Source: Pseudobdellovibrionaceae bacterium (GTDB lineage Bacteria; Bdellovibrionota; Bdellovibrionia; Bdellovibrionales; Bdellovibrionaceae). Taken from it: 64,000 bases of DNA. How positions within the stretch are numbered: position 1 is the first letter of the stretch; each line of letters begins with the position of its first letter. The DNA lies in NCBI GenBank assembly GCA_019637875.1, contig JAHBUW010000018.1, positions 1 through 64,000 on the forward strand, written 5' to 3'. The notes below the pieces were generated by a model. That model had not been told where the DNA came from. It did no database searches and was given only the letters and a program-made list of their open reading frames with translations. This document shows positions 1-64,000 of this stretch, piece by piece. Made by a program: the position numbers and the translations under genes.

Positions 1-1
1 G

Positions 2-1429
2 CGCGTGCGCACGGCCGAGGATGGCGGAACCGAATCGCGCCGTCCGACCCACAGCGATGCCACCGGCCCCAAACTCAGCAACAATCCGACCGACCCCGCC
101 GTTTCAACGGAGTCGGGCAAGAATGCGCAACAGGGTCAACCGATTCAGCAAGGCGTACAGCAGGGACAACAACAACAGGCCCAACAGCAGCAGCAACAAG
201 CGCCGCCGTCGCAACAACAGCCGGCTTACAATCCGAATCAAGATCTTCGCTCAAAACTGCTGTCCGCAATCGGTGGAATGTGGGAACAGAACGTCCGGCC
301 GACACCGACTCCCGGCGAGAGATCGGCCGTGAATCCGCAGACCAATTATGAATGGCCCGCCAGCCAAACCTCGACCGCCGAAACGGAAATTCCGCCCATG
401 GACACGGAAGTGAACACCGGAGTCGCGCAGGCGGCGCACCGCTGCTATATGAAATCCGGCGAAGCCGCCAAGATCTGTAGCGGGGCGCTCGCGCGTGCGC
501 AAGGCGTCTCGGCGCAGATCCAACAAGCACAGCTCAGCGCGAACTCCGGTAATCCGTCCGCGTGCGCTTCCGTCGGAAATGCGACGGCCAGCGCAAACCA
601 ACAGATCCAAGGAGAGCAAAATACCTGCGCGGCCGTTCTCGCCCAGTGCGCGCAGATCTGCGCGTCGGCGCAATCGCAAGTCTCGGCTTATCCAGGAACG
701 GACGCTTCCGTCCAAGTCGCGGAAGGTGCATCCGTTTGCCAAAGCGCGCAGGCCACCTCGGCGTCCATCGCGGTCAACCAGACCCAAATTCAGGCGGCCT
801 ACCAAGCGGCCGCGCAGTGCTATCAGCAGACGACCGGAACCGAATTCACGCCCACAACGGGTTCACCCGCACTCCGGCGCGCGTCCGCGGACTTCGGAAA
901 AGGCACCGAGAACGGTGGACAGGCCTCGGCCTGCCCCGGGGGCGTCTGTGCGGCCGACGCGAATACGGGTTCACAGCAAATGCCGAATCCGGCGAAACTT
1001 CTCGTGGAAGATGAGGCCGGTGGTGGCGGTGGTGGACGTCAAGTGAGCGGTGGCGGTTACGCCGAGGCTTATAACATGCCGGACTTCGGTTCGAAGTTCC
1101 AGGCCACTTCCCCCAGCCGCAAAGTCGCGACAAAGCCGGGACAGCCCGCAGCGGCACAAGCGGCAATGGCTCCCGCGAAGAATCCGGGCTTTTTTATTAA
1201 AGACAAAGAAGCGGAACGGCGGGCGCGGGAATTCGCGAACTTGCCCCGCACACGCGGTCAGGCCGGTGGTGGCGGCGCGGGCGACGCCCGCCTCGCGCAG
1301 AAACCGGGCTTAGAACGATTCGTTCGTCGCCCCGCGAATCAACAGATGGGGATCGGCGGGAAGCATACGAACATCTTCACGACGATCACTCAAAGTTACG
1401 CAAGACACTCGGAACGTCTCCAGCCTTAA
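2..1429 (+). CDS. Low-complexity Gln-rich, Cys-containing protein of unknown function (5' end outside window)
   Basis: The frame is open to the left edge of the window, so the true start is probably upstream; about 475 residues are visible. Residues 40-75 are almost pure Gln/Ala/Pro, residues 140-280 are Ala/Ser/Gln-rich with regularly spaced Cys residues and a helical look (for example around HRCYMKSGEAAKICSGAL), and two short Gly runs lie near residues 340 and 425. I recognise no catalytic motif or named family. The Cys spacing and low complexity would fit an exported or surface protein, but the signal-peptide region is not in view. The gene converges on the exported-protein gene at 1452-1967 with a hairpin between them. 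Confidence 0.6.
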   Translation, partial: RVRTAEDGGTESRRPTHSDATGPKLSNNPTDPAVSTESGKNAQQGQPIQQGVQQGQQQQAQQQQQQAPPSQQQPAYNPNQDLRSKLLSAIGGMWEQNVRPTPTPGERSAVNPQTNYEWPASQTSTAETEIPPMDTEVNTGVAQAAHRCYMKSGEAAKICSGALARAQGVSAQIQQAQLSANSGNPSACASVGNATASANQQIQGEQNTCAAVLAQCAQICASAQSQVSAYPGTDASVQVAEGASVCQSAQATSASIAVNQTQIQAAYQAAAQCYQQTTGTEFTPTTGSPALRRASADFGKGTENGGQASACPGGVCAADANTGSQQMPNPAKLLVEDEAGGGGGGRQVSGGGYAEAYNMPDFGSKFQATSPSRKVATKPGQPAAAQAAMAPAKNPGFFIKDKEAERRAREFANLPRTRGQAGGGGAGDARLAQKPGLERFVRRPANQQMGIGGKHTNIFTTITQSYARHSERLQP

Positions 1430-1441
1430 AGGCCGGAGACG
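1415..1441. terminator. Hairpin between convergent genes
   Basis: Arms CGTCTCCAGCC and GGCCGGAGACG pair with one mismatch around a TTAAA loop. The hairpin overlaps the stop codon of the upstream gene and could end transcription from both sides. There is no clear T tract, so the terminator call is tentative. Confidence 0.4.
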
Positions 1442-1451
1442 TCACGACTCC

Positions 1452-1967
1452 TTAGCGGCAGACGCCACCGGATGCGCCCACGGCGCTGCAGCCCGAGTTG
1501 CCATTCGGCGAACCGCAGTTGCAGCCGGGGTGGCTGCGCCAGAAACAACGCACCAATACGCCGACTTTCGAGATGTCCGCCGGGATCGAAACCGTTCCAC
1601 CTTGGCTGGAATCCGCCGTGTACAGATAGCCGGTCATGTTTGCGGGATTCACGTCCAACACGAAGACCGCTTGTCCCGAAGACGACTGCTCCAGGCTTTC
1701 CATGCGGATCCGCTCTTTCGAGGTCTCGATCACCGCGCGGGTGAAGATACGGTCGAAGGTTCCGGGACGACCGTCGGTGTTACCGCTGATCGACGCTTCG
1801 TATTTCACTTTCGGATAAGGCGCCACCAGCATGCGATTCATGGTCGCGGTGAAGTTCGCGCGGAAGTTGCGGTCTTGTGAACCGCAGACGAGCTCGGGGC
1901 CGGCGAAAGCGGCGGGAGCGAGCAGGGCCAGAACCAGGACGACGGACAGGGACTTCAGAATACGCAT
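1452..1967 (-). CDS. Exported protein of unknown function
   Basis: The 171-residue product starts with a clear type I signal peptide (MRILKSLSVVLVLALLAPAAFA), so it should act in the periplasm or outside. The ATG is preceded by AAAGGAG at good spacing. The mature part is polar and beta-like. The last 35 residues are rich in Gly, Ser and Cys (motif PGCNCGSPNGNSGC), which suggests disulfides or metal binding. I recognise no family. It is a single gene, convergent with the Gln-rich protein gene and followed upstream by another exported-protein gene on the same strand. Confidence 0.75.
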   Translation of the reverse strand: MRILKSLSVVLVLALLAPAAFAGPELVCGSQDRNFRANFTATMNRMLVAPYPKVKYEASISGNTDGRPGTFDRIFTRAVIETSKERIRMESLEQSSSGQAVFVLDVNPANMTGYLYTADSSQGGTVSIPADISKVGVLVRCFWRSHPGCNCGSPNGNSGCSAVGASGGVCR

Positions 1968-2124
1968 CGGTAAAACTCCTTTAACGGGGATGCTCGGAAT
2001 TGGGGGTGGAGCGCTTGTAACGCCCCCCGGCCCGCCCGCGCGAGCGGAAAGGAGTCATTCTCATTGCGGGCGGCGTTTTCTCATTTACGCGCGCAAGGAT
2101 GATGAAGAAAGGAAATGACCGGAA

Positions 2125-2853
2125 CTACTTCTGCAGCAGAAAGATTTTGAGTTTCTTCACGGGGCGGCCTTCGGCGTTCACGAGGACGACCTCGGCGCCT
2201 TGGGATTTAAGAACCAGGTTCTCGACCGGGATCTCGTCCTTGGCGGCGTGATCCGCGACCACCGTCGGCTGACTGGCCGCCGCCGTGGCCCCGTGAGTGA
2301 CGCTGCGGCTGCGGCTTTCGTCACGTTCGATGCGCAGCTCGGAAATATCGACGCCCGCGCCCAGCCCCGAACGTCCCGCGAGCGTCGCGCTGATCTCGAA
2401 GCTCTCCTTGCGGAAAGACAGACGTAGTCCCGCGCCCGCTTCGGCGCCCACGCCCAAGGCCGCGTTCATACTCACGCGCGCGTAGCTTCCTAAGAGAGAT
2501 TCGGGACGCTGACTCAGGCCGATGCCGACCTGCCCGCCGGAAATGTTGAAACCCGTGATTCCCAATCCTAAGCCCACGCCACGAATCGAAACCGCGAGCG
2601 GAATGTCCTCGACCGCGCCCGTCACGTAGTCGTAGCACGACAGGCGTCCCGAGCCCGAAGCGGAGGTTCCGCCCACGCCGATGTAGGCCGAGGTGCCTTC
2701 GATCTTGAAGCTCATGTTGCAGTTGAAAAGAACCGGCGTGGTGACCGTCCCTGACTCGGCGAAAGCGGGAGCCGTCAGCGCGAGACTCGCCCCGAAAAGC
2801 AACTTGCGCGCGAAATTTTGCAGCGTGCGAAGACCAGCCACCCAAGACCTCAT
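2125..2853 (-). CDS. Exported glycine-rich protein of unknown function
   Basis: A 242-residue protein with a basic N-terminus and hydrophobic segment ending in LTAPAFA, read as a signal peptide. The mature part (residues 35-165) has alternating Gly/hydrophobic strands with two Cys residues (FNCNM, LSCYDY), faintly like DUF992-type periplasmic proteins. The C-terminal 70 residues are charged and end in KKLKIFLLQK. No ribosome site is obvious before the ATG at 2853; a GTG four codons in is an alternative start. No function can be assigned. Confidence 0.65.
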   Translation of the reverse strand: MRSWVAGLRTLQNFARKLLFGASLALTAPAFAESGTVTTPVLFNCNMSFKIEGTSAYIGVGGTSASGSGRLSCYDYVTGAVEDIPLAVSIRGVGLGLGITGFNISGGQVGIGLSQRPESLLGSYARVSMNAALGVGAEAGAGLRLSFRKESFEISATLAGRSGLGAGVDISELRIERDESRSRSVTHGATAAASQPTVVADHAAKDEIPVENLVLKSQGAEVVLVNAEGRPVKKLKIFLLQK

Positions 2854-3008
2854 TCGTCAGAAACGTGAATTTACCATGGCGGGGCCGCCTCCGCAAAAAT
2901 CGCTCGAACCGCCAGGGACGAACTTCAGGGTTGTCGAAAGTGTTGACGCACGTACGTCGTCTCGGAAAGCGGATGGCCGCCGACGGGCTTTTTCACCTAT
3001 CATAAAGC

Positions 3009-5030
3009 GTGCTCCAAAGCTTTCTAGGCCTCATGGTTTTTCTGCTCATCTCCCCGGCCCTCGCGACGACTTGCCGCCCGGGCCCCCGTCCAGTCGCGAT
3101 CGTCTTGAGCGGTGGCACGAGTCTGGGCGCCTACCAAGCCGGAGCCCTGACCCGCGCGCTTGAATTCTTCGCGGCCCGCCCCCAGGAGTACCAGGTGCAG
3201 ATGTTCGCGGGCGCTTCGGCGGGCGGGATCAACGGTGTTTTGGGTTACCAAGACCTCTGCGGCGATCGCAATCCGGGCTGGCTCAAACGCTTTTGGACCG
3301 GTCCCGTCACCGAGACGCTCTTTCATCCCCACGCCGAAACCGGAAGCCTGCTGAACCGCGAAGCCTTCGCGCCGCTCGAGGCCGAGTTTCGCGCGGACTT
3401 CGCGCAGAGCCGCCACCGCTGCGAGACCGTGCTGTCGGTCGCGCTGACGCTCGCGGATCCGCTGCGGGTCGAGATCCCCGGTGATCAGGCGAGCCAATCC
3501 CAGTTTCTGACTTTCAATTTACGACTGACGCCCGGCCAGCCCGCGCGGCCTTCGAATTTCGTGAACCCTTTCGACTCGGCGACGAGTTCGCTGCTCGCGC
3601 TCGACGCGAATCAGCCAGCGACCGATCTGATGGACCTGGCGCGCGCGACCTCTTCGATTCCGCTGATTTTCCCCGCGCAGAAACTTCGTTACTGCGCACT
3701 CAAACGCGACGACCCCGGCCTTCGCCACGCGCCGCCGCCGTTCCAATGCCCCGCCTCCGAGATCCGCGAGGGCGCCTTCATCGATGGCGCGCTTCTCGAT
3801 ACGACGCCGCTCGCGCAGGCCGTGCGCCAACTGAAGCGCGGACTTGTGCACGACTGCACGGGCCTGGGCTCGAAGTGGCTGAGCGTTCCGCGCAACGAAA
3901 ACCAGGGCGAGATTCTGAACGACCTGTTGATTTTGAATTTGGACGTGCGCAATCGCGCGCCCGACGACGGTCGTCCCGCGCAATCCCTCGCCGGGGGCGT
4001 CGGCAAACTTCTGGGCGATCTGCTGAAATCCGCGCGCGACCGCGAGATCGTGAATCTGCTGGAAGCCGAGCCCAAAGTGCGCGATCAGATTTTGTCGCTG
4101 CGTTCGCACTTCCCGCGCTGGTCCGAGGAATGGAACGGCTTTTTCGGTTTCTTCGACGCGGATCTGCGGCGTTTTGATTTCGCGGTCGGCTACGTCGACA
4201 TGGAAAAATCCCTGCGTACGGACGGCGGGCGTGAAACCGGCGCGCTCGTGCAGTGCCTAAGGGCCTACGCCGAAAAACCCGTTGCCCGCTGCGCCGGACT
4301 TTCACGCGACGAAGAGATTCTTTTCCGCACCCTGGTGCGCGAGGACGTGAACGTCCCCACCGAGAAACCGAGCCGCTTCGCCCGTCGCATGCACGCGCTG
4401 TCGGAAGAAGGCTACGCCTTTCGCGAACTGGGCCTCGCCGGGAGCGAGGCCGCCATGGCCCCCGTTCGCGTGCGCGGGCAAGTCGATCGGGGCGCCCGCA
4501 GCTTGGCCCAGCATTACCCCGAAGATTCCGCGACAACTCTGGGTGTGGTCTCGAGTTATCTTTTCGGCGCGAGCGATCCCCTGCCCGTCGAGCGCGTTTA
4601 CCATCTAAACTGGGGGACCGGCTTCGAAGCCGGCTACAGCCAGCTCGTGGGCCTGAACTACCTGCGCGGCAGCTACTGGCGTTGGCCGCTCGTGGCCGAG
4701 GTGTATTCGCCTTCACTCCTCGCGACGGCTCCGGGCCGCACGACCGCGATCAGTCTTTACAGCGGCATCGAACGCCAGAGCTTTTTCAGTTCTTCGGTTG
4801 AAAATCTGGTGAGTCTGCGCGCGGGCTACCAGTTCTCGACCGCAGAGGGCGAAATCCCTTGCACGCGCAGTCGACTGGAAGCCTGTCGCGGCCCCACCCT
4901 CGAACCCACGTTCGCCGTCGTTTTTTTCGGAAACTTCCGTCTGCAAGCCGCTTTGAAAATCACCTTCGACGAGCGCGACCTCGAAAACGTCACGGCCGCC
5001 ACCCTCTTTCAGGGTGGACTGCAATTCTAA
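3009..5030 (+). CDS. Exported patatin-like phospholipase with C-terminal beta-barrel-like region
   Basis: This is a 673-residue serine lipase of the patatin family. A signal peptide (to about residue 19, SPALA) precedes the oxyanion motif in VLSGGTSLGAYQAG (about residues 31-45), the nucleophile elbow GASAG (about 67-71) and the catalytic Asp in IDGALLD (about 257-263), so the Ser-Asp dyad is intact. Patatins hydrolyse acyl chains from phospholipids. The last 170 residues have alternating aromatic/hydrophobic strands and end in GLQF, like an outer-membrane barrel, which recalls two-domain PlpD-type (type Vd) autotransporters. The start is a GTG. In a predator-like bacterium it may act on membrane lipids of other cells; that role is inference. 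Confidence 0.85.
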   Translation: MLQSFLGLMVFLLISPALATTCRPGPRPVAIVLSGGTSLGAYQAGALTRALEFFAARPQEYQVQMFAGASAGGINGVLGYQDLCGDRNPGWLKRFWTGPVTETLFHPHAETGSLLNREAFAPLEAEFRADFAQSRHRCETVLSVALTLADPLRVEIPGDQASQSQFLTFNLRLTPGQPARPSNFVNPFDSATSSLLALDANQPATDLMDLARATSSIPLIFPAQKLRYCALKRDDPGLRHAPPPFQCPASEIREGAFIDGALLDTTPLAQAVRQLKRGLVHDCTGLGSKWLSVPRNENQGEILNDLLILNLDVRNRAPDDGRPAQSLAGGVGKLLGDLLKSARDREIVNLLEAEPKVRDQILSLRSHFPRWSEEWNGFFGFFDADLRRFDFAVGYVDMEKSLRTDGGRETGALVQCLRAYAEKPVARCAGLSRDEEILFRTLVREDVNVPTEKPSRFARRMHALSEEGYAFRELGLAGSEAAMAPVRVRGQVDRGARSLAQHYPEDSATTLGVVSSYLFGASDPLPVERVYHLNWGTGFEAGYSQLVGLNYLRGSYWRWPLVAEVYSPSLLATAPGRTTAISLYSGIERQSFFSSSVENLVSLRAGYQFSTAEGEIPCTRSRLEACRGPTLEPTFAVVFFGNFRLQAALKITFDERDLENVTAATLFQGGLQF

Positions 5031-5039
5031 CCGACGTCT

Positions 5040-6104
5040 TCAATTGGAAAAACGAAACTGCAAAAGCCCCGCCAGCGACTGCCCCGCGGTGGAGAGCCCC
5101 AACACCTCGCCCGACGACGCGACATGATGATCGAGAGTGATCCCCACGTCGAATACGCCCTTATTAAAGGGATGCACGCGGTATCGTTTCACGCGGTAAA
5201 AGGCGCTCGCGCGATGTTGAAAACCCCAGTGCAATTCGCTTTCACTGAGACGATCCGCCTTCTGGTCACCGTACTGAAAAACCCTGAGCCCCAAACCCGC
5301 GTCATAAAAGAAGCTCCACGGCCGCAGGGTGAGCCAGCGACGACTCAGCATGAAACCCGCATCGTAAGAGCGGATGTGGGGCTCGATCATGGCGGGAAAT
5401 TTCGCGCGCATCCGCGATAGGATCTCGGCGCCACCCCCGCCGTAGTCGTGAAAATCCAACCCCAGCACGAAGCCCCAGTGGTCTTCGCGGTAGTAACCGA
5501 AATCGAGCCCCCACGCGAAGGTGTTGCGCGAGCCCAAATCCGCGAGGTCTCCGGTTCGCGCCGCGGTCGTCCCGATCTGCAGACCGATGAAGAACGGATC
5601 GTGGGACGGCACCGGTTTTTCGCGGATCCGCACGATCTCGGCCCGGCGACGGCACTGCCAGTCACCGACCTGACCATCGGCTTCAAGCGTTTTCGCCTCG
5701 ATGAAGAAATCGAACGCGAGTTCTTTCAAGATCTCTTCTTTCGACGCATCGAACTCCCAAAGCAGCGAAAACATCTGCTCGGGCGGCATCACGCCGTGAA
5801 AATCCTGAAAGGCTTCGGCGTTCAGAAATTCGCGCAGTTTGTCCCCGGGACGCAGGCGAAGATCCAGCGCGCGTCCCGAGCGGTTTTGCGCCTGGACGCG
5901 CACGCCGAAGGAATCCGCGCTTTCGATCATCGCCGCCATGAACTGAAAGCCGCACTCGCTTTCGGCGGTGCCGCCCTTGGGTTCGCGCACTTCGGCATCC
6001 CACCGGACCCGGTAACTGGGACTGGGTGCCACGTTGGGCGCGGTGGAAAAAAGCTGCGCGTGAAGGGACAACGGAAAAAGGAGAAGAAACAGGAACGACC
6101 ACAT
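5040..6104 (-). CDS. Exported, probably outer-membrane beta-barrel protein of unknown function
   Basis: The 354-residue product begins with a signal peptide (MWSFLFLLLFPLSLHAQ). The N-terminal 150 residues look like a soluble domain with two Cys. From about residue 165 to the end there are repeated amphipathic strands rich in Tyr/Phe/Trp and Gly (GLQIGTT, WGLDFGYYRED, FVLGLDFHDYGG), and the C-terminus is LLQFRFSN, as in outer-membrane barrels. It converges tightly on the patatin gene (9 bp apart), which itself may end in a barrel. No named family is recognised. Confidence 0.7.
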   Translation of the reverse strand: MWSFLFLLLFPLSLHAQLFSTAPNVAPSPSYRVRWDAEVREPKGGTAESECGFQFMAAMIESADSFGVRVQAQNRSGRALDLRLRPGDKLREFLNAEAFQDFHGVMPPEQMFSLLWEFDASKEEILKELAFDFFIEAKTLEADGQVGDWQCRRRAEIVRIREKPVPSHDPFFIGLQIGTTAARTGDLADLGSRNTFAWGLDFGYYREDHWGFVLGLDFHDYGGGGAEILSRMRAKFPAMIEPHIRSYDAGFMLSRRWLTLRPWSFFYDAGLGLRVFQYGDQKADRLSESELHWGFQHRASAFYRVKRYRVHPFNKGVFDVGITLDHHVASSGEVLGLSTAGQSLAGLLQFRFSN

Positions 6105-6137
6105 CCCCGCACGCTAGCACGCACGGGCGCGCTCCGC

Positions 6138-7769
6138 CTACAAACGATTCATGGCGTTTTCGACAAATTCCTTTTTGACGTGGATTTGATAGCGGGGCGT
6201 CGCTTCGAAAAGCTGGTAGTCCGCGCGATTCTCGAAAAACTCCCCCAGCCCCGACGTCTCGGTCCCGGTGTTAGACGTCGCGCGAATGGTCACGTCCGGA
6301 AGATTTTCGGCCCCGGAAAAGTAAGCGACGGTCTCATCCCGTAGCGCCGTGCTGACCGGGAAGCGGTACAAAAAGCCCAACGCGTCGAGTTCGGACAAAA
6401 GGTAATATCCGGGGCGCTCGGGATAAACGAGCAGCGACACCGGCCCCGGAGGCAAACGCTCCAGCGAGGCCGTCACGCTTTCGATCTCTTGAGAAATGGG
6501 CCGCGTCGTCCAAAGACCTTGGTAGCGACCCGTTTTGATTTCATCCAGCGACGCCATCCGCGTCTGCCCCTCGGGCATGCGCTGGTATTGCGCGACGACC
6601 AGAAGCATCGAAAAACAAAAGGCCGAGACGAGGACGGGCCACTTCACGTCACGCACCCAGCCCGACGCGAAAAAGAAAATCATCAAAGGGAAGAGTCCCA
6701 CCGCAACGCCGGGAAGGCCGCGCGTGAACCCCAAGACGAGCGCCAACGAGAGGCTCGCCGCGATCAAAAAGCCCGGCTTGAAATCCTCAGGCAGACTCGC
6801 GCGAATTTTCCAGAAATGCGAAAGCACGAGCGGCGACATAAGTACGATGATGAACTCGGCCGGATACGGTGCCTGCGGCCAACCCACGATCGCGAAAAAC
6901 ATCGCGAGCGCCGCGAACAGAAAATGGAAAAAACGCGCGGGCAAAACGAAAGCGAAAACGAGCGACAGCAAAAACACGAGCCCCATATGTCCGCCCGGAA
7001 GCACCCACGCATCGGCCGCGACACCCTTCCAGCCCAGCAGATTGTTTTGCACATGCCAGGCCTCGCGAAAGCCTTCGGGATTGATTTCACGCACGGCCAG
7101 AAACGCCAAAAACGCCGCCAAATTCAGACTCGCGGCCAGGTGCATTTTCACGAGCCCGTCTTCGCCCGCGCGCGCGGGCCTCAGCATCATCGCCAGAACC
7201 CCCAAGACCAAAACCGGTAAAGTTTCGGGACACGCCACGCCGAGCAAAAATCCCGTCAAGGGCAGTATCCACGACTTCACCGCCGTCGGGGCCTGCATCC
7301 AGCGCCAAGCGCTCGCGACGACCGTCACGCCTAGCAGCGACGCCATCGAAAGCGGATGCACGCCCATCACGTTCAGCGGGACGAAACTCACGAGCGGGGC
7401 CGCGAACAAAAGCGTCGCGAAGGGCGCCACCCGGTGACGAAAAACGAAGCCCAAAAGCAAAGCGAAAAGCCACGACAGGCCGAGCTTCAGTTCGCGCAGA
7501 TGCAGCACGATCCCTTCGGAGCTCAACCGGCCCGTCAATTCGTTGGCGAGACGGAAAAACGGATAAACGAGCAGCTGCGCGAGCTGATCCAGACCGAGTT
7601 CTTTACGAAAGAAACCCTCGTGAACGAGCAGATCCAATTGGTAAAGGACGTGGCGGGACTCTTGGATCAGATCGAGTCCGTAGTAAAGGCGGCTCCATGA
7701 AAAAATCCAAACGCAGGCCGCGAGCATCATCGCCGAAGGCAGGCCAAAGCGTCTCCACTGCTCATCCAT
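6138..7769 (-). CDS. Polytopic inner-membrane protein, possibly a GT-C-type glycosyltransferase
   Basis: About 543 residues with roughly ten hydrophobic segments in the first 400 residues, followed by a soluble 130-residue C-terminal domain. The layout (early TM helix, a long loop holding YYGLDLIQESRH, many TM helices, periplasmic tail) resembles lipid-linked-sugar GT-C transferases, but I see no diagnostic motif, so function stays open. The ATG at 7769 (MDEQWRRFG) was chosen; a TTG at 7823 would add 18 residues and neither has a strong ribosome site. It stands between the outer-membrane protein gene and a methyltransferase pseudogene. Confidence 0.65.
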   Translation of the reverse strand: MDEQWRRFGLPSAMMLAACVWIFSWSRLYYGLDLIQESRHVLYQLDLLVHEGFFRKELGLDQLAQLLVYPFFRLANELTGRLSSEGIVLHLRELKLGLSWLFALLLGFVFRHRVAPFATLLFAAPLVSFVPLNVMGVHPLSMASLLGVTVVASAWRWMQAPTAVKSWILPLTGFLLGVACPETLPVLVLGVLAMMLRPARAGEDGLVKMHLAASLNLAAFLAFLAVREINPEGFREAWHVQNNLLGWKGVAADAWVLPGGHMGLVFLLSLVFAFVLPARFFHFLFAALAMFFAIVGWPQAPYPAEFIIVLMSPLVLSHFWKIRASLPEDFKPGFLIAASLSLALVLGFTRGLPGVAVGLFPLMIFFFASGWVRDVKWPVLVSAFCFSMLLVVAQYQRMPEGQTRMASLDEIKTGRYQGLWTTRPISQEIESVTASLERLPPGPVSLLVYPERPGYYLLSELDALGFLYRFPVSTALRDETVAYFSGAENLPDVTIRATSNTGTETSGLGEFFENRADYQLFEATPRYQIHVKKEFVENAMNRL

Positions 7770-7865
7770 TTTTCGCGCCCACGCTTTTATCCATGCTTCA
7801 CAGGATGCGGGCCACGCCCCCAAAAACCAACCTTACCCGGGAACCTATGGACCTTCGTCCAAGGG

Positions 7866-8524
7866 TCAAGCGGGGTCGAGACGCGCCCCTAAAAGAAAGC
7901 GGCGAAACAAGAACAGACAAGGTCCCGGACCATAGTGCGCGGTCAGGCGTTTTTCATAACGAGCGACGAAGTCTTGGAAGCGCTCCGGGGTCATTTGTTT
8001 TTCGAATTCCGTCAGGAACGTTCCGCGCGTCCAGTCCGCCACTTGCGTCGCGCGCGCCATCGGATGCAGATAGACCTTCTCGCGCACGTCGATGTCGCCA
8101 AAGCCGAGATCGAACAGAATCTGCGCGTAATGGGTCAGCGGCTCGACCGCATGGGCCTCGCGCGCATCAACCTCGGGAAAACCCGCGATCTCTTCCATGG
8201 CCAAGCGATGGGAAGGCTCGCCGTAGTTGTGGGGCATCTGCACCAGGAGCGCTCCGCCCGGCGCAAGCAAACGACGCAACTTCGCGAAGACCGCACGATG
8301 ATCGGGCATCCACTGGATCGCGGCGTTCGACAAAATGAGATCGTAGACCTGATCTTCGGGGAAGGCCTCGAAAGAACTTTCGACGTAGGTCACGCCCTGG
8401 GTGGTCGCCCGCGCTTTGGCGAGCATCGTGGGCGAGGGGTCCACGCCCGTCACGGCTTCGGCGCGAAACTCCGTTCACGCTCGTTCTGGAACTTAAGATA
8501 CTGATCCGGATTCCAATTGTTCAT
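7866..8524 (-). pseudogene. tam: Trans-aconitate methyltransferase (Tam-like) with deletion of the SAM-binding motif
   Basis: The first codons (from the ATG at 8524) give MNNWNPDQYLKFQNERERS, matching the N-terminus of Tam-type methyltransferases, but the frame stops after about 24 residues. A second frame from about 8465 resumes with AVTGVDPSPTMLAKA and then matches Tam to its end (SNAAIQWMPDH, QMPHNYGEPSH). Compared with the E. coli enzyme, some 35 codons are missing, including motif I (DLGCGPGN) that binds S-adenosylmethionine, and the frame is shifted. The remnant therefore should not be an active methyltransferase. The downstream part has an in-frame ATG (MTGVDPS) and might still be translated. 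The start overlaps the DUF1304 gene stop. Confidence 0.8.
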
Positions 8525-8880
8525 CTCATCCAATTCAGACCGAAAGCGATCAACGCGGGGACGGCCTGCACCCAAAAAATGCGTTTAGAGACGGTGGCGG
8601 CCCCAAAAATCCCGGCGACGATCACGCAGCCCGTGAAGAACAGCGCGAGCGGAACCCGCATCGACTCCTCGGCGACCAACGACCACACGAGCCCCGCGGC
8701 CAGAAAACCGTTGTAGAGCCCCTGGTTCATGGCGAGCGATTTGGATTTCTTGGCGAAGTCCGCATCCAAACGGAAAACATTCATGCCGGGCTGCTTGTCC
8801 CACAGGAACATCTCCAGGACCAGAAATCCGAAATGTTGAAGCGCGATGAACGCCAAGAGACATTGAATGAGGACTTCCAT
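8521..8880 (-). CDS. DUF1304-family small membrane protein
   Basis: A 119-residue protein with four hydrophobic segments, the usual length for DUF1304. The N-terminus (ALQHFGFLVLEMFLW) and the segment MNQGLYNGFLAAGL match that family's conserved features as I recall them. The biochemical role of the family is unknown. Its stop overlaps the start of the tam remnant by 4 bp, so the two were translationally coupled. It follows the Ppx-like lipoprotein gene by 8 bp and is probably in one transcript with it. Confidence 0.8.
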   Translation of the reverse strand: MEVLIQCLLAFIALQHFGFLVLEMFLWDKQPGMNVFRLDADFAKKSKSLAMNQGLYNGFLAAGLVWSLVAEESMRVPLALFFTGCVIVAGIFGAATVSKRIFWVQAVPALIAFGLNWMR

Positions 8881-8888
8881 GAAAACTC

Positions 8889-9923
8889 CTAGTAATGACC
8901 GAAAACGAGCAGACCGTCGGTCAGGCTGACTTTCAAACTGTGAACTTTTTCAAGCCCTAGCCCACGCATCATACCGAGGACGAAAATCAAGTTCGTGACC
9001 TCGGTCGCCGCATACGCGCTTTTTAACGCCGCATCGTTTTGCCCGATCCCGCGCTCGATCGCCTTTTCCAGATCGTCGGTCCCGTAACTCATCTTCTTCA
9101 TCCGATTCACGAGGCTGGTCGAGTGTACGCCCCCGATGCCGTAGGCCTCGTTGCCGACGGACGCGGGCAGTTTCGCGCGCAGTTCGGTCCCTTGCTTCAG
9201 CGCATGCGTCAGCGCGAGATCCGCCTCTTCTTTGGTCAGCGGATTCGGGGAGGGTCCTTTCTTCTTCGTTTCGCGTAGCAGCCAGTTTTTGAAGCTGACC
9301 GAGGCGATGTTCGATTCAACGACGAGGATCTGCCCGTTTTCCGCCGGCGTCACGAGCTGCTGGCTCCCGCCGCCGATATCCCAGACCAGCGCCTTTTGCC
9401 CCACGCGGGGAAGTTTCGTTTGCGCGGCGTTGTAGCCCCACATTCCCTCTTCCTTCTGGGTGATCAGCTTCACGTTGATGCCCAGCTCGCGGTTCAACGA
9501 CTCGAGGTAGAGCGGACCGTTTGCGGCCTCGCGGAAGGCGGCGGTCGCCACCCCCAGATGCTTGTCGACCTCGAGGTCTTTGAGCTTCTCTTTCATCTGC
9601 GCGATAAAGCGGCGGGCCTCGGCGCGGGTGGTTTCGCGGAATTCCTTTTTCGCCGAGCGGTCTAGATCTTCTTTGAAGTTCGCCTTTTGCGACTCGTCCA
9701 ACAGCACCTTGACGATTTTGAGCTCGCAGGTGTTCACCACGGCCGCCTTCACCTTGACCGAGCCGGAGCCCAAATCCCAGGCGGCACGACGCTCCTCGCA
9801 GGCCGTCGCCGGGTTCGAGGATTTCGTGCCCCCGCCCGCGCAGCCCGCCAGAAAGACCAGCGCCCAAAGCCCTGCGATCAAAAGTCTCCGTCGTTCTGCC
9901 GGTCGTGATGCCGTCCGATTCAT
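8889..9923 (-). CDS. Lipoprotein with Ppx/GppA exopolyphosphatase-like fold
   Basis: The 344-residue product begins with a lipoprotein signal: basic n-region, hydrophobic core, lipobox LAGC with Cys at about 28. The mature part has the two phosphate-loop signatures of the Ppx/GppA (ASKHA) family, AAWDLGSGSVKVKAA near residues 47-61 and VWDIGGGSQQLV near 187-198, and the family's GVATAAFREAANG segment. Family members hydrolyse polyphosphate or pppGpp in the cytoplasm; an exported lipid-anchored form is unusual, so its substrate is unknown. A good ribosome site (GAAGGAG) precedes the ATG. It probably leads an operon with the DUF1304 gene. Confidence 0.8.
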   Translation of the reverse strand: MNRTASRPAERRRLLIAGLWALVFLAGCAGGGTKSSNPATACEERRAAWDLGSGSVKVKAAVVNTCELKIVKVLLDESQKANFKEDLDRSAKKEFRETTRAEARRFIAQMKEKLKDLEVDKHLGVATAAFREAANGPLYLESLNRELGINVKLITQKEEGMWGYNAAQTKLPRVGQKALVWDIGGGSQQLVTPAENGQILVVESNIASVSFKNWLLRETKKKGPSPNPLTKEEADLALTHALKQGTELRAKLPASVGNEAYGIGGVHSTSLVNRMKKMSYGTDDLEKAIERGIGQNDAALKSAYAATEVTNLIFVLGMMRGLGLEKVHSLKVSLTDGLLVFGHY

Positions 9924-10024
9924 GAATTCTCCTTCGCCCTGCCAGCTTTCAAAAAATCCCGGGATCCGTCAATGAAAGACGCTGACTTCGGGTGGGCTTC
10001 GGGCAGAATCAACGGATGGAATCC

Positions 10025-11281
10025 ATGCCGACCCCCGCCGCGACCTCCGCCACTCCGGAAAAACTGAAATTCACGGGCTACCAAAAATTCGTCGTGGCCG
10101 CGCTCGCCTTTTTGCAGTTCACGATCATTTTGGACTTCATGATTCTATCGCCCTTGGGCGCGATCTTGATGCCCGCGCTCAATATCACGACGGCGCAATT
10201 CGGATGGGTCGTTTCATGTTACGCGTTCAGTGCGGGCGTCTCGGGGATTCTGGCGGCGGGATTCGCCGATCGCTTCGACCGCAAGAAGATGCTGCTTTTC
10301 TTCTACACGGGCTTTTTGCTGGGAACTTTGTTCTGCGGACTTGCGCCCGACTACCCTTCGCTTTTGATCGCGCGCACCGTGACGGGACTTTTCGGGGGCG
10401 TGATGGGTTCGATCGTTTTCGCGATCTCGACGGATCTTTTCCCCTACGAGATGCGCGGACGCGTGATGGGCCTTCTGCAGACGGCCTTTGCCGCAAGCCA
10501 GGTCCTCGGTATCCCGTTCTCACTCTACCTTTCGAACTCTCTCGGCTGGCATGCGCCGTTCATCTTGATCGTGGCTTTCGGAGCCGTGGTCGGACTGATC
10601 CTTCTGTGGAAACTTCGCCCCATCAACGGACACTTGGCCTATAAAGCCGAGCGCAGCCCCCTTCGCCACTTGATCCACACCTTGACGCAACCCCGGTACC
10701 TTCAAGGCTTCGCGGCCACCTGCCTCCTGGCCACCGGCGGCTTCATGCTGATGCCGTTCGGCTCCAATTTCCACGTCCACAATCTGGGCGTCAGCCTGGA
10801 CATGCTCCCGGCGATCTACATGGCAACCGGGATCGCTTCGCTGATCCTGGGACCGCTTTCGGGAAAACTGAGCGACACCTACGGTAAATACCGGATGTTC
10901 GTCGTCGGCACCGTCGTCACGGCCCTCGCCTGCTACGTTTACACGCGTATGGGAATCTCTCCGCTGTGGGCCGTCGTCGGCATCAATATCCTGATGTTCG
11001 TGGGCGTGACCGCGCGGATCATCTCCAGCTCCGCACTCGCGTCCGCGCTGCCGCTCGCCCCCGACCGGGGAGCCTACATGGCGATCAGCTCCTCACTGCA
11101 ACAGGTTTCGGGTGGAATCGCGGCGGCCGTCGCGGGCCTGATCGTCGTGCAGAAAAACGACGGACCGCTCGAGCATTTCGATACGTTGGGCGATATCGTC
11201 ATCGTCTCGGCCGTCATCAGCGCGGTTTTGATGTACGGGATCCACCGTTATTTGAAAAATCTGAAAGCGGCTCAGAGCTGA
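10025..11281 (+). CDS. MFS transporter (drug/sugar efflux type)
   Basis: About 418 residues with twelve predicted TM helices. Motif A appears between TM2 and TM3 (GFADRFDRKKML), and ILDFMILSPLGAILMPAL in TM1 is typical of AraJ/CmlA-like exporters. Such proteins expel small molecules by proton antiport; the substrate cannot be read from sequence. Starts at 10016 (MESMPTP) and 10025 (MPTP) are both possible; the latter has a GGATGGA stretch at better spacing. The 3' end overlaps the convergent gene at 11272 by 10 bp. Confidence 0.85.
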   Translation: MPTPAATSATPEKLKFTGYQKFVVAALAFLQFTIILDFMILSPLGAILMPALNITTAQFGWVVSCYAFSAGVSGILAAGFADRFDRKKMLLFFYTGFLLGTLFCGLAPDYPSLLIARTVTGLFGGVMGSIVFAISTDLFPYEMRGRVMGLLQTAFAASQVLGIPFSLYLSNSLGWHAPFILIVAFGAVVGLILLWKLRPINGHLAYKAERSPLRHLIHTLTQPRYLQGFAATCLLATGGFMLMPFGSNFHVHNLGVSLDMLPAIYMATGIASLILGPLSGKLSDTYGKYRMFVVGTVVTALACYVYTRMGISPLWAVVGINILMFVGVTARIISSSALASALPLAPDRGAYMAISSSLQQVSGGIAAAVAGLIVVQKNDGPLEHFDTLGDIVIVSAVISAVLMYGIHRYLKNLKAAQS

Positions 11282-11766
11282 GCTTCGGGCCTTGAAGCCG
11301 CGCGCTTTTTCTTCATTTTCGAACCCGAGCGCGGCTTGAAATCCCCGCCCGGCAGCCCCCATGCGTACTGGTGGGCCAACTGGCCGTCGGTGAAAATGCA
11401 AAGGGTGATCTCTTCCCGAAAGCTCTCGCGGTCGCTCGGGTCCCCGTAACTAAAAATCACGCTCTGACATTCCGCCGTCGTTTCCAGACGGTCAAAGGAA
11501 TGAACCGTGATCGAGGGGTGATTGTTGCTCGCCACCCACATCTGGATTTGCCCGCGATCATCGCGGCCGATCCAGGACATCTCTTGATGGAAAATTTCGC
11601 CGTGTTCGCCGATGGCCGAACTTTGCAGAGCGAGCACCTTGTCGGGAAGTTTCGTGGAGAGCGTCAGCTCTGAACGAAAGGTCTCACGCTCGTGATTCAG
11701 GCCGCGTCCCTCGTACGTTCCCAGCGCCTGCAAGAGCAGTCCCCAAGCCGTATTTGATGAATCCAT
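11272..11766 (-). CDS. Small cytoplasmic protein, probably lipocalin/FABP-like (heme-binding-like family)
   Basis: A 164-residue protein without signal or TM segment. The core begins WGLLLQALGTYEGRG and continues with regularly alternating beta strands, as in the FABP-like/THAP4-type heme-binding barrels; this is pattern recognition only. The last 25 residues are basic (MKKKRAAS). GGGAGG precedes the ATG. The gene converges on and overlaps the MFS gene by 10 bp, so no separate terminator exists between them. Confidence 0.6.
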   Translation of the reverse strand: MDSSNTAWGLLLQALGTYEGRGLNHERETFRSELTLSTKLPDKVLALQSSAIGEHGEIFHQEMSWIGRDDRGQIQMWVASNNHPSITVHSFDRLETTAECQSVIFSYGDPSDRESFREEITLCIFTDGQLAHQYAWGLPGGDFKPRSGSKMKKKRAASRPEAQL

Positions 11767-11858
11767 GCCGCCTCCCGGAAGAACGACAGATCACCATATT
11801 CCGGCGAATCTGTCCACGAGCGGGACGTCCGGTTTCACGTGGCGGTCCTGCGTCCAAC

Positions 11859-12293
11859 TCAAGCGCTCTTAAGGCTCTTTAAACTGAAATTTTCAAGATC
11901 GCGGGCGATCCGACTGCGCATCGGGGCCGCGAAAAGTTTCAAGCGCGCCGTGATCCGCGCCGTAAACTCACGCGGCATATAGGGTTTCGCGATATAGTCT
12001 TCGGCGCCGAGCCCCAGTCCCCGTGAGCGTTCGTCGATCTCGGATTTCGAGGTCAGGAAAACGACCGGAATATGACGCAAGAACTGGTTCTCTTTCAGGC
12101 GGCGGACGAATTCAAAACCGCTGCCGTCCGGCAGCATAACGTCCATTAAGACCATGTCAAAATCCTCGGTCTTCATACGTTCGCGCGCCTCGGAAAGCGA
12201 ACCGGCGACCGTCATCAGATATTGATCACTCAGACAGTTCAGCGCCATGAGTTGGAAGTCTTTTTGGTCTTCGACGAGAAGGATTTTTTGCAT
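11859..12293 (-). CDS. Stand-alone response-regulator receiver protein
   Basis: A 144-residue CheY-like receiver: acidic pair ED at about residues 8-9, phosphoacceptor Asp in LMDVMLPDGSG (about residue 52), Thr in VVFLTSK (about 81) and Lys in YIAKPYMP (about 104). No DNA-binding or enzymatic output domain follows; the last 30 residues are a charged tail. It would be phosphorylated by a histidine kinase encoded elsewhere and act by protein contact. AGGAGG precedes the ATG with good spacing. Confidence 0.9.
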   Translation of the reverse strand: MQKILLVEDQKDFQLMALNCLSDQYLMTVAGSLSEARERMKTEDFDMVLMDVMLPDGSGFEFVRRLKENQFLRHIPVVFLTSKSEIDERSRGLGLGAEDYIAKPYMPREFTARITARLKLFAAPMRSRIARDLENFSLKSLKSA

Positions 12294-12374
12294 GAGTCGC
12301 CTCCTGGGTTAGTCACAGGATAGCGAACGAACGACTTCTTAGGGGTGATGCTTGGTTCTCAAACGCGTTTCAGA

Positions 12375-12419
12375 TTGAGACGGCGGCCTGATTTCCTCGG
12401 TTTTCGACCGCCGCCTCAA
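12375..12419 (-). terminator. Hairpin after the exported-protein gene at 12441
   Basis: Arms TTGAGACGGCGG and CCGCCGCCTCAA (one mismatch) with a 21-nt loop, lying just downstream of the minus-strand gene 12441-12917 and before the receiver gene. No T tract follows, so it may be a weak terminator or an mRNA stability hairpin. Confidence 0.4.
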
Positions 12420-12440
12420 ACGTTCTTAACAATTCAGGCT

Positions 12441-12917
12441 TCAATTCAAAGGCTCCGCAGAGTCCGAAATCTCCTCACACTTGAGCAAATAACGGCGAGG
12501 CGAAGTTCCCGTCGGTGAATCGACATGCAGCGTGAGGGGATCGCTACCACGGAAGCCGCAGCCGTCATTAAAAATGTCGAACGCGCGGAGTGAGCCGATC
12601 CCCGGAAGATCCACGAAATGCCGGAGTTCTTCCGCGCAGCGCGTGCTCATATAGGTTGTCGACCAAGACGTCGCGATGACCGCATCGTTCGCAAAACCGG
12701 CGAAGGTGACTTCGACCGGGGTTTTTGAAGAGCGCCAGAACTCGGGCTCGGGATCGCCGGTGCGTTTGATCTCCAGATCGAAGTCGGGGCCGCGATGGCC
12801 GTCGGCGACCGCCGCGCAGCGAACGTGGGTGGGCGCAGGGCTGAAGATTTGAATTTGGGCTTGGGCATTCGTGGCCATCAGCCAGCCGGCCAAAGTGAGA
12901 ATCAGTTTGTTCATCAT
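12441..12917 (-). CDS. Exported protein of unknown function
   Basis: A 158-residue protein with a clear signal peptide (MMNKLILTLAGWLMATNAQAQ) and four Cys in the mature part (VRCAA, STRCAEE, DGCGF, LLKCEE), consistent with two periplasmic disulfides. The rest is beta-like. A strong ribosome site (CGGAGG) sits five bases before the first of two adjacent ATGs. No family is recognised. It is transcribed divergently from the LysR regulator gene, which often controls its divergent neighbour; that link is inference. Confidence 0.75.
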   Translation of the reverse strand: MMNKLILTLAGWLMATNAQAQIQIFSPAPTHVRCAAVADGHRGPDFDLEIKRTGDPEPEFWRSSKTPVEVTFAGFANDAVIATSWSTTYMSTRCAEELRHFVDLPGIGSLRAFDIFNDGCGFRGSDPLTLHVDSPTGTSPRRYLLKCEEISDSAEPLN

Positions 12918-12987
12918 AAGAACCTCCGTTGAAGAGCGATGTACGCATTTTTCCCCAATTGGTAAAATTCATTGATTTAATGGACCA

Positions 12988-13002
12988 ATCGATTAATTCG
13001 AT
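12988..13002. promoter_or_regulatory. Palindrome before the LysR gene, candidate operator
   Basis: ATCGA-TTAAT-TCGAT is a perfect inverted repeat 4 bp upstream of the lysR-type start and about 70 bp from the divergent gene. LysR proteins commonly bind T-N11-A palindromes in such divergent intervals, and this fits that shape. Binding is inferred. Confidence 0.4.
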
Positions 13003-13006
13003 ATCT

Positions 13007-13861
13007 ATGAGCCTGTCATCGCTCTCGTTGGATGCATTTATCGCCGTCTCGCGGTCGGGGTCGTTTACGACCGCGGCGCGCGAGCTGGGGTTGACCCAGA
13101 GCGCGCTTTCGCAACGGATTTTGAATCTAGAAGGGGACATCGGCGCGGCCGTTTTCGCGCGCGGCGCCCGGGGCGTGACCTTGACCGCACTCGGCGAAAA
13201 GCTCCTGCACTACGCACTTCGCAAAGACCTGATGGAAACGGAGCTCCTGCAGGAGCTCAAAATTCGCCGAGGCCTCACGGAGGTCTCCGGCCATGCCCGC
13301 ATCGCGGGCTTCTCAACCCTCAACGCGAGCCTGCTGGTCCCCGCCCTCGCGGCTTTTCGCGAACGCTATCCCCGCGTGAGCCTGACGATCGAAACTTTGG
13401 AAATCCGCGAAATCGGCCCCGCGCTTCGGCAAGGTCGCGTGGACCTGGCCTTCACGACCGAGAAACCCACCGGCGCGGGTTTGGAATTTGAACTCGTGGG
13501 CCACGAGATGAATGTACAGGTCCGTCGACGCGCGGATCGCACAACCCCCGAAACGTTCCTGGATCATGACGACAAGGACACCACCAGCCTGGAATTCCTG
13601 CGCTTGCAGGGTGTGAAATCTCCGAACCCGCACCGCGATTTTTTAGGCGACATCCACGGCATTCTGGCTGGCGTCCGCGCGGGCTTAGGCACCGCGGTCG
13701 TCCCGCGACATCTGGTGACCGAGGACCTACGGATCGTGCCGGGTCAAAAGGCGATGAAGGTCCCCGTCTATCTGACCTCGATCCGCCAAAGCTACGATCC
13801 CCGTTTTCTGACCGCGCTCAAGGAAAGCTTAAGGGTCTCCATCGCGCGTGCTTTGGGCTGA
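13007..13861 (+). CDS. LysR-family transcriptional regulator
   Basis: A 284-residue regulator with the N-terminal winged HTH typical of LysR (LDAFIAVSRSGSFTTAARELGLTQSALSQRI, split across about residues 7-40) and a C-terminal effector-binding domain (GHARIAGFSTLNASLLVPAL, ILAGVRAGLGTAVVPRHLV). The effector domain is a little shorter than usual. The start at 13007 (MSLSSLSL) was chosen because it fits the family; an upstream ATG at 12980 is possible. Likely target: its own promoter region and the divergent exported-protein gene. Its 3' end overlaps the ClC gene by 33 bp. Confidence 0.88.
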   Translation: MSLSSLSLDAFIAVSRSGSFTTAARELGLTQSALSQRILNLEGDIGAAVFARGARGVTLTALGEKLLHYALRKDLMETELLQELKIRRGLTEVSGHARIAGFSTLNASLLVPALAAFRERYPRVSLTIETLEIREIGPALRQGRVDLAFTTEKPTGAGLEFELVGHEMNVQVRRRADRTTPETFLDHDDKDTTSLEFLRLQGVKSPNPHRDFLGDIHGILAGVRAGLGTAVVPRHLVTEDLRIVPGQKAMKVPVYLTSIRQSYDPRFLTALKESLRVSIARALG

Positions 13862-15226
13862 GGACGGCGCGAGCGTCGCCACCAAACGCTGGGCGACGAA
13901 CTCGTAGAAGCTTTGCTTGGAAATCAGCTTCGAAACCCCCTGGCCGATCATCGCGGCCATCATCAGCGGCAAAATGGATGAATGGCGATCCGTCATTTCC
14001 AGAATCAAAATGAACGCGGTCAATGGCGAATGCGTGAGGGCCGCGAGCGCGGCGGTCATCCCCGCCAGCGCCGCGAGGGGCAGTAGCGTCCCCAGCACAA
14101 AAGTCGCCACCAGACTTCCCGTCGCGCCACCGATCGCGAGGGTCGGCGCGAAAATTCCCCCGGCCCCGCCGCTCGCGAACGTGAGTCCGCTCCCAATGAA
14201 GCGCGCGAACAGATCCGCGGGTGTCGCCACACCTTCACGGAACAGTAGCGGGTCGATCACCTCGCGCCCCGAGCCCATCGTTTTCGGCGTCACGAAAACG
14301 ATCAAAAGGGCGAACAGAAAACCGAACGTCAACGCCGCCAAGGCCTTCGCGCCACGGCTCGTGAACAGAGCGCGCAGCTGAAAAATGTACTTCAGAAACT
14401 GACCGAACAGCGCGCCCACAAGGCCCGCCGACAACGACACCAAAATGACCATGCCGACCTGGCCCCAGGAAAACTCCGCCAGCTTCGGGTAGCCGAAATA
14501 CAGGTACGATCCCATCACAACCTGCGAAATCAAACCCGCGACCACGACCGCGTGCAGGATTCCGGTCCGAAAGAACGAAAGGTGTGATTTCGCAAGTTCC
14601 TCGATCACGTAGGCGATTCCGCCGAGCGGAGTGTTGAAAGCCGCGGCCAATCCCGCCGCGCCTCCGGCGAGAATCATGCCTTGCCGATTGGGAATCTTGA
14701 GCCGCGCGGGGAGGTAACGATTCGTCAAATCGAAGATGGAACCGGCGATCTGCAAGGTCGGCCCCTCCCGGCCGATGGCGCCACCGCCCACCACCGCGAC
14801 GAGCGAACTCGCCACTTTAACCAGGATGATCCGCAATCCCAGAAGCCGCGGGATCACGGCCGCGGCGCCGGGCGTCTCGGTCAACTCGCTGGCGGCCATC
14901 AGCTGCGGAATGCCGCTGCCGTTCGCGTAGGGCGCAAATCGGTCCACCAGCCACCACGACACCAAAAAGAGCGAAGGCGTGATCACGAGGAGACCGTAGC
15001 CCGCGAAAACCAAAAGCTCGGCCGCTAGCAGCTCCGCCCGGTGGAAGATCTGCGCGTAGATGATCGCGGCCAGCGCCGTGGCGGCGCCCGCGATCCAGTA
15101 CGGAAGCGCGCCGAGAAACTTCTGGCGTGCCGAGGCCAGGTGATTGCGCTCGTCAAACAGATCCACGGCGACATGAGCCTGCTGATTCAAACGCGCGCGA
15201 ATTTTTTCTCGCCAGCTCTTGAACAT
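13829..15226 (-). CDS. ClC-family chloride channel or Cl-/H+ antiporter
   Basis: 465 residues with the three ClC selectivity-filter motifs in order: GSGIP (about residue 100), GREGP (about 145) and GGIFAP (about 343). The Glu of GREGP, the gating glutamate, is present. There is no C-terminal CBS domain. Multiple TM helices span residues 45-430. Bacterial ClC proteins exchange chloride for protons in the inner membrane. The ATG at 15226 (MFKSWREK) was preferred to a further upstream start. It overlaps the 3' end of the convergent LysR gene. Confidence 0.9.
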   Translation of the reverse strand: MFKSWREKIRARLNQQAHVAVDLFDERNHLASARQKFLGALPYWIAGAATALAAIIYAQIFHRAELLAAELLVFAGYGLLVITPSLFLVSWWLVDRFAPYANGSGIPQLMAASELTETPGAAAVIPRLLGLRIILVKVASSLVAVVGGGAIGREGPTLQIAGSIFDLTNRYLPARLKIPNRQGMILAGGAAGLAAAFNTPLGGIAYVIEELAKSHLSFFRTGILHAVVVAGLISQVVMGSYLYFGYPKLAEFSWGQVGMVILVSLSAGLVGALFGQFLKYIFQLRALFTSRGAKALAALTFGFLFALLIVFVTPKTMGSGREVIDPLLFREGVATPADLFARFIGSGLTFASGGAGGIFAPTLAIGGATGSLVATFVLGTLLPLAALAGMTAALAALTHSPLTAFILILEMTDRHSSILPLMMAAMIGQGVSKLISKQSFYEFVAQRLVATLAPSSAQSTRDGDP

Positions 15227-15300
15227 ACCGGCCGTTCTACTCCCCTCTGCCGCGCAGGGCAAGACGTTGATTCCCCTGCCCGCGAGCCTAGCATGAAGCC

Positions 15301-15888
15301 ATGTACCGAATCTACGGCTCGACCCGCTCTCCTTTCGCGCGCATCCCGCGGCTCTTCATGATCCAGCATGGGATCCCGTTTCATTTCGAAGTCATCGACT
15401 TTCTTGATTCACGCGAAGAGGCGGCACGTTTAGCGTCACTCACGCCGATCAATAAAGTCCCGTTTCTCGAGGACGGCGCGCAAATCTATTACGATTCGCG
15501 CGTGATCATGAACCACCTCATGAAAAAGCACGAAATCCCCGCGCTCTCTGCCGATGACGAGAACCGCGTGACCGCGATCTATTCGCTGATGGATTCCCTG
15601 GTGCATCTGTTTCTGATGCGTCGGAACGGTTTCGACGTCGATTCGCCCAACGTCTTCATTGACCGTCTGAAGGCGCGCGTCCCCGCGGCGCTCGAGTTCA
15701 CGCGGGCGTGGAGCGCGAGCCTTGATCCCGACCGGGCGGAGGATTGGAATTACGCTTCGATGAGTCTGTACGCCGCGCTCTTCTGGGCCGATGCGCGAGG
15801 GCTTCTGAAATTGGCCGACGAGCCCGCGCACGCCGCCTTCCTGGAGCGCTTCGCGAAAAGACCGGGTATCACTGAGACCGGATTTTAG
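15301..15888 (+). CDS. Glutathione S-transferase-family protein
   Basis: A 195-residue protein with an N-terminal thioredoxin-like GST domain: YGSTRSPFARIPRLF with the catalytic-region Ser, NKVPFLEDG with the cis-Pro, and YDSRVIMNHL, the glutathione-binding Ser-Arg. The C-terminal helical domain is present but short. Substrate is unknown. Its stop overlaps the stop of the HxlR remnant on the other strand (15885). Confidence 0.85.
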   Translation: MYRIYGSTRSPFARIPRLFMIQHGIPFHFEVIDFLDSREEAARLASLTPINKVPFLEDGAQIYYDSRVIMNHLMKKHEIPALSADDENRVTAIYSLMDSLVHLFLMRRNGFDVDSPNVFIDRLKARVPAALEFTRAWSASLDPDRAEDWNYASMSLYAALFWADARGLLKLADEPAHAAFLERFAKRPGITETGF

Positions 15889-16137
15889 GACTTTTTCGTT
15901 TTGTCGAATTTGTCCCGCGCCCGCTTCACTTGATCCCAGTGGTCCGTCACCCATTCCAAAAGCCGGTCCATGGGCTTCATGAGTTCAAGACCCAAGGGGG
16001 TCAACTCGTATTCGACCTTGGGAGGGACGACCGGAAACACCTCACGTGTGACGAGCCCGTCGCGTTCGAGTGACCGGAGCGTGGACGTCAGCATCGTCTG
16101 CGAGATGCCATAGAGGTTTCGTTGCAGCTCTGAAAAA
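15885..16137 (-). pseudogene. C-terminal remnant of an HxlR-type transcriptional regulator
   Basis: About 84 codons match the second half of HxlR winged-helix regulators: RFSELQRNLYGISQTMLTST, RDGLVTREV, VPPKVEYELTPLGLEL. The N-terminal part that normally carries the redox-sensing Cys and first helices is absent, and no start codon with a ribosome site lies before RFSELQ. The upstream sequence instead belongs to an hmuT-like gene, so a deletion fused the two. The exact junction lies near 16131-16143. Confidence 0.75.
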
Positions 16138-16762
16138 CGTTCGCGCCCCCCGCGGCCTCGATCAGGTAATGGGGACCCGTCGCGTTTCCGTAAATCCGTC
16201 CCGAGGCGGGGCCATGCGCGTAGAAGAAAAAGACTTTGGGCTTCGTCTTCGCGCCCGCGCGGACTTTGTCTTCGACTTTTTTGATGGCGGCAGTGAAGCG
16301 TGCGATCTCGGCCTGCCCTTTTTCTTTTTGCCCCAAAACTTCGGCGATGGTGGTCACGCGACGTTTGTAGCCTTCGATCCCCCCTTTGTCCGAAGCTTCG
16401 AGTATCAGCACCGGCACCTTCGCCGAGCGCAGCTGCTGCACGGAGGCGGGCGGCAAGTTCTCTTCGGTCGCGATCACGAGATCGGGCTTCAGGCTGATCA
16501 TGCCTTCCACACTGGGACGATACGGATGCCCGACCTTTTCGATTTTTTCGACCGCGGCCGGGAACTGCGCACCGGCATCGACGCCGACGATGCGCGCACC
16601 TTCCCCCAAGGCGAAGATGATCTCCGTCGTGGTCGGATTGATCGCGACGATCCGTTTCGGATTCTCGATCGTGATCGAGGTTTGGTCGTAACCGGTGACG
16701 GTGACCGCTTCGGCGAGCGGCGACAAAGAAAGGGCGAAGGCAATCACGAACATCCAGCGCAT
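16088..16762 (-). pseudogene. Haemin ABC transporter substrate-binding protein (HmuT-like), truncated at the 3' end
   Basis: The frame gives 224 residues: a signal peptide (MRWMFVIAFALSLSPLAEA), then a periplasmic-binding fold close to HmuT (RIVAINPTTTEIIFALGEG, GHPYRPSVEGMISLKPDLVI, GPHYLIEAAGGANVF). HmuT proteins bind haem and pass it to HmuUV. After GGANVF the similarity stops abruptly and 14 residues of out-of-frame hxlR sequence follow, so the last 60-70 residues are lost. No hmuU or hmuV gene is nearby. A good ribosome site (GAGGAGA) precedes the ATG, so a truncated protein may still be made. Confidence 0.75.
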
Positions 16763-16902
16763 GGGGTATCTCCTCTGCGCATCTGGATAATGTGAGCAAG
16801 ATTCAGATTCAATCTTCCGACGGCGGGGGCGGAAGTTGCGACCCGAACGCAATTCAAGTGAAAATCACTTAAGAATCTCCATCCTCTTTCCACGAAAGAC
16901 GC

Positions 16903-17331
16903 TTAGTTTTTCGCCAGATCCAGAAGACCGTCCGCCTGGATCTTCAAGTACGGATTCCAGGCCACTTCCCAGAAATGTCCATCCAGATCTTGGAAGTAAC
17001 CGCTATGGCCGCCCCAGAAAACGTCCTGCGCGGGCTTCACGATCTTGGCGCCGCAACTCACCGCCCGTTCAAGCAAGGGCGCGACCTCTTCCTTCGTGCG
17101 CACGTTGTGTGCGAGCGTCACCCCGCGAAAGCCCTGCCCTTCACCCGACACCGTCACGTCGTGCGCGAGGTGCTCCCAAGGGAACAGCGCAAACAACCAA
17201 CCCCCTTGATCGTAAAAAGCGATCTTCGAAGAGTCTGCCTCGGTCGGATGCCAGCCGAAGAGCTCATGGAAGAAGCTTTTCGATTTCTCCAGATCCCGAA
17301 CGCCCAAGGTGACGATATTCAAACGTTGCAT
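16903..17331 (-). CDS. VOC-superfamily (glyoxalase/bleomycin-resistance-like) protein
   Basis: A 142-residue two-module VOC protein: NIVTLGVRDLEKSKSFFHEL at the start and GGHSGYFQDLDGHFWEVAWNP near the end, where the terminal Glu is the usual metal ligand. Members bind a divalent metal and act in isomerisation, epimerisation or antibiotic binding; the substrate is not predictable. It lies 9 bp after the end of the DoxX-like gene on the same strand and is probably co-transcribed. Confidence 0.85.
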   Translation of the reverse strand: MQRLNIVTLGVRDLEKSKSFFHELFGWHPTEADSSKIAFYDQGGWLFALFPWEHLAHDVTVSGEGQGFRGVTLAHNVRTKEEVAPLLERAVSCGAKIVKPAQDVFWGGHSGYFQDLDGHFWEVAWNPYLKIQADGLLDLAKN

Positions 17332-17340
17332 GCCGACTCC

Positions 17341-17706
17341 TTACGCAGGCCGCAGTTTCAAACGGCCGTAGGCGATGAAAGCCCCGATCGCGGCCACGAC
17401 CAACCAGTACATGACGGGAGCGTGATCCGGCTCTCCGGAAAGAAAGTGGATCACGCAGAATAAAATCATCTCGAATGAAACGAAAAGTGCGGCGTGGGGA
17501 ATCCACTTGCGCATGGAATGCACGAACAAAGGGACGACCAGCAAAAGCGCGGCGAGGATTTCCGGCACACTGAGCCCCAACCAAACCGCATTGGGAAGCA
17601 GGGCGAGCGAAGGCACCGTCTGCTCTGAATTCGAGAACTTCCAAAGCGCTCCCGCCAAGGTGTGAAATCCGAAAAGACCTTGCAGAACCCAAAGCAGAAT
17701 GTTCAC
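17341..17706 (-). CDS. DoxX-like four-helix membrane protein
   Basis: With the GTG start at 17706 the product has 121 residues and four hydrophobic helices; GGAGG stands five bases before this GTG, which decides the start. LQGLFGFHTLAGALWKF and LGLSVPEILAALLLVV resemble the DoxX/DUF4267-type membrane fold. The C-terminal half contains IHFLSGEPDHAPVMYWL. Function in this family is poorly known. It precedes the VOC gene in the same direction. Confidence 0.7.
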   Translation of the reverse strand: MNILLWVLQGLFGFHTLAGALWKFSNSEQTVPSLALLPNAVWLGLSVPEILAALLLVVPLFVHSMRKWIPHAALFVSFEMILFCVIHFLSGEPDHAPVMYWLVVAAIGAFIAYGRLKLRPA

Positions 17707-17808
17707 CGGGACCTCCGCAAAAATTGTAACGGGAACTCGTCGCCAATTCCATCCCAATTCCAGACAAATTGAATTGAGAAGCTCGACACAACCCGATAGA
17801 ACGCCCAA

Positions 17809-18189
17809 ATGAAAAACGACGAGAACGAAGTTCTTATCACCCAACTTTGGGATTTGTTTTCCGCCCAGAAATGGCAGGAATCAAAGGATCTCTTTCACGA
17901 AGAATTTCGGGCCGACTGGCCCCCGTCGCGAGAACGTTTCGTCGGGGCAGACGCTTTCGTCGACATGAATTGCGTTTACCCCGGGAATCATCAGATTCAA
18001 GTCATGCAGCTGATGTCCTCGGGGGACCGCGTGGTTTCGGCGGTCTCTGTCACCGCAGATACTGGACAACGGGCTTTCGCGACTTCATTTTTCCAAATCA
18101 AAGACCGGAAAATTTGGAAGCTCATCGAATTCTGGGGCGCTCCCTACGAAGCTCCGGAATGGCGAAAGCCCTACTCACAACGCTACTAA
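17809..18189 (+). CDS. SnoaL/NTF2-like protein
   Basis: A 126-residue protein of the nuclear transport factor 2 fold: an N-terminal helix pair (ITQLWDLFSAQKWQESKDLF), a cone of beta strands and the end IWKLIEFWGAP, typical of the SnoaL-like polyketide-cyclase/ketosteroid-isomerase superfamily. Members are small enzymes or binding proteins in the cytoplasm. It is divergent from the DoxX-like gene. Confidence 0.8.
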   Translation: MKNDENEVLITQLWDLFSAQKWQESKDLFHEEFRADWPPSRERFVGADAFVDMNCVYPGNHQIQVMQLMSSGDRVVSAVSVTADTGQRAFATSFFQIKDRKIWKLIEFWGAPYEAPEWRKPYSQRY

Positions 18190-18226
18190 GCGACAGTGAA
18201 GAGGTCCAAAGTGATGGGAACGGCCG

Positions 18227-18871
18227 CTAAACCAAATCGAGAAGGCGACGGAAGTCGTGAATCACGAAATCCGCGCCCAAAGCCAAAAGCGCGTCCGCGT
18301 GCCCCGGAAGAATGTGTTTCCCTCCGGTAAAGCCGCAGACCTTCATGCCGGCCGCTTTGCCCGCGCGTACGCCGGCGGCGCTGTCCTCCACGACCAGACA
18401 CTCCGAAACGTCCCAGCCCATCTCACCCGCGGCGTGCAGAAAGAGGTCCGGCGCGGGCTTTCCCCGCGTGACCATGTGTCCGCTGAATAACACCGAGGGA
18501 AAGTAGGCGGCCAGTCCCGTCCACGCGAGTTTGCGCTCAATCCAGGCGAGTTCGCTGCTTGAGGCAACGCAACGAGGCCGCTCAAGATTCATCAAGACCT
18601 CGGCGACACCGGAAATCGGCTTGAGCTCGCGCGCGTAAACGGCTTCGACTCTTTCATCGACGAGCGCTAGGTAGTTCGATGGCAGGCGCGCGAGCTCTTC
18701 TTGGATCAAGGGATGATTGGTCCCCAAACCGACGAATTTTTGAATCTGCTCTTCCAGCGTGGTCGGAAATCCGAGCTCGGTTTTCACCTCGGCCTCCACC
18801 CGGTTCGCGAGAATCTCACTGTCCACCAAAACCCCATCGCAGTCGAAAATGACGTAGCGAGGACGTGCCAT
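18227..18871 (-). CDS. HAD-superfamily hydrolase (beta-phosphoglucomutase-like)
   Basis: A 214-residue HAD protein. Motif I is FDCDGVLVDSE (nucleophile Asp and acid/base Asp), motif II VASSS, motif III GKPAPDLFL and motif IV VVEDSAAGVRAGKAAGM, in the order of the phosphatase/phosphomutase group with an alpha-helical cap inserted after motif I. The likely reaction is dephosphorylation of a small sugar phosphate. The ATG at 18871 follows AGGAG at good spacing. It is the last recognisable chromosomal gene before the island. Confidence 0.87.
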   Translation of the reverse strand: MARPRYVIFDCDGVLVDSEILANRVEAEVKTELGFPTTLEEQIQKFVGLGTNHPLIQEELARLPSNYLALVDERVEAVYARELKPISGVAEVLMNLERPRCVASSSELAWIERKLAWTGLAAYFPSVLFSGHMVTRGKPAPDLFLHAAGEMGWDVSECLVVEDSAAGVRAGKAAGMKVCGFTGGKHILPGHADALLALGADFVIHDFRRLLDLV

Positions 18872-19009
18872 ACACACTCCTAAAAATTCCGAGTGAGGCG
18901 ACCTCATAGAGGCGCCCACTTCAAAAAGGATGCAGATGTCTTTTGATGATCACTTTGATTGAAAAGAAAAAAGCCGGAACGCTTCTTTCGCTCGATGAAT
19001 CCCTTTGTG

Positions 19010-19030
19010 CCGGCGTCACCGCCGGGTTTT
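19010..19030 (+). terminator. Hairpin with short T run in gene-poor interval 18872-19156
   Basis: CCGGCG-TCAC-CGCCGG followed by GTTTT. The interval has no clear coding gene; the hairpin reads as a terminator on the plus strand but I see no plus-strand gene just before it, so it might end a small RNA. Nothing else distinctive is visible in the interval. Confidence 0.35.
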
Positions 19031-19156
19031 AGAATTCACTTGAAGGTCGAGCCAACCTTCGGGGGACCCGCCGAATCTTTCGATACTCCCCGTCCTCGTC
19101 ACCTGGCTGCAAATTCCCAGGCCTGGCGCTCATGATCTCGAGGTGAGGCTAATTCG

Positions 19157-19279
19157 ATGCCGAAGAAACCGCAAGCGGCCGCGCCCCGGGGCCGCCCGGG
19201 CCTGCTCCAGAAATACGAAACTCTTGCTCGACCCCTTCAGGGGGACGGAGAAGAGAAAGCCGTCTATTTTTTGATTTAA
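19157..19279 (+). CDS. Small basic protein next to the tRNA-Pro integration site
   Basis: A 40-residue frame (MPKKPQAAAPRGRPGLLQKY...) with GAGGTGAGG eight bases before the ATG. It carries an AT-hook-like RGRP motif and has the GC-rich composition of the chromosome. Its stop lies 3 bp before the left att repeat, so it belongs to the chromosome and would have converged on the tRNA gene before island insertion. It could be an intact small protein or an N-terminal relic; I do not recognise it. Confidence 0.45.
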   Translation: MPKKPQAAAPRGRPGLLQKYETLARPLQGDGEEKAVYFLI

Positions 19280-19281
19280 AA

Positions 19282-19292
19282 ATTGGTCGGGG
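19282..19292. repeat. Left attachment-site repeat of the island
   Basis: ATTGGTCGGGG is repeated exactly at 40526-40536, where it covers the 3' CCA end of the tRNA-Pro gene. Composition changes from GC-rich to mixed here. Large serine recombinases typically leave short identical att cores like this. Confidence 0.7.
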
Positions 19293-19773
19293 GAGCCTTA
19301 CAACTGCTCACCAGCTTCAACCGCTTGAAAAGATTAGCCTTCATCATCACGATCAGCAAGGAATTTTCGAGAAAGCGGCACCCCTCTACAGACAAGGCCG
19401 CTCTCTTCGAGAGATTGCACAGGAACTTTCGGTCGCGAAAACAAGCGTCCGTCAGTCTTTGATTTCGGGTGGTATGGACCTTCGCCCGTCTTGCCGGGAT
19501 AACACTTACAAGACTATCAGGACCACCAAGCGTCACCATGGAGTCGCGCCTTACGGTTACATTTCTCACCTCGGACAACTTCATCAGGAGCCGCGCGAGC
19601 AAGCCAACATAACCCTCATCGTTGAGCTGAAGTCCAAAGGACTCTCGCTAAATGGCATCGCTAAAGAGATGAACCGTCGCAAGAGGAAGAACCGAAGTGG
19701 CGGTCTCTGGGACCACTCGCTCGTTCGCTCGATCTTAAACCGGAATAATCGACTCAATCGAAAGGACCATTAA
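19282..19773 (+). other. Recombinase-like/HTH reading frame at the left island end, without its own start
   Basis: From the att repeat an uninterrupted 163-codon frame runs to the TAA at 19771. It holds an HTH-like segment (YRQGRSLREIAQELSVAKTS) and then a stretch like the recombinase domain of serine recombinases (GVAPYGYISHLGQLHQEPRE, KGLSLNGIAKEMNRR, WDHSLVRSILNRN). It has no catalytic domain and no convincing start of its own. In the excised circle this frame would join, in phase, the recombinase frame at the right end (both read KIGRG across the repeat). It may therefore be the native recombinase C-terminus or a separate relic. Confidence 0.5.
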
Positions 19774-19944
19774 ATGGGAATCAATGACGCCATCAAAGCC
19801 GCAGCTATCCTCGCTCTTATTGCCGCCGGAACCGGCCAGCTCCCGCGAGCTGTCCGCGCGGTTCAGATCGCGCAACTACATTTGCTGAAGAAGTCGCAGT
19901 CCCCCAGTTGGGGAAAAGCACTTTTGTTACCTCCGGCAAAGTAG
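19774..19944 (+). CDS. Small hydrophobic protein linked to the recombinase-like frame
   Basis: A 56-residue frame beginning directly after the preceding stop (TAAATG). The N-terminal half is a hydrophobic Ala-rich helix (KAAAILALIAAGTGQLPRAV), the rest is basic. The tight junction suggests co-translation with the frame at 19282. Function unknown. The next 119 bp up to 20063 contain no gene that I can see. Confidence 0.5.
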   Translation: MGINDAIKAAAILALIAAGTGQLPRAVRAVQIAQLHLLKKSQSPSWGKALLLPPAK

Positions 19945-20063
19945 CTTTCTTATCGTCCTTAACGGTTGCCCGCCTCATCGGCAAATGGCGAGCATCGAAG
20001 CTCGCTTAGCCGATGAAGCTTGTTCTAAGCAGCGTCGGTATCCTTTGCGAGGTATAATGGGGA

Positions 20064-20885
20064 TTAAGATTTTGAGAGTCGAAGAATTCTAATTCCGCCC
20101 CTCAAAACGATCACCGAAATAATCAGTCCCACGGCAAGATCCGGCCAGTTTGCCTTGAATGTCCAGACAAGCGCGCCCGCGAGGAGTACGCCTAGGTTAG
20201 CAATGACATCGTTCGTGGAGAATATCCAGCTTGCCTTCATGTGAACTTCGCCATCCCGATGCTTCGAGAGCAGGAAGATGCAGAGAGCGTTCGCTGCCAG
20301 CGCTACGGCAGCAACTCCCATCATAAAAAATTCCTCGGGCTCACTTCCGAAGACGAACCTGCGTAGAACTTCCACCAACGCGCCCAGGGCGAGAAGAACT
20401 TGAAGATAACCGCTCAGGCGGGCTGCTCTTTTCTTATGGTGAACTGCCTTTCCAACGGCATAAAGACTCAGCCCATACACCGCTGCATCAGCGAACATAT
20501 CAAGGGAATCCGCGATTAGACCCGCTGACTGCGCGTAAAGCCCAAAACTCATTTCCGCAACGAACATGAAGCCATTGATCGCAAGAAGCTGCCAAAGAAC
20601 CTTGGCTTCAGAGGCTGAGGCAGCGTCATGCTTTTCGCTCGACGAAAGCAAACCTGCTTCCTCCTCATTAAGCTCGCGTGAGTGAGAAAGCTTAGCGCCA
20701 AAACCAAGGGGCTGAAGAGCTTGAAGTAACACTTCGGCCTCAACCGAATGCGTGGCGGTGAGCTGCCTTGACCGGAGATCAAAGGCCAAATTTTGCACTC
20801 CGGTCATTCCATCGAGCGCCATGCGGATCATTTTTTCTTCGGATGGACAATCCACCTTCGGGATGTCGAAAGTCGTCTGTTTCAA
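20064..20885 (-). CDS. CDF-family cation efflux protein with N-terminal HMA-like domain
   Basis: A 273-residue cation diffusion facilitator. TM segments start near residue 95; the metal-site helices carry ADSLDMFADAAVYG (the D-x3-D of TM2) and STNDVIANLG (TM5, a partly altered H/D-x3-D). The first 65 residues look like a heavy-metal-associated fold (FDIPKVDCPSEEKMIRMAL), with CPSE instead of CxxC. CDF proteins exchange cytoplasmic Zn, Co, Cd or Fe for protons. The TTG at 20885 was chosen since GGAG lies seven bases before it and an upstream ATG (20978) would overlap the next gene. Confidence 0.8.
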   Translation of the reverse strand: MKQTTFDIPKVDCPSEEKMIRMALDGMTGVQNLAFDLRSRQLTATHSVEAEVLLQALQPLGFGAKLSHSRELNEEEAGLLSSSEKHDAASASEAKVLWQLLAINGFMFVAEMSFGLYAQSAGLIADSLDMFADAAVYGLSLYAVGKAVHHKKRAARLSGYLQVLLALGALVEVLRRFVFGSEPEEFFMMGVAAVALAANALCIFLLSKHRDGEVHMKASWIFSTNDVIANLGVLLAGALVWTFKANWPDLAVGLIISVIVLRGGIRILRLSKS

Positions 20886-20916
20886 AGCTCTGCTCCGCTT
20901 TTTCTGAAAAGAGTGG

Positions 20917-21183
20917 TTAGTGAGAGTCCTTTTCAGCGCGTTCGCCCGATCCCTTTTCTTTGGCTTGTGCAGCCTCATACTTTTCGTTTACTTCCCAGCA
21001 TTGGGACTTTCTAAATTCTTTGTTGAGGCGGCCTTTTTTCTCGGCGCATTTATGAGCGTCTTCGTTATTCATTGCCTTGGGACAATCCTTTTTGCACGCG
21101 GCAACAACGTCGAACTGCTCTTGAGCGAAAGACGGTAAGGCCGTGAAGAGTGCAAATGTAGCGATCAAAAGCGTGGTTTTCAA
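20917..21183 (-). CDS. Small exported Cys-containing protein, metal-island associated
   Basis: 88 residues with a signal peptide (MKTTLLIATFALFTALPSFA) and a charged mature part with four Cys (AACKKDC, HKCAEK, SQCWEV), a good candidate for a periplasmic metal-binding or disulfide-linked protein. It precedes the CDF gene by 31 bp on the same strand and is divergent from arsR, so it probably shares the ArsR-controlled region. No family recognised. Confidence 0.65.
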   Translation of the reverse strand: MKTTLLIATFALFTALPSFAQEQFDVVAACKKDCPKAMNNEDAHKCAEKKGRLNKEFRKSQCWEVNEKYEAAQAKEKGSGERAEKDSH

Positions 21184-21233
21184 AGCAGGTCTCCTTTTTG
21201 GTTTTCATTTAGTTTCGGCTTCTTGACTTTCTA

Positions 21234-21261
21234 GCATACTTGCATGATGGTGCAAGTATGC
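21234..21261. promoter_or_regulatory. Perfect 11-bp inverted repeat, probable ArsR operator
   Basis: GCATACTTGCA and TGCAAGTATGC separated by 6 bp, overlapping the start codon of the arsR-type gene (ATG at 21258) and lying in the divergent interval with the exported-protein/CDF genes. ArsR/SmtB regulators bind such dyads and leave DNA when metal binds. A TTGACT -35-like box lies at 21223. Confidence 0.65.
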
Positions 21262-21677
21262 ACTCAATAAATGTTGAACCTACGGCGCTGCTTCAGGCGA
21301 TTGCGGACAAAACGAGACTTCGGATTCTCAGAATTCTGATCGGTCTTCCAAAAGAAGAAGGCTGCCTATGTGATCTTACCGATAGCCTCCAGGAGCCCGA
21401 ATACAACGTCTCAAGGCATCTCAAGGTTCTAAGGAACGCCGGCCTTTTGAGTGCTCGCAAGGAGGGTCGCTGGGTGTACCACAAGTTGAGTTCTGAAAAG
21501 GCCGTTAAGCCCTTCTACCGACTTGTTGCCGAGTTGCCAGATTTAGACCGCACATTCTCTGAAGATTTGAAGCGATTTAAGGACGAGATCGCTAAACGTA
21601 GCAACGACCGTTGCACAAAAGACGGATCTGATTTCGAGCGGCGGACGCGTCGCTCAACGCGCCAGCAATCAGTATGA
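21258..21677 (+). CDS. ArsR/SmtB-family metal-responsive repressor
   Basis: 139 residues with the winged HTH of ArsR (LLQAIADKTRLRILRILIG, NVSRHLKVLRNAGLLSARKEG, WVYHKL). GCLCDLTD in the recognition region corresponds to the alpha3 ELCVCDL metal site, and a further Cys (NDRC) lies in the C-terminal tail. It should repress the czc-type operon it heads and perhaps the divergent genes, and release on thiophilic metal. The start overlaps the palindrome; a TTG at 21240 is an alternative. Its stop overlaps the start of the TolC-like gene (ATGA). Confidence 0.85.
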   Translation: MHSINVEPTALLQAIADKTRLRILRILIGLPKEEGCLCDLTDSLQEPEYNVSRHLKVLRNAGLLSARKEGRWVYHKLSSEKAVKPFYRLVAELPDLDRTFSEDLKRFKDEIAKRSNDRCTKDGSDFERRTRRSTRQQSV

Positions 21678-22876
21678 AAAGACTTATTCTTATTTTTTCC
21701 CTCCTTCTTTCTTCACGAAGCGAGGCGGCTTGCCCGGAGCCGATAAAATCGGGCTATGAAGCCTACCAATGCATTTTGGAACAAAGTCCAAGTATGCAAG
21801 CCCTGAGATACAGAGCTGACGAGGTACAAGCCCTTTCTGAGAAGGCAAGGCAGCTACCGAATCCTGAACTCGATGCGGGTATTGAATTTAGCGGCGAGAA
21901 GAAAACAGAAGTCAGTCTTTTACAGCCTATCGAACTTGGAGGTAAGCGCGGGGCGCGCCTGGAAAGGGCTCAGGCTGAAACCTTTCTACTCTCGGCCAAG
22001 GATGTCGAGAGTCAAATCGAAGCCTCCAGCTCGGCTCTAGGGTCGCTGATTCGGCTTCGCCAGCTTAAGTCCGAAAGTGATCTGGTGAAAGGCAGCCTTT
22101 CGATTCTTGAGCGAGTTAATCGGAAGCTGAAAGCTCGCCCAGCCCTGTCGCCTGAGCAGAAAACAGCGCTCCACTTGTTTTCTACCTTTGAGAAGACCTT
22201 AAGGTTTCGCCAGCTCACCATTGAAAATGATTACCAGAAGGCGACTTCATTTATTGAAGCCGCTATAGGTAGAGCAATCACGAAGAACGACCGCATTTCG
22301 GTTGGTAGCTTCAAGAAATGGCCTACCCTCAATTTCGATACGTTGAACGGACAAACCGCTTCGCTCCAGGTATCACTAGCCGAGCTGAAACTTGCAGAGT
22401 CGGAACTAAAGGCGGCTCAAAGTGAAAGTTGGCCTGATTTCAGAATTGGCCCCAGCATGGAGAAGCAGCCCGAGCGAAGTGAAACCTCCTGGGGGGTTAA
22501 ACTTGGCGTTACGCTACCCCTTTGGAATTTTAATGGCGGCGGGCGTGACCTTGCGAAGGCGCGCCTGAAGTCTGCGGAAGCCTCCATTGAAGCATTGAGG
22601 CGGCAGCAGACAAGTGAGCTAGGCGCTTTGCAAAAGCAATATGCCGCCCTCACCAAAGTTCTCTCTGAAATCGAACCAGTTTCGGAAGTAATAGATTCGG
22701 TCAAAGGCAGTGAACGCCTCTTTGATCGCGCGTTGATCTCACCGGCTTCCCTGATTGAAACCTACCGTTCGACGTTCGAGCTTGTTGAGGAAATTCACCG
22801 CAACGAGATTCAGGCGATGTTGATTTGGTCGGCGGTTGAGAATCTCAAAGGGACATTTCCAAAGGATCTTCCATGA
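21674..22876 (+). CDS. TolC/CzcC-family outer-membrane efflux channel
   Basis: 400 residues with signal peptide (to about SRSEAA) and the paired-helix pattern of outer-membrane efflux proteins: QLPNPELDAGIEFSG, LQPIELGGKRGARLERAQAE, and the second repeat DFRIGPSMEKQ ... GVTLPLWNFNGGGRDLAKA. CzcC-type proteins form the outer-membrane exit duct of RND metal pumps. It sits second in the arsR-tolC-adaptor-RND operon with 4-bp overlaps on both sides. Confidence 0.87.
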   Translation: MKRLILIFSLLLSSRSEAACPEPIKSGYEAYQCILEQSPSMQALRYRADEVQALSEKARQLPNPELDAGIEFSGEKKTEVSLLQPIELGGKRGARLERAQAETFLLSAKDVESQIEASSSALGSLIRLRQLKSESDLVKGSLSILERVNRKLKARPALSPEQKTALHLFSTFEKTLRFRQLTIENDYQKATSFIEAAIGRAITKNDRISVGSFKKWPTLNFDTLNGQTASLQVSLAELKLAESELKAAQSESWPDFRIGPSMEKQPERSETSWGVKLGVTLPLWNFNGGGRDLAKARLKSAEASIEALRRQQTSELGALQKQYAALTKVLSEIEPVSEVIDSVKGSERLFDRALISPASLIETYRSTFELVEEIHRNEIQAMLIWSAVENLKGTFPKDLP

Positions 22877-23304
22877 AATATCTGTTCGTTCTCTTCATCG
22901 TCGTGTTTTCTTTCAAAGCCTTTTCGGAAGAGGCCGAGGAAGAAAAAAAAGGGCGCGTCGGCCCCGGAAAAGCCGTAACTGAGGCTTCCGAAAAAGATGG
23001 GCTTAAAATCTCGGAGAAGGCTCAAAAAAACTTAGAACTGGAGTTTATTGCGGCCTCCAACAGCTCCACTTTTTCCGTACCGACGGCGGCTCTGGTTCAC
23101 TTCCAAGATTTCTCGGCAATCTATCGGGAGCGGGGTGGCTGGTTCAAAATGGTGGAGATTGAACCCATCATTCGCGGCTCGGTAGCTCAGTTTACTTCAA
23201 AAGATATTTCGCCTGGGGATCGCATCGTTGTCAGGAACTCAGGATTCATCCGAGTGATCGAGCTCGACGTGTTCGGACCAGAGGCGGACGCCTGTGCGGA
23301 TTGA
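22873..23304 (+). CDS. Very short RND periplasmic adaptor-like protein (mini-CzcB)
   Basis: A 143-residue exported protein in the position where a CzcB adaptor of about 400 residues is expected. After the signal peptide (MKYLFVLFIVVFSFKAFS) and a charged linker, the sequence KISEKAQKNLELEF, STFSVPTAALVHFQDFSAIY, MVEIEPIIRG and DISPGDRIVVRNSGFIRVIEL matches only the beta-barrel/membrane-proximal parts of RND adaptors. The lipoyl and hairpin domains are absent. The gene is intact, with overlapping start and a 3-bp gap to the RND gene, so it looks like a purposely small subunit rather than a frameshift product. Confidence 0.7.
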   Translation: MKYLFVLFIVVFSFKAFSEEAEEEKKGRVGPGKAVTEASEKDGLKISEKAQKNLELEFIAASNSSTFSVPTAALVHFQDFSAIYRERGGWFKMVEIEPIIRGSVAQFTSKDISPGDRIVVRNSGFIRVIELDVFGPEADACAD

Positions 23305-23307
23305 TCT

Positions 23308-26300
23308 ATGATAAATCGAATCATTCACTTTTCGGTCTATCATCGAGGTGTGGTGCTCTTCGTGACCGCGCTTCTCGCTGGACTCGGTTGGTTCAGTTTT
23401 AGCCACCTTTCCATTGATGCCGTTCCAGACATTACAGACACGCAAGTTCAGGTCTTTACGACAATCGGCGGACTTTCTGCGGAAGAGGTCGAGCGAAGCG
23501 TTACTTTTCCAGTTGAAAACGCGATGGCTGGAATTGCGGGAGTTCGGCAGGTTCGCTCTTTAAGTCGCTTTGGCCTCTCCGTGGTCAACGTCGTCTTCCA
23601 TGATGGCGCGGACATCTATCGCGCCAGGCAAATGGTCTCTGAACGCCTCCAGGGCATTACAAACGAACTGCCAAAGTCCGTTCATCCCAAACTTGGCCCG
23701 ATCAGCACTGGCCTTGGGGAGGTTTTTTTCTACTCGATCGAATCCAAGAAAGTCGAGACTGGCGAAAAGCGTTTAGCGCAACTGATGGAAGAGAGAGCGA
23801 TCCAAGAGTGGTACGTCAAACCAAGGCTTCTCACAGTTCCGGGCGTGGCCGAAGTCAATACGATCGGCGGTTTTGAAAAGCAGTTTCACGTTCAGCCCGA
23901 TCCGGTAAAGCTCGCCTGTTATGGCATCAGCTTCCATGAAGTCGTCGAAGCTCTCAATGCCACTAATCAGAACGTCGGCGGTGGCTACATCCAACAAACC
24001 AGCGAGCAGTTCTTAGTGCAAGGAAGCGGGCTTCTTGCTGATGCGGAGGAGATTGAAAATACCCCCATCAAAAACCTAGACGCGCTTAAGACGATTCTCG
24101 TTAAAGATGTGGCTAAGGTTGCCCTTGCGTCGGAATTGAGAACCGGAGCCGCCGTCGTCGGCGCTGACGAGGCGGTACTCGGAACCGTTTTGATGTTGAT
24201 GGGAGAAAACAGCCGGGATGTCTCCACTCGCGTTGCTGCTCGTTTAGAGGAAGTCAGAAAAGGTCTGCCGGAAGGCATGGAGCTGCGGGTTCTTTACGAT
24301 CGCTCCGAGCTTGTGAATAAGACCCTTGGAACGATTGAGCACAACCTTCTCTTCGGTGCGAGCCTTGTCATCCTGGTCCTCTTGTTTCTTCTGGGCAACA
24401 TTCGCGCTGCGGTGATTACCGCTTTCGTCATCCCGCTATCTCTTCTCATCACGTTCATTGCCATGAAGTATTTTGGCATTTCTGGGAATCTTTTGAGCCT
24501 CGGGGCTTTGGATTTCGGGATTATTGTCGATGGCGCCGTGATCGTTCTCGACCACTGCGTGCGTAAGATTCACGACAAGGTAAAAGCCTTAAAACGCAGC
24601 CTGAGCAAGAGTGAGGTTCAATCCACCGTCTACGAGGCCACCGTCGAAATTCGGACGGCCGCAGGTTTTGGAGAGCTTATTGTGGTAGTGGTTTTCCTTC
24701 CAGTTCTGGCCCTGGCCGGAATTGAAGGGAAAATGTTCAAGCCAATGGCCGCGACTTTTGCCATTGCCGTGTTTTCCGCTCTTGTTCTCTCATTCTCTAC
24801 CGTTCCCGCGCTCGCAAGCCTTTGGCTGGGAGGAAACGCGAAAGAAAAAGATCCGTGGCTGATGAGGCAAGCCGAACGGCTTTACCGTCCGGTCTTGGAT
24901 TTTTTCATTAGGCAGCGCGCTCTCACTCTTGGCATTGGCATTTTGTCGATCGTCTTGGCGGGCGTGATCTTTTCGACTCTCGGTGGAGAGTTCGTGCCGC
25001 AAATGGACGAAGCCTCCCGAACTATTCAGTTCGTCAGACCCGTGAATATCGGCCTTGATAAATCCATTGCGCTTCAGGAGAAGTCCCAAAAAATCATTCA
25101 AGAATTTCCCCAAGTGGAAACCGTTTTTAGTCGAATTGGAACAGGTGAAGTTGCAACTGATCCAATGGGCGTGAATCTTTCGGATACCTTTATCATGTTC
25201 AAGGATCGCACTCTTTGGCCGAAAGAAAAGGGATCACCGCGAACCTGGGCAGAAGTCACCGAGCAGATCGTAGGTCGTCTTGAAAAAGAGCTTCCAGGTC
25301 AGCGTGTTCTTGTAAGCCAGCCAATTCAGATGCGCTTCAACGAACTCCTCGAAGGAACGAGGGCTGATGTTTCCGTCAAAGTATTTGGTGAGGATATGGA
25401 AAAGCTCACCGAGCTGACGCAAAAAATGGCGGAGGTCATTCAAAAAGTTCCTGGCGCGGGTGACGTAGAGGCAGAAATACAAGGCACTTCGCCCATTCTG
25501 AAGGTCACACCCGATACGGCGCTGCTGGCAAATCTCGGCGTACCGAAACGCGAAGTATTAGAGACGGTGCAGATCGCTCTCGGGGGTGAGGAAGCGGGAT
25601 TTCTGTTCGACGGCGTGAGGCGCTATCCCATCGTTGTACGCCTCAACGAGAGTGATCGCTCCGATCTAGATAAACTCAGGACTCTTCCCGTAGAAATTGG
25701 AGATCGCTCGACGATTCCACTTCGTCAGGCGGCGTCCATTCAGTTTGATGAAACATTTGGCGTAATCAATCGTGAGCAGTCAAAGCGTCGTGCGGCGGTG
25801 ATGATAAATCCGAGAGGCGTTGATACTGAAACATTCGTCAAAAATGCCCAAGCCCTTGTCGAAAAGGAAGTTGTTCTCCCGTCTGGCTACTATGCGGAAT
25901 GGGGTGGAAATTTCCAGAACCTCCAAGAAGCGCGAACTAGGCTTATGATCTTTGCACCGATCGCACTTTTGCTCGTGCTGGCTATGGTCTATTGGGCATT
26001 TGGAAGTGTGGCGCAGACGATCTTGGTTTTTGTTGGCGTCCCGCTTGCGCTCGTTGGTGGTGTGTTGGGCTTAAAGCTAAACGGCCTACCATTCAGCATC
26101 TCGGCAGGAATTGGCTTTATCGCGCTCTCGGGGATTTCCGTGCTAAACGGGGTTGTTCTCGTGAACTGCTTCAACGATCTACAACGCCAAGGCTTGAGTG
26201 GTATCGAGCTAATTCGGAAAGGAACGCTGCTTAGAATCAGGCCCGTTTTGATGACAGCCCTGGTTGCTATTTTCGGGTTTATTCCCATGATGATTTCGAC

Positions 26301-26439
26301 CGGAATAGGAGCAGAAGTGCAGCGCCCTCTCGCAAGCGTTGTCATTGGCGGACTATTTTCAGCCACCATTCTGACGTTGGTGGTTTTGCCCGTACTCTAT
26401 GTAATGAGCGAGCGCTACATGAATTCTGAAGTCGTTTAG
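23308..26439 (+). CDS. czcA: CzcA-type heavy-metal RND efflux pump
   Basis: 1043 residues, full length for HME-RND pumps. The N-terminus (MINRIIHFSVYHRGVVL, IDAVPDITDTQVQV) and the TM4 signature DFGIIVDGAVIVLDH are those of the CzcA/CncA subgroup that exports Zn, Co, Cd or Ni; the usual Glu of the DGAxxxxE motif is Asp here. Two large periplasmic loops and 12 TM helices are evident. Driven by the proton gradient, it would eject metal from periplasm or cytoplasm through the TolC-like channel. Last gene of the arsR operon; followed by a 229-bp gap. Confidence 0.92.
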   Translation: MINRIIHFSVYHRGVVLFVTALLAGLGWFSFSHLSIDAVPDITDTQVQVFTTIGGLSAEEVERSVTFPVENAMAGIAGVRQVRSLSRFGLSVVNVVFHDGADIYRARQMVSERLQGITNELPKSVHPKLGPISTGLGEVFFYSIESKKVETGEKRLAQLMEERAIQEWYVKPRLLTVPGVAEVNTIGGFEKQFHVQPDPVKLACYGISFHEVVEALNATNQNVGGGYIQQTSEQFLVQGSGLLADAEEIENTPIKNLDALKTILVKDVAKVALASELRTGAAVVGADEAVLGTVLMLMGENSRDVSTRVAARLEEVRKGLPEGMELRVLYDRSELVNKTLGTIEHNLLFGASLVILVLLFLLGNIRAAVITAFVIPLSLLITFIAMKYFGISGNLLSLGALDFGIIVDGAVIVLDHCVRKIHDKVKALKRSLSKSEVQSTVYEATVEIRTAAGFGELIVVVVFLPVLALAGIEGKMFKPMAATFAIAVFSALVLSFSTVPALASLWLGGNAKEKDPWLMRQAERLYRPVLDFFIRQRALTLGIGILSIVLAGVIFSTLGGEFVPQMDEASRTIQFVRPVNIGLDKSIALQEKSQKIIQEFPQVETVFSRIGTGEVATDPMGVNLSDTFIMFKDRTLWPKEKGSPRTWAEVTEQIVGRLEKELPGQRVLVSQPIQMRFNELLEGTRADVSVKVFGEDMEKLTELTQKMAEVIQKVPGAGDVEAEIQGTSPILKVTPDTALLANLGVPKREVLETVQIALGGEEAGFLFDGVRRYPIVVRLNESDRSDLDKLRTLPVEIGDRSTIPLRQAASIQFDETFGVINREQSKRRAAVMINPRGVDTETFVKNAQALVEKEVVLPSGYYAEWGGNFQNLQEARTRLMIFAPIALLLVLAMVYWAFGSVAQTILVFVGVPLALVGGVLGLKLNGLPFSISAGIGFIALSGISVLNGVVLVNCFNDLQRQGLSGIELIRKGTLLRIRPVLMTALVAIFGFIPMMISTGIGAEVQRPLASVVIGGLFSATILTLVVLPVLYVMSERYMNSEVV

Positions 26440-26622
26440 GACCAGTTCCGCTGGCCCGGTGGATAAAGCCACAGCGCTAAAACTCTCAGATTGCTCAGCT
26501 TGAGCAGCTTAAACAGTCGCAATTTTCAAGTTGGAGAGAAGCAGTACCTCCTCCTGCCAACGATCTATAGTAAGTCGCGTCCTGTGGCGCAACCTGCCGA
26601 TTCTCCTATAGATTTGGAGAAG

Positions 26623-26650
26623 TGTCACAATCAGTCTATTCTATTCGTAT
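26623..26650 (+). promoter_or_regulatory. ECF-type promoter of the sigma factor operon (site 1)
   Basis: TGTCACAA, then exactly 15 bp, then CGTAT, ending 18 bp before the sigma-factor ATG. The same element with identical spacing lies at 27765 and 33456. TGTCAC/CGT boxes are typical of ECF sigma promoters, so this is likely autoregulation. The rest of 26440-26622 shows no gene. Confidence 0.7.
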
Positions 26651-26668
26651 TACTTCTCGAGAGGTTGA

Positions 26669-27220
26669 ATGGTCTTTGATGAAAGCTCTAGCGACGAGGT
26701 GCTGATGCAGGCTTATCAGAACGGTGATAACCGCGCTTTTGAGCTGCTTTTTCAGCGACATTCATCGCGCGTGTACGGCTTTCTCTTAAACCAATTGAAA
26801 GATCGGGCGCAGGCAGACGATGTTTTTCAAGGAACGTTCCTCAAGCTGCATAAAGCACGTCGGCATTATGATCCGTCATTCCCCTTTGGACCTTGGCTCT
26901 TTACGGTCTGCAAGAGCGTCCTGGTGGATCATTTTAGGCGGAAGGGACGAAATCGAGAAGATCTTCGCGAAGATCTCATTGCGGCGGCCGTCGACGAAAG
27001 AACCCAGGAGAAGAGTGGACCTGCTGTTTCTCTCGAAGGTCTTCCAGCCAATCAAAGGGTCGCGATCGAACTTAGATTCGGTGATGAGCTTTCATTTGAG
27101 GCAATCGCTAAGAAGCTCGAAACGTCGCCTGCGAATGTTCGCCAACTTGTGAGCCGTGGCATTCATAAACTTAGATCCCTTCGCGCGCATAAGGAGCATG
27201 GTGATGACGACGAAAGATAA
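26669..27220 (+). CDS. ECF-type RNA polymerase sigma factor
   Basis: 183 residues with sigma-2 (AFELLFQRHSSRVYGF, QADDVFQGTFLKLHKAR, residues 19-60; FGPWLFTVCKSVLVDHFRR) and sigma-4 (LPANQRVAIELRFGDELSFE, IAKKLETSPANVRQLVSRG, residues 120-168). No C-terminal Cys-rich domain like that of CorE is present, so metal sensing must lie in a partner. The next gene overlaps its 3' end and encodes a membrane protein that fits an anti-sigma factor. Target promoters are predicted at 26624, 27765 and 33456. Confidence 0.9.
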   Translation: MVFDESSSDEVLMQAYQNGDNRAFELLFQRHSSRVYGFLLNQLKDRAQADDVFQGTFLKLHKARRHYDPSFPFGPWLFTVCKSVLVDHFRRKGRNREDLREDLIAAAVDERTQEKSGPAVSLEGLPANQRVAIELRFGDELSFEAIAKKLETSPANVRQLVSRGIHKLRSLRAHKEHGDDDER

Positions 27221-27755
27221 AAACATCTCAAAGGAATTTGGCGAATTCCTCTCTAGTCCAGAAGTCATACCACCATTGGCTCTTCGCGACTCGATTCTTT
27301 CGACTGTGCAGAAGGATTTGAACCCGTCCGGCACACAGGTGTTCTTAAGAGTTATTGGGGTCCATACTGTTGTAAGCCTTTTCTCCCTCTCGATCTGCTC
27401 GCAATTCGGATTGCAGTCTTTTAAGATTTTCGATGCCATGAATTGGGCGATGTCTTACGTCGGCCATGCGTATTGCATGGCATTTTGCGGGCTTCTTTAT
27501 CTTGGAATAAGTGCGCTTGCTTTGAGCCTTCTTCTCAAGCCGGAAGATGTTCGGGTTTTAAGACAGCATCGCTTCCTTCAGGTGACTCTTCTGTCCGGCG
27601 TTTCGTTGGGAGTTTTCCTATGCCTGGGAGCTCAGATTCTGCTGATACCGGGAGCGCTCTGGATTACGGGCGCGATTATCGGAGGTGTTTCTACGCTGGA
27701 ACTTGGATGGCTTGTGCGCTCCAAGTTCAGACGCCAACTCGTATTTGGCACATAA
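27204..27755 (+). CDS. Membrane protein, candidate anti-sigma factor for the ECF sigma
   Basis: With the ATG at 27204 (AAGGAG seven bases before) the product has 183 residues: a cytoplasmic N-terminal 45 residues (KEFGEFLSSPEVIPPLALRD) and four TM helices. TM2 carries HAYCMAFCG, a His-Cys-Cys cluster that could bind copper or sense redox state. It overlaps the sigma gene by 17 bp. Polytopic anti-sigma factors with short cytoplasmic tails are known (for example the NrsF/DUF1109 type); I see only functional analogy, not clear homology. Confidence 0.65.
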   Translation: MTTKDKNISKEFGEFLSSPEVIPPLALRDSILSTVQKDLNPSGTQVFLRVIGVHTVVSLFSLSICSQFGLQSFKIFDAMNWAMSYVGHAYCMAFCGLLYLGISALALSLLLKPEDVRVLRQHRFLQVTLLSGVSLGVFLCLGAQILLIPGALWITGAIIGGVSTLELGWLVRSKFRRQLVFGT

Positions 27756-27764
27756 GCGCCATCT

Positions 27765-27790
27765 GTCACAAAACTCACTTCGATAGCGTA
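27765..27790 (+). promoter_or_regulatory. ECF-type promoter (site 2) before the exported-protein/HMA/MerT-like operon
   Basis: GTCACAA, 15 bp, CGTA, followed 25 bp later by the ATG at 27816. Same boxes and spacing as sites 1 and 3; 15-bp spacers differ in sequence, so conservation is limited to the boxes. Confidence 0.7.
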
Positions 27791-27815
27791 CTTAGTTAAA
27801 GAAGGAGTCCTTCTC

Positions 27816-28451
27816 ATGCAAAAGAGAATTTTTCTTCCCGTGTTTTTCGCGCTCTTGTTTGCACGGGTGGCTTTGGCTCATCCGGTCGCATACCAAGGGG
27901 CAACGGGAGTCATGACGTGGAATCAGCCTTTTATGTCAGACCACTGGATCACCTACAGCTTCCGACCTGATATGGCCGTCGCCGGCAGATTCATGCGAAT
28001 GGAAATGCCTGAAGGGCGCCTTAACTACTCCGGTGCTCAATTTGATTACCTGGCCTACAGAGACAATGGCGACGATCACCAAGCTAATATTTACGTTTAC
28101 GGAAGCGGTGGAAACGTACATTTTAGTGGATCAAATGCCGGTGGTTACCTCGTCGGTGCCGAAGCGGACGCTGAGAACCGAAAGTATTTTGGACTCATAA
28201 AAGCAGAAACCATGCGCTCAAGCATCGCTCCCGATTTCAATCACGTCGAAGGAAGACTAGGTATCGCACCTTACGAAGCAGAATACACCGAGCTTGCGAC
28301 TTGGTTCATGGTCCAGGGTCAATGGCATCCGAGTCTCGAAAAAAAGTTTGTCGTCACACCGCTTGCGCGGCTTTTCTACAAGAGCTTTCTTTTGGAAACG
28401 GGCGTGAGCCTTGACGGTGATTGGATGATGAACTTCATGTTTCACTTTTAA
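27816..28451 (+). CDS. Exported protein of unknown function, possibly a small outer-membrane barrel
   Basis: 211 residues, signal peptide (MQKRIFLPVFFALLFARVALA), then alternating strands (GVMTWNQPFMSDHWITYSF, NYSGAQFDYLAYRDNGDD, NIYVYGSGGNV) and a C-terminus MMNFMFHF with terminal Phe, as in outer-membrane barrels. Met and His residues are frequent, which would suit copper contact. AAGGAG precedes the ATG. First gene of a unit with the HMA protein and the MerT-like protein, behind ECF promoter site 2. Confidence 0.7.
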   Translation: MQKRIFLPVFFALLFARVALAHPVAYQGATGVMTWNQPFMSDHWITYSFRPDMAVAGRFMRMEMPEGRLNYSGAQFDYLAYRDNGDDHQANIYVYGSGGNVHFSGSNAGGYLVGAEADAENRKYFGLIKAETMRSSIAPDFNHVEGRLGIAPYEAEYTELATWFMVQGQWHPSLEKKFVVTPLARLFYKSFLLETGVSLDGDWMMNFMFHF

Positions 28452-28465
28452 TCAGGAGAATCGAT

Positions 28466-28741
28466 ATGAGAAAAATCCTAATCGCTTCGTTGTTCGTTCT
28501 GCTTCCGGCTATCTCCCAAGCCAAACCCATTGCGGTTCAAGTGAAGGGAATGGTTTGTGCGTTCTGTGCCCAAGGCATCGAAAAAAAGTTTAAAGCGCTA
28601 CCGGAAATTAACAAGGTCATGGTGAGCCTTGAGAGCAAAAAGGTCGAACTCGATACAAAAGAAGGCAAAGACATGAATGATGCGGATATCAACCGAATCG
28701 TAACCGAGTCTGGATATGAAGTCGTAAAGATCGAGCGATAA
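28466..28741 (+). CDS. Periplasmic heavy-metal-associated (HMA) domain protein, MerP-like
   Basis: 91 residues: signal peptide (MRKILIASLFVLLPAISQA) and one HMA domain with the metal loop GMVCAFCAQGIEKKF, which binds Cu+ or Hg2+ with two Cys, and the later parts VMVSLESKKVELDTK and ESGYEV typical of the beta-alpha-beta-beta-alpha-beta fold. As a periplasmic protein it would hand metal to a membrane partner; the MerT-like gene 2 bp downstream is the obvious one. AGGAGA precedes the chosen ATG. Confidence 0.88.
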   Translation: MRKILIASLFVLLPAISQAKPIAVQVKGMVCAFCAQGIEKKFKALPEINKVMVSLESKKVELDTKEGKDMNDADINRIVTESGYEVVKIER

Positions 28742-28743
28742 CC

Positions 28744-29109
28744 ATGAATCGATTCGCAAGTTTTCTCACGCTCTTTAGTTCCCTGGGCACACTGATCTGC
28801 TGCGCTCTTCCAGCACTCTTAGTGAGTCTTGGATTGGGTGCTGTCTTGGCGGGCCTTGTGAGCAGCGTTCCCGGACTCATCTGGGTCTCAGAGCATAAAA
28901 CTGGAGTTTTCCTTTTTGCAGGCGCAATGCTCTTTGGAAATGGCGTCTGGCTCTGGATTAACCGCAATGCTCCTTGTCCCATCGACCCAGAGCTTCGTAA
29001 GGCTTGTGTCAGCGGTCGCAAGGCGAGCAAAATCATCTACGCTCTCAGTGTCGCGGTCTTTGCGACTGGCGCTTTCTTTGCGTACGTTGCGCCAGCCCTT
29101 CTAGTTTAG
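28744..29109 (+). CDS. MerT-like small metal-transport membrane protein
   Basis: 121 residues with three to four TM helices. TM1 ends in TLICCALPALLVSLGLG, the vicinal Cys pair seen in MerT/MerC-type proteins, and a loop holds NAPCPIDPELRKACVSG with two more Cys. MerT proteins take metal from periplasmic MerP into the cytoplasm. Here, with no mercuric reductase and with copper genes all around, copper is the more likely cargo; this is inference. Converges on the minus-strand operon ending at 29124. Confidence 0.75.
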   Translation: MNRFASFLTLFSSLGTLICCALPALLVSLGLGAVLAGLVSSVPGLIWVSEHKTGVFLFAGAMLFGNGVWLWINRNAPCPIDPELRKACVSGRKASKIIYALSVAVFATGAFFAYVAPALLV

Positions 29110-29123
29110 GCTCAATCCTTGAG

Positions 29124-29477
29124 TCAGTGCTCGTGTGAGCCTGAATCGTCTTCAACTTCGCAGTCAACGGGCTCGTCTTTCATGCCCGAAATATAGTGAG
29201 TCAGCCGAGCATTCATGAGATGGCTTCCATGCTGCATGAATTCAAGCCTCGTTGCGTTCGGCCCATCACCTGATTTGACCGTGACCATCATTCCCTTTTT
29301 GGAACGATGAAGAAATCCAACTGATTGAATATAACCTGTTCCTGAAAGCGAATCCTCGGCGATCTCGTAGCGAATCGTACTGTACTCACGAGCTTTCACT
29401 TCGAGTTCAATGATTGTCTTCGGTACAGTCGGTGCGAGGCCCGTGCAAAGAAGTGTTGCCGCCATGATATCGATCAT
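29124..29477 (-). CDS. Small exported protein of the copper operon, unknown
   Basis: 117 residues; a short hydrophobic N-terminus (MIDIMAATLLCTGLAPTVP) suggests export. The body is beta-like with many Met and His residues (FMQHGSHLMNARLTHYISGM) and an acidic His tail (DCEVEDDSGSHEH) that could bind metal. GGGGGG precedes the ATG. It is the last gene of the P1B-ATPase operon. No family is recognised. Confidence 0.6.
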   Translation of the reverse strand: MIDIMAATLLCTGLAPTVPKTIIELEVKAREYSTIRYEIAEDSLSGTGYIQSVGFLHRSKKGMMVTVKSGDGPNATRLEFMQHGSHLMNARLTHYISGMKDEPVDCEVEDDSGSHEH

Positions 29478-29507
29478 AATCCCCCCTAGTCTGCGTCAAA
29501 GTTAGTT

Positions 29508-29831
29508 CTACCGTTTTTCAATCCACATAATCGTCAATCCTCCGTTTACGTCGTCCGCTGAGAACAATACACGATCTCCAGCTTTGAATTGCGTCAGCAT
29601 CGCTGGTTCTGCCACGTAGAACGGCATCGTCATTCCGGGCATGTTGAGGTTTGGAATCTCCTCGTGCTTAAGGGTGATTTGCTGACTTGAAACGTCGACT
29701 CGTCTGACAACTCCCTTCACCTTTGGGAGCGCCTGTTCCGCATTCGCATAGGTGTCGGCAGAATTTAAATCTTGAGCTAGTGATACATGGGGTGCGAGTC
29801 CGATCAGTGCGCACAAAATGTATGATTTCAT
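29508..29831 (-). CDS. CusF-like periplasmic copper-binding protein
   Basis: 107 residues with a signal peptide (MKSYILCALIGLAPHVSLA). The small OB-like domain carries ITLKHEEIPNLNMPGMTMPF, matching the CusF copper site: His, then two Met in MTM; the Trp that caps copper in E. coli CusF is replaced by Met. CusF binds Cu+/Ag+ in the periplasm and passes it to a pump. Third gene behind the copper ATPase; AAGGAG precedes the ATG. Confidence 0.85.
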   Translation of the reverse strand: MKSYILCALIGLAPHVSLAQDLNSADTYANAEQALPKVKGVVRRVDVSSQQITLKHEEIPNLNMPGMTMPFYVAEPAMLTQFKAGDRVLFSADDVNGGLTIMWIEKR

Positions 29832-29867
29832 TTTCTTTGCTCCTTCTTTAGTTCGTTCTCTCTGTTT

Positions 29868-30350
29868 CTATTGGTCCAATCTCTTCAAAATTTGATTTAA
29901 CTGATCCACTTCGCTACGTTGGCTCCTGATAATCCCCTCACAGAGAGTTTTAAGTTCTGCATCCTGAAGCTTCGCCTTCTCGCACATCAGGATTGCGCCG
30001 GAATGGTGCGGGATCATCGAGCGAGCAAACTGCCGATCGCCGATAAGCGTCTGTTCACGCATAAAGTAGAAAAGAGCCAAAAACAAAACCAGCGACCCCG
30101 CATAAACAACGAGATTCAATCTTCGATTCTGATACATCATTCTCATCGTCAGCGGCATGAGAAAAACCATTGGGGCAACCATCATGCCAGCCATGTAAGC
30201 GGTGTTCAGGTTGTGGATGACCTCATCCATTGACCACACCATGGTGAACATGACTGCGTACATGATGGGGAAATGCAGCAATGACATTATCAAGAGCTGT
30301 GAGTAAGCCTTTGACTCGGATTCTTGATGGCTGTGTTTGTCATGTTTCAT
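29868..30350 (-). CDS. DUF305-domain membrane protein
   Basis: 160 residues: His-rich N-terminus (MKHDKHSHQESES), three TM helices rich in Met (MMVAPMVFLMPLTMRMMY), then the DUF305 core DRQFARSMIPHHSGAILMC with the conserved His pair, and a helical end. DUF305 proteins are common in copper-resistance loci and their His/Met content suggests metal binding, but no reaction is established. Second gene of the ATPase operon. Confidence 0.82.
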   Translation of the reverse strand: MKHDKHSHQESESKAYSQLLIMSLLHFPIMYAVMFTMVWSMDEVIHNLNTAYMAGMMVAPMVFLMPLTMRMMYQNRRLNLVVYAGSLVLFLALFYFMREQTLIGDRQFARSMIPHHSGAILMCEKAKLQDAELKTLCEGIIRSQRSEVDQLNQILKRLDQ

Positions 30351-30392
30351 TGGGAATCCTTCTTTCTTCTAATCAGTTTATTTCTGTTTCCA

Positions 30393-32792
30393 TCAATCGA
30401 GGCTCGCACGTCTAAGCCTCAGGGCGTTCCCGATCACCGAAACCGAACTGAGACTCATCGCAAGGCTTGCGAACATGGGGCTTAAGAGAATTCCGAAAGA
30501 CGGATAGAGTAGGCCCGCCGCTAAGGGAACGCCAAGGACGTTGTAAATGAAAGCAAAGAACAAATTCTGACGGATGTTCTTCATCGTTTCTTGGCTTAAG
30601 CGGTGAGCCCGAACAATGCCGAGAAGGTCTCCTTTGACAAGAGTGACACTTGCAGACTCCATTGCGACATCCGTTCCGGTCCCCATGGCGATTCCGACAT
30701 TGGCTTGCGCCAAGGCTGGCGCATCGTTGATGCCGTCACCGGCCATCGCGACGCGCTTTCCCTCGGCTTGTAGCTTACTTACGACGGCATTTTTCTGCTC
30801 GGGCAGCACCTCAGCTTCAAAGCTGTCGATACCAATCTCTTTCGCGACGGCCTCAGCCGTGTACCGGCTATCACCAGTGAGCATAATGACTTCAATCTTC
30901 TTGGAATGAAAATAGGAGATTGCTTGTTTGGTGGTCTCCTTGATCGGGTCTTTCACCGCAATTACACCCGCTGGCTTCTGATCGATCGCGATGAGCATGG
31001 CTCCGTGGCCGGTTTTCTGAAGATCTTCAGCAGCGCGCACGAGCTCTTGCGCTTCGATTTTGAATTCGGACATCAAACGCTTGTTGCCGATCAATATTTC
31101 CCGACGTCCGACATTCCCCTTTAGCCCACGACCCGTCAGCGACTCGAAGTCTCTTGCATCTCGAAGTGCCAATCCACGCTCTTTAGCACCTGATACGATT
31201 GCCTCTGCGAGAGGATGCTCGCTCACTTTTTCGAGCGAGGCTGCAAGCAAAAGGACTTCGTCATCGCTATACCCAGGCAATGCCTTCACGACTGCTAACT
31301 TCGGTTTTCCGACCGTGAGCGTTCCCGTTTTATCAACGATCAAAGTCGTGATCTTCTCCATGGCCTCAAGTGCTTCAGCGTTCTTAATGAGAACGCCGTG
31401 AGTTGCACCTTTGCCAGTGCCGACCATGATCGACATTGGCGTCGCAAGCCCCAAAGCGCACGGGCACGCGATGATAAGAACGGCAACTGAATTCAAGATG
31501 GCGTAAGTCATCGCAGGCTCAGGACCAGCGAAAAGCCAGACAAGAGCAGTCAAGATTGCGATGGCGACGACAGCAGGAACAAAGTAGGCCGCAACTAGGT
31601 CTGCTAGCTTTTGGATGGGCGCTCGGCTTCTTTGGGCCTGAGAAACCATCTTTACAATCTGTGAAAGAAGCGTGTCAGCGCCAACTCTCGTCGCTTCCAT
31701 AACGAACGTGCCCGAACCATTGACAGTTGCACCGGTGACCGATTGACCTTCGGTTTTCTCAACTGGAATTGGTTCTCCTGTGATCATGGATTCATCGACA
31801 GAGCTTTTCCCGTCAACAACGCGTCCATCTACGGGGACCTTCTCTCCAGGCCGAACACGAAGGCGATCTCCAACGTGAACATGTTCGAGCGGAATGTCTT
31901 CTTCCGTTCCGTCCGATTTTACCTTCCGAGCGGTTTTCGGGGCTAAGCCCAGAAGCGCTCGAATGGCGTTCCCGGTTTGATTGCGAGCGCGAAGCTCAAG
32001 AACTTGTCCTACGAGAACAAGCGTCGTGATGACAGCCGCTGCCTCATAATAAAGTGGGATCATCCCGCCGTGGACTCTCACGCTCTCAGGAAAAAGTCCC
32101 GGAAAAAAAGTAGCAAACACGCTATAGACGTACGCAACACCCGTTCCGATCGCGATCAGCGTAAACATGTTGAGATTGCGCGTTTTGACCGAAGCCCAGC
32201 CGCGCTCGAAAAACGGAAGTCCACCCCAAAGGACAACGGGTGTTGCAAGTATCAACTGGATACCCGCGTAGAGCCATTGAGGGATCGCGTGCTGCACAGG
32301 TTGACCAGGGATGAGGTCCGACATTGCCAGCAGAAAAAGCGGAATCGAAAGAGCCGCACTTATCTTTAGACGCTTCGTGAAGTCGATGAGTTCCGGATTC
32401 TCCGCGTCTTCAAGACTCACTTCTTCTGGCTCAAGCGCCATCCCGCAGATAGGACAATTGCCCGGACCTTTTTGCCGAACTTCAGGGTGCATAGGGCAAG
32501 TGTAGATCTTTTCCTTGTCTGCGGCTGAAACCGGAGCCGGATCTTCTTTTTTTAGAAACTTGAGTGGCTCGGCTTCGAACTTGGTTTTGCACTTCGGATT
32601 GCAAAAGAAATAGGTTTCGTCTTCGAAGGTCGAGCTTCCGCCTTTGGCATTTTTTGGATCGATCATCATTCCACATACCGGGTCCTTGACCAGAGATGGT
32701 GAGACTTCCGCCGACTTCTTTATTGAACAGCAGGAATGTTCTTGGCCGTGGTCATGGTGCTGACCGTGGTTTTGGTTGTGGTCGTGTTTCAT
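30393..32792 (-). CDS. copA: Copper-exporting P1B-type ATPase with N-terminal YHS and heavy-metal-binding domains
   Basis: 799 residues. Order: His-rich start ([17 protein letters not shown]), YHS-like domain ([11 protein letters not shown] ... YFFCNPKCK, about 34-80), heavy-metal-binding domain (YTCPMHPEV ... CPICGMAL, about 95-122), TM helices, CPC in [11 protein letters not shown], phosphorylation DKTGTLT, and hinge [13 protein letters not shown]. The CPC motif places it with Cu+/Ag+ exporters. The classical N-terminal CxxC HMA domain is replaced by YHS/HMBD. The ATG at 32792 follows GGAGGA. It leads an operon with DUF305, CusF-like and small exported genes, behind a CueR-type dyad. Confidence 0.93.
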
Positions 32793-32871
32793 ATGATCCT
32801 CCGATCGTGTTTCGCCATCGGTGAGCCTTGGGAACGAATTCAAGCTTCACAGGCGGAACAGATCCAGGATC

Positions 32872-32896
32872 GACCTTCCAAGCGTTGGAAGGTCAA
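32872..32896 (-). promoter_or_regulatory. CueR-type operator/promoter of the copper ATPase operon
   Basis: GACCTTCCAA-GCG-TTGGAAGGTC is a perfect 10-bp dyad preceded on the minus strand by TTGACC as -35 box. CCTTCC...GGAAGG dyads between -35 and -10 are the hallmark of CueR promoters. The start of the ATPase gene lies 80 bp further on. Confidence 0.8.
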
Positions 32897-32986
32897 CCCC
32901 CTAAAACAGCTTTTTTCTACCACGAAGCTTGTTTTTAGGGGTTTTGCGCTGCAACAAGAGGCGAGTGCGTCGTAAATGCCACTCAC

Positions 32987-33017
32987 TTGACCTTCCAATA
33001 GTTGGAAGGCGTAGAGT
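32987..33017 (+). promoter_or_regulatory. CueR-type promoter of cueR
   Basis: -35 TTGACC at 32987, -10 TAGAGT at 33012, spacer 19 bp, with the dyad CCTTCCAA-TAG-TTGGAAGG inside the spacer. The long spacer is what MerR-family activators correct by twisting DNA. Suggests autoregulation. Confidence 0.82.
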
Positions 33018-33048
33018 GTCGGTACAGAGCAGTCCCGGAGGAGATCCT

Positions 33049-33441
33049 ATGAATATTGGAGAAGCGGCAAAAGCGTCAGGGATCAATGCCAAGCTTATAC
33101 GCCATTACGAATCGATAGGAATTATCCCAAAGGCTGGTCGAAGCGACGCCGGGTACCGAGTGTACTCAGACACGGATGTTCACATTTTGTCGTTTGTCAG
33201 AAGAGCCCGAAGCCTGGGTTTTTCGATGAAAGAAATCAAAAAGCTTGTCGGTCTTTGGCGGAATCGCTCGCGGGCCAGTAGCGCGGTCAAAGCCCTCGCC
33301 CAAGCGCACGTCAAAGCACTTGAAACGAAAATCAAGGAGCTTGAATCGATGCGAGACACCTTGCGCCATTTAGCAAGGAATTGTCACGGCGATAGTCGGC
33401 CGGACTGCCCCATTTTAAAGGACTTGGCAGGAGCGGAATAA
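33049..33441 (+). CDS. cueR: CueR-like MerR-family copper-responsive activator
   Basis: 130 residues: winged HTH (MNIGEAAKASGINAKLIRHY, AGYRVYSDTDVHIL), dimerisation helix and the C-terminal metal loop CHGDSRPDCPI, which has the C-x7-C spacing of CueR and so predicts Cu+/Ag+ sensing. It would activate the ATPase operon and its own promoter, both of which carry matching dyads. GGAGGAG-like site before the ATG. A separate ECF-type promoter follows it, before the oxidase gene. Confidence 0.92.
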   Translation: MNIGEAAKASGINAKLIRHYESIGIIPKAGRSDAGYRVYSDTDVHILSFVRRARSLGFSMKEIKKLVGLWRNRSRASSAVKALAQAHVKALETKIKELESMRDTLRHLARNCHGDSRPDCPILKDLAGAE

Positions 33442-33455
33442 TGTTGATGGGTCCT

Positions 33456-33481
33456 GTCACAAAATCTTGGCGACGAGCGTA
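33456..33481 (+). promoter_or_regulatory. ECF-type promoter (site 3) before the multicopper oxidase
   Basis: GTCACAA, 15 bp, CGTA, 45 bp before the oxidase ATG. Identical boxes and spacing to sites 1 and 2, placing the oxidase under the island's own sigma factor. Confidence 0.7.
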
Positions 33482-33526
33482 TCCTTCCATAGCAACTGCG
33501 ATCAGCAGATCGACACGGGAGACTTC

Positions 33527-36043
33527 ATGAGAACCCTTCATTGGCTTATTTTTTCGTTCGTAACGATGTTCATGAGTGTCCCTGTGTTTGCCAAGACGGT
33601 GCGATACGAACTCGTCGTCAGAAATGAGAAGGTGAACTTAAGCGGCAAAAAAGAAGTGGATTTTGCCCTGACCGTGAATGGCGGAATTCCTGCACCAACT
33701 CTAGAATTCATCGAGGGTGACGATGCTGAGATCCTTGTGAAGAACGAAATCCCGAACGAAGAGGTCTCAATCCACTGGCACGGGATCTTACTTCCGCCTG
33801 AAGAGGACGGTGTTGCTTATGTCAATACGCCACCAATCCATCCCGGCAAATCGCGCCTTTTCAAATTCAAGATCCGCCAGAACGGTACTTATTGGTATCA
33901 CTCGCACACTGCGGTCCAAGAACAAAAGGGCGTCTACGGTGCGTTGGTTATCCACCCGAGGAAAAAAGCAATTGCTTACGATAAAGATGCGGTTGTTGTC
34001 TTAAGTGATTGGTCTGACGAGAACGCCGATCAGATCATCAGAAATCTCCGAAAAGATGGTGATTATTATCTCTATAAGAAGGATTCCGTTCGATCCTACT
34101 TCGGAGCCGTTCAGGCGGGCGGCTTGAAGACGCATCTGCAAAACGAGTGGGAACGCATGGGAGGCATGGACCTTTCGGATGTGGGCTATGACGCGTTTCT
34201 GATCAACGGCAAGCGGAGTTCTCAACTTTTGACGGCTCATCCTGGAGAAAGAGTCAGAGTTCGGATTATCAACGCGGCGGCATCGAGTTACTTCTACGTT
34301 TCAATGGGCATTCCAATGACTGTCATCGCGGCCGACGGCGTTGATATCGAGCCCGTGCAAGCCAAAGAGCTTCTCATGGGGATGGCCGAAACTTATGACA
34401 TCCTGGTCACACTACCGGAGCATAAGAACTACGAGCTTCGTGCCACAGTTCAAGACGTTACGGGATACGGTTCGACTTGGATCGGAATGGAAAGTGCTCC
34501 GAAGGTCGTCGCTCCCGACAAACCTCTTCCTGACTTGTATGCGTCGATGGACCACAGCGGACACGGTGGCGGTACAATGTCTGGCATGGATCATAGCGCC
34601 CACGGTGGAGCCGCTCATTCGAACGGTTCAGCTACGGATCACAGCAAGATGGACCACTCCAAGGTGGACCATTCGAAAATGCGCGGCGATCATATGAGTC
34701 ACGAAGGTCAGAACGCCGAAACTGGGCATGCAAGACATACAGAAGCTTCGACAGGAGGAGATCATCGCGGGCACGGACCATCGGCTCCCGGCTCGCCAAC
34801 GACGGGAAAGGCTAAACCTGCTGCTGGTGGAGGGCATGCAGATCACTCTGCACACGCGATGCACCAGTCGCATGGAGGAATGGACCACTCGAAACACTCA
34901 AGACCCGAACCTGCGAAGACAAAAAAGAAAAAAAGTAGCAGTGCGGATTCGATGCCTTTGACCATCGCTCCAGGCCCGATTGATTGGAGCAATCAATCCG
35001 ATGCCATGTTGAAGCAAAATACTGCTTCACGGAATTTGGAACCTTCATCTTCAAAGCCTCCGATCGAAACTCTGACAGTGGACTCATTACAGGCGCTTCA
35101 GCCGACGACTCTCCCGAAGGACGCCAAGGTACACGAGCTCAAGCTTGTCCTTGGCGGAGATATGGAGCGATACGTGTGGCACATCAATGGTAAGGCGATT
35201 CATCAAGACAGCTTGCTTCGAATCAACAGCGGCGAGGTCGTTCGAATTGTTTTTCAGAACGACACGATGATGCATCACCCGATGCACTTACATGGACACT
35301 TCTTCAGAGTCGTCAACGCGAATGGTGAAAAGTCGCCGCTCAAGCACACGGTCGATGTTCCGCCTCACGGAACGCGAACCATCGAGTTCTATGCGAATGA
35401 GCCCGGACAATGGATGCTCCACTGCCATAATCTCTACCACATGAAAACGGGCATGGCGCGGATCGTGCGCTACAACGATTTCAAACTGACGCCTGATATG
35501 GAGTCGAATGTCCATAGCGATCCGCATCTTCATGAGCACTGGTACAATCACACTCGGCTCGAAGCAGCCAGCAATCACGCTAAGGGTCAATTCCGACTGA
35601 TGCGCACTTGGGACGAGCTTGATCTAGAAATTGAAACAGCAGAGATCGAAGGGAAGAACTTCTCATTTGGCAAAAAGTGGGAAACAGAAGGTGATCTCGT
35701 CTATCGCCGCTGGTTTTCAAACTTCTTCAACGTCTTCGGGGGCGGAACCCTGTATCACGGGGAGGGATTCGGCACGGTTGGCGTCGGCTACACGCTTCCG
35801 ATGCTGATTGAAACGGCTGTTTCCGTGAATCACGAAGGGCGCTTCCGCCTTGATGTAGAAAAGCGTTTCCAGTGGACCAAGAACGTCCTCTCAGATGCCG
35901 AATTCACTTGGCGTCCCAATTGGGGTGGCGAGCGCGATACAGAGTTTGAAGTCAGCCTAATGTACGGCCCTTCGTGGACTTGGGCCGCAGGACTCATGCT
36001 AACCGAAAAGAGCGCCGGTATCGGTGCGCAGATCCAGTTCTAG
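33527..36043 (+). CDS. Multicopper oxidase (CopA/PcoA type) with His/Met-rich insert and C-terminal CopB-like barrel domain
   Basis: 838 residues. Signal peptide (MRTLHWLIFSFVTMFMSVPVFA), cupredoxin domains with all four copper motifs: HWHG (about 83), HSH in YHSHTAV (about 126), HHPMHLHGH (about 584) and MLHCHNLYHMKTGM (about 633). Residues 340-465 are a His/Met-rich insert with DHSKM-like repeats. After the oxidase end, residues 690-838 (NFFNVFGGGTLYHGEGFGTV to GAGIQF-like end IGAQIQF) form alternating strands with a terminal Phe, resembling CopB. These oxidases convert Cu+ to Cu2+. The ATG at 33527 has GGGAG before it. Confidence 0.88.
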   Translation: MRTLHWLIFSFVTMFMSVPVFAKTVRYELVVRNEKVNLSGKKEVDFALTVNGGIPAPTLEFIEGDDAEILVKNEIPNEEVSIHWHGILLPPEEDGVAYVNTPPIHPGKSRLFKFKIRQNGTYWYHSHTAVQEQKGVYGALVIHPRKKAIAYDKDAVVVLSDWSDENADQIIRNLRKDGDYYLYKKDSVRSYFGAVQAGGLKTHLQNEWERMGGMDLSDVGYDAFLINGKRSSQLLTAHPGERVRVRIINAAASSYFYVSMGIPMTVIAADGVDIEPVQAKELLMGMAETYDILVTLPEHKNYELRATVQDVTGYGSTWIGMESAPKVVAPDKPLPDLYASMDHSGHGGGTMSGMDHSAHGGAAHSNGSATDHSKMDHSKVDHSKMRGDHMSHEGQNAETGHARHTEASTGGDHRGHGPSAPGSPTTGKAKPAAGGGHADHSAHAMHQSHGGMDHSKHSRPEPAKTKKKKSSSADSMPLTIAPGPIDWSNQSDAMLKQNTASRNLEPSSSKPPIETLTVDSLQALQPTTLPKDAKVHELKLVLGGDMERYVWHINGKAIHQDSLLRINSGEVVRIVFQNDTMMHHPMHLHGHFFRVVNANGEKSPLKHTVDVPPHGTRTIEFYANEPGQWMLHCHNLYHMKTGMARIVRYNDFKLTPDMESNVHSDPHLHEHWYNHTRLEAASNHAKGQFRLMRTWDELDLEIETAEIEGKNFSFGKKWETEGDLVYRRWFSNFFNVFGGGTLYHGEGFGTVGVGYTLPMLIETAVSVNHEGRFRLDVEKRFQWTKNVLSDAEFTWRPNWGGERDTEFEVSLMYGPSWTWAAGLMLTEKSAGIGAQIQF

Positions 36044-36070
36044 AGGCTTAAGTCCAATGGGAGGAGAGAG

Positions 36071-36442
36071 ATGATGAAAATACTAATGACGTTAATCGCG
36101 ACTGTTTTCCTGGGTTCCTTCGCATCGGCAACTTCACCTAAGAGTTCGACCTGGAAAATCGTGCCGAACGAGGAAGTCTGCATGGTGACGAACATGCACT
36201 TTGCTCGGCCACAGATCCCTGTCGCAAAGGATGGAAAGACTTATTACGGTTGCTGCGAAAACTGTAAGGCAACGATCCAAACGGATGCGACCTCAAGAAC
36301 AGGGACTGATCCTTTAACGCAAAAACCTGTCGACAAAGCTAGGGCCACAATCGCTGCCGATGATCGGGGTGCAGTTCTCTATTTCGCCAGTCGGTCTAAC
36401 TTCGATCAGTACATCAAACAGATTGCCGGGAAGTCGAAGTGA
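36071..36442 (+). CDS. Exported TRASH/YHS-like Cys-rich metal-binding protein
   Basis: 123 residues with a signal peptide (to ASA, about residue 20). EEVCMVTNMHFARPQIPV and TYYGCCENCKATI give a C...CC-x2-C cluster like TRASH-type metal sites, followed by VDKARATIAADDRGAVLYF. Small proteins of this pattern occur beside copper genes and probably carry or sense copper in the periplasm. It lies 27 bp after the oxidase gene, in one operon. Confidence 0.78.
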   Translation: MMKILMTLIATVFLGSFASATSPKSSTWKIVPNEEVCMVTNMHFARPQIPVAKDGKTYYGCCENCKATIQTDATSRTGTDPLTQKPVDKARATIAADDRGAVLYFASRSNFDQYIKQIAGKSK

Positions 36443-36471
36443 AGAAGTCTGGCGAGGAGAAGACTGTTAAG

Positions 36472-36642
36472 TCACTTCTTTGCGCCGCTCCCCTCAGCTT
36501 CTTGATTATCTCTTTCCTCATGACCTTTGCGTACGGGAGTGGGACTAGGCCCTGCACCATTTGGTCCAGGAGAGTGTTCTTCCCTGGCGCAGGCAGTAAG
36601 CGAAAGAACGAGTGAAGCGAGAACAAACAGGTTTATTTTCAT
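36472..36642 (-). CDS. Small lipoprotein
   Basis: 56 residues, below most gene-finder limits. The start MKINLFVLASLVLSLTACAR is a textbook lipoprotein signal with lipobox LTAC; the mature part is short, polar and Pro/Gly-rich (EEHSPGPNGAGPSPTPVRKG), ending in charged residues. AAGGG precedes the ATG. It converges on the TRASH-like gene. Function unknown; possibly a lysis-protein-like or anchor peptide. Confidence 0.6.
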   Translation of the reverse strand: MKINLFVLASLVLSLTACAREEHSPGPNGAGPSPTPVRKGHEERDNQEAEGSGAKK

Positions 36643-36736
36643 GCGTAGATTTCCCTTTCATGCGCGCTTCAGTTTTAGAAGCGCGGAAGTAGAAGTTCGG
36701 TGGACAGAGTTTGACTGAACGCTAGTTACTCGAGCG

Positions 36737-36874
36737 TTACTCCTCCTTTTCTTTTGTGATGTAGATGCCCCAGGGATTTGCTTGAATTCTCGGGCCGCTC
36801 TCGAAGCTGAGCTCAAGCTTCATGTCTGCTGCTGTCTTGAAGCCTTGAATCGAAGTCACCCGGTCGCCAATCAC
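36737..36874 (-). pseudogene. Short 3' gene fragment of unknown origin
   Basis: A 45-codon frame (GDRVTSIQGFKTAADMKLEL ... GIYITKEKEE) opening with GTG inside the end of the aquaporin remnant. It reads like the C-terminus of a longer beta-rich protein. No start signal is convincing. Part of the decayed interval 36.7-37.1 kb. Confidence 0.35.
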
Positions 36875-37092
36875 GAGTGCCGTGCCTTTGCCTCTACATT
36901 TCTACGTCCCGATAGCGAGATCACGGTAATGAGTCCAAAGGTCGCGATGATCTCCGAAACTACGAAGCGAAAATCTCCTCGATTGTGGCTTGATAACTGA
37001 AAGATTTTTTCACCGAACATCGCATGGGCAACTAAAACGCCACTTATTGCTCCAGAGATTTGGGCGAACGCATAAAGCGCTAGCTCGTGGGC
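36871..37092 (-). pseudogene. Internal fragment of a MIP/aquaporin-family channel
   Basis: About 73 codons encode LALYAFAQISGAISGVLVAH, AMFGEKIFQLSSHNRGDFRF and VSEIIATFGLITVI, the middle of an aquaglyceroporin (the loop and TM4-TM5 region) without its NPA motifs. The frame has no start and ends early. Aquaglyceroporins in metal islands often serve arsenite efflux, so this may be the trace of a lost arsenic module. Confidence 0.55.
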
Positions 37093-37393
37093 TTAGAACG
37101 ATTGAGGCAAGAGTTCTTTCCGAAGCAATGCCTTCGTGAGGAGCCCGCGCGACCTCGCGGCCGAACTTCATCAATGCTGTTCGGTTCTGGCGGTTGAAGA
37201 CCACAACATTACTCAGATTCGGATTTGGATGTTTGGCAAAGTATGGCTCACGAAAGAGATGTGCCCAGGCATGGTGCATCCAGTTTTCGGTCCCGCCCTC
37301 AAAGAGATGCTTCCTCCAAAGTCGCTTGGTCAAAAAGCCTGAGCGCGAAAGCACCTGAAGTTCTTTCTCTACAGAACGACGAGCTCTCGGCAT
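37010..37393 (-). CDS. Protein of unknown function, probably 3'-truncated
   Basis: The ATG at 37393 has AAGGA before it. The first 95 residues are coherent and basic (SVEKELQVLSRSGFLTKRLW, AWAHLFREPYFAKHPNPNL), reminiscent of plasmid replication-relaxation-like winged-helix proteins. After about residue 100 the frame runs into aquaporin-fragment DNA in the wrong phase, so the natural C-terminus is probably lost. It begins 2 bp after the glycine-zipper lipoprotein gene. Confidence 0.45.
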   Translation of the reverse strand: MPRARRSVEKELQVLSRSGFLTKRLWRKHLFEGGTENWMHHAWAHLFREPYFAKHPNPNLSNVVVFNRQNRTALMKFGREVARAPHEGIASERTLASIVLSPRASALCVRPNLWSNKWRFSCPCDVR

Positions 37394-37395
37394 CG

Positions 37396-37845
37396 CTAAT
37401 CCTTCTCCCAGCGAGACGGTTCGACAATTCGGTGCTCGAAGTGGCCTTCGACCCAAACATTTCCTCGGGCGTGCGCTTCGATCCATCGGCTCTCAACCCG
37501 AGCCGGCCTCAAAGTCGGCATCACCCCTGCATCCTGCGGAGGGGCTGACGCCTTTCCTTTGAGGAACGCTTCCTTCTTCTGCTTTTCGGTCTGTTCGTGA
37601 ATAACTGAGCCTGCGATCATTCCGGCCATACCACCCAGTGCTGAGCCCACGATCACGTTGCGAGTTCGGTACTCACCATTTTTTCCAGGATCAGCAATTC
37701 CGCCAAGAACTGCACCTGAGCCAGCGCCGATGGCACCACCAAGGCCGACACTTTTGTTTTGAGTCGCGCATCCCATCATCGCAAGCGAAAGTGCAACCAT
37801 GTGAATCAGCGCGAAATAGTAGAGGTTCGCTTTTTCTTTCTGCAT
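37396..37845 (-). CDS. Glycine-zipper lipoprotein
   Basis: 149 residues from the ATG at 37845 (CGGAGG before it). The hydrophobic start ends in a lipobox-like MMGC; then VGLGGAIGAGSGAVLGGIAD and IVGSALGGMAGMIAGSVIHEQTE form a glycine-zipper pair typical of 17-kDa-antigen/YMGG-like outer-membrane lipoproteins. The C-terminal 50 residues (PTLRPARVESRWIEAH, GNVWVEGHFEHRI) look like a separate small domain. Role unknown; such proteins often affect envelope stability. Confidence 0.7.
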   Translation of the reverse strand: MQKEKANLYYFALIHMVALSLAMMGCATQNKSVGLGGAIGAGSGAVLGGIADPGKNGEYRTRNVIVGSALGGMAGMIAGSVIHEQTEKQKKEAFLKGKASAPPQDAGVMPTLRPARVESRWIEAHARGNVWVEGHFEHRIVEPSRWEKD

Positions 37846-37921
37846 TAGACCTCCGAATCTTCCAAAACTTTTCTCCTGCATGACGAAGTGGTCCTCTCCG
37901 GTGTTCTTCAGATCGAGAGTC

Positions 37922-38326
37922 ATGGATTCTTGGACCAATGGGAGCTTGAGGCAGGTCTCAGATCGCGCGGAACCAGCGCTTACGGGTTCAGCAGAAACAA
38001 AGCTCGGGGCAGCGTTGGAGCGGATCAACGAAGGCTACAATGGCAAGGTGAACCGGAATCAGCTCGTTGTGTGGCTCATCTCGAAGTTCGCTCCCAAGCT
38101 TGAAGAAGCGGAGATCAAAGAAATCCGAGCAGAGCACCTAGATGAAATCTCAGCGTTCGAGGCGTTTTTGCGGAGGGCCAAGGAGACCGGCAAATTACCA
38201 CCCGAGTTAAGTGCGTTTATCCAAAAGGAAAACGGACTTGATGATGCGCCTAGGAAGAAACCGAAAAAGAACTTGCAAGAATATGTACCCAATGGTGATA
38301 TACCCAAAGATGACATTTTTGCCTGA
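37922..38326 (+). CDS. Island accessory protein of unknown function
   Basis: 134 residues, soluble, mostly helical: KLGAALERINEGYNGKVNRN, QLVVWLISKFAPKLEEAEIK, ISAFEAFLRRAKETGKLP, then a basic tail (PRKKPKKNLQEYV). Its place just before an XRE protein and the recombinase, in the same direction, suggests a role in the control or movement of the island. The ATG at 37922 was chosen; an upstream in-frame start exists at 37880. Confidence 0.6.
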   Translation: MDSWTNGSLRQVSDRAEPALTGSAETKLGAALERINEGYNGKVNRNQLVVWLISKFAPKLEEAEIKEIRAEHLDEISAFEAFLRRAKETGKLPPELSAFIQKENGLDDAPRKKPKKNLQEYVPNGDIPKDDIFA

Positions 38327-38348
38327 TCGAGTAACATAGCGGAGTGAG

Positions 38349-38570
38349 ATGAAGAACGGAGAGATCGAAAAACTACGTAACAAGTTAGGACTCGACCGAC
38401 ACGAGTTTGGTCAGTTCCTCGGGCTTGAGTATCGAAGCCTGATGAACATCGAAAACGGTGTTCGGAACCCGACAAGGCTTACGATGAAACTTCTCCGGTA
38501 CCTAAACTCGATTTCAAAAAAAGAGGCTTTGGACTTCATTGAAGATCTAAATCGACATGAGCCTAAATAA
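38349..38570 (+). CDS. Small XRE-type helix-turn-helix protein
   Basis: 73 residues, nearly all one HTH domain: EIEKLRNKLGLDRHEFGQFL, LEYRSLMNIENGVRNPTRLT, MKLLRYLNSI. It would bind DNA as a small repressor or excisionase-like regulator. Located 22 bp after the previous gene and overlapping the next frame, in front of the recombinase; plausible control gene of integration/excision. Confidence 0.75.
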   Translation: MKNGEIEKLRNKLGLDRHEFGQFLGLEYRSLMNIENGVRNPTRLTMKLLRYLNSISKKEALDFIEDLNRHEPK

Positions 38571-38595
38571 TTTAGTCATCAAATTTTGGAGCCTT

Positions 38596-38799
38596 ATGGC
38601 ACGCACTCGAAAGTTCAGCGCCAAGCGCGCGGCTTTGGAAGAGATGCGAGTCGATGTGTTTTTGGGCGAAGGAAAAGGCCAAAGCGGTCCTGAAGCAAAG
38701 GAATCTCTTCGTCGCCTTTTGAGTTCGATGGTCCTTAATCTTCATCGGCGCGGTCGCCCGAAGAAGAATAAGGACGAGGAGATTTTCTGTGAAGTATAA
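38596..38799 (+). CDS. Small basic protein with AT-hook-like motif before the recombinase
   Basis: 67 residues from ATG 38596 (TTGGAG before it); a start at 38557 would overlap the XRE gene. Charged and helical (KRAALEEMRVDVFLGEG, ESLRRLLSSMVLNLHRRGRP), ending RGRPKKNKDEEIFCEV, an AT-hook-like motif. It overlaps the recombinase start by 11 bp, so translation is probably coupled. May be a recombination directionality factor; that is speculation. Confidence 0.55.
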   Translation: MARTRKFSAKRAALEEMRVDVFLGEGKGQSGPEAKESLRRLLSSMVLNLHRRGRPKKNKDEEIFCEV

Positions 38800-40822
38800 A
38801 ATCGGCGTTTATGTGAGGGTCTCAACCGACGAGCAAGCGCTCCGTTCGGAAGGATCGCTTGAGACTCAGAAGCACCGAATTGTGGGCGAGATCGAAAACC
38901 GAAACCGACGTGATGGTGGATTCGGTAAGGTCGTTGAAATCTACGAGGATGACGGCTACTCCGCAGTTGCGGTCCGCCCAGCGTACCAAAGGCTCATGCG
39001 AGATGTTCACAGCGGGAAGATCAACATGATCTTCATTGCCGACTACTTCCGCCTTTGCCGTCACCTTTTGGATTACCTGACGCTCGCGGATCGCCTGAAG
39101 AAGATCGGAGCGCGGGTTCTTTCGGTCAAAGATAACTTTGATACTGAGACCGCTATGGGTCAGTCGATGATCCGAACCCTTATCAACATGGCCCAGACGG
39201 AGCGAGAACTGACGGCGGAACGCGTGGCGATCAACTTCCACGCTCGCGCACTTCGTGGACTGCGAAACGGTGGCCGCGTGCTCTACGGCTTTGACCGGAT
39301 TGAGGACGATCTTGCACGTCTCAAGGTCAACGATTCAGAAGCTGCGGAGATTAGGGAAGTCTTCCGTACCTACATCGAAGAAGGCACTTTGGCACGCGCC
39401 GTTGACCGGCTGAACGAGTCAGGTCCGTTTCGTAAGACCAAGAGCTACAAGAACTCGGACGTCGTGAAGACCGAGAAGTGGAACCGGATGACTCTCAACA
39501 TGGTCCTTCGGAATCCTGCTTACCGGGGCATGCGCGAGATCAATCGCGAAAATAAGGGTAAGGAGCAGGAGACCTTGAAAGAGGTCGAACGCCACCAGAT
39601 CGTGAAGGCCTCGTGGCCTGCGATCGTAAGCGAAGCGGACTGGAGCCAAGTGCAAGAAATGCTCGATCACGCGGGCTCGGCGGCTCGGGCTCGCCTTGCC
39701 ACTAAAACTCGCCGGGAATATCCACTGACGAGCGTTTTCACTTGTGCGGAATGCGGGCGCGCTATCATGGGCGCATCCGGGCATGGTCGGAAGTCCGTTC
39801 ATCGATACTATGTCCACGGAAAGCTCAAGGGTCAGAAGATCACTTGCTCGATGAATTGGATTCCGGCTGATGACATTGAGCCGAAGGTTTTTGCGATCCT
39901 GGACCGCATTCTCGAACAAGAAGGCTACCTCGACACCCTTGAAGACCGTTTCCGGTCAAACGTCGACACTCAAAGAACCGATCTTGAGCGCGAGAAGTCG
40001 ACGATAGAAGCGTCAGTTGCTGAGATCGATCGGGAGATCAAGAGTACGATCCAGGTCCAAACGCGCACGGCTGACCCTTCAATTGATGACGTGTTCCGAG
40101 AGCAGCTCCGGGAACTTGCCGACAAAAAGCGGATGGAAACGGTCCGACTTTCTGAAATCCAAAACCGCTTGGCTGATCTGCCAGACCCCAAGGCTGCTCG
40201 AGAGGCGTTCAGAATCAACGCACAGGCGTTCAAGAAAGCGTTTGCGAAGTCCAACGAGGCGACGAGGAAAAGACTTGTAGCGAGCGTTTTCGAGCGTATT
40301 TCGTTCAACAAGTTCGGTCTCGACCTCCACCTCAATCCCCACATCGCCTCCGCCGAGGCGGTCCAAATTCTTCAAAAAGAGAAGTCCTCGGAGCTTCGCT
40401 CCGGGGACTCTTCCCTCTACTCCAACATCCTCATTTTCAATCAACAGGTCCGAAAAAAGAAAACCGCCGGACCCTTCGCCCTTGCGGGCTGGGATCAAGC
40501 GGTCAATACGTCCTCAGTTGTAAAGATTGGTCGGGGCGACTGGATTCGAACCAGCGACCTTTTGCTCCCGAAGCAAACGCGCTACCAAGCTGCGCTACGC
40601 CCCGACGGTGGGATCCGGAACCTTAAGGAATCCGGCTTTTTCGGGAGGAGTTCAAGAGATTTCGCGAGTTTGCCCGCTAACAACTCGCATTATGCTGAAC
40701 AAGAGGTCAGGGTGCGATCACCGACGCCGTGGAAGAGCCGCGGTGAACCGAGTTGCTCCCGCTGCCGCCAGGGCTATCGCCGCCCCCGCCCCCACCCACG
40801 CCGGGACCGGCCCAAACGGTGA
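38789..40822 (+). CDS. Large serine recombinase (island integrase), frame running through att site and antisense tRNA
   Basis: GTG start, 677 residues. Catalytic domain: YVRVSTDEQ with nucleophile Ser12, then DNFDTETAMGQSMIRTL and ERELTAERV; recombinase domain (LRGLRNGGRVLYGFDRIED, LARAVDRLNESG, MVLRNPAYRGM); zinc ribbon (FTCAECG ... ITCSMNW, about 318-352); coiled coil (about 390-470). Residues 580-584 (KIGRG) are coded by the att repeat. The final 94 residues come from antisense tRNA-Pro and flank (GDWIRTSDLLLPKQ), so this tail exists only in the integrated state. See the finding on C-terminal exchange. Confidence 0.88.
   Translation: MKYKIGVYVRVSTDEQALRSEGSLETQKHRIVGEIENRNRRDGGFGKVVEIYEDDGYSAVAVRPAYQRLMRDVHSGKINMIFIADYFRLCRHLLDYLTLADRLKKIGARVLSVKDNFDTETAMGQSMIRTLINMAQTERELTAERVAINFHARALRGLRNGGRVLYGFDRIEDDLARLKVNDSEAAEIREVFRTYIEEGTLARAVDRLNESGPFRKTKSYKNSDVVKTEKWNRMTLNMVLRNPAYRGMREINRENKGKEQETLKEVERHQIVKASWPAIVSEADWSQVQEMLDHAGSAARARLATKTRREYPLTSVFTCAECGRAIMGASGHGRKSVHRYYVHGKLKGQKITCSMNWIPADDIEPKVFAILDRILEQEGYLDTLEDRFRSNVDTQRTDLEREKSTIEASVAEIDREIKSTIQVQTRTADPSIDDVFREQLRELADKKRMETVRLSEIQNRLADLPDPKAAREAFRINAQAFKKAFAKSNEATRKRLVASVFERISFNKFGLDLHLNPHIASAEAVQILQKEKSSELRSGDSSLYSNILIFNQQVRKKKTAGPFALAGWDQAVNTSSVVKIGRGDWIRTSDLLLPKQTRYQAALRPDGGIRNLKESGFFGRSSRDFASLPANNSHYAEQEVRVRSPTPWKSRGEPSCSRCRQGYRRPRPHPRRDRPKR
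40526..40536. repeat. Right attachment-site repeat of the island
   Basis: ATTGGTCGGGG, identical to 19282-19292. It spans the encoded CCA end, discriminator and first acceptor-stem bases of tRNA-Pro (minus strand), so the tRNA stays intact after insertion. Confidence 0.7.
40528..40604 (-). tRNA. tRNA-Pro(CGG)
   Basis: 77 nt on the minus strand. Acceptor stem CGGGGCG/CGCCCCG, discriminator A, encoded CCA; D arm with GCGCAGCTTGGTAGCGC; anticodon stem TTTGC/GCAAA around loop TTCGGGA, giving anticodon CGG; T arm with GGTTCGAATCC. All stems pair. It reads CCG codons. It is the integration target of the island. Confidence 0.95.
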
Positions 40823-40871
40823 TCGAGAGCGAGAAGAGAATCCAGACGATCATGAACTTCAAAGTTTTCAT
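40707..40871 (-). CDS. Short exported glycine-rich peptide (peptide 1)
   Basis: 54 residues: signal peptide MKTLKFMIVWILFSLSITVWA followed by GPGVGGGGGGDSPGGSGSN and a Ser-rich end. The start overlaps the stop of the TIGR02147-like gene (ATGA), so it is translated from the same message. It resembles the peptide at 41837-41986, which has the same short signal plus Gly-run plan. Could be a secreted signal peptide precursor, a phase of surface decoration, or neither. Confidence 0.6.
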   Translation of the reverse strand: MKTLKFMIVWILFSLSITVWAGPGVGGGGGGDSPGGSGSNSVHRGSSTASVIAP

Positions 40872-41392
40872 TGAGGCTTCCCTTCTTGGCGCTCGAGATC
40901 TTTGGTGAAATCCAGCGAGCCGTGGGTCCACGCGAGAATGGTATCCGACGCCGGCGCCGCCGCGGATTTCTCAACAAAGTCGCGCAGCACGCGATTGATG
41001 TTCGCGAGGAATTCTTTTTTCAACTCGGTCGTCGTCGAGACATAAAGCGCTTCGTACCAGCAGGGCCCCGTCTCGCTCATCTTCGACAGGATATTCATCG
41101 ACAGGGTCATATACTCGATGACCTTGAGCTCACCCAAGTCCATGAAATCCGAGCGCACGCTCAGACGACCGTCGACGTCTTCCCACAGATTCACGCGGCG
41201 CAGATCCGCTTCGAAATAACGGGCATCGCGTTCTTCCAGGCCGACCTTGCGCGCCCAGGCGGCGACATCAAAGGCCGTTTCCGATTTCAAGCTGGGGCCG
41301 AGATAAAAGAGCGCGTAACGCGGGTCTTTTTTGATCGTGACGACGACCTTCTCGCGCAGATGTTTGAGGGATTTCTCCGAGACGAGTTCCAT
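40868..41392 (-). CDS. TIGR02147/DUF4423-like regulatory domain protein
   Basis: 174 residues matching the C-terminal part of TIGR02147 (DUF4423) proteins: FYLGPSLKSETAFDVAAWAR, DLRRVNLWEDVDGRLSV, then helices ending YVSTTTELKKEFLANINRVL, the usual end of the family. The N-terminal HTH found in full-length members is missing here, but a separate XRE HTH gene lies 5 bp upstream, so the regulator appears split into two genes. The role of this domain is unknown. Confidence 0.65.
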   Translation of the reverse strand: MELVSEKSLKHLREKVVVTIKKDPRYALFYLGPSLKSETAFDVAAWARKVGLEERDARYFEADLRRVNLWEDVDGRLSVRSDFMDLGELKVIEYMTLSMNILSKMSETGPCWYEALYVSTTTELKKEFLANINRVLRDFVEKSAAAPASDTILAWTHGSLDFTKDLERQEGKPQ

Positions 41393-41397
41393 CGCGC

Positions 41398-41757
41398 TTA
41401 CCCCCAAATCCGGGTTTGCGATTGGCGTTCGAGCTCGCGCTCGCGCAGGGACTCTTCACGTAAACGACGCACCCAATTCTCGAGCGCGCGCTCTTCCAGG
41501 CCCGAAAGGCCCGAATCCGTCGCGGGGTTCGAGACCGCCCGTGCTTTCGCGATCGCTTCGTTCACGACCTGCTCCAGGTCGACGCCGAGCTCTTGCAACA
41601 GGCTGATCAGACGGGCCGAGCCCATGTCGCCATGACCTTTTAAGAAACGATTGAGATGACTGGGTTGCATGCCGATCCGGCGTGCGAGCTCCGCTTGGCT
41701 GAGGCCGCGGTCGTTGAACAACTGATAGATTTTTTGAACCAGTCCGGATGAGCTCAA
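41398..41757 (-). CDS. XRE-family HTH protein
   Basis: 119 residues: HTH domain at 5-60 (KIYQLFNDRGLSQAELARRI, GMQPSHLNRFLKGHGDMGSA, LISLLQELGVDLEQVV) and a charged helical tail (ENWVRRLREESLRERELERQ). It probably binds DNA together with the downstream TIGR02147-like protein. The upstream interval to 41837 holds no other gene. Confidence 0.85.
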   Translation of the reverse strand: MSSSGLVQKIYQLFNDRGLSQAELARRIGMQPSHLNRFLKGHGDMGSARLISLLQELGVDLEQVVNEAIAKARAVSNPATDSGLSGLEERALENWVRRLREESLRERELERQSQTRIWG

Positions 41758-41836
41758 CGAGTCCCCTTTGCAGAACGTGCAAGTGGGCCCGGTCTATCAG
41801 GTTTTGCTCAAAAAAGTCAGCATTGCCGAAAAAATT

Positions 41837-41986
41837 CTAGTGATTTACCCGATCTTGAGACTCGAGGGCCTGGGAGGGACGATCTGAACCTCCGCCACCA
41901 CCGATTCCCGTGTTCGCGAGGGCGAGTGACACGAGTCCCGAGAGGGCCGCCAGAATCAAGAGCAGGATCCAATTCTTAGGCTTCAT
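41837..41986 (-). CDS. Short exported glycine-rich peptide (peptide 2)
   Basis: 49 residues: MKPKNWILLLILAALSGLVS LALA signal followed by NTGIGGGGGSDRPSQ and an acidic/His end. Small size hides it from standard gene finding, but the signal and Gly run mirror peptide 1 on the other side of the XRE/TIGR02147 pair. Transcribed in the same direction upstream of the XRE gene. Confidence 0.55.
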   Translation of the reverse strand: MKPKNWILLLILAALSGLVSLALANTGIGGGGGSDRPSQALESQDRVNH

Positions 41987-42088
41987 GAAGCCCGAGTTAA
42001 CAGGGGTGCGAAGGCTTGTCGCGAGGGATTTCGCGGATTGCCGGAAACGGGTACGGGTCCGCGCCCGAAGTTCACGAAATCATGAAAC

Positions 42089-42112
42089 AAAAAAGGGATC
42101 CTGACGGATCCC
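42089..42112 (-). terminator. Rho-independent terminator of the gene at 42162
   Basis: On the minus strand GGGATCC-GTCA-GGATCCC is followed by TTTTTT. A second GC-rich hairpin (GGGTCC-TTCG-GGGCCC) lies 10 bp upstream. Confidence 0.85.
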
Positions 42113-42161
42113 TCACGAAGACGGGCCCCGAAGGACCCGCGATCAAATGAAAACTCAAGAA

Positions 42162-42572
42162 TTAACGGCAGCCGAGCGGGCGGCAAGCGCGCGAGTACTG
42201 ATAGCACTTACGCATCGCTTGGTCTTGAGCCACGCGTGCGCGGCGTGCAGTTGCGCGGAAGGTATCGCCACGGCGGTTTTGCGCGAAGCAAGTGACCCAA
42301 CGTGCGGGACCAGGACGACCCGGACGATAAGATTCACGATCCCAACGATCCGCCGCGATCGCGCCGATGATTCCACCAATGATTCCACCGACGATCGCTT
42401 CGCCCGTGTTCGAACGATAGAAGGTCGCTTCATCGCCCATCGCTTCCAGATCCGCAGGGTTCATTGCGCCCGCTTCTTGTTCGATGACTTGCGCTTCTTC
42501 GATTTGACCAACCGTTGCGAAAGCGGGAACCGCCATCAACGCCGACAGTGCGATCACGATAAACTTTTTCAT
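42162..42572 (-). CDS. Exported protein with glycine-zipper helix and DUF4189-like end
   Basis: 136 residues: signal peptide (MKKFIVIALSALMAVPAFA), a helix with GEAIVGGIIGGIIGAIAADR, and a C-terminal domain WVTCFAQNRRGDTFRATARR ... AMRKCYQYSRACRPLGC with four Cys that likely form disulfides, similar to DUF4189-type ends. Probably envelope-located. Monocistronic, with a strong terminator. Confidence 0.72.
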   Translation of the reverse strand: MKKFIVIALSALMAVPAFATVGQIEEAQVIEQEAGAMNPADLEAMGDEATFYRSNTGEAIVGGIIGGIIGAIAADRWDRESYRPGRPGPARWVTCFAQNRRGDTFRATARRARVAQDQAMRKCYQYSRACRPLGCR

Positions 42573-42774
42573 CTTCTTACTCCTTCAGTGAGTGTTTTGT
42601 GTTTGCAACGAGTCGAGCTATTGCGATTGTGATGCCACAAATAAGTGGGTCACAATGACACCCGATTTAAAGCACAAAGTCCCGAATATCCCCGTGGCGA
42701 GGAAGCTGTGCTGAAGAAACTTTCAGAGTCTCGCTGCGTCGACGGTGACGAAATGCCACCCAAATTTTAGGCAA

Positions 42775-42789
42775 GAGTCACAGTGACTC
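42775..42789. promoter_or_regulatory. Perfect palindrome GAGTCAC-A-GTGACTC
   Basis: A 7-bp inverted repeat with one central base, in the 279-bp interval 42573-42851 upstream of the 42162 gene and next to the terminator of the 42852 gene. Could be a regulator site; no partner is known. Confidence 0.35.
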
Positions 42790-42797
42790 CGCTCCCC

Positions 42798-42833
42798 AAA
42801 AAAAGAAACCCGACTCCTCGAAGAAGAGTCGGG
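42798..42833 (-). terminator. Rho-independent terminator of the gene at 42852
   Basis: Minus strand: CCCGACTC-loop-GAGTCGGG followed by TTTCTTTTTTT. Clear stem and T tract directly after the stop. Confidence 0.9.
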
Positions 42834-42851
42834 CTGTTTCGACTTCAAGAA

Positions 42852-43115
42852 TTAGAAGCCGAAACGATTGAGGCTCGGGACTTCGTCCCGCGCTCTCGTT
42901 TCAATTTCGAGTCTTTCCGTATGTTGTTCCGCGGCCCGCACTTCGACGAGCTTGGGCTCGCCGAAAAACTGCCACCAACTCCAGGCCTCGCCTTCTTTCG
43001 TGGGAAGGAGAGATTGAAGTTGATCGGCGGCCCGCACGATACCCATCACGGTTTTCTCAGATTGAAAGTTCAGTCGTTGGCGCCAAATAGACTTCTGCTT
43101 CTTTGCAGCGTTCAT
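42852..43115 (-). CDS. Small cytoplasmic protein of unknown function
   Basis: 87 residues from the ATG at 43115, which has AAGGAG before it. Basic N-terminus (MNAAKKQKSIWRQRLNFQSE), a helix VMGIVRAADQLQSLLP, a Trp-rich middle (EAWSWWQFFG) and a charged end. No signal, no TM helix, no family recognised. It seems to have a long leader from a promoter near 43345 and its own terminator. Confidence 0.6.
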   Translation of the reverse strand: MNAAKKQKSIWRQRLNFQSEKTVMGIVRAADQLQSLLPTKEGEAWSWWQFFGEPKLVEVRAAEQHTERLEIETRARDEVPSLNRFGF

Positions 43116-43290
43116 AAAATCTCCTTCCCACATTTCGTGGGGGTTGGTGAACAAGGCGCACGCATCCGGGCCGGGACACGTGAACCGGTTTGAAAACAAA
43201 AAATAAAAATGAATGAGGATCAAAACGCGAGGAGGTCGCACGAACGTCGACGTGAAAACCAAGTCTTACGCGCAAAAATGCAAGTAACAC

Positions 43291-43313
43291 TTGAACGTTT
43301 CACGGACGTTCAA
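43291..43313. promoter_or_regulatory. Inverted repeat in the leader of the 42852 gene
   Basis: TTGAACGT-7 bp-ACGTTCAA, a perfect 8-bp dyad, between the proposed promoter and the gene. It could be an operator or a leader-RNA hairpin. Confidence 0.4.
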
Positions 43314-43341
43314 ACACGAACACACTTCAATTGTCGGTCTT

Positions 43342-43369
43342 ATTATATATGGTCCTGACGGACTCAGAA
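43342..43369 (-). promoter_or_regulatory. Sigma-70-like promoter facing the 42852 gene
   Basis: Minus strand -35 TTCTGA, 16 bp, -10 TATAAT. A consensus -10 stands out in an AT-rich patch. It would give a leader of about 220 nt before the ATG at 43115. Confidence 0.45.
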
Positions 43370-43501
43370 GACGTTTGATCCTGGAGTTTGTAGATCAAGT
43401 CCGGAGACTTTCTCGCAAACCATGCCGCGAATCGCGTCGTCCATAATTCGCGTGACCGCGAGTTCGACAACCGAAGAGTGATTTTTTAGTTTCATCATCA
43501 T
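43364..43501 (-). CDS. Small protein of unknown function
   Basis: 45 residues (MMMKLKNHSSVVELAVTRIM ...). AAAGGAGG lies exactly five bases before the first ATG, one of the best ribosome sites in the window, and argues for real translation. Helical, mildly amphipathic, no signal peptide. Not recognised. Confidence 0.55.
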   Translation of the reverse strand: MMMKLKNHSSVVELAVTRIMDDAIRGMVCEKVSGLDLQTPGSNVF

Positions 43502-43661
43502 GAAAGCCTCCTTTCATTGGAATAATCTCAGTCTGAAGAAGTTCTCGGTGTTTGGCAACGACAACTTGATTCATTTTTTCTTCAGACGCGCATTCGAAAT
43601 ACTTTGTCGAGAACGCTCGTAGTTCCTGAGTGGAACCACGAATGCGCAAGGTGGTTCCACT

Positions 43662-44405
43662 TTATTCCGTCAGATGATTTCCGGTTCGCGTATAACGATC
43701 CTCGAGTCCGACGGAGGCGACGACGTTGGCCTCATGCAAAGTCTGGACATTGCGCCACAGACGTTCACTGACTTCTCCGGGAAGATAACTCGGCATTTTG
43801 CGCGCGACGTCTCCGCTCGCTGCGGACCACAGGTACATCACCTCGGCCTTGGTCGCGGCCAAACGTTCGCGTTCGGACGACGCCAGGCTTGAGTCTTCCA
43901 CGCGCGCGTCGGCAACGAGGTCCTGCAAAACGCGATCAGCGGTTTCGGATTCGGCGAAGCGCCGCGCTTCGATCAAAGAGGCGATCGCCACGGCCTCCAG
44001 ACGATCCTCCGCGCCGTCCTTCAGTAATTCTCCCAGCCCTTTCAAGTAGCGCGGGTTCTCGAGCAGTTCGAGCTTACGCTGCCGCTCGGCATCGCTGGGA
44101 AGAACCTTGGCTTGCAGCTTCATGTATTCGCGAAGCTCCACCAAGATCTCGGACTCCGGATCAGAAGTGGGTCCCGCCGTTTCCGTCGCGGGACTCGCCT
44201 CCAGCACGGGGGCCACTTTATTTTCATCGGATGGGGTCGCGGCTTTCACCGTCCCCGTTTTCATCACGGCCGCCCCGACCGAGGCCGGCGCGCGCTTCGG
44301 TGAGGGCGCGGTCCCGCCTTCACTGACCCGGTAGTGATAACTGAGCGGCAGACTCACGAGCGCCAAGAGCGCGAAGTAAGTCAGCGGGCGATTCAGAAAT
44401 TTCAC
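43662..44405 (-). CDS. Exported or membrane-anchored protein of unknown function
   Basis: 247 residues with one N-terminal hydrophobic segment (LTYFALLALVSLPLSYHY), a Pro/Ala/Thr-rich linker to about residue 85, then a helical domain (ESEILVELREYMKLQAKVLP, LGELLKDGAEDRLEAVAIAS). It overlaps the stop of the Hint-domain lipoprotein gene by 4 bp, so the two are co-translated and the proteins may work together in the envelope. Confidence 0.65.
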   Translation of the reverse strand: MKFLNRPLTYFALLALVSLPLSYHYRVSEGGTAPSPKRAPASVGAAVMKTGTVKAATPSDENKVAPVLEASPATETAGPTSDPESEILVELREYMKLQAKVLPSDAERQRKLELLENPRYLKGLGELLKDGAEDRLEAVAIASLIEARRFAESETADRVLQDLVADARVEDSSLASSERERLAATKAEVMYLWSAASGDVARKMPSYLPGEVSERLWRNVQTLHEANVVASVGLEDRYTRTGNHLTE

Positions 44406-47155
44406 CGCGCGCCTCCGCCGAATACGCCTTGCAAGAGGCGTCCGCGCAGCACTTGGCGATTCATATTCGTCGCGCCTTCATTCTGATAGTAGGCCGAGCC
44501 GTTCACGTAACCGCCGGTCACGACGAGGTTGCGGTGCAGTTCAGAGCTCGCGGTGAAGAGGTTATAAACCTTCCCGACGTACTTCGTCGTTTGCACCGAG
44601 CGAACGTCATCCAAGCCGCCCGCCGCTTTCACGAGGCGATCCCCCGCGATGAAAGAGCGCGCCTCGCGCATGTTGCCCTCGCCGTCCACGAGGGGATGGT
44701 TCGGCGTGACGCGCAGTTCACCGCCGGACTTCATTTTGAACACCAGGATTTCGTGTTCGGTGTCCACGAGCTCGGTCACCCACTGGGACACCGGCGTCGT
44801 CTCAAGGCGGACGTTCGCGAGACTCGAATCCGCGGTCACGGTCACGACGTTTTGGGTCTTCGACGTGAGCGCTTCGATGAAGGTCTGCGCGCGGCCCTGA
44901 CGTCCCTTCAGCTCGGTCAAGATCTGCTGCTCGGGCGTCGCGCACGAGGACACGCACACCGCCGAAACGTAGATCTTCGCCGGCACGTCACACGACGAGT
45001 TTTTACTTGTCGGCGCGACCCACACCCGCTCGGGTTTCACGCCGGCGTTCATGAAGGTCGGATACAACGCGCGCGATCCCGAATCGATCCCCGCACCACC
45101 CGAATGCACGTCCTCGAAGTTCGCCAGGAACTCTTTGATCACGGGGATCTTGTCCTGACACTTCACCATCCAGTCGTAACGGCCCTTCGCCTGACTGTTG
45201 GACAGGCTGTCGTGCGAGCAGCGGTAAGCCACGTAATCGCGGCAGTATTTTTCTTCGGTCCAAGCGCCCGCCTTCACGGTTTCTTTCACTTTCTGCACCT
45301 GATGGTCGACGCAGGCGTAAGATTTGGTCGTGACCACTTCACGCGCCTTCAAGATGATGCCGATCTGATTTTTCGGACATTTATTGGAACTGACGGCCTC
45401 TTCGTTTTCGCGGGTGACGTCGTCACGTTTCACGGCATCCGGGTTCGCGTCGCAGACGCGCTCAACGACGGGCTTCGCGCCATCACAACGAGCGTCGACC
45501 GCGGGTCCGCCGTTCTGATCGCGGCAGGTGTAGTCTTGGCGTTGCTTGCCGCCGCAATTTTCCGAACACGTGCTCCAGGTGTCGGACGCGACCCACTTGT
45601 AAGTGGGGCATACGCCCTTCACTTTGAGAGCGCCTTGACGTGAATTGCTCGACGTCACCTGGCCCTGCTTACAGCTTTGATCTTCGATACGGTGGAACAG
45701 GTCGAAGAAACCCGTTTCGCCGAAACGGCAGGTCAAAGGAACCTGAACTTCACCGATGACGACGCCCGACTTCACGGTGCCGCTCACCCCGAAGCCGGGG
45801 CAGCCGTCCTCGCAGGTCAGGGCCTGATGTTTGGTCGAGCCTTGCAGATCGCCGTTCACGCAAAGACGGCTCGACTGCACGCTCACACAGGCGCCCGCGG
45901 GGCGTTCGCTTTCGAAGAAGATGCGGCTTTCACCGTCCTTCAGTTTGTCCCCGTTCATGAGGCGGCAGCTTTGTCCACCGCACACACCTTCGGTTTTCAC
46001 TTCCTCCGTACGCGAAGCTTCCACCCAATCTTGAATCGGGTCCTGGAAACGGCACTCGTAAACGACTTTCGTGTGGACCACGTTTTCTTTTTGTCCGTCC
46101 AGGCCGCAGGCGACCTTTTCGTTTCGCTCGTTCACATATTCGGTCCGCGATTCGCCAAGGGTCTGACATTTAGGAAGGGGAATTTCGGGCTTCGCGTCCA
46201 CGATCCGGATGCGGTGGCGAAGCGAGAAAAGGACCTCGTCATAAGCGAGCGGCGAATAGATATCCGCGCGGACCTCGTAAGTTCCCGTCTGCTGGAAGCT
46301 GTGCTGAACGGAAAGGCCCGGCAAAAGGCTGCTGCCGTCCGCGAAATTCCAGCGAACCGCGCTGATCGAGGGGCGCAAGCACGAAGGAATGCTCGCCGCG
46401 AAATCCACGGGCTTGCCGACTTCGGCCTCGTTCGCCGCGAAGATCTGCGTTTCGATCAAACACTCCAGGTCGTCGTAATAATCGATGACCGTAACGTGAT
46501 GAACCAGGTCGTAGGCCGCCCCGGATTTCAAAGTCACCTTCGCCTCGATCCGGTGCGCGCCGGTCATCTCGAACGCGTGGGTCGCGGACGCCCCCGCGTA
46601 GACGCCGCCGTCATCGGTTTTCCACGCGATGCTTTCGATCTCAAGGTTCGCGGGCGAAACCACGTGGTAGGTCAGCTCCATCCCCGGCAGCGAAGCCTGC
46701 GGGCCTTCGAGCATGGGGGCGTTCTCTAAAACGAGCGTCGATTGCGAAAGAACGGCGGTCTCGCCAGCGGCGGAGCTCACTTTGGCTTCCACCAGATAAC
46801 GACCGGCCTCCGTATATTGGGTCGCGATTTTCGATTTATCGTTGGCGAGGACCTTCGCGTTCATGGTGGTCCACTGAACGTCCGCGCCCGGCGCGCAGCC
46901 CAGATCCTCACTGAGGCTCGTCATCACGATTTCACCCGGAGCGGCGAGATTTTTCCCTTGAAGACTCAAGGAGCCCGCCGAGACCATCTTCTGCTGGCCT
47001 CCGCAAGAGGCCGCGAGACCCGCCACCGCATCCGTGGTCGGCGAGGTCCCCGTGTTTGGCGAACATGCCGTCAGTCCCATCCATGAGGTGACAAGCAATG
47101 TCATTTTGAAAGCCTGATTCAGATCCTCGGTCCAAGTTCCTGACGTCCATGTCAT
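44402..47155 (-). CDS. Large lipoprotein with PKD-like repeats, thrombospondin-like repeat and C-terminal Hint domain
   Basis: 917 residues; GGAGG precedes the ATG. Lipobox LTAC with Cys at about 31. Two PKD/Ig-like repeats follow (ATHAFEMTGAHRIEAKVTLK; VQHSFQQTGTYEVRADIYSP). A Cys-rich middle contains WSTCSENCGGKQRQDYTC (about 517-540), a thrombospondin type 1 pattern. The C-terminal 190 residues form a Hint domain: ELRVTPNHPLVDGEGN, RSFIAGDRLVKAAGG, YVGKVYNLFTA, HRNLVVTGGYVNGS. Hint domains self-cleave or splice. A secreted adhesin or processing protein is likely. The first Hint Cys may be in VSSCATPEQQ. Confidence 0.75.
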   Translation of the reverse strand: MTWTSGTWTEDLNQAFKMTLLVTSWMGLTACSPNTGTSPTTDAVAGLAASCGGQQKMVSAGSLSLQGKNLAAPGEIVMTSLSEDLGCAPGADVQWTTMNAKVLANDKSKIATQYTEAGRYLVEAKVSSAAGETAVLSQSTLVLENAPMLEGPQASLPGMELTYHVVSPANLEIESIAWKTDDGGVYAGASATHAFEMTGAHRIEAKVTLKSGAAYDLVHHVTVIDYYDDLECLIETQIFAANEAEVGKPVDFAASIPSCLRPSISAVRWNFADGSSLLPGLSVQHSFQQTGTYEVRADIYSPLAYDEVLFSLRHRIRIVDAKPEIPLPKCQTLGESRTEYVNERNEKVACGLDGQKENVVHTKVVYECRFQDPIQDWVEASRTEEVKTEGVCGGQSCRLMNGDKLKDGESRIFFESERPAGACVSVQSSRLCVNGDLQGSTKHQALTCEDGCPGFGVSGTVKSGVVIGEVQVPLTCRFGETGFFDLFHRIEDQSCKQGQVTSSNSRQGALKVKGVCPTYKWVASDTWSTCSENCGGKQRQDYTCRDQNGGPAVDARCDGAKPVVERVCDANPDAVKRDDVTRENEEAVSSNKCPKNQIGIILKAREVVTTKSYACVDHQVQKVKETVKAGAWTEEKYCRDYVAYRCSHDSLSNSQAKGRYDWMVKCQDKIPVIKEFLANFEDVHSGGAGIDSGSRALYPTFMNAGVKPERVWVAPTSKNSSCDVPAKIYVSAVCVSSCATPEQQILTELKGRQGRAQTFIEALTSKTQNVVTVTADSSLANVRLETTPVSQWVTELVDTEHEILVFKMKSGGELRVTPNHPLVDGEGNMREARSFIAGDRLVKAAGGLDDVRSVQTTKYVGKVYNLFTASSELHRNLVVTGGYVNGSAYYQNEGATNMNRQVLRGRLLQGVFGGGAR

Positions 47156-47407
47156 TCGCGGTCCTCCACCCTTCCTAGGTAGTGGAATCCATCCTCTCAG
47201 GCCGAGGGGAAACACCCAAATTTTTTTGCATTTCCGCTTCATCGCGGGAAGGCCTGTCGGGGGCTTCGACGCTTTCCCGAAATTCACCCCAACCCCTCTC
47301 ACGGCGGAGCGACATCTTCCCCGAAAGTGTCGAAGTTTTTGTTGGCCCAAATCCCAAGGCGGGGCTATCGTTTTCAAAGTGTAAAGCTCAAAGGATTGAG
47401 GTTTCGT

Positions 47408-48892
47408 ATGAAGGATCTGCTCGGAATGGAAACCCGTGGGCTCGTCGCCTGCGACAATATGATCGGCGGCGCCTGGGAGCCCGGCGAAAACGGGACGCAC
47501 GAGGTCCGTTCGCCCTACCACGGTCGCAAGATCGGTCACACGACCACGCCCTCATCCGCGCAAATCGATCGCGCCATTCAACTCGCCGGCGAAGCGCAGA
47601 AACCCTGGGGCGCGCTCCCGCACAAAGAGCGCGCGCGGGTGCTGTTCCGTTTCCGCGAAATTTTACTGCGCGACCAAGACGAGATCGCGGGCCTGAAAGC
47701 TTCCGAGTGCGGCAAAACCTTCGCCGAGGCGAAGGCCGGACTCATGAAGGGCGTCGAGGTTCTGGAGTTCGCGCTCTCGCTGCAAAACTTGGATTTGGGC
47801 GGCAAGATGGAGGTCTCGCGCGGGGTCAGCTGCGAATACCGCCGCGAAGCCTTGGGCGTGATCGCGAACATCACCCCGTTCAACTTTCCCGCGATGGTCC
47901 CGATGTGGACCATTCCCATCGCGCTCGCGGTGGGGAACGCTTACGTCTGGAAGCCCTCGGACAAAACGCCGCTGACCGCCCGCCGCATCGCGGACGCGCT
48001 CGCCGAGGCCGGCCTTCCCGCAGGGCTCATGACCGTCCTTCACGGCGGCGAAGCCACGGTGAACGCGATCATCGATCACCCCCTCGTCCGCGCGGTGGGC
48101 TTCGTGGGCTCGACAAAAATCGCGCGCCTGATTTTCGAACGCGGCACCCGCCAAGGCAAACGCGTCCTTGCCCTGGGCGGCGCGAAAAATCACATCATCC
48201 TGCTTCCCGACGCGAATCCCGAACTGAGCGGAACCGGCATTTCCGATTCCTTCACGGGCTGTGCGGGTCAACGCTGCATGGCCGCTTCGGTTCTGCTCGC
48301 GGTGGGGGAAGTCGATCACCACATCGAACGCATCGTCGAACGCGCGGGCTCGATGAAGCTGGGCGAGAGCATGGGTGCGCTCATCACGAGTGCGCAGCGT
48401 GAGTTCTTGGTGGGCGCCATCGACCGTGCGGAAAAAGCCGGCGCCAAAATCCTGCTCGATGGCCGCAAAGCCAAAGCGCCCGCGGGACTCGAAGGCGGAA
48501 ACTGGCTGGGCGCAACGGTCCTCGATCAGGTGGCGACGGGGTCCGAAGCCGCGACGGACGAGCTCTTCGGGCCGATCCTGAGTGTGGTGCGCGTGAAGGA
48601 CCTAAGCCACGCCTTGAAGATTCAAGCGAGCAGTCCTTACGGGAACGCCTGCTCGGTCTTCACGACGAACGGCGCCCTGGCCGACCGCGTGGCGCGTGAA
48701 GCGCGCGCCGGCATGGTCGGCGTGAATATCGGCGTCCCCGTCCCGCGCGAGCCCTTCTCGTTCGGCGGGATCAACTCCTCCAAATTCGGCCACGGGGATA
48801 TCACCGGTCCGCAGAGTTTGGACTTCTGGACCGACCTCAAGAAAATATCGACGAAATGGGAACAACAGACCGACTCGAATTGGATGTCCTAA
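47408..48892 (+). CDS. mmsA: MmsA-type CoA-acylating aldehyde dehydrogenase
   Basis: 494 residues of the aldehyde dehydrogenase fold: GVIANITPFNFPAMVPMW, NAYVWKPSDKTPLTARRIAD, GSTKIARLIFERGT, GGAKNHIILLPDAN and the catalytic loop FTGCAGQRCMAASV (Cys about 281), all typical of methylmalonate-semialdehyde dehydrogenase, which oxidises malonic or methylmalonic semialdehyde to acyl-CoA. It is 1 bp from the next gene and leads the URC-like operon, where it could oxidise the C3 semialdehyde released from uracil. The start MKDLLG was chosen with GAGG before it. Confidence 0.88.
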   Translation: MKDLLGMETRGLVACDNMIGGAWEPGENGTHEVRSPYHGRKIGHTTTPSSAQIDRAIQLAGEAQKPWGALPHKERARVLFRFREILLRDQDEIAGLKASECGKTFAEAKAGLMKGVEVLEFALSLQNLDLGGKMEVSRGVSCEYRREALGVIANITPFNFPAMVPMWTIPIALAVGNAYVWKPSDKTPLTARRIADALAEAGLPAGLMTVLHGGEATVNAIIDHPLVRAVGFVGSTKIARLIFERGTRQGKRVLALGGAKNHIILLPDANPELSGTGISDSFTGCAGQRCMAASVLLAVGEVDHHIERIVERAGSMKLGESMGALITSAQREFLVGAIDRAEKAGAKILLDGRKAKAPAGLEGGNWLGATVLDQVATGSEAATDELFGPILSVVRVKDLSHALKIQASSPYGNACSVFTTNGALADRVAREARAGMVGVNIGVPVPREPFSFGGINSSKFGHGDITGPQSLDFWTDLKKISTKWEQQTDSNWMS

Positions 48893-48893
48893 C

Positions 48894-50159
48894 ATGAGCA
48901 CCTTTGACGTGAATAAACGCTCCGACCACATCATTCTGGCCTCGCACAACAATCTCAAATTCAAAGAGACGCTCCCCATTCATTGGGGTGAGCGCGATCC
49001 ACTCAAACGCGGACCCGTCGTCGCCTCGGTCGCGAACAAACGGGCCCGCAACGCCATCGGCGCGCACAGCGGAAGCTACACCGTGTACCGCGCCCTTTCG
49101 GTCGCGAGCGGAAAGTTCCCGCCGCTGCATCGCCCGGACCTGAACAACACCCAAAGCCCCACGCCGATCGGTCCCTACAAGCAGTGGTTCGATCCGCAAA
49201 AAATCGTGTCACTGGATCCCTGGGGTCTGGATCCGCAAATTCATTTTAAAACCTACTTCGAGCAGGGCTACGACATCCGCCCCACGATCGCCGTGACCCA
49301 GGCGCATTTGCAAATCCCCGAAGTGACCGACGCGATCAAGGCCGGACGTCTTCCCGTCGACGGCAAGATCGTGAAAGAGAACGCCGACGTCCGCGTGACG
49401 AAGATCGCGATCGAGCCCGTCTGGTATCTGCCCGGCATCGCCGAACGCCTCAACACCACCGAAGGCGACCTGCGCCGGATTCTGTTTCAAGAGACCGGCG
49501 GGATGTTCCCCGAATTCATCACCCGTCCCGATTTGAAAGTCTGGCTTCCGCCCATCGGCTCGACCACGGTTTACATCTTCGGCGATCCCCGCGATCTGGC
49601 GAAACCCGAGGTAGAGCTGACCTGCCGCGTGCATGACGAATGCAACGGCTCGGACGTTTTCGGTTCGGACATCTGCACCTGCCGCCCTTACCTGATGTAC
49701 GGCATCGAAGACGCCGCCCGCACCGCACAGCGCGGGGGCATCGGCCTCATCGCCTATTACCGCAAGGAAGGCCGCGCGCTGGGCGAAGTGACGAAGTTTC
49801 TGGTCTACAACGCGCGCAAACGCCAAGAGGGCGGCGATTCGGCGGCGACCTACTTCCACCGCACCGAATGCGTGGCGGGCACCGAGGACGCGCGTTTCCA
49901 AGAGCTGATGCCCGACTGCCTGCACTTCCTGGGAATCTCGAAAATCCACAATCTGCACTCGATGAGCAATATGAAATACAACGCCATCGTCGGCAGCGGC
50001 ATCGAGGTCGTGAACCGCATCTCGATCCCGGATGAACTCATCCCGAAAGACGCGCAAGTCGAGATCGAAGCGAAAAAGGCGGCGGGCTACTTCACGAAAG
50101 AAACGCCAAAGAACAAAACCGAACTCACCGCGGTGAAAGGGCGTCCCATCGATGAGTAA
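48894..50159 (+). CDS. GTP cyclohydrolase II homologue (URC1-type)
   Basis: 421 residues, twice the normal RibA length, with an N-terminal extension of about 200 residues. The zinc site is CRVHDECNGSDVFGSDICTCRP (three Cys), and IAYYRKEGRALGEVTKF replaces the canonical QEGRGIG. Beside DUF1688, upp and udk this matches URC1 of the uracil-degradation pathway of fungi and bacteria, rather than riboflavin synthesis. The reaction in URC is thought to open the uracil ring at the nucleotide level. It overlaps the DUF1688 gene by 8 bp. Confidence 0.85.
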   Translation: MSTFDVNKRSDHIILASHNNLKFKETLPIHWGERDPLKRGPVVASVANKRARNAIGAHSGSYTVYRALSVASGKFPPLHRPDLNNTQSPTPIGPYKQWFDPQKIVSLDPWGLDPQIHFKTYFEQGYDIRPTIAVTQAHLQIPEVTDAIKAGRLPVDGKIVKENADVRVTKIAIEPVWYLPGIAERLNTTEGDLRRILFQETGGMFPEFITRPDLKVWLPPIGSTTVYIFGDPRDLAKPEVELTCRVHDECNGSDVFGSDICTCRPYLMYGIEDAARTAQRGGIGLIAYYRKEGRALGEVTKFLVYNARKRQEGGDSAATYFHRTECVAGTEDARFQELMPDCLHFLGISKIHNLHSMSNMKYNAIVGSGIEVVNRISIPDELIPKDAQVEIEAKKAAGYFTKETPKNKTELTAVKGRPIDE

Positions 50160-51330
50160 CGACCTTGAATATCTTTTGAGCCCCCGCGCCGTCCGTGACG
50201 GCGCCGAAAAAATCTTCGACCAAGTCAAAAACGGCGAAGGTCATTTTCGCTATCATCCCGAAAAACTCGCGGGCGTGGTGAAACTTGTTTTGGAAGTCAC
50301 GCGCGCGAACTATCCCGATCTGAAGATCCCCTTCCATTCACGTTGGGGACACTTCCGCGTGGGCGGAGTCAAGCGCCTGGAACAGCTGAACGCCCGTATG
50401 GCGGGCGCGGACCCTCTCGAGGTCGCACGCACGCGTTTTGATCTGGCCATCACCTCGGTCCTTCTGGATGCGGGTGCCGGCATGACCTGGTCCTACCAAG
50501 AAGGAGCCCAGCGCTTCTCGAAATCCGAGGGCCTGGCGGTCGCGAGCTTTCATCTGTTCATGGAGGGCGGACTTGCGGGCGACGGCCAGAGTCCCCGCGC
50601 CGACGGCGCGGGCCTTTCGGCGTTCGACGAAAAGCGTTTGCAGCTCGCGTTTCAGGTGACGCCGCAAAACCCCCTGGTCGGCGCGACCGGTCGCGTGGCG
50701 CTGATGCGCGCACTCGGCGAGGCGGTCCTGGATCCGCGTTACTTCAAAACCCCCCGTCCGGGCGCGCTCGTGGATCTTTTGATCGAAAGACACGGAAAAC
50801 GCATCCCCGCCTCGGGAGTCCTCCGCGCGGTGCTCGACGGTTTGGGCCCGATTTGGCCGGGACGCCTTCAGCACGAAGGCCGCAATCTGGGCGATATCTG
50901 GCATCACTCGCGCTGGGGCTTGATCGCGTTCCATAAACTTTCGCAGTGGATGACCTACTCGTTGATCGAGCCGCTGATCGATGCGGGTCTTGAAGTTTAC
51001 GGCGTAGAAGAGCTCACGGGCCTCGCCGAATATCGAAACGGCGGATTGATTTTGGATTCGGGACTCGTCTCGTTGAAAGACCCCGCCGCCGCGGCACAAA
51101 CGTGGACGCCGGATTCGGATTTGATCATCGAGTGGCGCGCGCTGACGGTCGCGCTTCTGGATGTGATCGGCGCGCGTCTGCGCGAAGAGCTCAAGCTCAG
51201 CCCGACGGAGTTCCCCCTCGCCAAAGCGCTCGAGGGCGGAACTTGGTGGGCCGGACGTCGGCTCGCGAAAGAACAGCGCGCGGACGGCGGCCCCCCGCTG
51301 AGTCTGCAAAGTGATGGAACGGTATTTTAG
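50152..51330 (+). CDS. DUF1688 protein (URC4-type)
   Basis: 392 residues typical of DUF1688/URC4: LLSPRAVRDGAEKIFDQVKN, IPFHSRWGHFRVGGVKR, DLAITSVLLDAGAGMTWSY, EGLAVASFHLFMEGGL, LGDIWHH. URC4 is needed for uracil degradation by the URC route; its exact reaction is not firmly known. Overlaps URC1 by 8 bp and lies 22 bp before upp. Confidence 0.9.
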   Translation: MSNDLEYLLSPRAVRDGAEKIFDQVKNGEGHFRYHPEKLAGVVKLVLEVTRANYPDLKIPFHSRWGHFRVGGVKRLEQLNARMAGADPLEVARTRFDLAITSVLLDAGAGMTWSYQEGAQRFSKSEGLAVASFHLFMEGGLAGDGQSPRADGAGLSAFDEKRLQLAFQVTPQNPLVGATGRVALMRALGEAVLDPRYFKTPRPGALVDLLIERHGKRIPASGVLRAVLDGLGPIWPGRLQHEGRNLGDIWHHSRWGLIAFHKLSQWMTYSLIEPLIDAGLEVYGVEELTGLAEYRNGGLILDSGLVSLKDPAAAAQTWTPDSDLIIEWRALTVALLDVIGARLREELKLSPTEFPLAKALEGGTWWAGRRLAKEQRADGGPPLSLQSDGTVF

Positions 51331-51352
51331 TCGTTTTTTATCTGGAGACTGC

Positions 51353-51985
51353 ATGTCGCAAAAGATCGTCGTTTTGGATCACCCGCTTCTACAACATAAA
51401 CTCGGCTACCTGCGGGACAAATCCACCAATTCACCCGAGTTCCGCGATCTGATGTCCGAGATCAGCTCGATTCTGGCTTTCGAAGCCATGCGCGACTGGA
51501 AAGAGCTGCAAACCGTCGCCATCGAGACGCCCGTCGCCTCGGCGCAAGTTCAGCGCGTCTCGAACCCGCCCATCGTCGTTTCGATCTTGCGCGCCGGGAA
51601 CGGCATGCTCGATGCGGTCCTCAAGATGATCCCTTTCGCGGGCGTGGGCTTCATCGGGATTTACCGCGACAAGTTCATCCACAATACGGTGGAGTACTAT
51701 TTCAAGATGCCGGCGGAAACGAAGGGGAAAACCGCGATCCTTTGCGACCCCTTGATCTCGACCGCCGATACGGTCATTGCGGCCATCGACCGTTTGAAAA
51801 GCCACGAGGTCGGGCAGATCCGCATCGTTTGCGTGCTGATCAGTGAATACGCCTGCCAAAAGCTTCAAAACTTCCATCCCGACGTCGAAATCTACACTTT
51901 GAATATTGAAAAGCAGATCAACGACGTGGGATATCTGGTGCCCGGACTGGGAGATGCGGGTGACCGGCTTTACCACACAAAATAG
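51353..51985 (+). CDS. upp: Uracil phosphoribosyltransferase
   Basis: 210 residues: VVLDHPLLQHKLGYLRDKST, VSILRAGNGMLDAVL, and the PRPP site ILCDPLISTADTVIAAI (canonical Upp has DPMLATGGS), plus GLGDAGDRLYHTK at the C-terminus, the uracil-binding end. It makes UMP from uracil and PRPP, the entry step of URC, which works on the nucleotide. The ATG at 51353 was chosen; CTGGAG lies nine bases before. Confidence 0.92.
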   Translation: MSQKIVVLDHPLLQHKLGYLRDKSTNSPEFRDLMSEISSILAFEAMRDWKELQTVAIETPVASAQVQRVSNPPIVVSILRAGNGMLDAVLKMIPFAGVGFIGIYRDKFIHNTVEYYFKMPAETKGKTAILCDPLISTADTVIAAIDRLKSHEVGQIRIVCVLISEYACQKLQNFHPDVEIYTLNIEKQINDVGYLVPGLGDAGDRLYHTK

Positions 51986-52598
51986 ACCCCTTTTGATCGG
52001 CATTTCCGGCGGCAGCGGCTCGGGGAAAACCTATTTCGCCCGCGCCCTCGCCGAAAAGCTCGGGGCCAAGAACTGCACGGTCATCTACCAAGATCACTTC
52101 TACAAAGATCAAAGCGCACACTTTGATTTCGACGGTGGCTCGGTCAACTTCGACCATCCCGATGCCATCGACTTCAAACTCTTCGCGCAGTGCCTGACCG
52201 ATTTGCGCGCGGGCCGCGACGTCCGCATTCCCCATTATGATTTCAAGACCCACTCACGGATCGGCGACGGACAGCCGCTCGCGGTCCACCCGGTCATCAT
52301 CGCCGACGGCACTTTGATTTTTCATTATCCCGAGGTGCGCGCGCTGTTTGACCTGAGGGTCTTTCTGGATACGCCCGAGGAGCTGCGTTTTTCGCGACGT
52401 CTGGACCGCGACGTCCGCGAGCGGGGCCGCACCCCCGAAGGGGTCCGCAGCCAGTTCGAGACCCAGGTCAAACCCATGCACGATCTGTTCGTCGCCCCCT
52501 GCCGGGCCTACACCGAGCAGGTCATCGAAAAGCCCGAGGATTTCGCACGGGTTTTGGATTTTTGCGTGAAAAGTGCGGGCCCTTACTTGACGGCCTAA
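51954..52598 (+). CDS. udk: Uridine kinase
   Basis: 214 residues: P-loop GISGGSGSGKT, VIYQDHFYKDQ, NFDHPDAIDFKL, IPHYDFKTHSR and VIIADGTLIFHYPEVR, the uridine/cytidine kinase signature set. It phosphorylates uridine to UMP with ATP, feeding the same UMP pool as Upp. The start (ATG 51954 or GTG 51960, the latter with GGGAG at better spacing) lies inside upp, so the two are coupled. Last gene of the operon. Confidence 0.9.
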   Translation: MRVTGFTTQNRPLLIGISGGSGSGKTYFARALAEKLGAKNCTVIYQDHFYKDQSAHFDFDGGSVNFDHPDAIDFKLFAQCLTDLRAGRDVRIPHYDFKTHSRIGDGQPLAVHPVIIADGTLIFHYPEVRALFDLRVFLDTPEELRFSRRLDRDVRERGRTPEGVRSQFETQVKPMHDLFVAPCRAYTEQVIEKPEDFARVLDFCVKSAGPYLTA

Positions 52599-52648
52599 AA
52601 TCCCCACCCAACTTGTCCCCAAGATCCAGTTCGTTTGGAGGGACAACT

Positions 52649-52816
52649 ATGCTTGAAGCATCCATGGATTTCATCTGGAGCTACGGCCCGGCGCTACTCA
52701 TTGCGCTTGCGGTCTGGCCGCTCCCCTTCCTGAACACTCCCAACCGCGATATGAATTTGCAGCCGCCCGCGATCAAACGCAAAGCCGAACCCTGTCGAAA
52801 CTGTCCGCAGAATTAA
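52649..52816 (+). CDS. Small single-pass membrane protein
   Basis: 55 residues with one TM helix (YGPALLIALAVWPLPFLN) and a short cytoplasmic end with CRNCPQ. TTGGAGGG precedes the ATG, supporting translation. It meets the convergent lipoprotein gene end to end. No known family. Confidence 0.55.
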   Translation: MLEASMDFIWSYGPALLIALAVWPLPFLNTPNRDMNLQPPAIKRKAEPCRNCPQN

Positions 52817-53512
52817 TTAATGCTGAACGCAATCCAGAGAAACGGAAAGCTGGGGTTCGCTCATCACCTGAGCGACCGCGCGGAAGGACGCGAAGGCCTT
52901 CCGTTGCGCGACGTCTTGATCCTTTAATCGAAGCTCAAGCTCGTTACTGATCCAGCCGGTCGCGGTTTCCCGAGCAGTGGACTCGCGCGCTTCAAGCGTC
53001 TTCACGTAACGTCCATTCCCGTCATATTCGGCGAGTTTGATCGTCAAGAGATCCCCGATCAGAGCGACGTCGAAGACCTTCTCGTCAACCGAGCCGCGGC
53101 AGAGGAATCGGGTCGAGACGTCCGGGATCGCCCCGTTTTGCGGATCGCCCTCGAAGCGCTCAAAAAGCCGTTGATCGAGAGTGGCGTGTTGCAGATTGTG
53201 CGGAAAGAGCCTGATCTCCGCGACGGAAAGGGCCCGCGGCGAAATCGCACGGCAGTCTTCGGTCACGAGTTCCGGCCCACGCTCAGAATGAATCAAAATC
53301 CGCGACCGCACCCGTTGGCCCGGACCGCAAGCCCCGTTTTTATCGATATTCACGAAACTGATGGGGGCGACCGCTTTGGCGTTCATTGGAGTGGATTCCA
53401 GCGCAATGGCGCTGGGTTTTCCGCAGTTCATGCTCAGAACCATGAGCGGCATCATCGCCAGAATCACGATGAAGCGGATCAACGACTGTTTGGTCACATA
53501 CATTAATAACAT
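52817..53512 (-). CDS. Lipoprotein of unknown function
   Basis: 231 residues; hydrophobic start with lipobox LSMNC (Cys about 30). The mature part is mixed alpha/beta with Cys pairs (GACGPGQRV, TEDCRAIS, RFLCRGSV, SLDCVQH). Two start codons (53512 and 53503) are possible, both without strong ribosome sites. No family recognised. Confidence 0.65.
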   Translation of the reverse strand: MLLMYVTKQSLIRFIVILAMMPLMVLSMNCGKPSAIALESTPMNAKAVAPISFVNIDKNGACGPGQRVRSRILIHSERGPELVTEDCRAISPRALSVAEIRLFPHNLQHATLDQRLFERFEGDPQNGAIPDVSTRFLCRGSVDEKVFDVALIGDLLTIKLAEYDGNGRYVKTLEARESTARETATGWISNELELRLKDQDVAQRKAFASFRAVAQVMSEPQLSVSLDCVQH

Positions 53513-53607
53513 TTGAAACTTTATTCTCGCACCGGGACCGGCCGTCCGCGAGGGTTACCCTGTCGGCGACCCGCTTTGGGTCACCCGGGCGTTTCAAATT
53601 GGTCGAC

Positions 53608-54060
53608 TCAAAGCGGAGTGATCTTCACCTCGAAAGACAAGACGGTCACGACTTCGCCATTTTCGTCGTAAACGCCTTGGCTGATCGACGAGGTTTCGCC
53701 GTCCAAGGTCGCGACCATGGCGTTGGAAATCGTCTTCACCTCACCGGTGACCGCATCGATTTCTTCATAGACCGCGCGGATGTGATTTTGGCCGGGACTT
53801 TCCGTCAGCGGAGTCGTGTGGAGACGGATCTGCGTGATCGGATTTTGCGAGGCATTCAATCCGCAGACGACGTACCAATTTCCCGCTTGGGCGATGAGTT
53901 GGCTTTTGCAAACGCTCTGACCATGGCGTTGGAACTCGAAATCAAGCTGGTAACTTTTCGCGGTCGCGGGCGCCGTCTCGGCCGCTCCCGAAGCGGCGAC
54001 ATTGAAACCCACCAGACCCAGAAGCGCGATTCCCGCAACGAGCGCAAATAAGCGACGCAT
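53608..54060 (-). CDS. Exported beta-rich protein of unknown function
   Basis: 150 residues; signal peptide (MRRLFALVAGIALLGLVGFN, then AAS) and a mature part of regular strands with two Cys (QSVCKSQLI, YVVCGLN). AAGGAGG precedes the ATG at 54060. Not recognised. Confidence 0.65.
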   Translation of the reverse strand: MRRLFALVAGIALLGLVGFNVAASGAAETAPATAKSYQLDFEFQRHGQSVCKSQLIAQAGNWYVVCGLNASQNPITQIRLHTTPLTESPGQNHIRAVYEEIDAVTGEVKTISNAMVATLDGETSSISQGVYDENGEVVTVLSFEVKITPL

Positions 54061-54179
54061 GACATCCTCCTTGAAAACTCGGGCGTCCATCGCCCTTCTG
54101 ACCTCAGAGTTTAGGTGAGCGCTTGCGGCGGTCAAAGCAAAGCTTGCGCTTTGCCGCGCCCTCTCAAAGACTAAGAGTC

Positions 54180-54641
54180 ATGAAGAAGCATTTGAAGTTC
54201 ATCGCGCTGTTTACGGTTTTAATGGCGGCCGCGCTCGGATTCATGGCCTACTTGGGCCAGGGCGCGAGCGTCGTCGGCGATCAAGTTCTGAAGTCCTCGC
54301 TCAGCACCGAGGCGCGCATTCTGCTGACCGCGATGCGCACGGAACTCGATCTTCATAAATCCCGCAAAGGCTATTGGCCCGAACGGCTTACGCTGGCCGA
54401 CACGAATGGCGTGACGGTCCAGCGTTATGCTGCGGGCGTCGTCAACCCCGGCTACGAAATCAAACTCTGGTGGGGCGATCCGATGCTGCAAGGGAAAGCC
54501 ATGGAGATTTGCCCCGACTGTCGGGTCACGAAAAACGGGTACAAATTGATCGCGTTGGGAAATCTCGACGACGATCCCGACTTGGACGTCTGGTACATTA
54601 CGAACGAAATGGCGAAGCCCGAGCAGATGCGCGCGGACTAG
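54180..54641 (+). CDS. Pilin-like exported protein
   Basis: 153 residues: one N-terminal hydrophobic helix (FIALFTVLMAAALGFMAYLG) running into an amphipathic helix (TEARILLTAMRTELDLHKSR), KGYWPERLT and then a small beta domain with CPDCRVTKNGYKLIALGNLD, a layout like type II/IV pseudopilins. No prepilin peptidase motif (GFTLIE) is present, so the pilin call is structural analogy. Converges on the HEXXH gene by 4 bp overlap. Confidence 0.55.
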   Translation: MKKHLKFIALFTVLMAAALGFMAYLGQGASVVGDQVLKSSLSTEARILLTAMRTELDLHKSRKGYWPERLTLADTNGVTVQRYAAGVVNPGYEIKLWWGDPMLQGKAMEICPDCRVTKNGYKLIALGNLDDDPDLDVWYITNEMAKPEQMRAD

Positions 54642-55420
54642 AAAGACTGCGGGCGGTATTTCAATCCGCATTTCGACGCCGCCGAAGCCGCGTGAATCTG
54701 CGTGAGGCCGACGACCCGGTCCAGATTCGCCAGACGCGCGCCCTCTTGCAGGGCCGCGGTACGGTCCGCGGGCATCCCGTGATCGCCCACCGCATGGGAA
54801 TCCCCCAGCGTGCGCACGAAACTCTCCAGCCGCGCTTGATGCGTGAACGGAATCTGCCGGTGCACTTCGAGCAGATAACCCGCCATGCAGTCCGCGTGCA
54901 GTTCTTTGATTTTGGTCGAAAGCAGATCCAAACGCATTCCGGGCGCGCCGTAGTCGAAACGCAGTCCCAGACGCGCTTGCAGAATGTGCGCGAACTCGTG
55001 CGCGTTCACATAGGTCAGCGCGTAATCGGCCGAGTCCATAAAGGTTCGCAGCGTGCGTCCGACCAAAACCGCGCCGAAGGCGATCTGCCCGTCGCCGATC
55101 GCCACCGCATTGGCGCCCGTGGAGTCATCGTAAAGCCCCACGCACAAAGGTTTCGGGCGATTCACGAACAACGGATCTTTGGAAGAGATGAGCGTATCCA
55201 CCCAACCCGCCAGCAGATCGAAAAGAAACTTCTCGGTTTTCACGCGCGAGAACTCTTGCCGCGTTCCGTTTTCGGTGACCGCGAGCTCGTCGATTTTCAG
55301 CGGCGGGAAACGCGAGTCGGAGTTGAGCTGGCAGTAAAGCGAACCCGAGTCGTTCACCACCGGGTGCGCGGAAGCGACGGCCGACAACATAAAAAGAAGC
55401 GATGCGATCAGCGTTCTCAT
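54638..55420 (-). CDS. Exported zinc metallopeptidase-like protein (HEXXH)
   Basis: 260 residues with signal peptide (MRTLIASLLFMLSAVASA). HEFAH at about residues 142-146 within ALTYVNAHEFAHILQ, and ELHADCMAGY about 35 residues later supplies a third ligand, as in the YpfJ/neutral zinc peptidase group. It overlaps the acyltransferase gene by 4 bp and is co-translated with it. Substrate unknown. Confidence 0.72.
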   Translation of the reverse strand: MRTLIASLLFMLSAVASAHPVVNDSGSLYCQLNSDSRFPPLKIDELAVTENGTRQEFSRVKTEKFLFDLLAGWVDTLISSKDPLFVNRPKPLCVGLYDDSTGANAVAIGDGQIAFGAVLVGRTLRTFMDSADYALTYVNAHEFAHILQARLGLRFDYGAPGMRLDLLSTKIKELHADCMAGYLLEVHRQIPFTHQARLESFVRTLGDSHAVGDHGMPADRTAALQEGARLANLDRVVGLTQIHAASAASKCGLKYRPQSF

Positions 55421-57402
55421 TCGCCCAGGTTCCATTTCTGCTCGAACACGCGCGCGCCCTCTTCGCCCATGTACTTGACGCGCACGGGATGCGTGAGCTC
55501 GCGGATGTCGGACAAGATCAGCCCGTCGACCGTGTTGAAAGCCATATCCTGATCAAAGGCCAGGAAACGCGATCCTAATTCCACGTAAATCGGAATCAGC
55601 TGCGGCGTGCGCGCGCCGGGGCGACCTTCGGCCGCTTCAATCAATTGATTAAGTTCTTGGATCGTCGGCGACTTTTCGACGAGGTAGTCCAGCTCGGCCT
55701 CGGTCAAACGGGTTTTAAAACGCGGCGGGGTTTTCACGCTGACCGTCCCGTAATCTTTGTCCCCCGCGTAGCGCGCGGCCCACTTCAGAATCAAAGCTTT
55801 CGAGACCGGCGTGAATTCGTTCGAAACGCTGACCGCACCGAAGAAGCCACGGTACTTTCCTTCGAATGCCAGAATCTTCGCGAGACCGCCGAAGAGCGTC
55901 GGCAAAGCGAAGCTCCGGCCCTGGTAGTCCTTATCCACGAACGAACGGCCGATCTCGAACATCTGCGCGAGCTTCGACGGTAAAAGCGGCGCGATTCCGA
56001 AGAACTGCCCCGTATAAAGCCCCTCGGGGCCTTTCTCGCGCAGGATGTTGTCGACGAATCCCACGCGGTAGGCACCGGCGATCCGGTTCTGCTTTTTATC
56101 CCAGACGATCAGGTGATTGTAGTCGAGGTCGTACTTATCCAGATCGCGCGCGCGGCCCGTGCCCTCGCCCGCCTCCCAGAAATTCACTTCGCGTAAACGA
56201 CCGATCTCGTTCAAGACGTTCGGGATATCGCGACCGTGCGCGATCAATGCCTTCATGCCTTTCGCGTCGTTGTCCGGGGCCAAGTCATGCAGGACCTTCA
56301 GGCCTTCGATTTCCGCCTTGATGATCGCGGGGTCGATCGCTTCCGCGATGGGCTCCGCGCGCACGCGTTTCGGTTGCGCGGTCGTCTCGGTCTTCGGTAC
56401 GGCCTCGCTCATGATGTAGGTGCGCAGACGCAAATACTTCATCAGATCGCGACGATCGGTGAACTTTTGGTGCTCGACCGCTTTGATCGGCGCGCCGATG
56501 GCGAAGTCGATGGACTTCCCGATCAGATCCCCGATCTCGCGGATGATCATGCTGGTGCCCGCGAAGGGGTGCACGCGCTGCATGCGGTGGAAGGTCGGGC
56601 TCGGACCGCCGTTCACGAAAACCGGCAGGACCTGTGCGTGCGGAACCTGCGCCAAGAAATCGGCGACGCCCGTTTTCCAAACGGGATCCATGGCGTGCTC
56701 ATCCGAGAGTTTTTCTTTGACCGACACCGCGCCGGCGGGCGCGATCACGATGACGTGACCGTCTTGCAAGTGCTCGACGATTTTTTCGCGTTGGCGGGCA
56801 TTGTAAGCGCGCGCTTCCGCGCCGCCCATGGGATTCACGAAGATCGCGTGATCCTTGAAGCCCGGAACGCTTTCCAGAAAATTGGTGGCGACGATCTTCA
56901 CGTCTTTACGCACGGGCGCGAGGGCTTCCGCCACGGCGACGAGCTCAAGCCCCGAAAGCGGATGGTTGAGCGTCACGATCATCGGTCCTTCGGTCGGGAC
57001 CTCTTCCAGCATCTTCAGATTAAAACGCGACGTGATGCCGAAGGACTCCAGCACTTTGCCGAAGAAGCTCTGCTCGCCGCCCTCTTTGAGTTTCGTTTGC
57101 AAACGCGCGAGCACCTCGTCCAGGCGCTTCGTTTTCAGCGCGGGCTGAAGGACGCCGCGCGCGACCGCGTTCACCAAGTGACCGGTCAGCGAATTTCTTT
57201 GCGTGAGGTGGAGTTGGACGTGCCCATCGGCCTGCACCTGGGCGCCCGGATTCAGAAAGCCCCGAACCTGAGGGACCGAAGTCGTCGTGGAGGCGCCCGC
57301 ATGGACGACCTCGCAACGTTTCGCGGCCACGGCCGAAAACGGCGTGGCGAAAGACAAAAGAAGTCCGAGCGGCAGGATGAAATTCAGTGCGGTTTGGCCC
57401 AT
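55417..57402 (-). CDS. Exported lysophospholipid acyltransferase fused to an OlsB-like acyltransferase (OlsF-like)
   Basis: 661 residues. A signal peptide (MGQTALNFILPLGLLLSFAT, then AVAAK) is followed by a PlsC-type acyltransferase: NHPLSGLEL with the catalytic His (about 147), VNPMGGAEARAYN and PVFVNGGPSPTF. From about residue 400 a GNAT-like OlsB/hemolysin region follows: YDLDYNHLIVWDKKQNRIAG, EIGRSFVDKDYQ, LFGGLAKILA. Together this is the domain order of OlsF, the bifunctional ornithine-lipid synthase. The signal peptide is unusual, since OlsF acts at the cytoplasmic face. Confidence 0.72.
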   Translation of the reverse strand: MGQTALNFILPLGLLLSFATPFSAVAAKRCEVVHAGASTTTSVPQVRGFLNPGAQVQADGHVQLHLTQRNSLTGHLVNAVARGVLQPALKTKRLDEVLARLQTKLKEGGEQSFFGKVLESFGITSRFNLKMLEEVPTEGPMIVTLNHPLSGLELVAVAEALAPVRKDVKIVATNFLESVPGFKDHAIFVNPMGGAEARAYNARQREKIVEHLQDGHVIVIAPAGAVSVKEKLSDEHAMDPVWKTGVADFLAQVPHAQVLPVFVNGGPSPTFHRMQRVHPFAGTSMIIREIGDLIGKSIDFAIGAPIKAVEHQKFTDRRDLMKYLRLRTYIMSEAVPKTETTAQPKRVRAEPIAEAIDPAIIKAEIEGLKVLHDLAPDNDAKGMKALIAHGRDIPNVLNEIGRLREVNFWEAGEGTGRARDLDKYDLDYNHLIVWDKKQNRIAGAYRVGFVDNILREKGPEGLYTGQFFGIAPLLPSKLAQMFEIGRSFVDKDYQGRSFALPTLFGGLAKILAFEGKYRGFFGAVSVSNEFTPVSKALILKWAARYAGDKDYGTVSVKTPPRFKTRLTEAELDYLVEKSPTIQELNQLIEAAEGRPGARTPQLIPIYVELGSRFLAFDQDMAFNTVDGLILSDIRELTHPVRVKYMGEEGARVFEQKWNLGE

Positions 57403-57537
57403 TCGGTGAAGATCTGAGCAAGGCCGATGCCAGGGGTGACCTAGCTAACCCCTTGGGTTCATGGGCGAATTTCGGTCTTCTTTGGCGCCGTCCTGTCGAA
57501 ACCAGAGGACCGGTGACGAATTGCGGGGCCCTCCCCC

Positions 57538-57575
57538 AAAAACAAAAACCCCCGGGGCCGAGGCCCTCGAGGGTT
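57538..57575 (-). terminator. GC-rich hairpin with T tracts after the L,D-transpeptidase gene
   Basis: Minus strand: CCCTCGAGGGCC / GGCCCCGGGGG stem followed by TTTTTGTTTTT. Ends transcripts from 57654-58268. The rest of 57403-57653 shows no gene. Confidence 0.75.
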
Positions 57576-57653
57576 TCTGCCGATCCACAACAACAAGGAT
57601 CGGAGGAACGGGTCAAATCTTGGCGTCGCTTACTCGACTGGTCTTTGCGTCGA

Positions 57654-58268
57654 CTACTCGACGGTAATCCAAGTGTTATAGATCCCGACGGCGCGGACCG
57701 CGCGGTTGAAGGTGCGGCCGTTATCGGGGTGCAGGCGGATACAGCCGTGCGAAGCGCGGGTGCCGAGGCGTTTGATGTTGCCTTCGGTGGTGCCGTGGAT
57801 CGCGAAGCCGCCTTGGATGAAGACCGCGTAGGGCATGTTGCCCAGACCGCGGTAGTCGCCTTCCGGATATTTCGTCGACGTGTATTTGTCATAGATGCGA
57901 CCGTTCGGATGACGATCGAAGCTCGGCGTGCCGTAACCCGAAGCGCCCGTCGACACCTTCCAAGTCGCGACGTGCGAACCGTTTTGGTAGAAGTACGCGG
58001 TTTGCGACGACTTCACGACGCGAATCCAGACCGCGCAACTTTGGCGGTAACATTTGTTCGCCATGAAATCGGGAACCATCTCGTCCGCGTTGAAACCTTC
58101 AACGTAAGGTGAGAGCCCGGTCTCATCCATGTAGTCCTGATCCATCTGATTCAGGATTTGTTCGATGTTCGGATCGAACGGATTGAGTTCGGTTTCGTCA
58201 TTGGAAATTTGCGCGAATCCCGTCACGGAAAACAGAGTCACGAAAACAAGAGACATCATCAGTTTCAT
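57654..58268 (-). CDS. L,D-transpeptidase (YkuD family)
   Basis: 204 residues; signal peptide (MKLMMSLVFVTLFSVTGFA), a short acidic linker, then a YkuD domain from about 80: SQTAYFYQNG, TGASGYGTPSF, FIQGGFAIHGTTEG and the active-site ASHGCIRLHPDNG with Cys and His. Such enzymes make 3-3 peptidoglycan cross-links or attach lipoproteins; predators also use them on prey wall. No peptidoglycan-binding domain is attached. Confidence 0.92.
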   Translation of the reverse strand: MKLMMSLVFVTLFSVTGFAQISNDETELNPFDPNIEQILNQMDQDYMDETGLSPYVEGFNADEMVPDFMANKCYRQSCAVWIRVVKSSQTAYFYQNGSHVATWKVSTGASGYGTPSFDRHPNGRIYDKYTSTKYPEGDYRGLGNMPYAVFIQGGFAIHGTTEGNIKRLGTRASHGCIRLHPDNGRTFNRAVRAVGIYNTWITVE

Positions 58269-58365
58269 GCGTGGGCCCTCCCTCAGGCTGCGGTGGAAGT
58301 AAGGGAGGATGCCTGTCGGCGCAAGATTTTTTATGTCTGATTTTTCAGCACACTCTTTCCATGAT

Positions 58366-59070
58366 CTATGCGCGCAGAGCGTCAGCCTCGTCGTCCACCT
58401 CGGGAGGAATCCATTCGATCACCTCCGCCGAACGCAGACGTTTCGCGTTTGCCGCGTAGTATAAGAGTCCGGTTAAATTGCCGACGAGAAATCCGATGAA
58501 GTGCGTGCGGTAACTCACCGCCGGCTCAAAGGCTTCCGAGGGAACGAACATCAAAATCCCGACCCCCAAAACGCGGAGCCAACGGCTGCCCCAGCTGCGG
58601 CGCGTATCGATCAAAAGATACAGCACGAGCCAAACCCCACCCATCCAATAAACGATGCCCGAGGCCCCCAAAAGGTTCACCGTGGGACCGTAAGTCGACA
58701 GCGCGATGGCGTTGATCAGCCCGCCCATGATCAGGGCTAAAGTTGGAAACATCACAATGCCGAAGTAGCCGGCCAAGAAGTAACCCAGCACAAAAAAGAG
58801 GAGCGAGTTCGACATCAAGTGACCGACATCGGCGTGGGTGACCGCCGCGGTCCACAGACGCCAATACTCTTTGTTTTCGAAAACGGTTTTCCCCGAGGAG
58901 ACCGTGAGCTCTTCCAAACCTTGCGGCGAGAACCACACCCACATCGTCGTCAGGAACAGAACGAGCGTCGCGATGATCGCGGTCATGAGCGCTTCCCCAT
59001 CCGGTTTGCGCGTCAGGTAAGTTCCCACGATCTTGCGGGTGAATCCAAAACTCTCGAGCGGTGAAGACAT
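58366..59070 (-). CDS. Rhomboid-family intramembrane serine protease
   Basis: 234 residues with six TM helices. The rhomboid motifs are HADVGHLMSNSLLFFVLG (the HxxxN of TM2), the nucleophile in LLGASGIVYW (about 160) and the catalytic His in HFIGFLVG (about 207). GGAGGA precedes the ATG at 59070. It cleaves membrane-anchored substrates within the bilayer; target unknown. Confidence 0.87.
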   Translation of the reverse strand: MSSPLESFGFTRKIVGTYLTRKPDGEALMTAIIATLVLFLTTMWVWFSPQGLEELTVSSGKTVFENKEYWRLWTAAVTHADVGHLMSNSLLFFVLGYFLAGYFGIVMFPTLALIMGGLINAIALSTYGPTVNLLGASGIVYWMGGVWLVLYLLIDTRRSWGSRWLRVLGVGILMFVPSEAFEPAVSYRTHFIGFLVGNLTGLLYYAANAKRLRSAEVIEWIPPEVDDEADALRA

Positions 59071-59117
59071 CGGTCCTCCGGTTCCCCACAAGATGAAGCC
59101 TCTCGGCGCACTGTCAA

Positions 59118-60251
59118 TCAAGACTCGGGAAATTTTCCTGAGGTCGAATTGAGCGGGCTTTGGGCGCGGTAAATGTCAAAAAGTTCGGCGATCTGATTTC
59201 GCTCGGCCACGACGAAGTCACGGATCGCCTCTTCAAAACGCGGATCGAAAATGCGGTGGGCGCTGTAAGTGAGTCGCGGCAAAAACCCGCGCAGAAATTT
59301 GTGTTCGCCCTGTGCTCCCGCCTCGAAAAGACGAAGTCCCTTCTCGAAGACGTATTCGAGTCCTTGGTAGTAGCAGAGTTCGAAATGCAAGGACCGGTAC
59401 GCCGCCCGCGCGCCCCAATGCCGACCGAAGAGCGTATCGCCCTTGATGAAATTCAGCGCGCCCGCGACCGGTTCGCCTTGCGCGTCCCGCGCGAGCACGA
59501 AAAGGATGCGGTCTTTCATCGTCTTGAAGATCTCGGTGAAGAACTCGGGCGTCAGGTACTCGTGCCCGCCGCGTTTTTCAACCGTGAGGCCGTAAAGCTC
59601 GGCCATGAGTTCACCGTGTTCCGGGGTCAGTTCATTCCCGGTCAGACGCTCGATACGGACACCGCTCGCGGCGACCTCTTCACGTTCGCGACGAATTTCG
59701 CGGCGACGCTTGGCTTTGAAGCGCGCCAAGTAATCCGCGAAGTTCCGATCCTCCGTCGGACGCAAATAATGATACTGGTAGCTGTGACGGATCAGGTAGC
59801 CCGCCTCTTCAAAGCGTGGAATCTCCTCTTCCGCGATGAAGAGCGCATGGACGGAGGAATCCCCCTCGGCCCGCGCGCGTTCGGCGATCTCGTGGGGAAA
59901 ATTCCCTTCTCCCAGAAGCCTGGGCCCCGTCGCGGGTGTGAACGGCACCGCCATGACCCGCTTTGGATAGTAGCGCCCCCCATGATGCTCATAGGCCTGC
60001 GCCCACTGGAAATCGAAAATATATTCACCGTAACTGTTCGTCTTCTGGAAGCTGACCGCGGCGCCCACAAGCCGATCTTGATCGTAGCGGGCTTCGATGC
60101 GGGGGTACCACCCCGTTCGACGCCCTAAAGAACCGCTCACCTCAAGCGCGCGCAAAAATTCATAATCCCAGAAGGGAAAATTTTTCGGGGCGAGGGCAGA
60201 CCATGCCTCGGGCGAGAGCTCAAGAATGCTGTTGTGAACGTGGGTCTTCAT
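59118..60251 (-). CDS. FemAB/GNAT-like protein (PF04339-type)
   Basis: 377 residues: FPFWDYEFLRALEVSGSLG, QAYEHHGGRYYPKRVMAVPF, ARFKAKRRREIRREREEVAA, NFIKGDTLFGRHWGA, HFELCYYQGLEYVFEKGLRL, GAQGEHKFLRGF, all typical of the PF04339 group of GNAT/FemAB-fold proteins. Their reaction is not established; peptidoglycan or amino-acid acyl transfer has been proposed. Ends 48 bp from the rhomboid gene. Confidence 0.87.
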   Translation of the reverse strand: MKTHVHNSILELSPEAWSALAPKNFPFWDYEFLRALEVSGSLGRRTGWYPRIEARYDQDRLVGAAVSFQKTNSYGEYIFDFQWAQAYEHHGGRYYPKRVMAVPFTPATGPRLLGEGNFPHEIAERARAEGDSSVHALFIAEEEIPRFEEAGYLIRHSYQYHYLRPTEDRNFADYLARFKAKRRREIRREREEVAASGVRIERLTGNELTPEHGELMAELYGLTVEKRGGHEYLTPEFFTEIFKTMKDRILFVLARDAQGEPVAGALNFIKGDTLFGRHWGARAAYRSLHFELCYYQGLEYVFEKGLRLFEAGAQGEHKFLRGFLPRLTYSAHRIFDPRFEEAIRDFVVAERNQIAELFDIYRAQSPLNSTSGKFPES

Positions 60252-60326
60252 TGTTAAGTGACGGGACTCATTTGAGGGAACATCCAGAGCGCAGCTTTCC
60301 ACCGAGAGGCATCGAAAGACAAGGGA

Positions 60327-60638
60327 ATGACACGAACGGGCATCGAAACCGAAGATCAAATCCAAGAGCAAACGACCAAACCGAAGATGTTCGTGGTCTT
60401 TGTTCATAACGATCCGGTCACGCCCCGTGGCTTCGTGGTTGAAGTGCTGACCCGTTACTTTCAGAAAAACGCCGAACAAGCGACGCAAATCATGATGACC
60501 GCCCACACCCAAGGCATGGGCGCGGTGGGCGTCTACACGTTAGAGATCGCCGAAACCCGTTCCTCCATCGCCAATCAGTACGCGCGGGAACAGGGCTTCC
60601 CCCTTCACTTCTCCGTCCAAGAGGAAGATCAAAAATGA
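60327..60638 (+). CDS. clpS: ATP-dependent Clp protease adaptor ClpS
   Basis: 103 residues: MFVVFVHNDPVTPRGFVVEV (the NDxxTP core), AEQATQIMMTAHTQGMGAVG and VYTLEIAETRSSIANQYARE, the family pattern. ClpS binds N-degron residues and passes substrates to ClpA(P). The N-terminal extension is acidic as usual. No clpA follows; the next frame (60635) overlaps by 4 bp. Confidence 0.92.
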   Translation: MTRTGIETEDQIQEQTTKPKMFVVFVHNDPVTPRGFVVEVLTRYFQKNAEQATQIMMTAHTQGMGAVGVYTLEIAETRSSIANQYAREQGFPLHFSVQEEDQK

Positions 60639-60913
60639 AACTCAGCTTCGCGCTTTCGCTCCTGATGCTCGTGTCCACTTCTCACTTTGCGCAGGCGGCC
60701 TCTCCCCGTTGCATCGAGAACTTGGTCAAGGGTGGTTACTGCAACGACACCCAAGCCGAGATCATCTGCGAGCTCGCTCCGCAAAGCGCCATCGGCTGCG
60801 CGATGGACATGGTGGACATGAAAATGTCGGCCGACATTTTCGACGCTCTCGACTACTGCCGTTTTCCCTTCCCCGCGCCCGCCGCACCTCCGAGGGTGTC
60901 CGCTTCGCGTTAG
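60635..60913 (+). CDS. Small exported Cys-containing protein
   Basis: 92 residues; signal peptide (MKLSFALSLLMLVSTSHFAQA) and four or five Cys in the mature part (PRCIENL, GGYCND, IICELAP, IGCAMD, DYCRFP). Its ATG overlaps the clpS stop, so the two are coupled although one is cytoplasmic and the other exported. Unknown function. Confidence 0.65.
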   Translation: MKLSFALSLLMLVSTSHFAQAASPRCIENLVKGGYCNDTQAEIICELAPQSAIGCAMDMVDMKMSADIFDALDYCRFPFPAPAAPPRVSASR

Positions 60914-61071
60914 GACCCTTGCCCGGGATTTTCTCCCGGAGATCTGGAAATTCAGAACAACTCTTATGTTCAGCGCGATTCAGGGAGTGAATCACGGGTG
61001 GCAAGGAACTTGAAGTTCCGTCACGGCATCGGGCTTCTGTCGAGCCCGCCAACCACAACAAGGAAGTCGTC

Positions 61072-61482
61072 ATGAAACTCGCATCGACCGTGCTCCTCGC
61101 CGCCCTCGCCCTTTCTCTTCCCTCTTTCGCCAACCAAACCGCTCCCGGACAACCGCCCGCGCAAAACACTAAAGAAGTCTCGATCGGTGTGAGCGAAGCT
61201 TATGTGCCCGCAGGTTTTGACTCGACCACCGAGGCCTACGTCATCGTGTCGGGCATGTTCAACAACGGCTGCTACCAGTGGTCGCGCGCCGAAGTCCGTC
61301 ACGTGGATGACTTCAATCACGAAGTCAGCACCTTCGCGAAAGTCAGCCCCGGAATGTGTCTGATGGTGCTGGTCCCCTACCAAAAAGAAGTGAAGCTGGG
61401 GACGCTGAAATCGGGTAAACACATCGTTCGCTTCGTCGGCGGCGATGCCACTTACCTGGAAAAAACCTTCGAAGTTGAATAA
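61072..61482 (+). CDS. Exported protein of unknown function
   Basis: 136 residues; signal peptide (MKLASTVLLAALALSLPSFA), Pro/Gln linker, then a small beta-sandwich-like domain (VSEAYVPAGFDSTTEAYVIV, GMFNNGCYQWSRAEVRH, GMCLMVLVPYQKEVKLG) with two Cys. It is 11 bp from the next lipoprotein gene and probably in one transcript with it. A GGAACT/AGTTCC hairpin lies upstream at 61005-61019. Confidence 0.7.
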   Translation: MKLASTVLLAALALSLPSFANQTAPGQPPAQNTKEVSIGVSEAYVPAGFDSTTEAYVIVSGMFNNGCYQWSRAEVRHVDDFNHEVSTFAKVSPGMCLMVLVPYQKEVKLGTLKSGKHIVRFVGGDATYLEKTFEVE

Positions 61483-61493
61483 GGACCGGGGAC

Positions 61494-62963
61494 ATGAAAC
61501 CGGCCTTCTTCCCGAAGACCATGACCGCGGGCCTGATCCAGGCCGGCGGTCTTTTTTTGAGCCCATGGACGCGTTTGGTGATCGGTCTTTTGTTTCTGGC
61601 TTCGATCACGGCGGGCTGTCAGCGCGCACGTTTTGAAAATCGCGTTTGGTCCGCGGCCTCGCCCGACGATCAAAGCCCGCAGGCGCTCTCGTGGGCGCAA
61701 GATTCGGACTTCACCGAACAGCAGATGGAACTTCACGTCGGAAATGAAACTCTTCTGCGCAAAGTGCAGAAGATCGACGGCGTCGAGGTCGAAGGTGCGG
61801 TGACGAAAGAAGTTCGTCTCGTGGACGATGACGCCTCGACCCCGGTGTACATCGCGCAACGAAAACTCGAAGGCGCGCTGAAGTTCCTGCCCCGCACGGA
61901 GCTTCTGCTTTACCGCGCGAACGAAGACCGGATCCGGCGGCAATACTTAAAAAATCTCGAAGCCGAGGGACTGCACGCCGACGCTCCGGGAAAAATCGTG
62001 ATCACCGAGCGTGATGGCAAGTTTTCGCCCGAGCTGCGGGTCGAGATCTCGGATCCGAAGACGGGACAATTCTTTCGCGACAGCTACAGCCTGACGGGGG
62101 TGCGCATCGAACGCGTCAACGTGGGGCTCAGCTTTAATGCAGAGACGCGGTTCGCGCAGGTCTTCCCGCAGGGGCCGCGCAAAAGTCAGCTGGCCTGGGT
62201 GCCCGTCTTTTGGACCCAAGCCTCGCCGAAGCTGACCGGGACCTATTTCAGCGTCACCTCCCGCTCGGGACAGACGCTGGGCGCAGCCAATGATCGTTAC
62301 GCCTTCGCGCTGGACGATCTGCGTTTCGATCAGCTGCAAGTCTACTACTTCGTCGAAAACTTTCTGAACGGTCTGCGCACGCGACACGGTTTTCAACTGC
62401 CGCTGCGCCTGCAAGTGGAGACCCACATCGGTTATCCGGAAAGCTCCAACGCCGCCCTTTACCACCAGAACATTCTGCGCTTCGGGACGGGCGACGGCGT
62501 CACTTACCGCGACCTGATGCGCGATCCGACCGTCGTCATGCACGAGGTCGCCCACGCGGTGATCGAAGCGCTCGCGCACCTGCCGCCCCAAGGTGAAGGC
62601 GGCGCGATCAACGAAGGGGTCGCGGATTTCCTGGCGGCCAGCTACCTGGATACGCCCCGTATGGGCGAAGACAGCTTTATCGGCGGTCCCTATCGTCGCA
62701 ATCTGGACAATTCAAAGAGCCTCGACGACCTCTCCGGAAAGACTTACGCCGACTCCGAGATCGTCAGCGGTTTTTTGTGGGCTCTGCGCAAAGAATGGGG
62801 CGCGGAAAAAACCGAGGCCTTCACCTTGCGACTTCTTGCCCGCCTGATGCCGGATGCGGATTTCGCGACCTTGCGGGCGCAAATGCACGAGCTGGGCGCG
62901 GGTCTGCCCGAAGCCGAGCGCGCGATTTTGGAAACGACTCTTCACGAAAGGAAATGGCAATGA
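61494..62963 (+). CDS. Lipoprotein zinc metallopeptidase (HEXXH plus downstream Glu)
   Basis: 489 residues; lipobox TAGC with Cys about 42. A long beta-rich N-terminal part is followed by HEVAHAVIEALAH (about 348-360) and GGAINEGVADFLAASY (about 367-382), which supply the two His and third-ligand Glu of thermolysin-like (gluzincin) peptidases. It is probably anchored in the outer membrane and digests peptides or proteins outside. Its stop overlaps the next start. Confidence 0.8.
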   Translation: MKPAFFPKTMTAGLIQAGGLFLSPWTRLVIGLLFLASITAGCQRARFENRVWSAASPDDQSPQALSWAQDSDFTEQQMELHVGNETLLRKVQKIDGVEVEGAVTKEVRLVDDDASTPVYIAQRKLEGALKFLPRTELLLYRANEDRIRRQYLKNLEAEGLHADAPGKIVITERDGKFSPELRVEISDPKTGQFFRDSYSLTGVRIERVNVGLSFNAETRFAQVFPQGPRKSQLAWVPVFWTQASPKLTGTYFSVTSRSGQTLGAANDRYAFALDDLRFDQLQVYYFVENFLNGLRTRHGFQLPLRLQVETHIGYPESSNAALYHQNILRFGTGDGVTYRDLMRDPTVVMHEVAHAVIEALAHLPPQGEGGAINEGVADFLAASYLDTPRMGEDSFIGGPYRRNLDNSKSLDDLSGKTYADSEIVSGFLWALRKEWGAEKTEAFTLRLLARLMPDADFATLRAQMHELGAGLPEAERAILETTLHERKWQ

Positions 62964-63403
62964 CGGAAACCCTGATCATCGTCGGGCTCTGGACCTTTTC
63001 GGCGTTACGTCCCGTGGAGGCGACGCCGGCAGGCGAGCTTCGCCACTTCATCAAAGCCCCCACCGCCACCGAAAAGATGATCTTCGAATTTCGCGAGGAC
63101 GGCACCGAACGCCTGCGCTGGGACCTTCTGGACGAGGGGAAGTTTTGTGAACGGACGAGCACCTACGTTTGGCAAAACAACGAGCTGACCTCGACGGTCA
63201 CCGCCCTTCATGAAGGGAACGATCCGTCCTGCGGGGCGGATCCCGAGATGGTGGTCGGGCAAACGACCACGACTCCGGCAAGAATTGAAAATAATCAACT
63301 GATCCTGACTCTGCCGGTCTCGACGGACCGGGCGGAGCTCGTCTTTGATCGAAATCCTGAATGGTGCCCCAAAGTTTTGGCCGAAGAGGAATCCTGCGGA
63401 TAG
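62960..63403 (+). CDS. Small beta-rich, possibly exported protein
   Basis: 147 residues; N-terminus (MTETLIIVGLWTFSALRPVE) is weakly hydrophobic, so export is uncertain. The rest is a lipocalin-like strand pattern (MIFEFREDGTERLRWDLLDE, ENNQLILTLP) with several Cys (KFCERT, PSCGAD, EWCPKV, EESCG). It overlaps the metallopeptidase gene by 4 bp and may be its partner or inhibitor. Confidence 0.6.
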   Translation: MTETLIIVGLWTFSALRPVEATPAGELRHFIKAPTATEKMIFEFREDGTERLRWDLLDEGKFCERTSTYVWQNNELTSTVTALHEGNDPSCGADPEMVVGQTTTTPARIENNQLILTLPVSTDRAELVFDRNPEWCPKVLAEEESCG

Positions 63404-63482
63404 CAGTGCTGCGCGGCATCGAGCAGTCCACGGGCTAAGACCGCGTGCCTGAAGGGTCGCTCTTTGGTAAGACTGAGAGCTT

Positions 63483-64000
63483 ATGAGCACCGAAAAATCG
63501 AAGACGCCCCTGTTCGCACCGGTCAAACCGGATGTTCAACTCCCTCGCCAAGAAGAGCAGCTTCTGGACACTTGGGATGCGGGACGAATTTTTCAGCGCT
63601 CCATGGATCCGGCCGGTCGCAAAACCTATTCGTTCTACGACGGCCCCCCGTTCGCGACGGGTCTTCCCCACTACGGACACTTGCTCGCGGGCGTGATCAA
63701 AGACGTCGTTCCCCGCTACTGGACGATGAAGGGTTATACCGTGCCCCGCCGTTTCGGTTGGGACTGCCACGGCCTGCCGGTCGAATACGAAATCAACAAG
63801 ACCCACAAGATCGAAAGCCGCAAAGACGTCTTCAAGATGGGCGTCGACAATTACAACGCCGCTTGCCGCGGGATCGTGAAACGCTACTCGGAAGAGTGGA
63901 AGACCACCGTCCGGCGCGTGGGCCGCTGGGTCGATATGGAAAACCCCTACTTCACCATGGACGTGGAGTTCATGCAGTCGGTGTGGTGGGTCTTCCAACA
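63483..64000 (+). CDS. ileS: Isoleucyl-tRNA synthetase, 5' part (gene runs past the window)
   Basis: The first 172 residues of class I IleRS: FYDGPPFATGLPHYGHLLAG with the HIGH motif as HYGH, then VPRRFGWDCHGLPVEYEINK. The sequence around DGPPFATGLPHYGH and the short N-terminus resemble the eukaryote-like IleRS2 type rather than the common bacterial type. It charges tRNA-Ile. The 3' end, including the KMSKS motif, is outside the window. Confidence 0.92.
   Translation, partial: MSTEKSKTPLFAPVKPDVQLPRQEEQLLDTWDAGRIFQRSMDPAGRKTYSFYDGPPFATGLPHYGHLLAGVIKDVVPRYWTMKGYTVPRRFGWDCHGLPVEYEINKTHKIESRKDVFKMGVDNYNAACRGIVKRYSEEWKTTVRRVGRWVDMENPYFTMDVEFMQSVWWVFQ

Follow-up and report, generated by a model that had tools for sequence, protein, structure and literature searches.

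The window analyzed here, 64,000 nucleotides of contig JAHBUW010000018.1 from a Pseudobdellovibrionaceae bacterium with a genome of the predatory-bacterium type, contains a copper cluster in which positions 33527-36043 of the plus strand form one uninterrupted reading frame, beginning with ATG and encoding 838 amino acids. In order, the encoded chain carries a signal peptide, a three-domain multicopper oxidase, its His/Met-rich insert, a His-rich linker, and a predicted C-terminal barrel. These parts, along with the adjacent genes and regulatory sites, are as follows.

30393-32843, minus strand: copper-exporting P1B-type ATPase, divergent neighbor (TIGR01511, 597 bits; cut-off 397)
32873-32893, no strand: CueR-like operator dyad 1, ACCTTCC-N7-GGAAGGT, on the flank next to the divergent P-type ATPase gene (pattern search)
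32987-33017, plus strand: MerR-type promoter TTGACC-N19-TAGAGT, upstream of cueR and the fusion gene (read from the sequence)
33049-33441, plus strand: CueR-type Cu(I)-responsive MerR regulator, upstream gene (TIGR02044, 171 bits; cut-off 147.4)
33527-33592, plus strand: N-terminal signal peptide MRTLHWLIFSFVTMFMSVPVFA, residues 1-22, Sec-like with no twin arginine (sequence and motif comparison with relatives)
33623-33964, plus strand: multicopper oxidase domain 1 (Cu-oxidase_3), residues 33-146 (PF07732, E 1.5e-40)
34181-34453, plus strand: multicopper oxidase domain 2 (Cu-oxidase), residues 219-309 (PF00394, E 3.5e-19)
34556-34960, plus strand: disordered His/Met-rich insert, residues 344-478 (AlphaFold2 pLDDT < 50; composition)
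35132-35473, plus strand: multicopper oxidase domain 3 (Cu-oxidase_2), residues 536-649 (PF07731, E 2.2e-35)
35474-35542, plus strand: short His-rich linker with a DPHLHEHW motif, residues 650-672, 23 residues (motif comparison of tails)
35543-36040, plus strand: predicted 12-stranded outer-membrane beta-barrel, PcoB/CopB-like, residues 673-838, ending in Phe (AlphaFold2, Foldseek, VIA-align, hhalign)
36071-36442, plus strand: small secreted protein with a weak YHS/TRASH-like Cys motif, downstream (Pfam matches below cut-off)

Genes for CusF, an HMA chaperone, a DUF305 protein, a cation diffusion facilitator, and a CusA/CzcA-type RND pump are also found nearby. CueR-like dyads, expected 0.03 times per window, were observed as four strand-matches at two places, the second of which (32990-33010) lies inside the TTGACC-N19-TAGAGT promoter. 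The interval separating cueR from the fusion gene showed no inverted repeat, and these two genes are therefore probably co-transcribed. Other genes of the cluster have less obvious roles. Positions 26669-27755 carry an ECF sigma factor gene (TIGR02937) and, after it, that of a small membrane protein, perhaps the corresponding anti-sigma factor. A secreted 211-residue protein whose C terminus reads FMFHF is encoded at 27816-28451; it matches no Pfam or NCBIfam model and could be another small outer-membrane protein. Positions 22873-23304 encode a 143-residue secreted protein with no Pfam match; flanked by a TolC-like gene and the gene for the CusA-like pump, it takes the place in which one would look for a full-length periplasmic adaptor (CusB).

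The cluster sits on a lower-GC island (19277-40536), with a GC fraction of about 0.50 compared to 0.55 to 0.63 outside. At the right edge of the island is a large serine recombinase (38789-40822) whose frame crosses a tRNA-Pro(cgg) gene (40528-40604, minus strand). A 16-mer at 40521-40536 overlaps the 3' end of this tRNA and is repeated with one mismatch at 19277-19292, on the left GC border; the two copies are candidate att sites bounding an integrated element some 21 kb long.

The first-pass annotation described an oxidase followed in the same frame by a barrel, with a long His/Met insert containing DHSKM-like repeats. Both descriptions were borne out: the single 838-residue frame has 47 non-identical full-length homologues that keep its whole architecture, with tails of 183 to 206 residues, and the insert spans 135 disordered residues with four DHSK-type motifs (DHSKM twice, DHSKV and DHSKH once each). 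Because these 47 homologues have the same frame and architecture, a frameshift or an annotation artifact could be ruled out as the source of the fusion. In one relative (L097, G054:C57) the tail is split over two frames, with a TGA stop and the end of the barrel in the other frame, and this gene represents either a pseudogene or an assembly error.

By its domains and ligands, the N-terminal part of the protein is a multicopper oxidase of the copper-resistance type. All three cupredoxin domains are present, and the T1, T2, and T3 ligands are complete at 12 positions (H83, H85, H125, H127, H584, H587, H589, H632, C633, H634, H638, and M643), those in domain 3 lying in HHPMHLHGH and HCHNLYHMKTGM. 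The ligands are invariant across the alignment of the 47 homologues. The best NCBIfam model, by far, is copper_res_A (TIGR01480), at a score of 410 bits that does not reach the curated cut-off of 478.95 bits. Like CopA and PcoA, the protein also carries a Met/His-rich insert between domains 2 and 3, in which 20 His and 8 Met make up 20.7% of the residues, compared to 8% in the remaining protein. Separate CopA proteins have an insert of equal His/Met richness at the same position, so the insert is ordinary for CopA-type oxidases, and we rejected the idea that it is a peculiarity of the fusion. The proposed role as a copper sponge is plausible for this insert, as a role that would not be specific to fused proteins.

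What follows the oxidase is predicted, from sequence profiles and structural models, to be a 12-stranded outer-membrane barrel of 165 residues homologous to CopB/PcoB. AlphaFold2, run on the last 195 residues together with 47 homologous tails, produced a 12-stranded model (pLDDT 89.9, pTM 0.80), and the full-length model agreed, with strands at 673-837; the PcoB barrel likewise has 12 strands (PMC9210255). Among 350,542 solved chains searched with Foldseek, PcoB (7pge) was the top match (E 2.1e-5, TM-score 0.54). PcoB was also first in VIA-align (Z 15.6 over 159 residues), followed by VhGalP (Z 14.0) and OmpLA (13.5), making its margin over other 12-strand barrels modest; families missing from the VIA-align list were not counted as evidence. 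When all PDB sequences were searched with an HMM built from the tails, PcoB was again at the top (E 0.0036), with OmpG second (0.02). Structure prediction thus yields a transmembrane barrel closest to PcoB rather than a soluble domain. The earlier description of about 150 residues of barrel ending in Phe was right as to the barrel and the terminal residue, which is Phe in 38 of the 47 homologues, with the window protein among the Phe-ending type, and slightly off as to extent: the barrel covers about 165 residues and starts at 673, a little before 690.

Similarity of the tail to CopB, also proposed at first pass, failed in a single-sequence search and was recovered by comparing profiles. PF05275 (gathering score 27 bits) gave no match to the window tail at E<=10, and no Pfam or NCBIfam family reached its cut-off; eukaryotic porin PF01459, the sole Pfam line for the tail (E 0.24), was dismissed as chance. 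When the 47 tails were aligned by hhalign to the CopB encoded downstream of separate CopA, the match extended over 163 columns with a score of 62.8 (P 4e-9), compared to 16.2 for reversed CopB columns and 23.4 for the best of 50 column shuffles. Support was weaker for the Bdellovibrionota tails alone (P 2.7e-4) than for the other tails (P 2e-9), and the two sets of tails are firmly related to each other (P 1.3e-24). Since the kinship is visible with family profiles only, the tail is best described as a predicted distant, compact relative of CopB that falls below the Pfam criterion on its own.

Could such a tail be a generic small outer-membrane barrel, acquired as an anchor that displays the oxidase and carries no copper? 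The missing Pfam CopB match in the window tail, the closeness of VhGalP and OmpLA in the structure comparison, and the matches of single tails to generic outer-membrane protein models would all suit such an origin. A generic anchor, however, has no reason to rank PcoB above every other solved structure in three separate comparisons, or to give a profile match to CopB that stands clear of its controls. Nine of the 47 homologous tails also match PF05275 singly at E<=0.1 (best 2.7e-4), and where relatives of this oxidase are separate proteins, CopB is encoded beside them. We therefore regard an unrelated anchor as unlikely. Still less credible is a one-protein secretion device that would place the oxidase on the cell surface, as in autotransporters. 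The order of passenger and then C-terminal barrel resembles the classical arrangement, and some barrels of autotransporters were among the structural matches, at Z of about 10, but the best structural match is PcoB, and the model has a strand soon after the 23-residue linker with no long pore-filling helix. Folded cofactor enzymes, moreover, make poor autotransporter passengers. We favor a gene that encodes CopA and CopB (PcoA and PcoB) as a single chain and would position the oxidase at an outer-membrane pore, a reading that we consider very probable and that is backed by its copper context: CueR and CueR-like operators, a copper P-type ATPase, CusF, an HMA chaperone, and a CusA-type RND pump. 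Anchoring in the outer membrane, and with it the tethering of copper oxidation suggested at first pass, can fairly be inferred from the models.

The two ends of the protein differ from those of its two-gene counterparts. Separate CopB proteins carry a long, disordered His/Met-rich region before the barrel; at the corresponding position this trait is absent from the window protein and is reduced to the 23-residue His-containing linker. A DPHLHDH-like motif occurs between oxidase and barrel in 29 of 29 Bdellovibrionota tails and in 0 of 18 others, making this linker, newly described here, specific to the Bdellovibrionota lineage among the sampled tails. At the N terminus, none of the 47 fused proteins has a twin-arginine motif between the start Met and the hydrophobic core (the sole regex match, in L016, precedes the start Met and was not counted), whereas Tat signals were found in 13 of 39 separate CopA proteins in one sample and 19 of 30 in another. 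The use of Sec-like rather than Tat signals by fused proteins, as judged by motif, is a new observation and would fit a need to hand the barrel to BAM unfolded, although the association is partly confounded with kinship, as the separate CopA of Acinetobacter also lacks a Tat signal.

Fused homologues occur in at least eight phyla, with several taxon names taken from the titles of metagenome-assembled genomes (MAGs). A scan of species genomes recovered full-length homologues in Bdellovibrionota, Bacteroidota, Verrucomicrobiota, Planctomycetota, Acidobacteriota, a Geobacter MAG, and another deltaproteobacterial MAG; others are found on a plasmid of Ilyobacter polytropus (Fusobacteriota) and in some gammaproteobacterial genomes. 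Of the 192 Bdellovibrionota genomes sampled, 77 contained a sequence matching the protein to some degree, and the strongest matches fell in open frames of roughly 690 to 840 residues. Two other Bdellovibrionota multicopper oxidases, L123 and L116, have long C-terminal extensions that are not CopB, one of 277 residues containing Cys and one of 235 residues extremely rich in Met and His. The separate CopA relatives of Acinetobacter, Pseudomonas, Enterobacteria, and others stop shortly after the last copper ligand, and copB follows the separate copA at 42 of 44 sampled loci, and at 29 of 30 in an independent sample. In the genome that contains the window, a search for CopB as a separate protein gave nothing at E<=1, and the fused tail was found once.

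A tree built on the oxidase domains alone puts fused and separate proteins on two sides of one branch (support 100). When this tree is rooted with CueO-like oxidases, the separate form becomes one clade (100/99) nested among fused proteins, and its sister is a fused gammaproteobacterial clade (99/91). Because the separate form is nested in the fused family, fission accounts for the pattern with one change, while fusion needs at least three. Taken at face value, the rooted tree suggests that the separate genes arose by fission. We rejected fission as a proven outcome, as a tree constrained to a single clade of fused proteins is 4.7 log-likelihood units worse and is still allowed by the AU test (p-AU 0.061); the outgroup is distant, the branches are long, and the root is unsure.

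The same latitude in the test and in the root is what makes the opposite history, in which separate copA and copB genes fused into this protein, possible if somewhat doubtful. Such a history must contend with the position of the separate clade and the larger number of changes, and with the sampled distribution: fused forms span at least eight phyla, and the separate form is found in Pseudomonadota plus one near-identical copy in a MAG labeled Clostridia. Our own tentative proposal, which may well need revision, is that the textbook copA-copB (pcoA-pcoB) pair of Pseudomonadota is a derived state. An ancient oxidase-channel made as a single chain would have undergone gene fission, and the window protein would be one of its survivors. 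In this split, the barrel would have acquired the disordered, His/Met-rich N-terminal region to which PcoA now docks, and a move to Tat export would have become open to many oxidases.

Fusion as such is known: fused proteins were described before in Legionella (2012) and, as a PcoB-like tail, in a flavobacterium (2024). In view of these publications (PMC3548706, PMC11213822), the novelty implied at first pass is not supported. Hernandez-Montes et al. noted fused PcoA-PcoB in five Legionella species, likewise an oxidase and a PcoB barrel from one gene, in one sentence without sequence analysis (PMC3548706). The gammaproteobacterial fused proteins in our sample (L109 to L111) may be of the Legionella kind. 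They have longer, classical CopB tails of 229 to 257 residues (CopB HMM E 5e-24 to 1e-29) and are placed apart in the tree, beside the separate CopA clade, whereas the tail of the window protein is compact and lacks a recognizable CopB Pfam signature. In Bizionia argentinensis, oxidase G2EDV6 has three oxidase domains followed by a porin-like segment (residues 611-809) with some similarity to E. coli PcoB; the protein was called a periplasmic oxidase, and the fusion was not discussed (PMC11213822). Its flavobacterial relatives (L020 to L025 and L032) fall within the same fused family as the window protein and, in contrast to Bdellovibrionota, lack the DPHLHDH linker in those sampled. Neither the Bdellovibrionota proteins, nor the wide distribution of the fused family, nor a fission was treated in any paper found in the open literature searched, which likewise yielded no experimental work on any fused protein.

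Compared to the PcoA/PcoB system of E. coli and CopA/CopB of Pseudomonas, the window protein shares the insert and the 12-stranded barrel (7pge) but is encoded by one gene instead of two. Caulobacter vibrioides provides a functional parallel. There, the His/Met-rich disordered region of PcoB is needed for copper resistance and for stabilization of PcoA, and loss of this N-terminal region destabilizes PcoA (PMC12509749). Oxidase and barrel are likewise coupled there, physically or functionally, and a His-rich disordered segment is involved in copper resistance, although the Caulobacter proteins are separate products of translationally coupled genes.

According to the single-chain reading, Sec would export the protein unfolded and BAM would insert the barrel in the outer membrane, leaving the oxidase to hang from the periplasmic mouth on its 23-residue His-rich linker and to be loaded with copper in the periplasm. 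Cu(I) would reach this compartment via the neighboring CueR-controlled P1B ATPase, the insert and linker would collect copper, and the oxidase would turn Cu(I) into Cu(II) right at the pore. Fusion would fix a 1:1 stoichiometry and a proximity that separate PcoA and PcoB reach via translational coupling and a stabilizing interaction.

What is new here is the Bdellovibrionota fused family, along with a tree that places the textbook two-gene form among the fused proteins as a whole and suggests gene fission. These proteins also carry a warning for annotation: across Bdellovibrionota, Bacteroidota, and other phyla, names such as "periplasmic multicopper oxidase domain-containing protein" give no hint of an outer-membrane barrel, which Pfam mostly fails to detect. 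The fused form is a natural covalent complex and as such speaks for a single machine made up of oxidase and barrel. The direction of copper flow through PcoB is disputed, with import argued for E. coli (PMC9210255) and export for Caulobacter (PMC12509749), and the fused form makes this question testable: should a 23-residue tether hold the oxidase at the periplasmic mouth, Cu(II) would be made at the pore.
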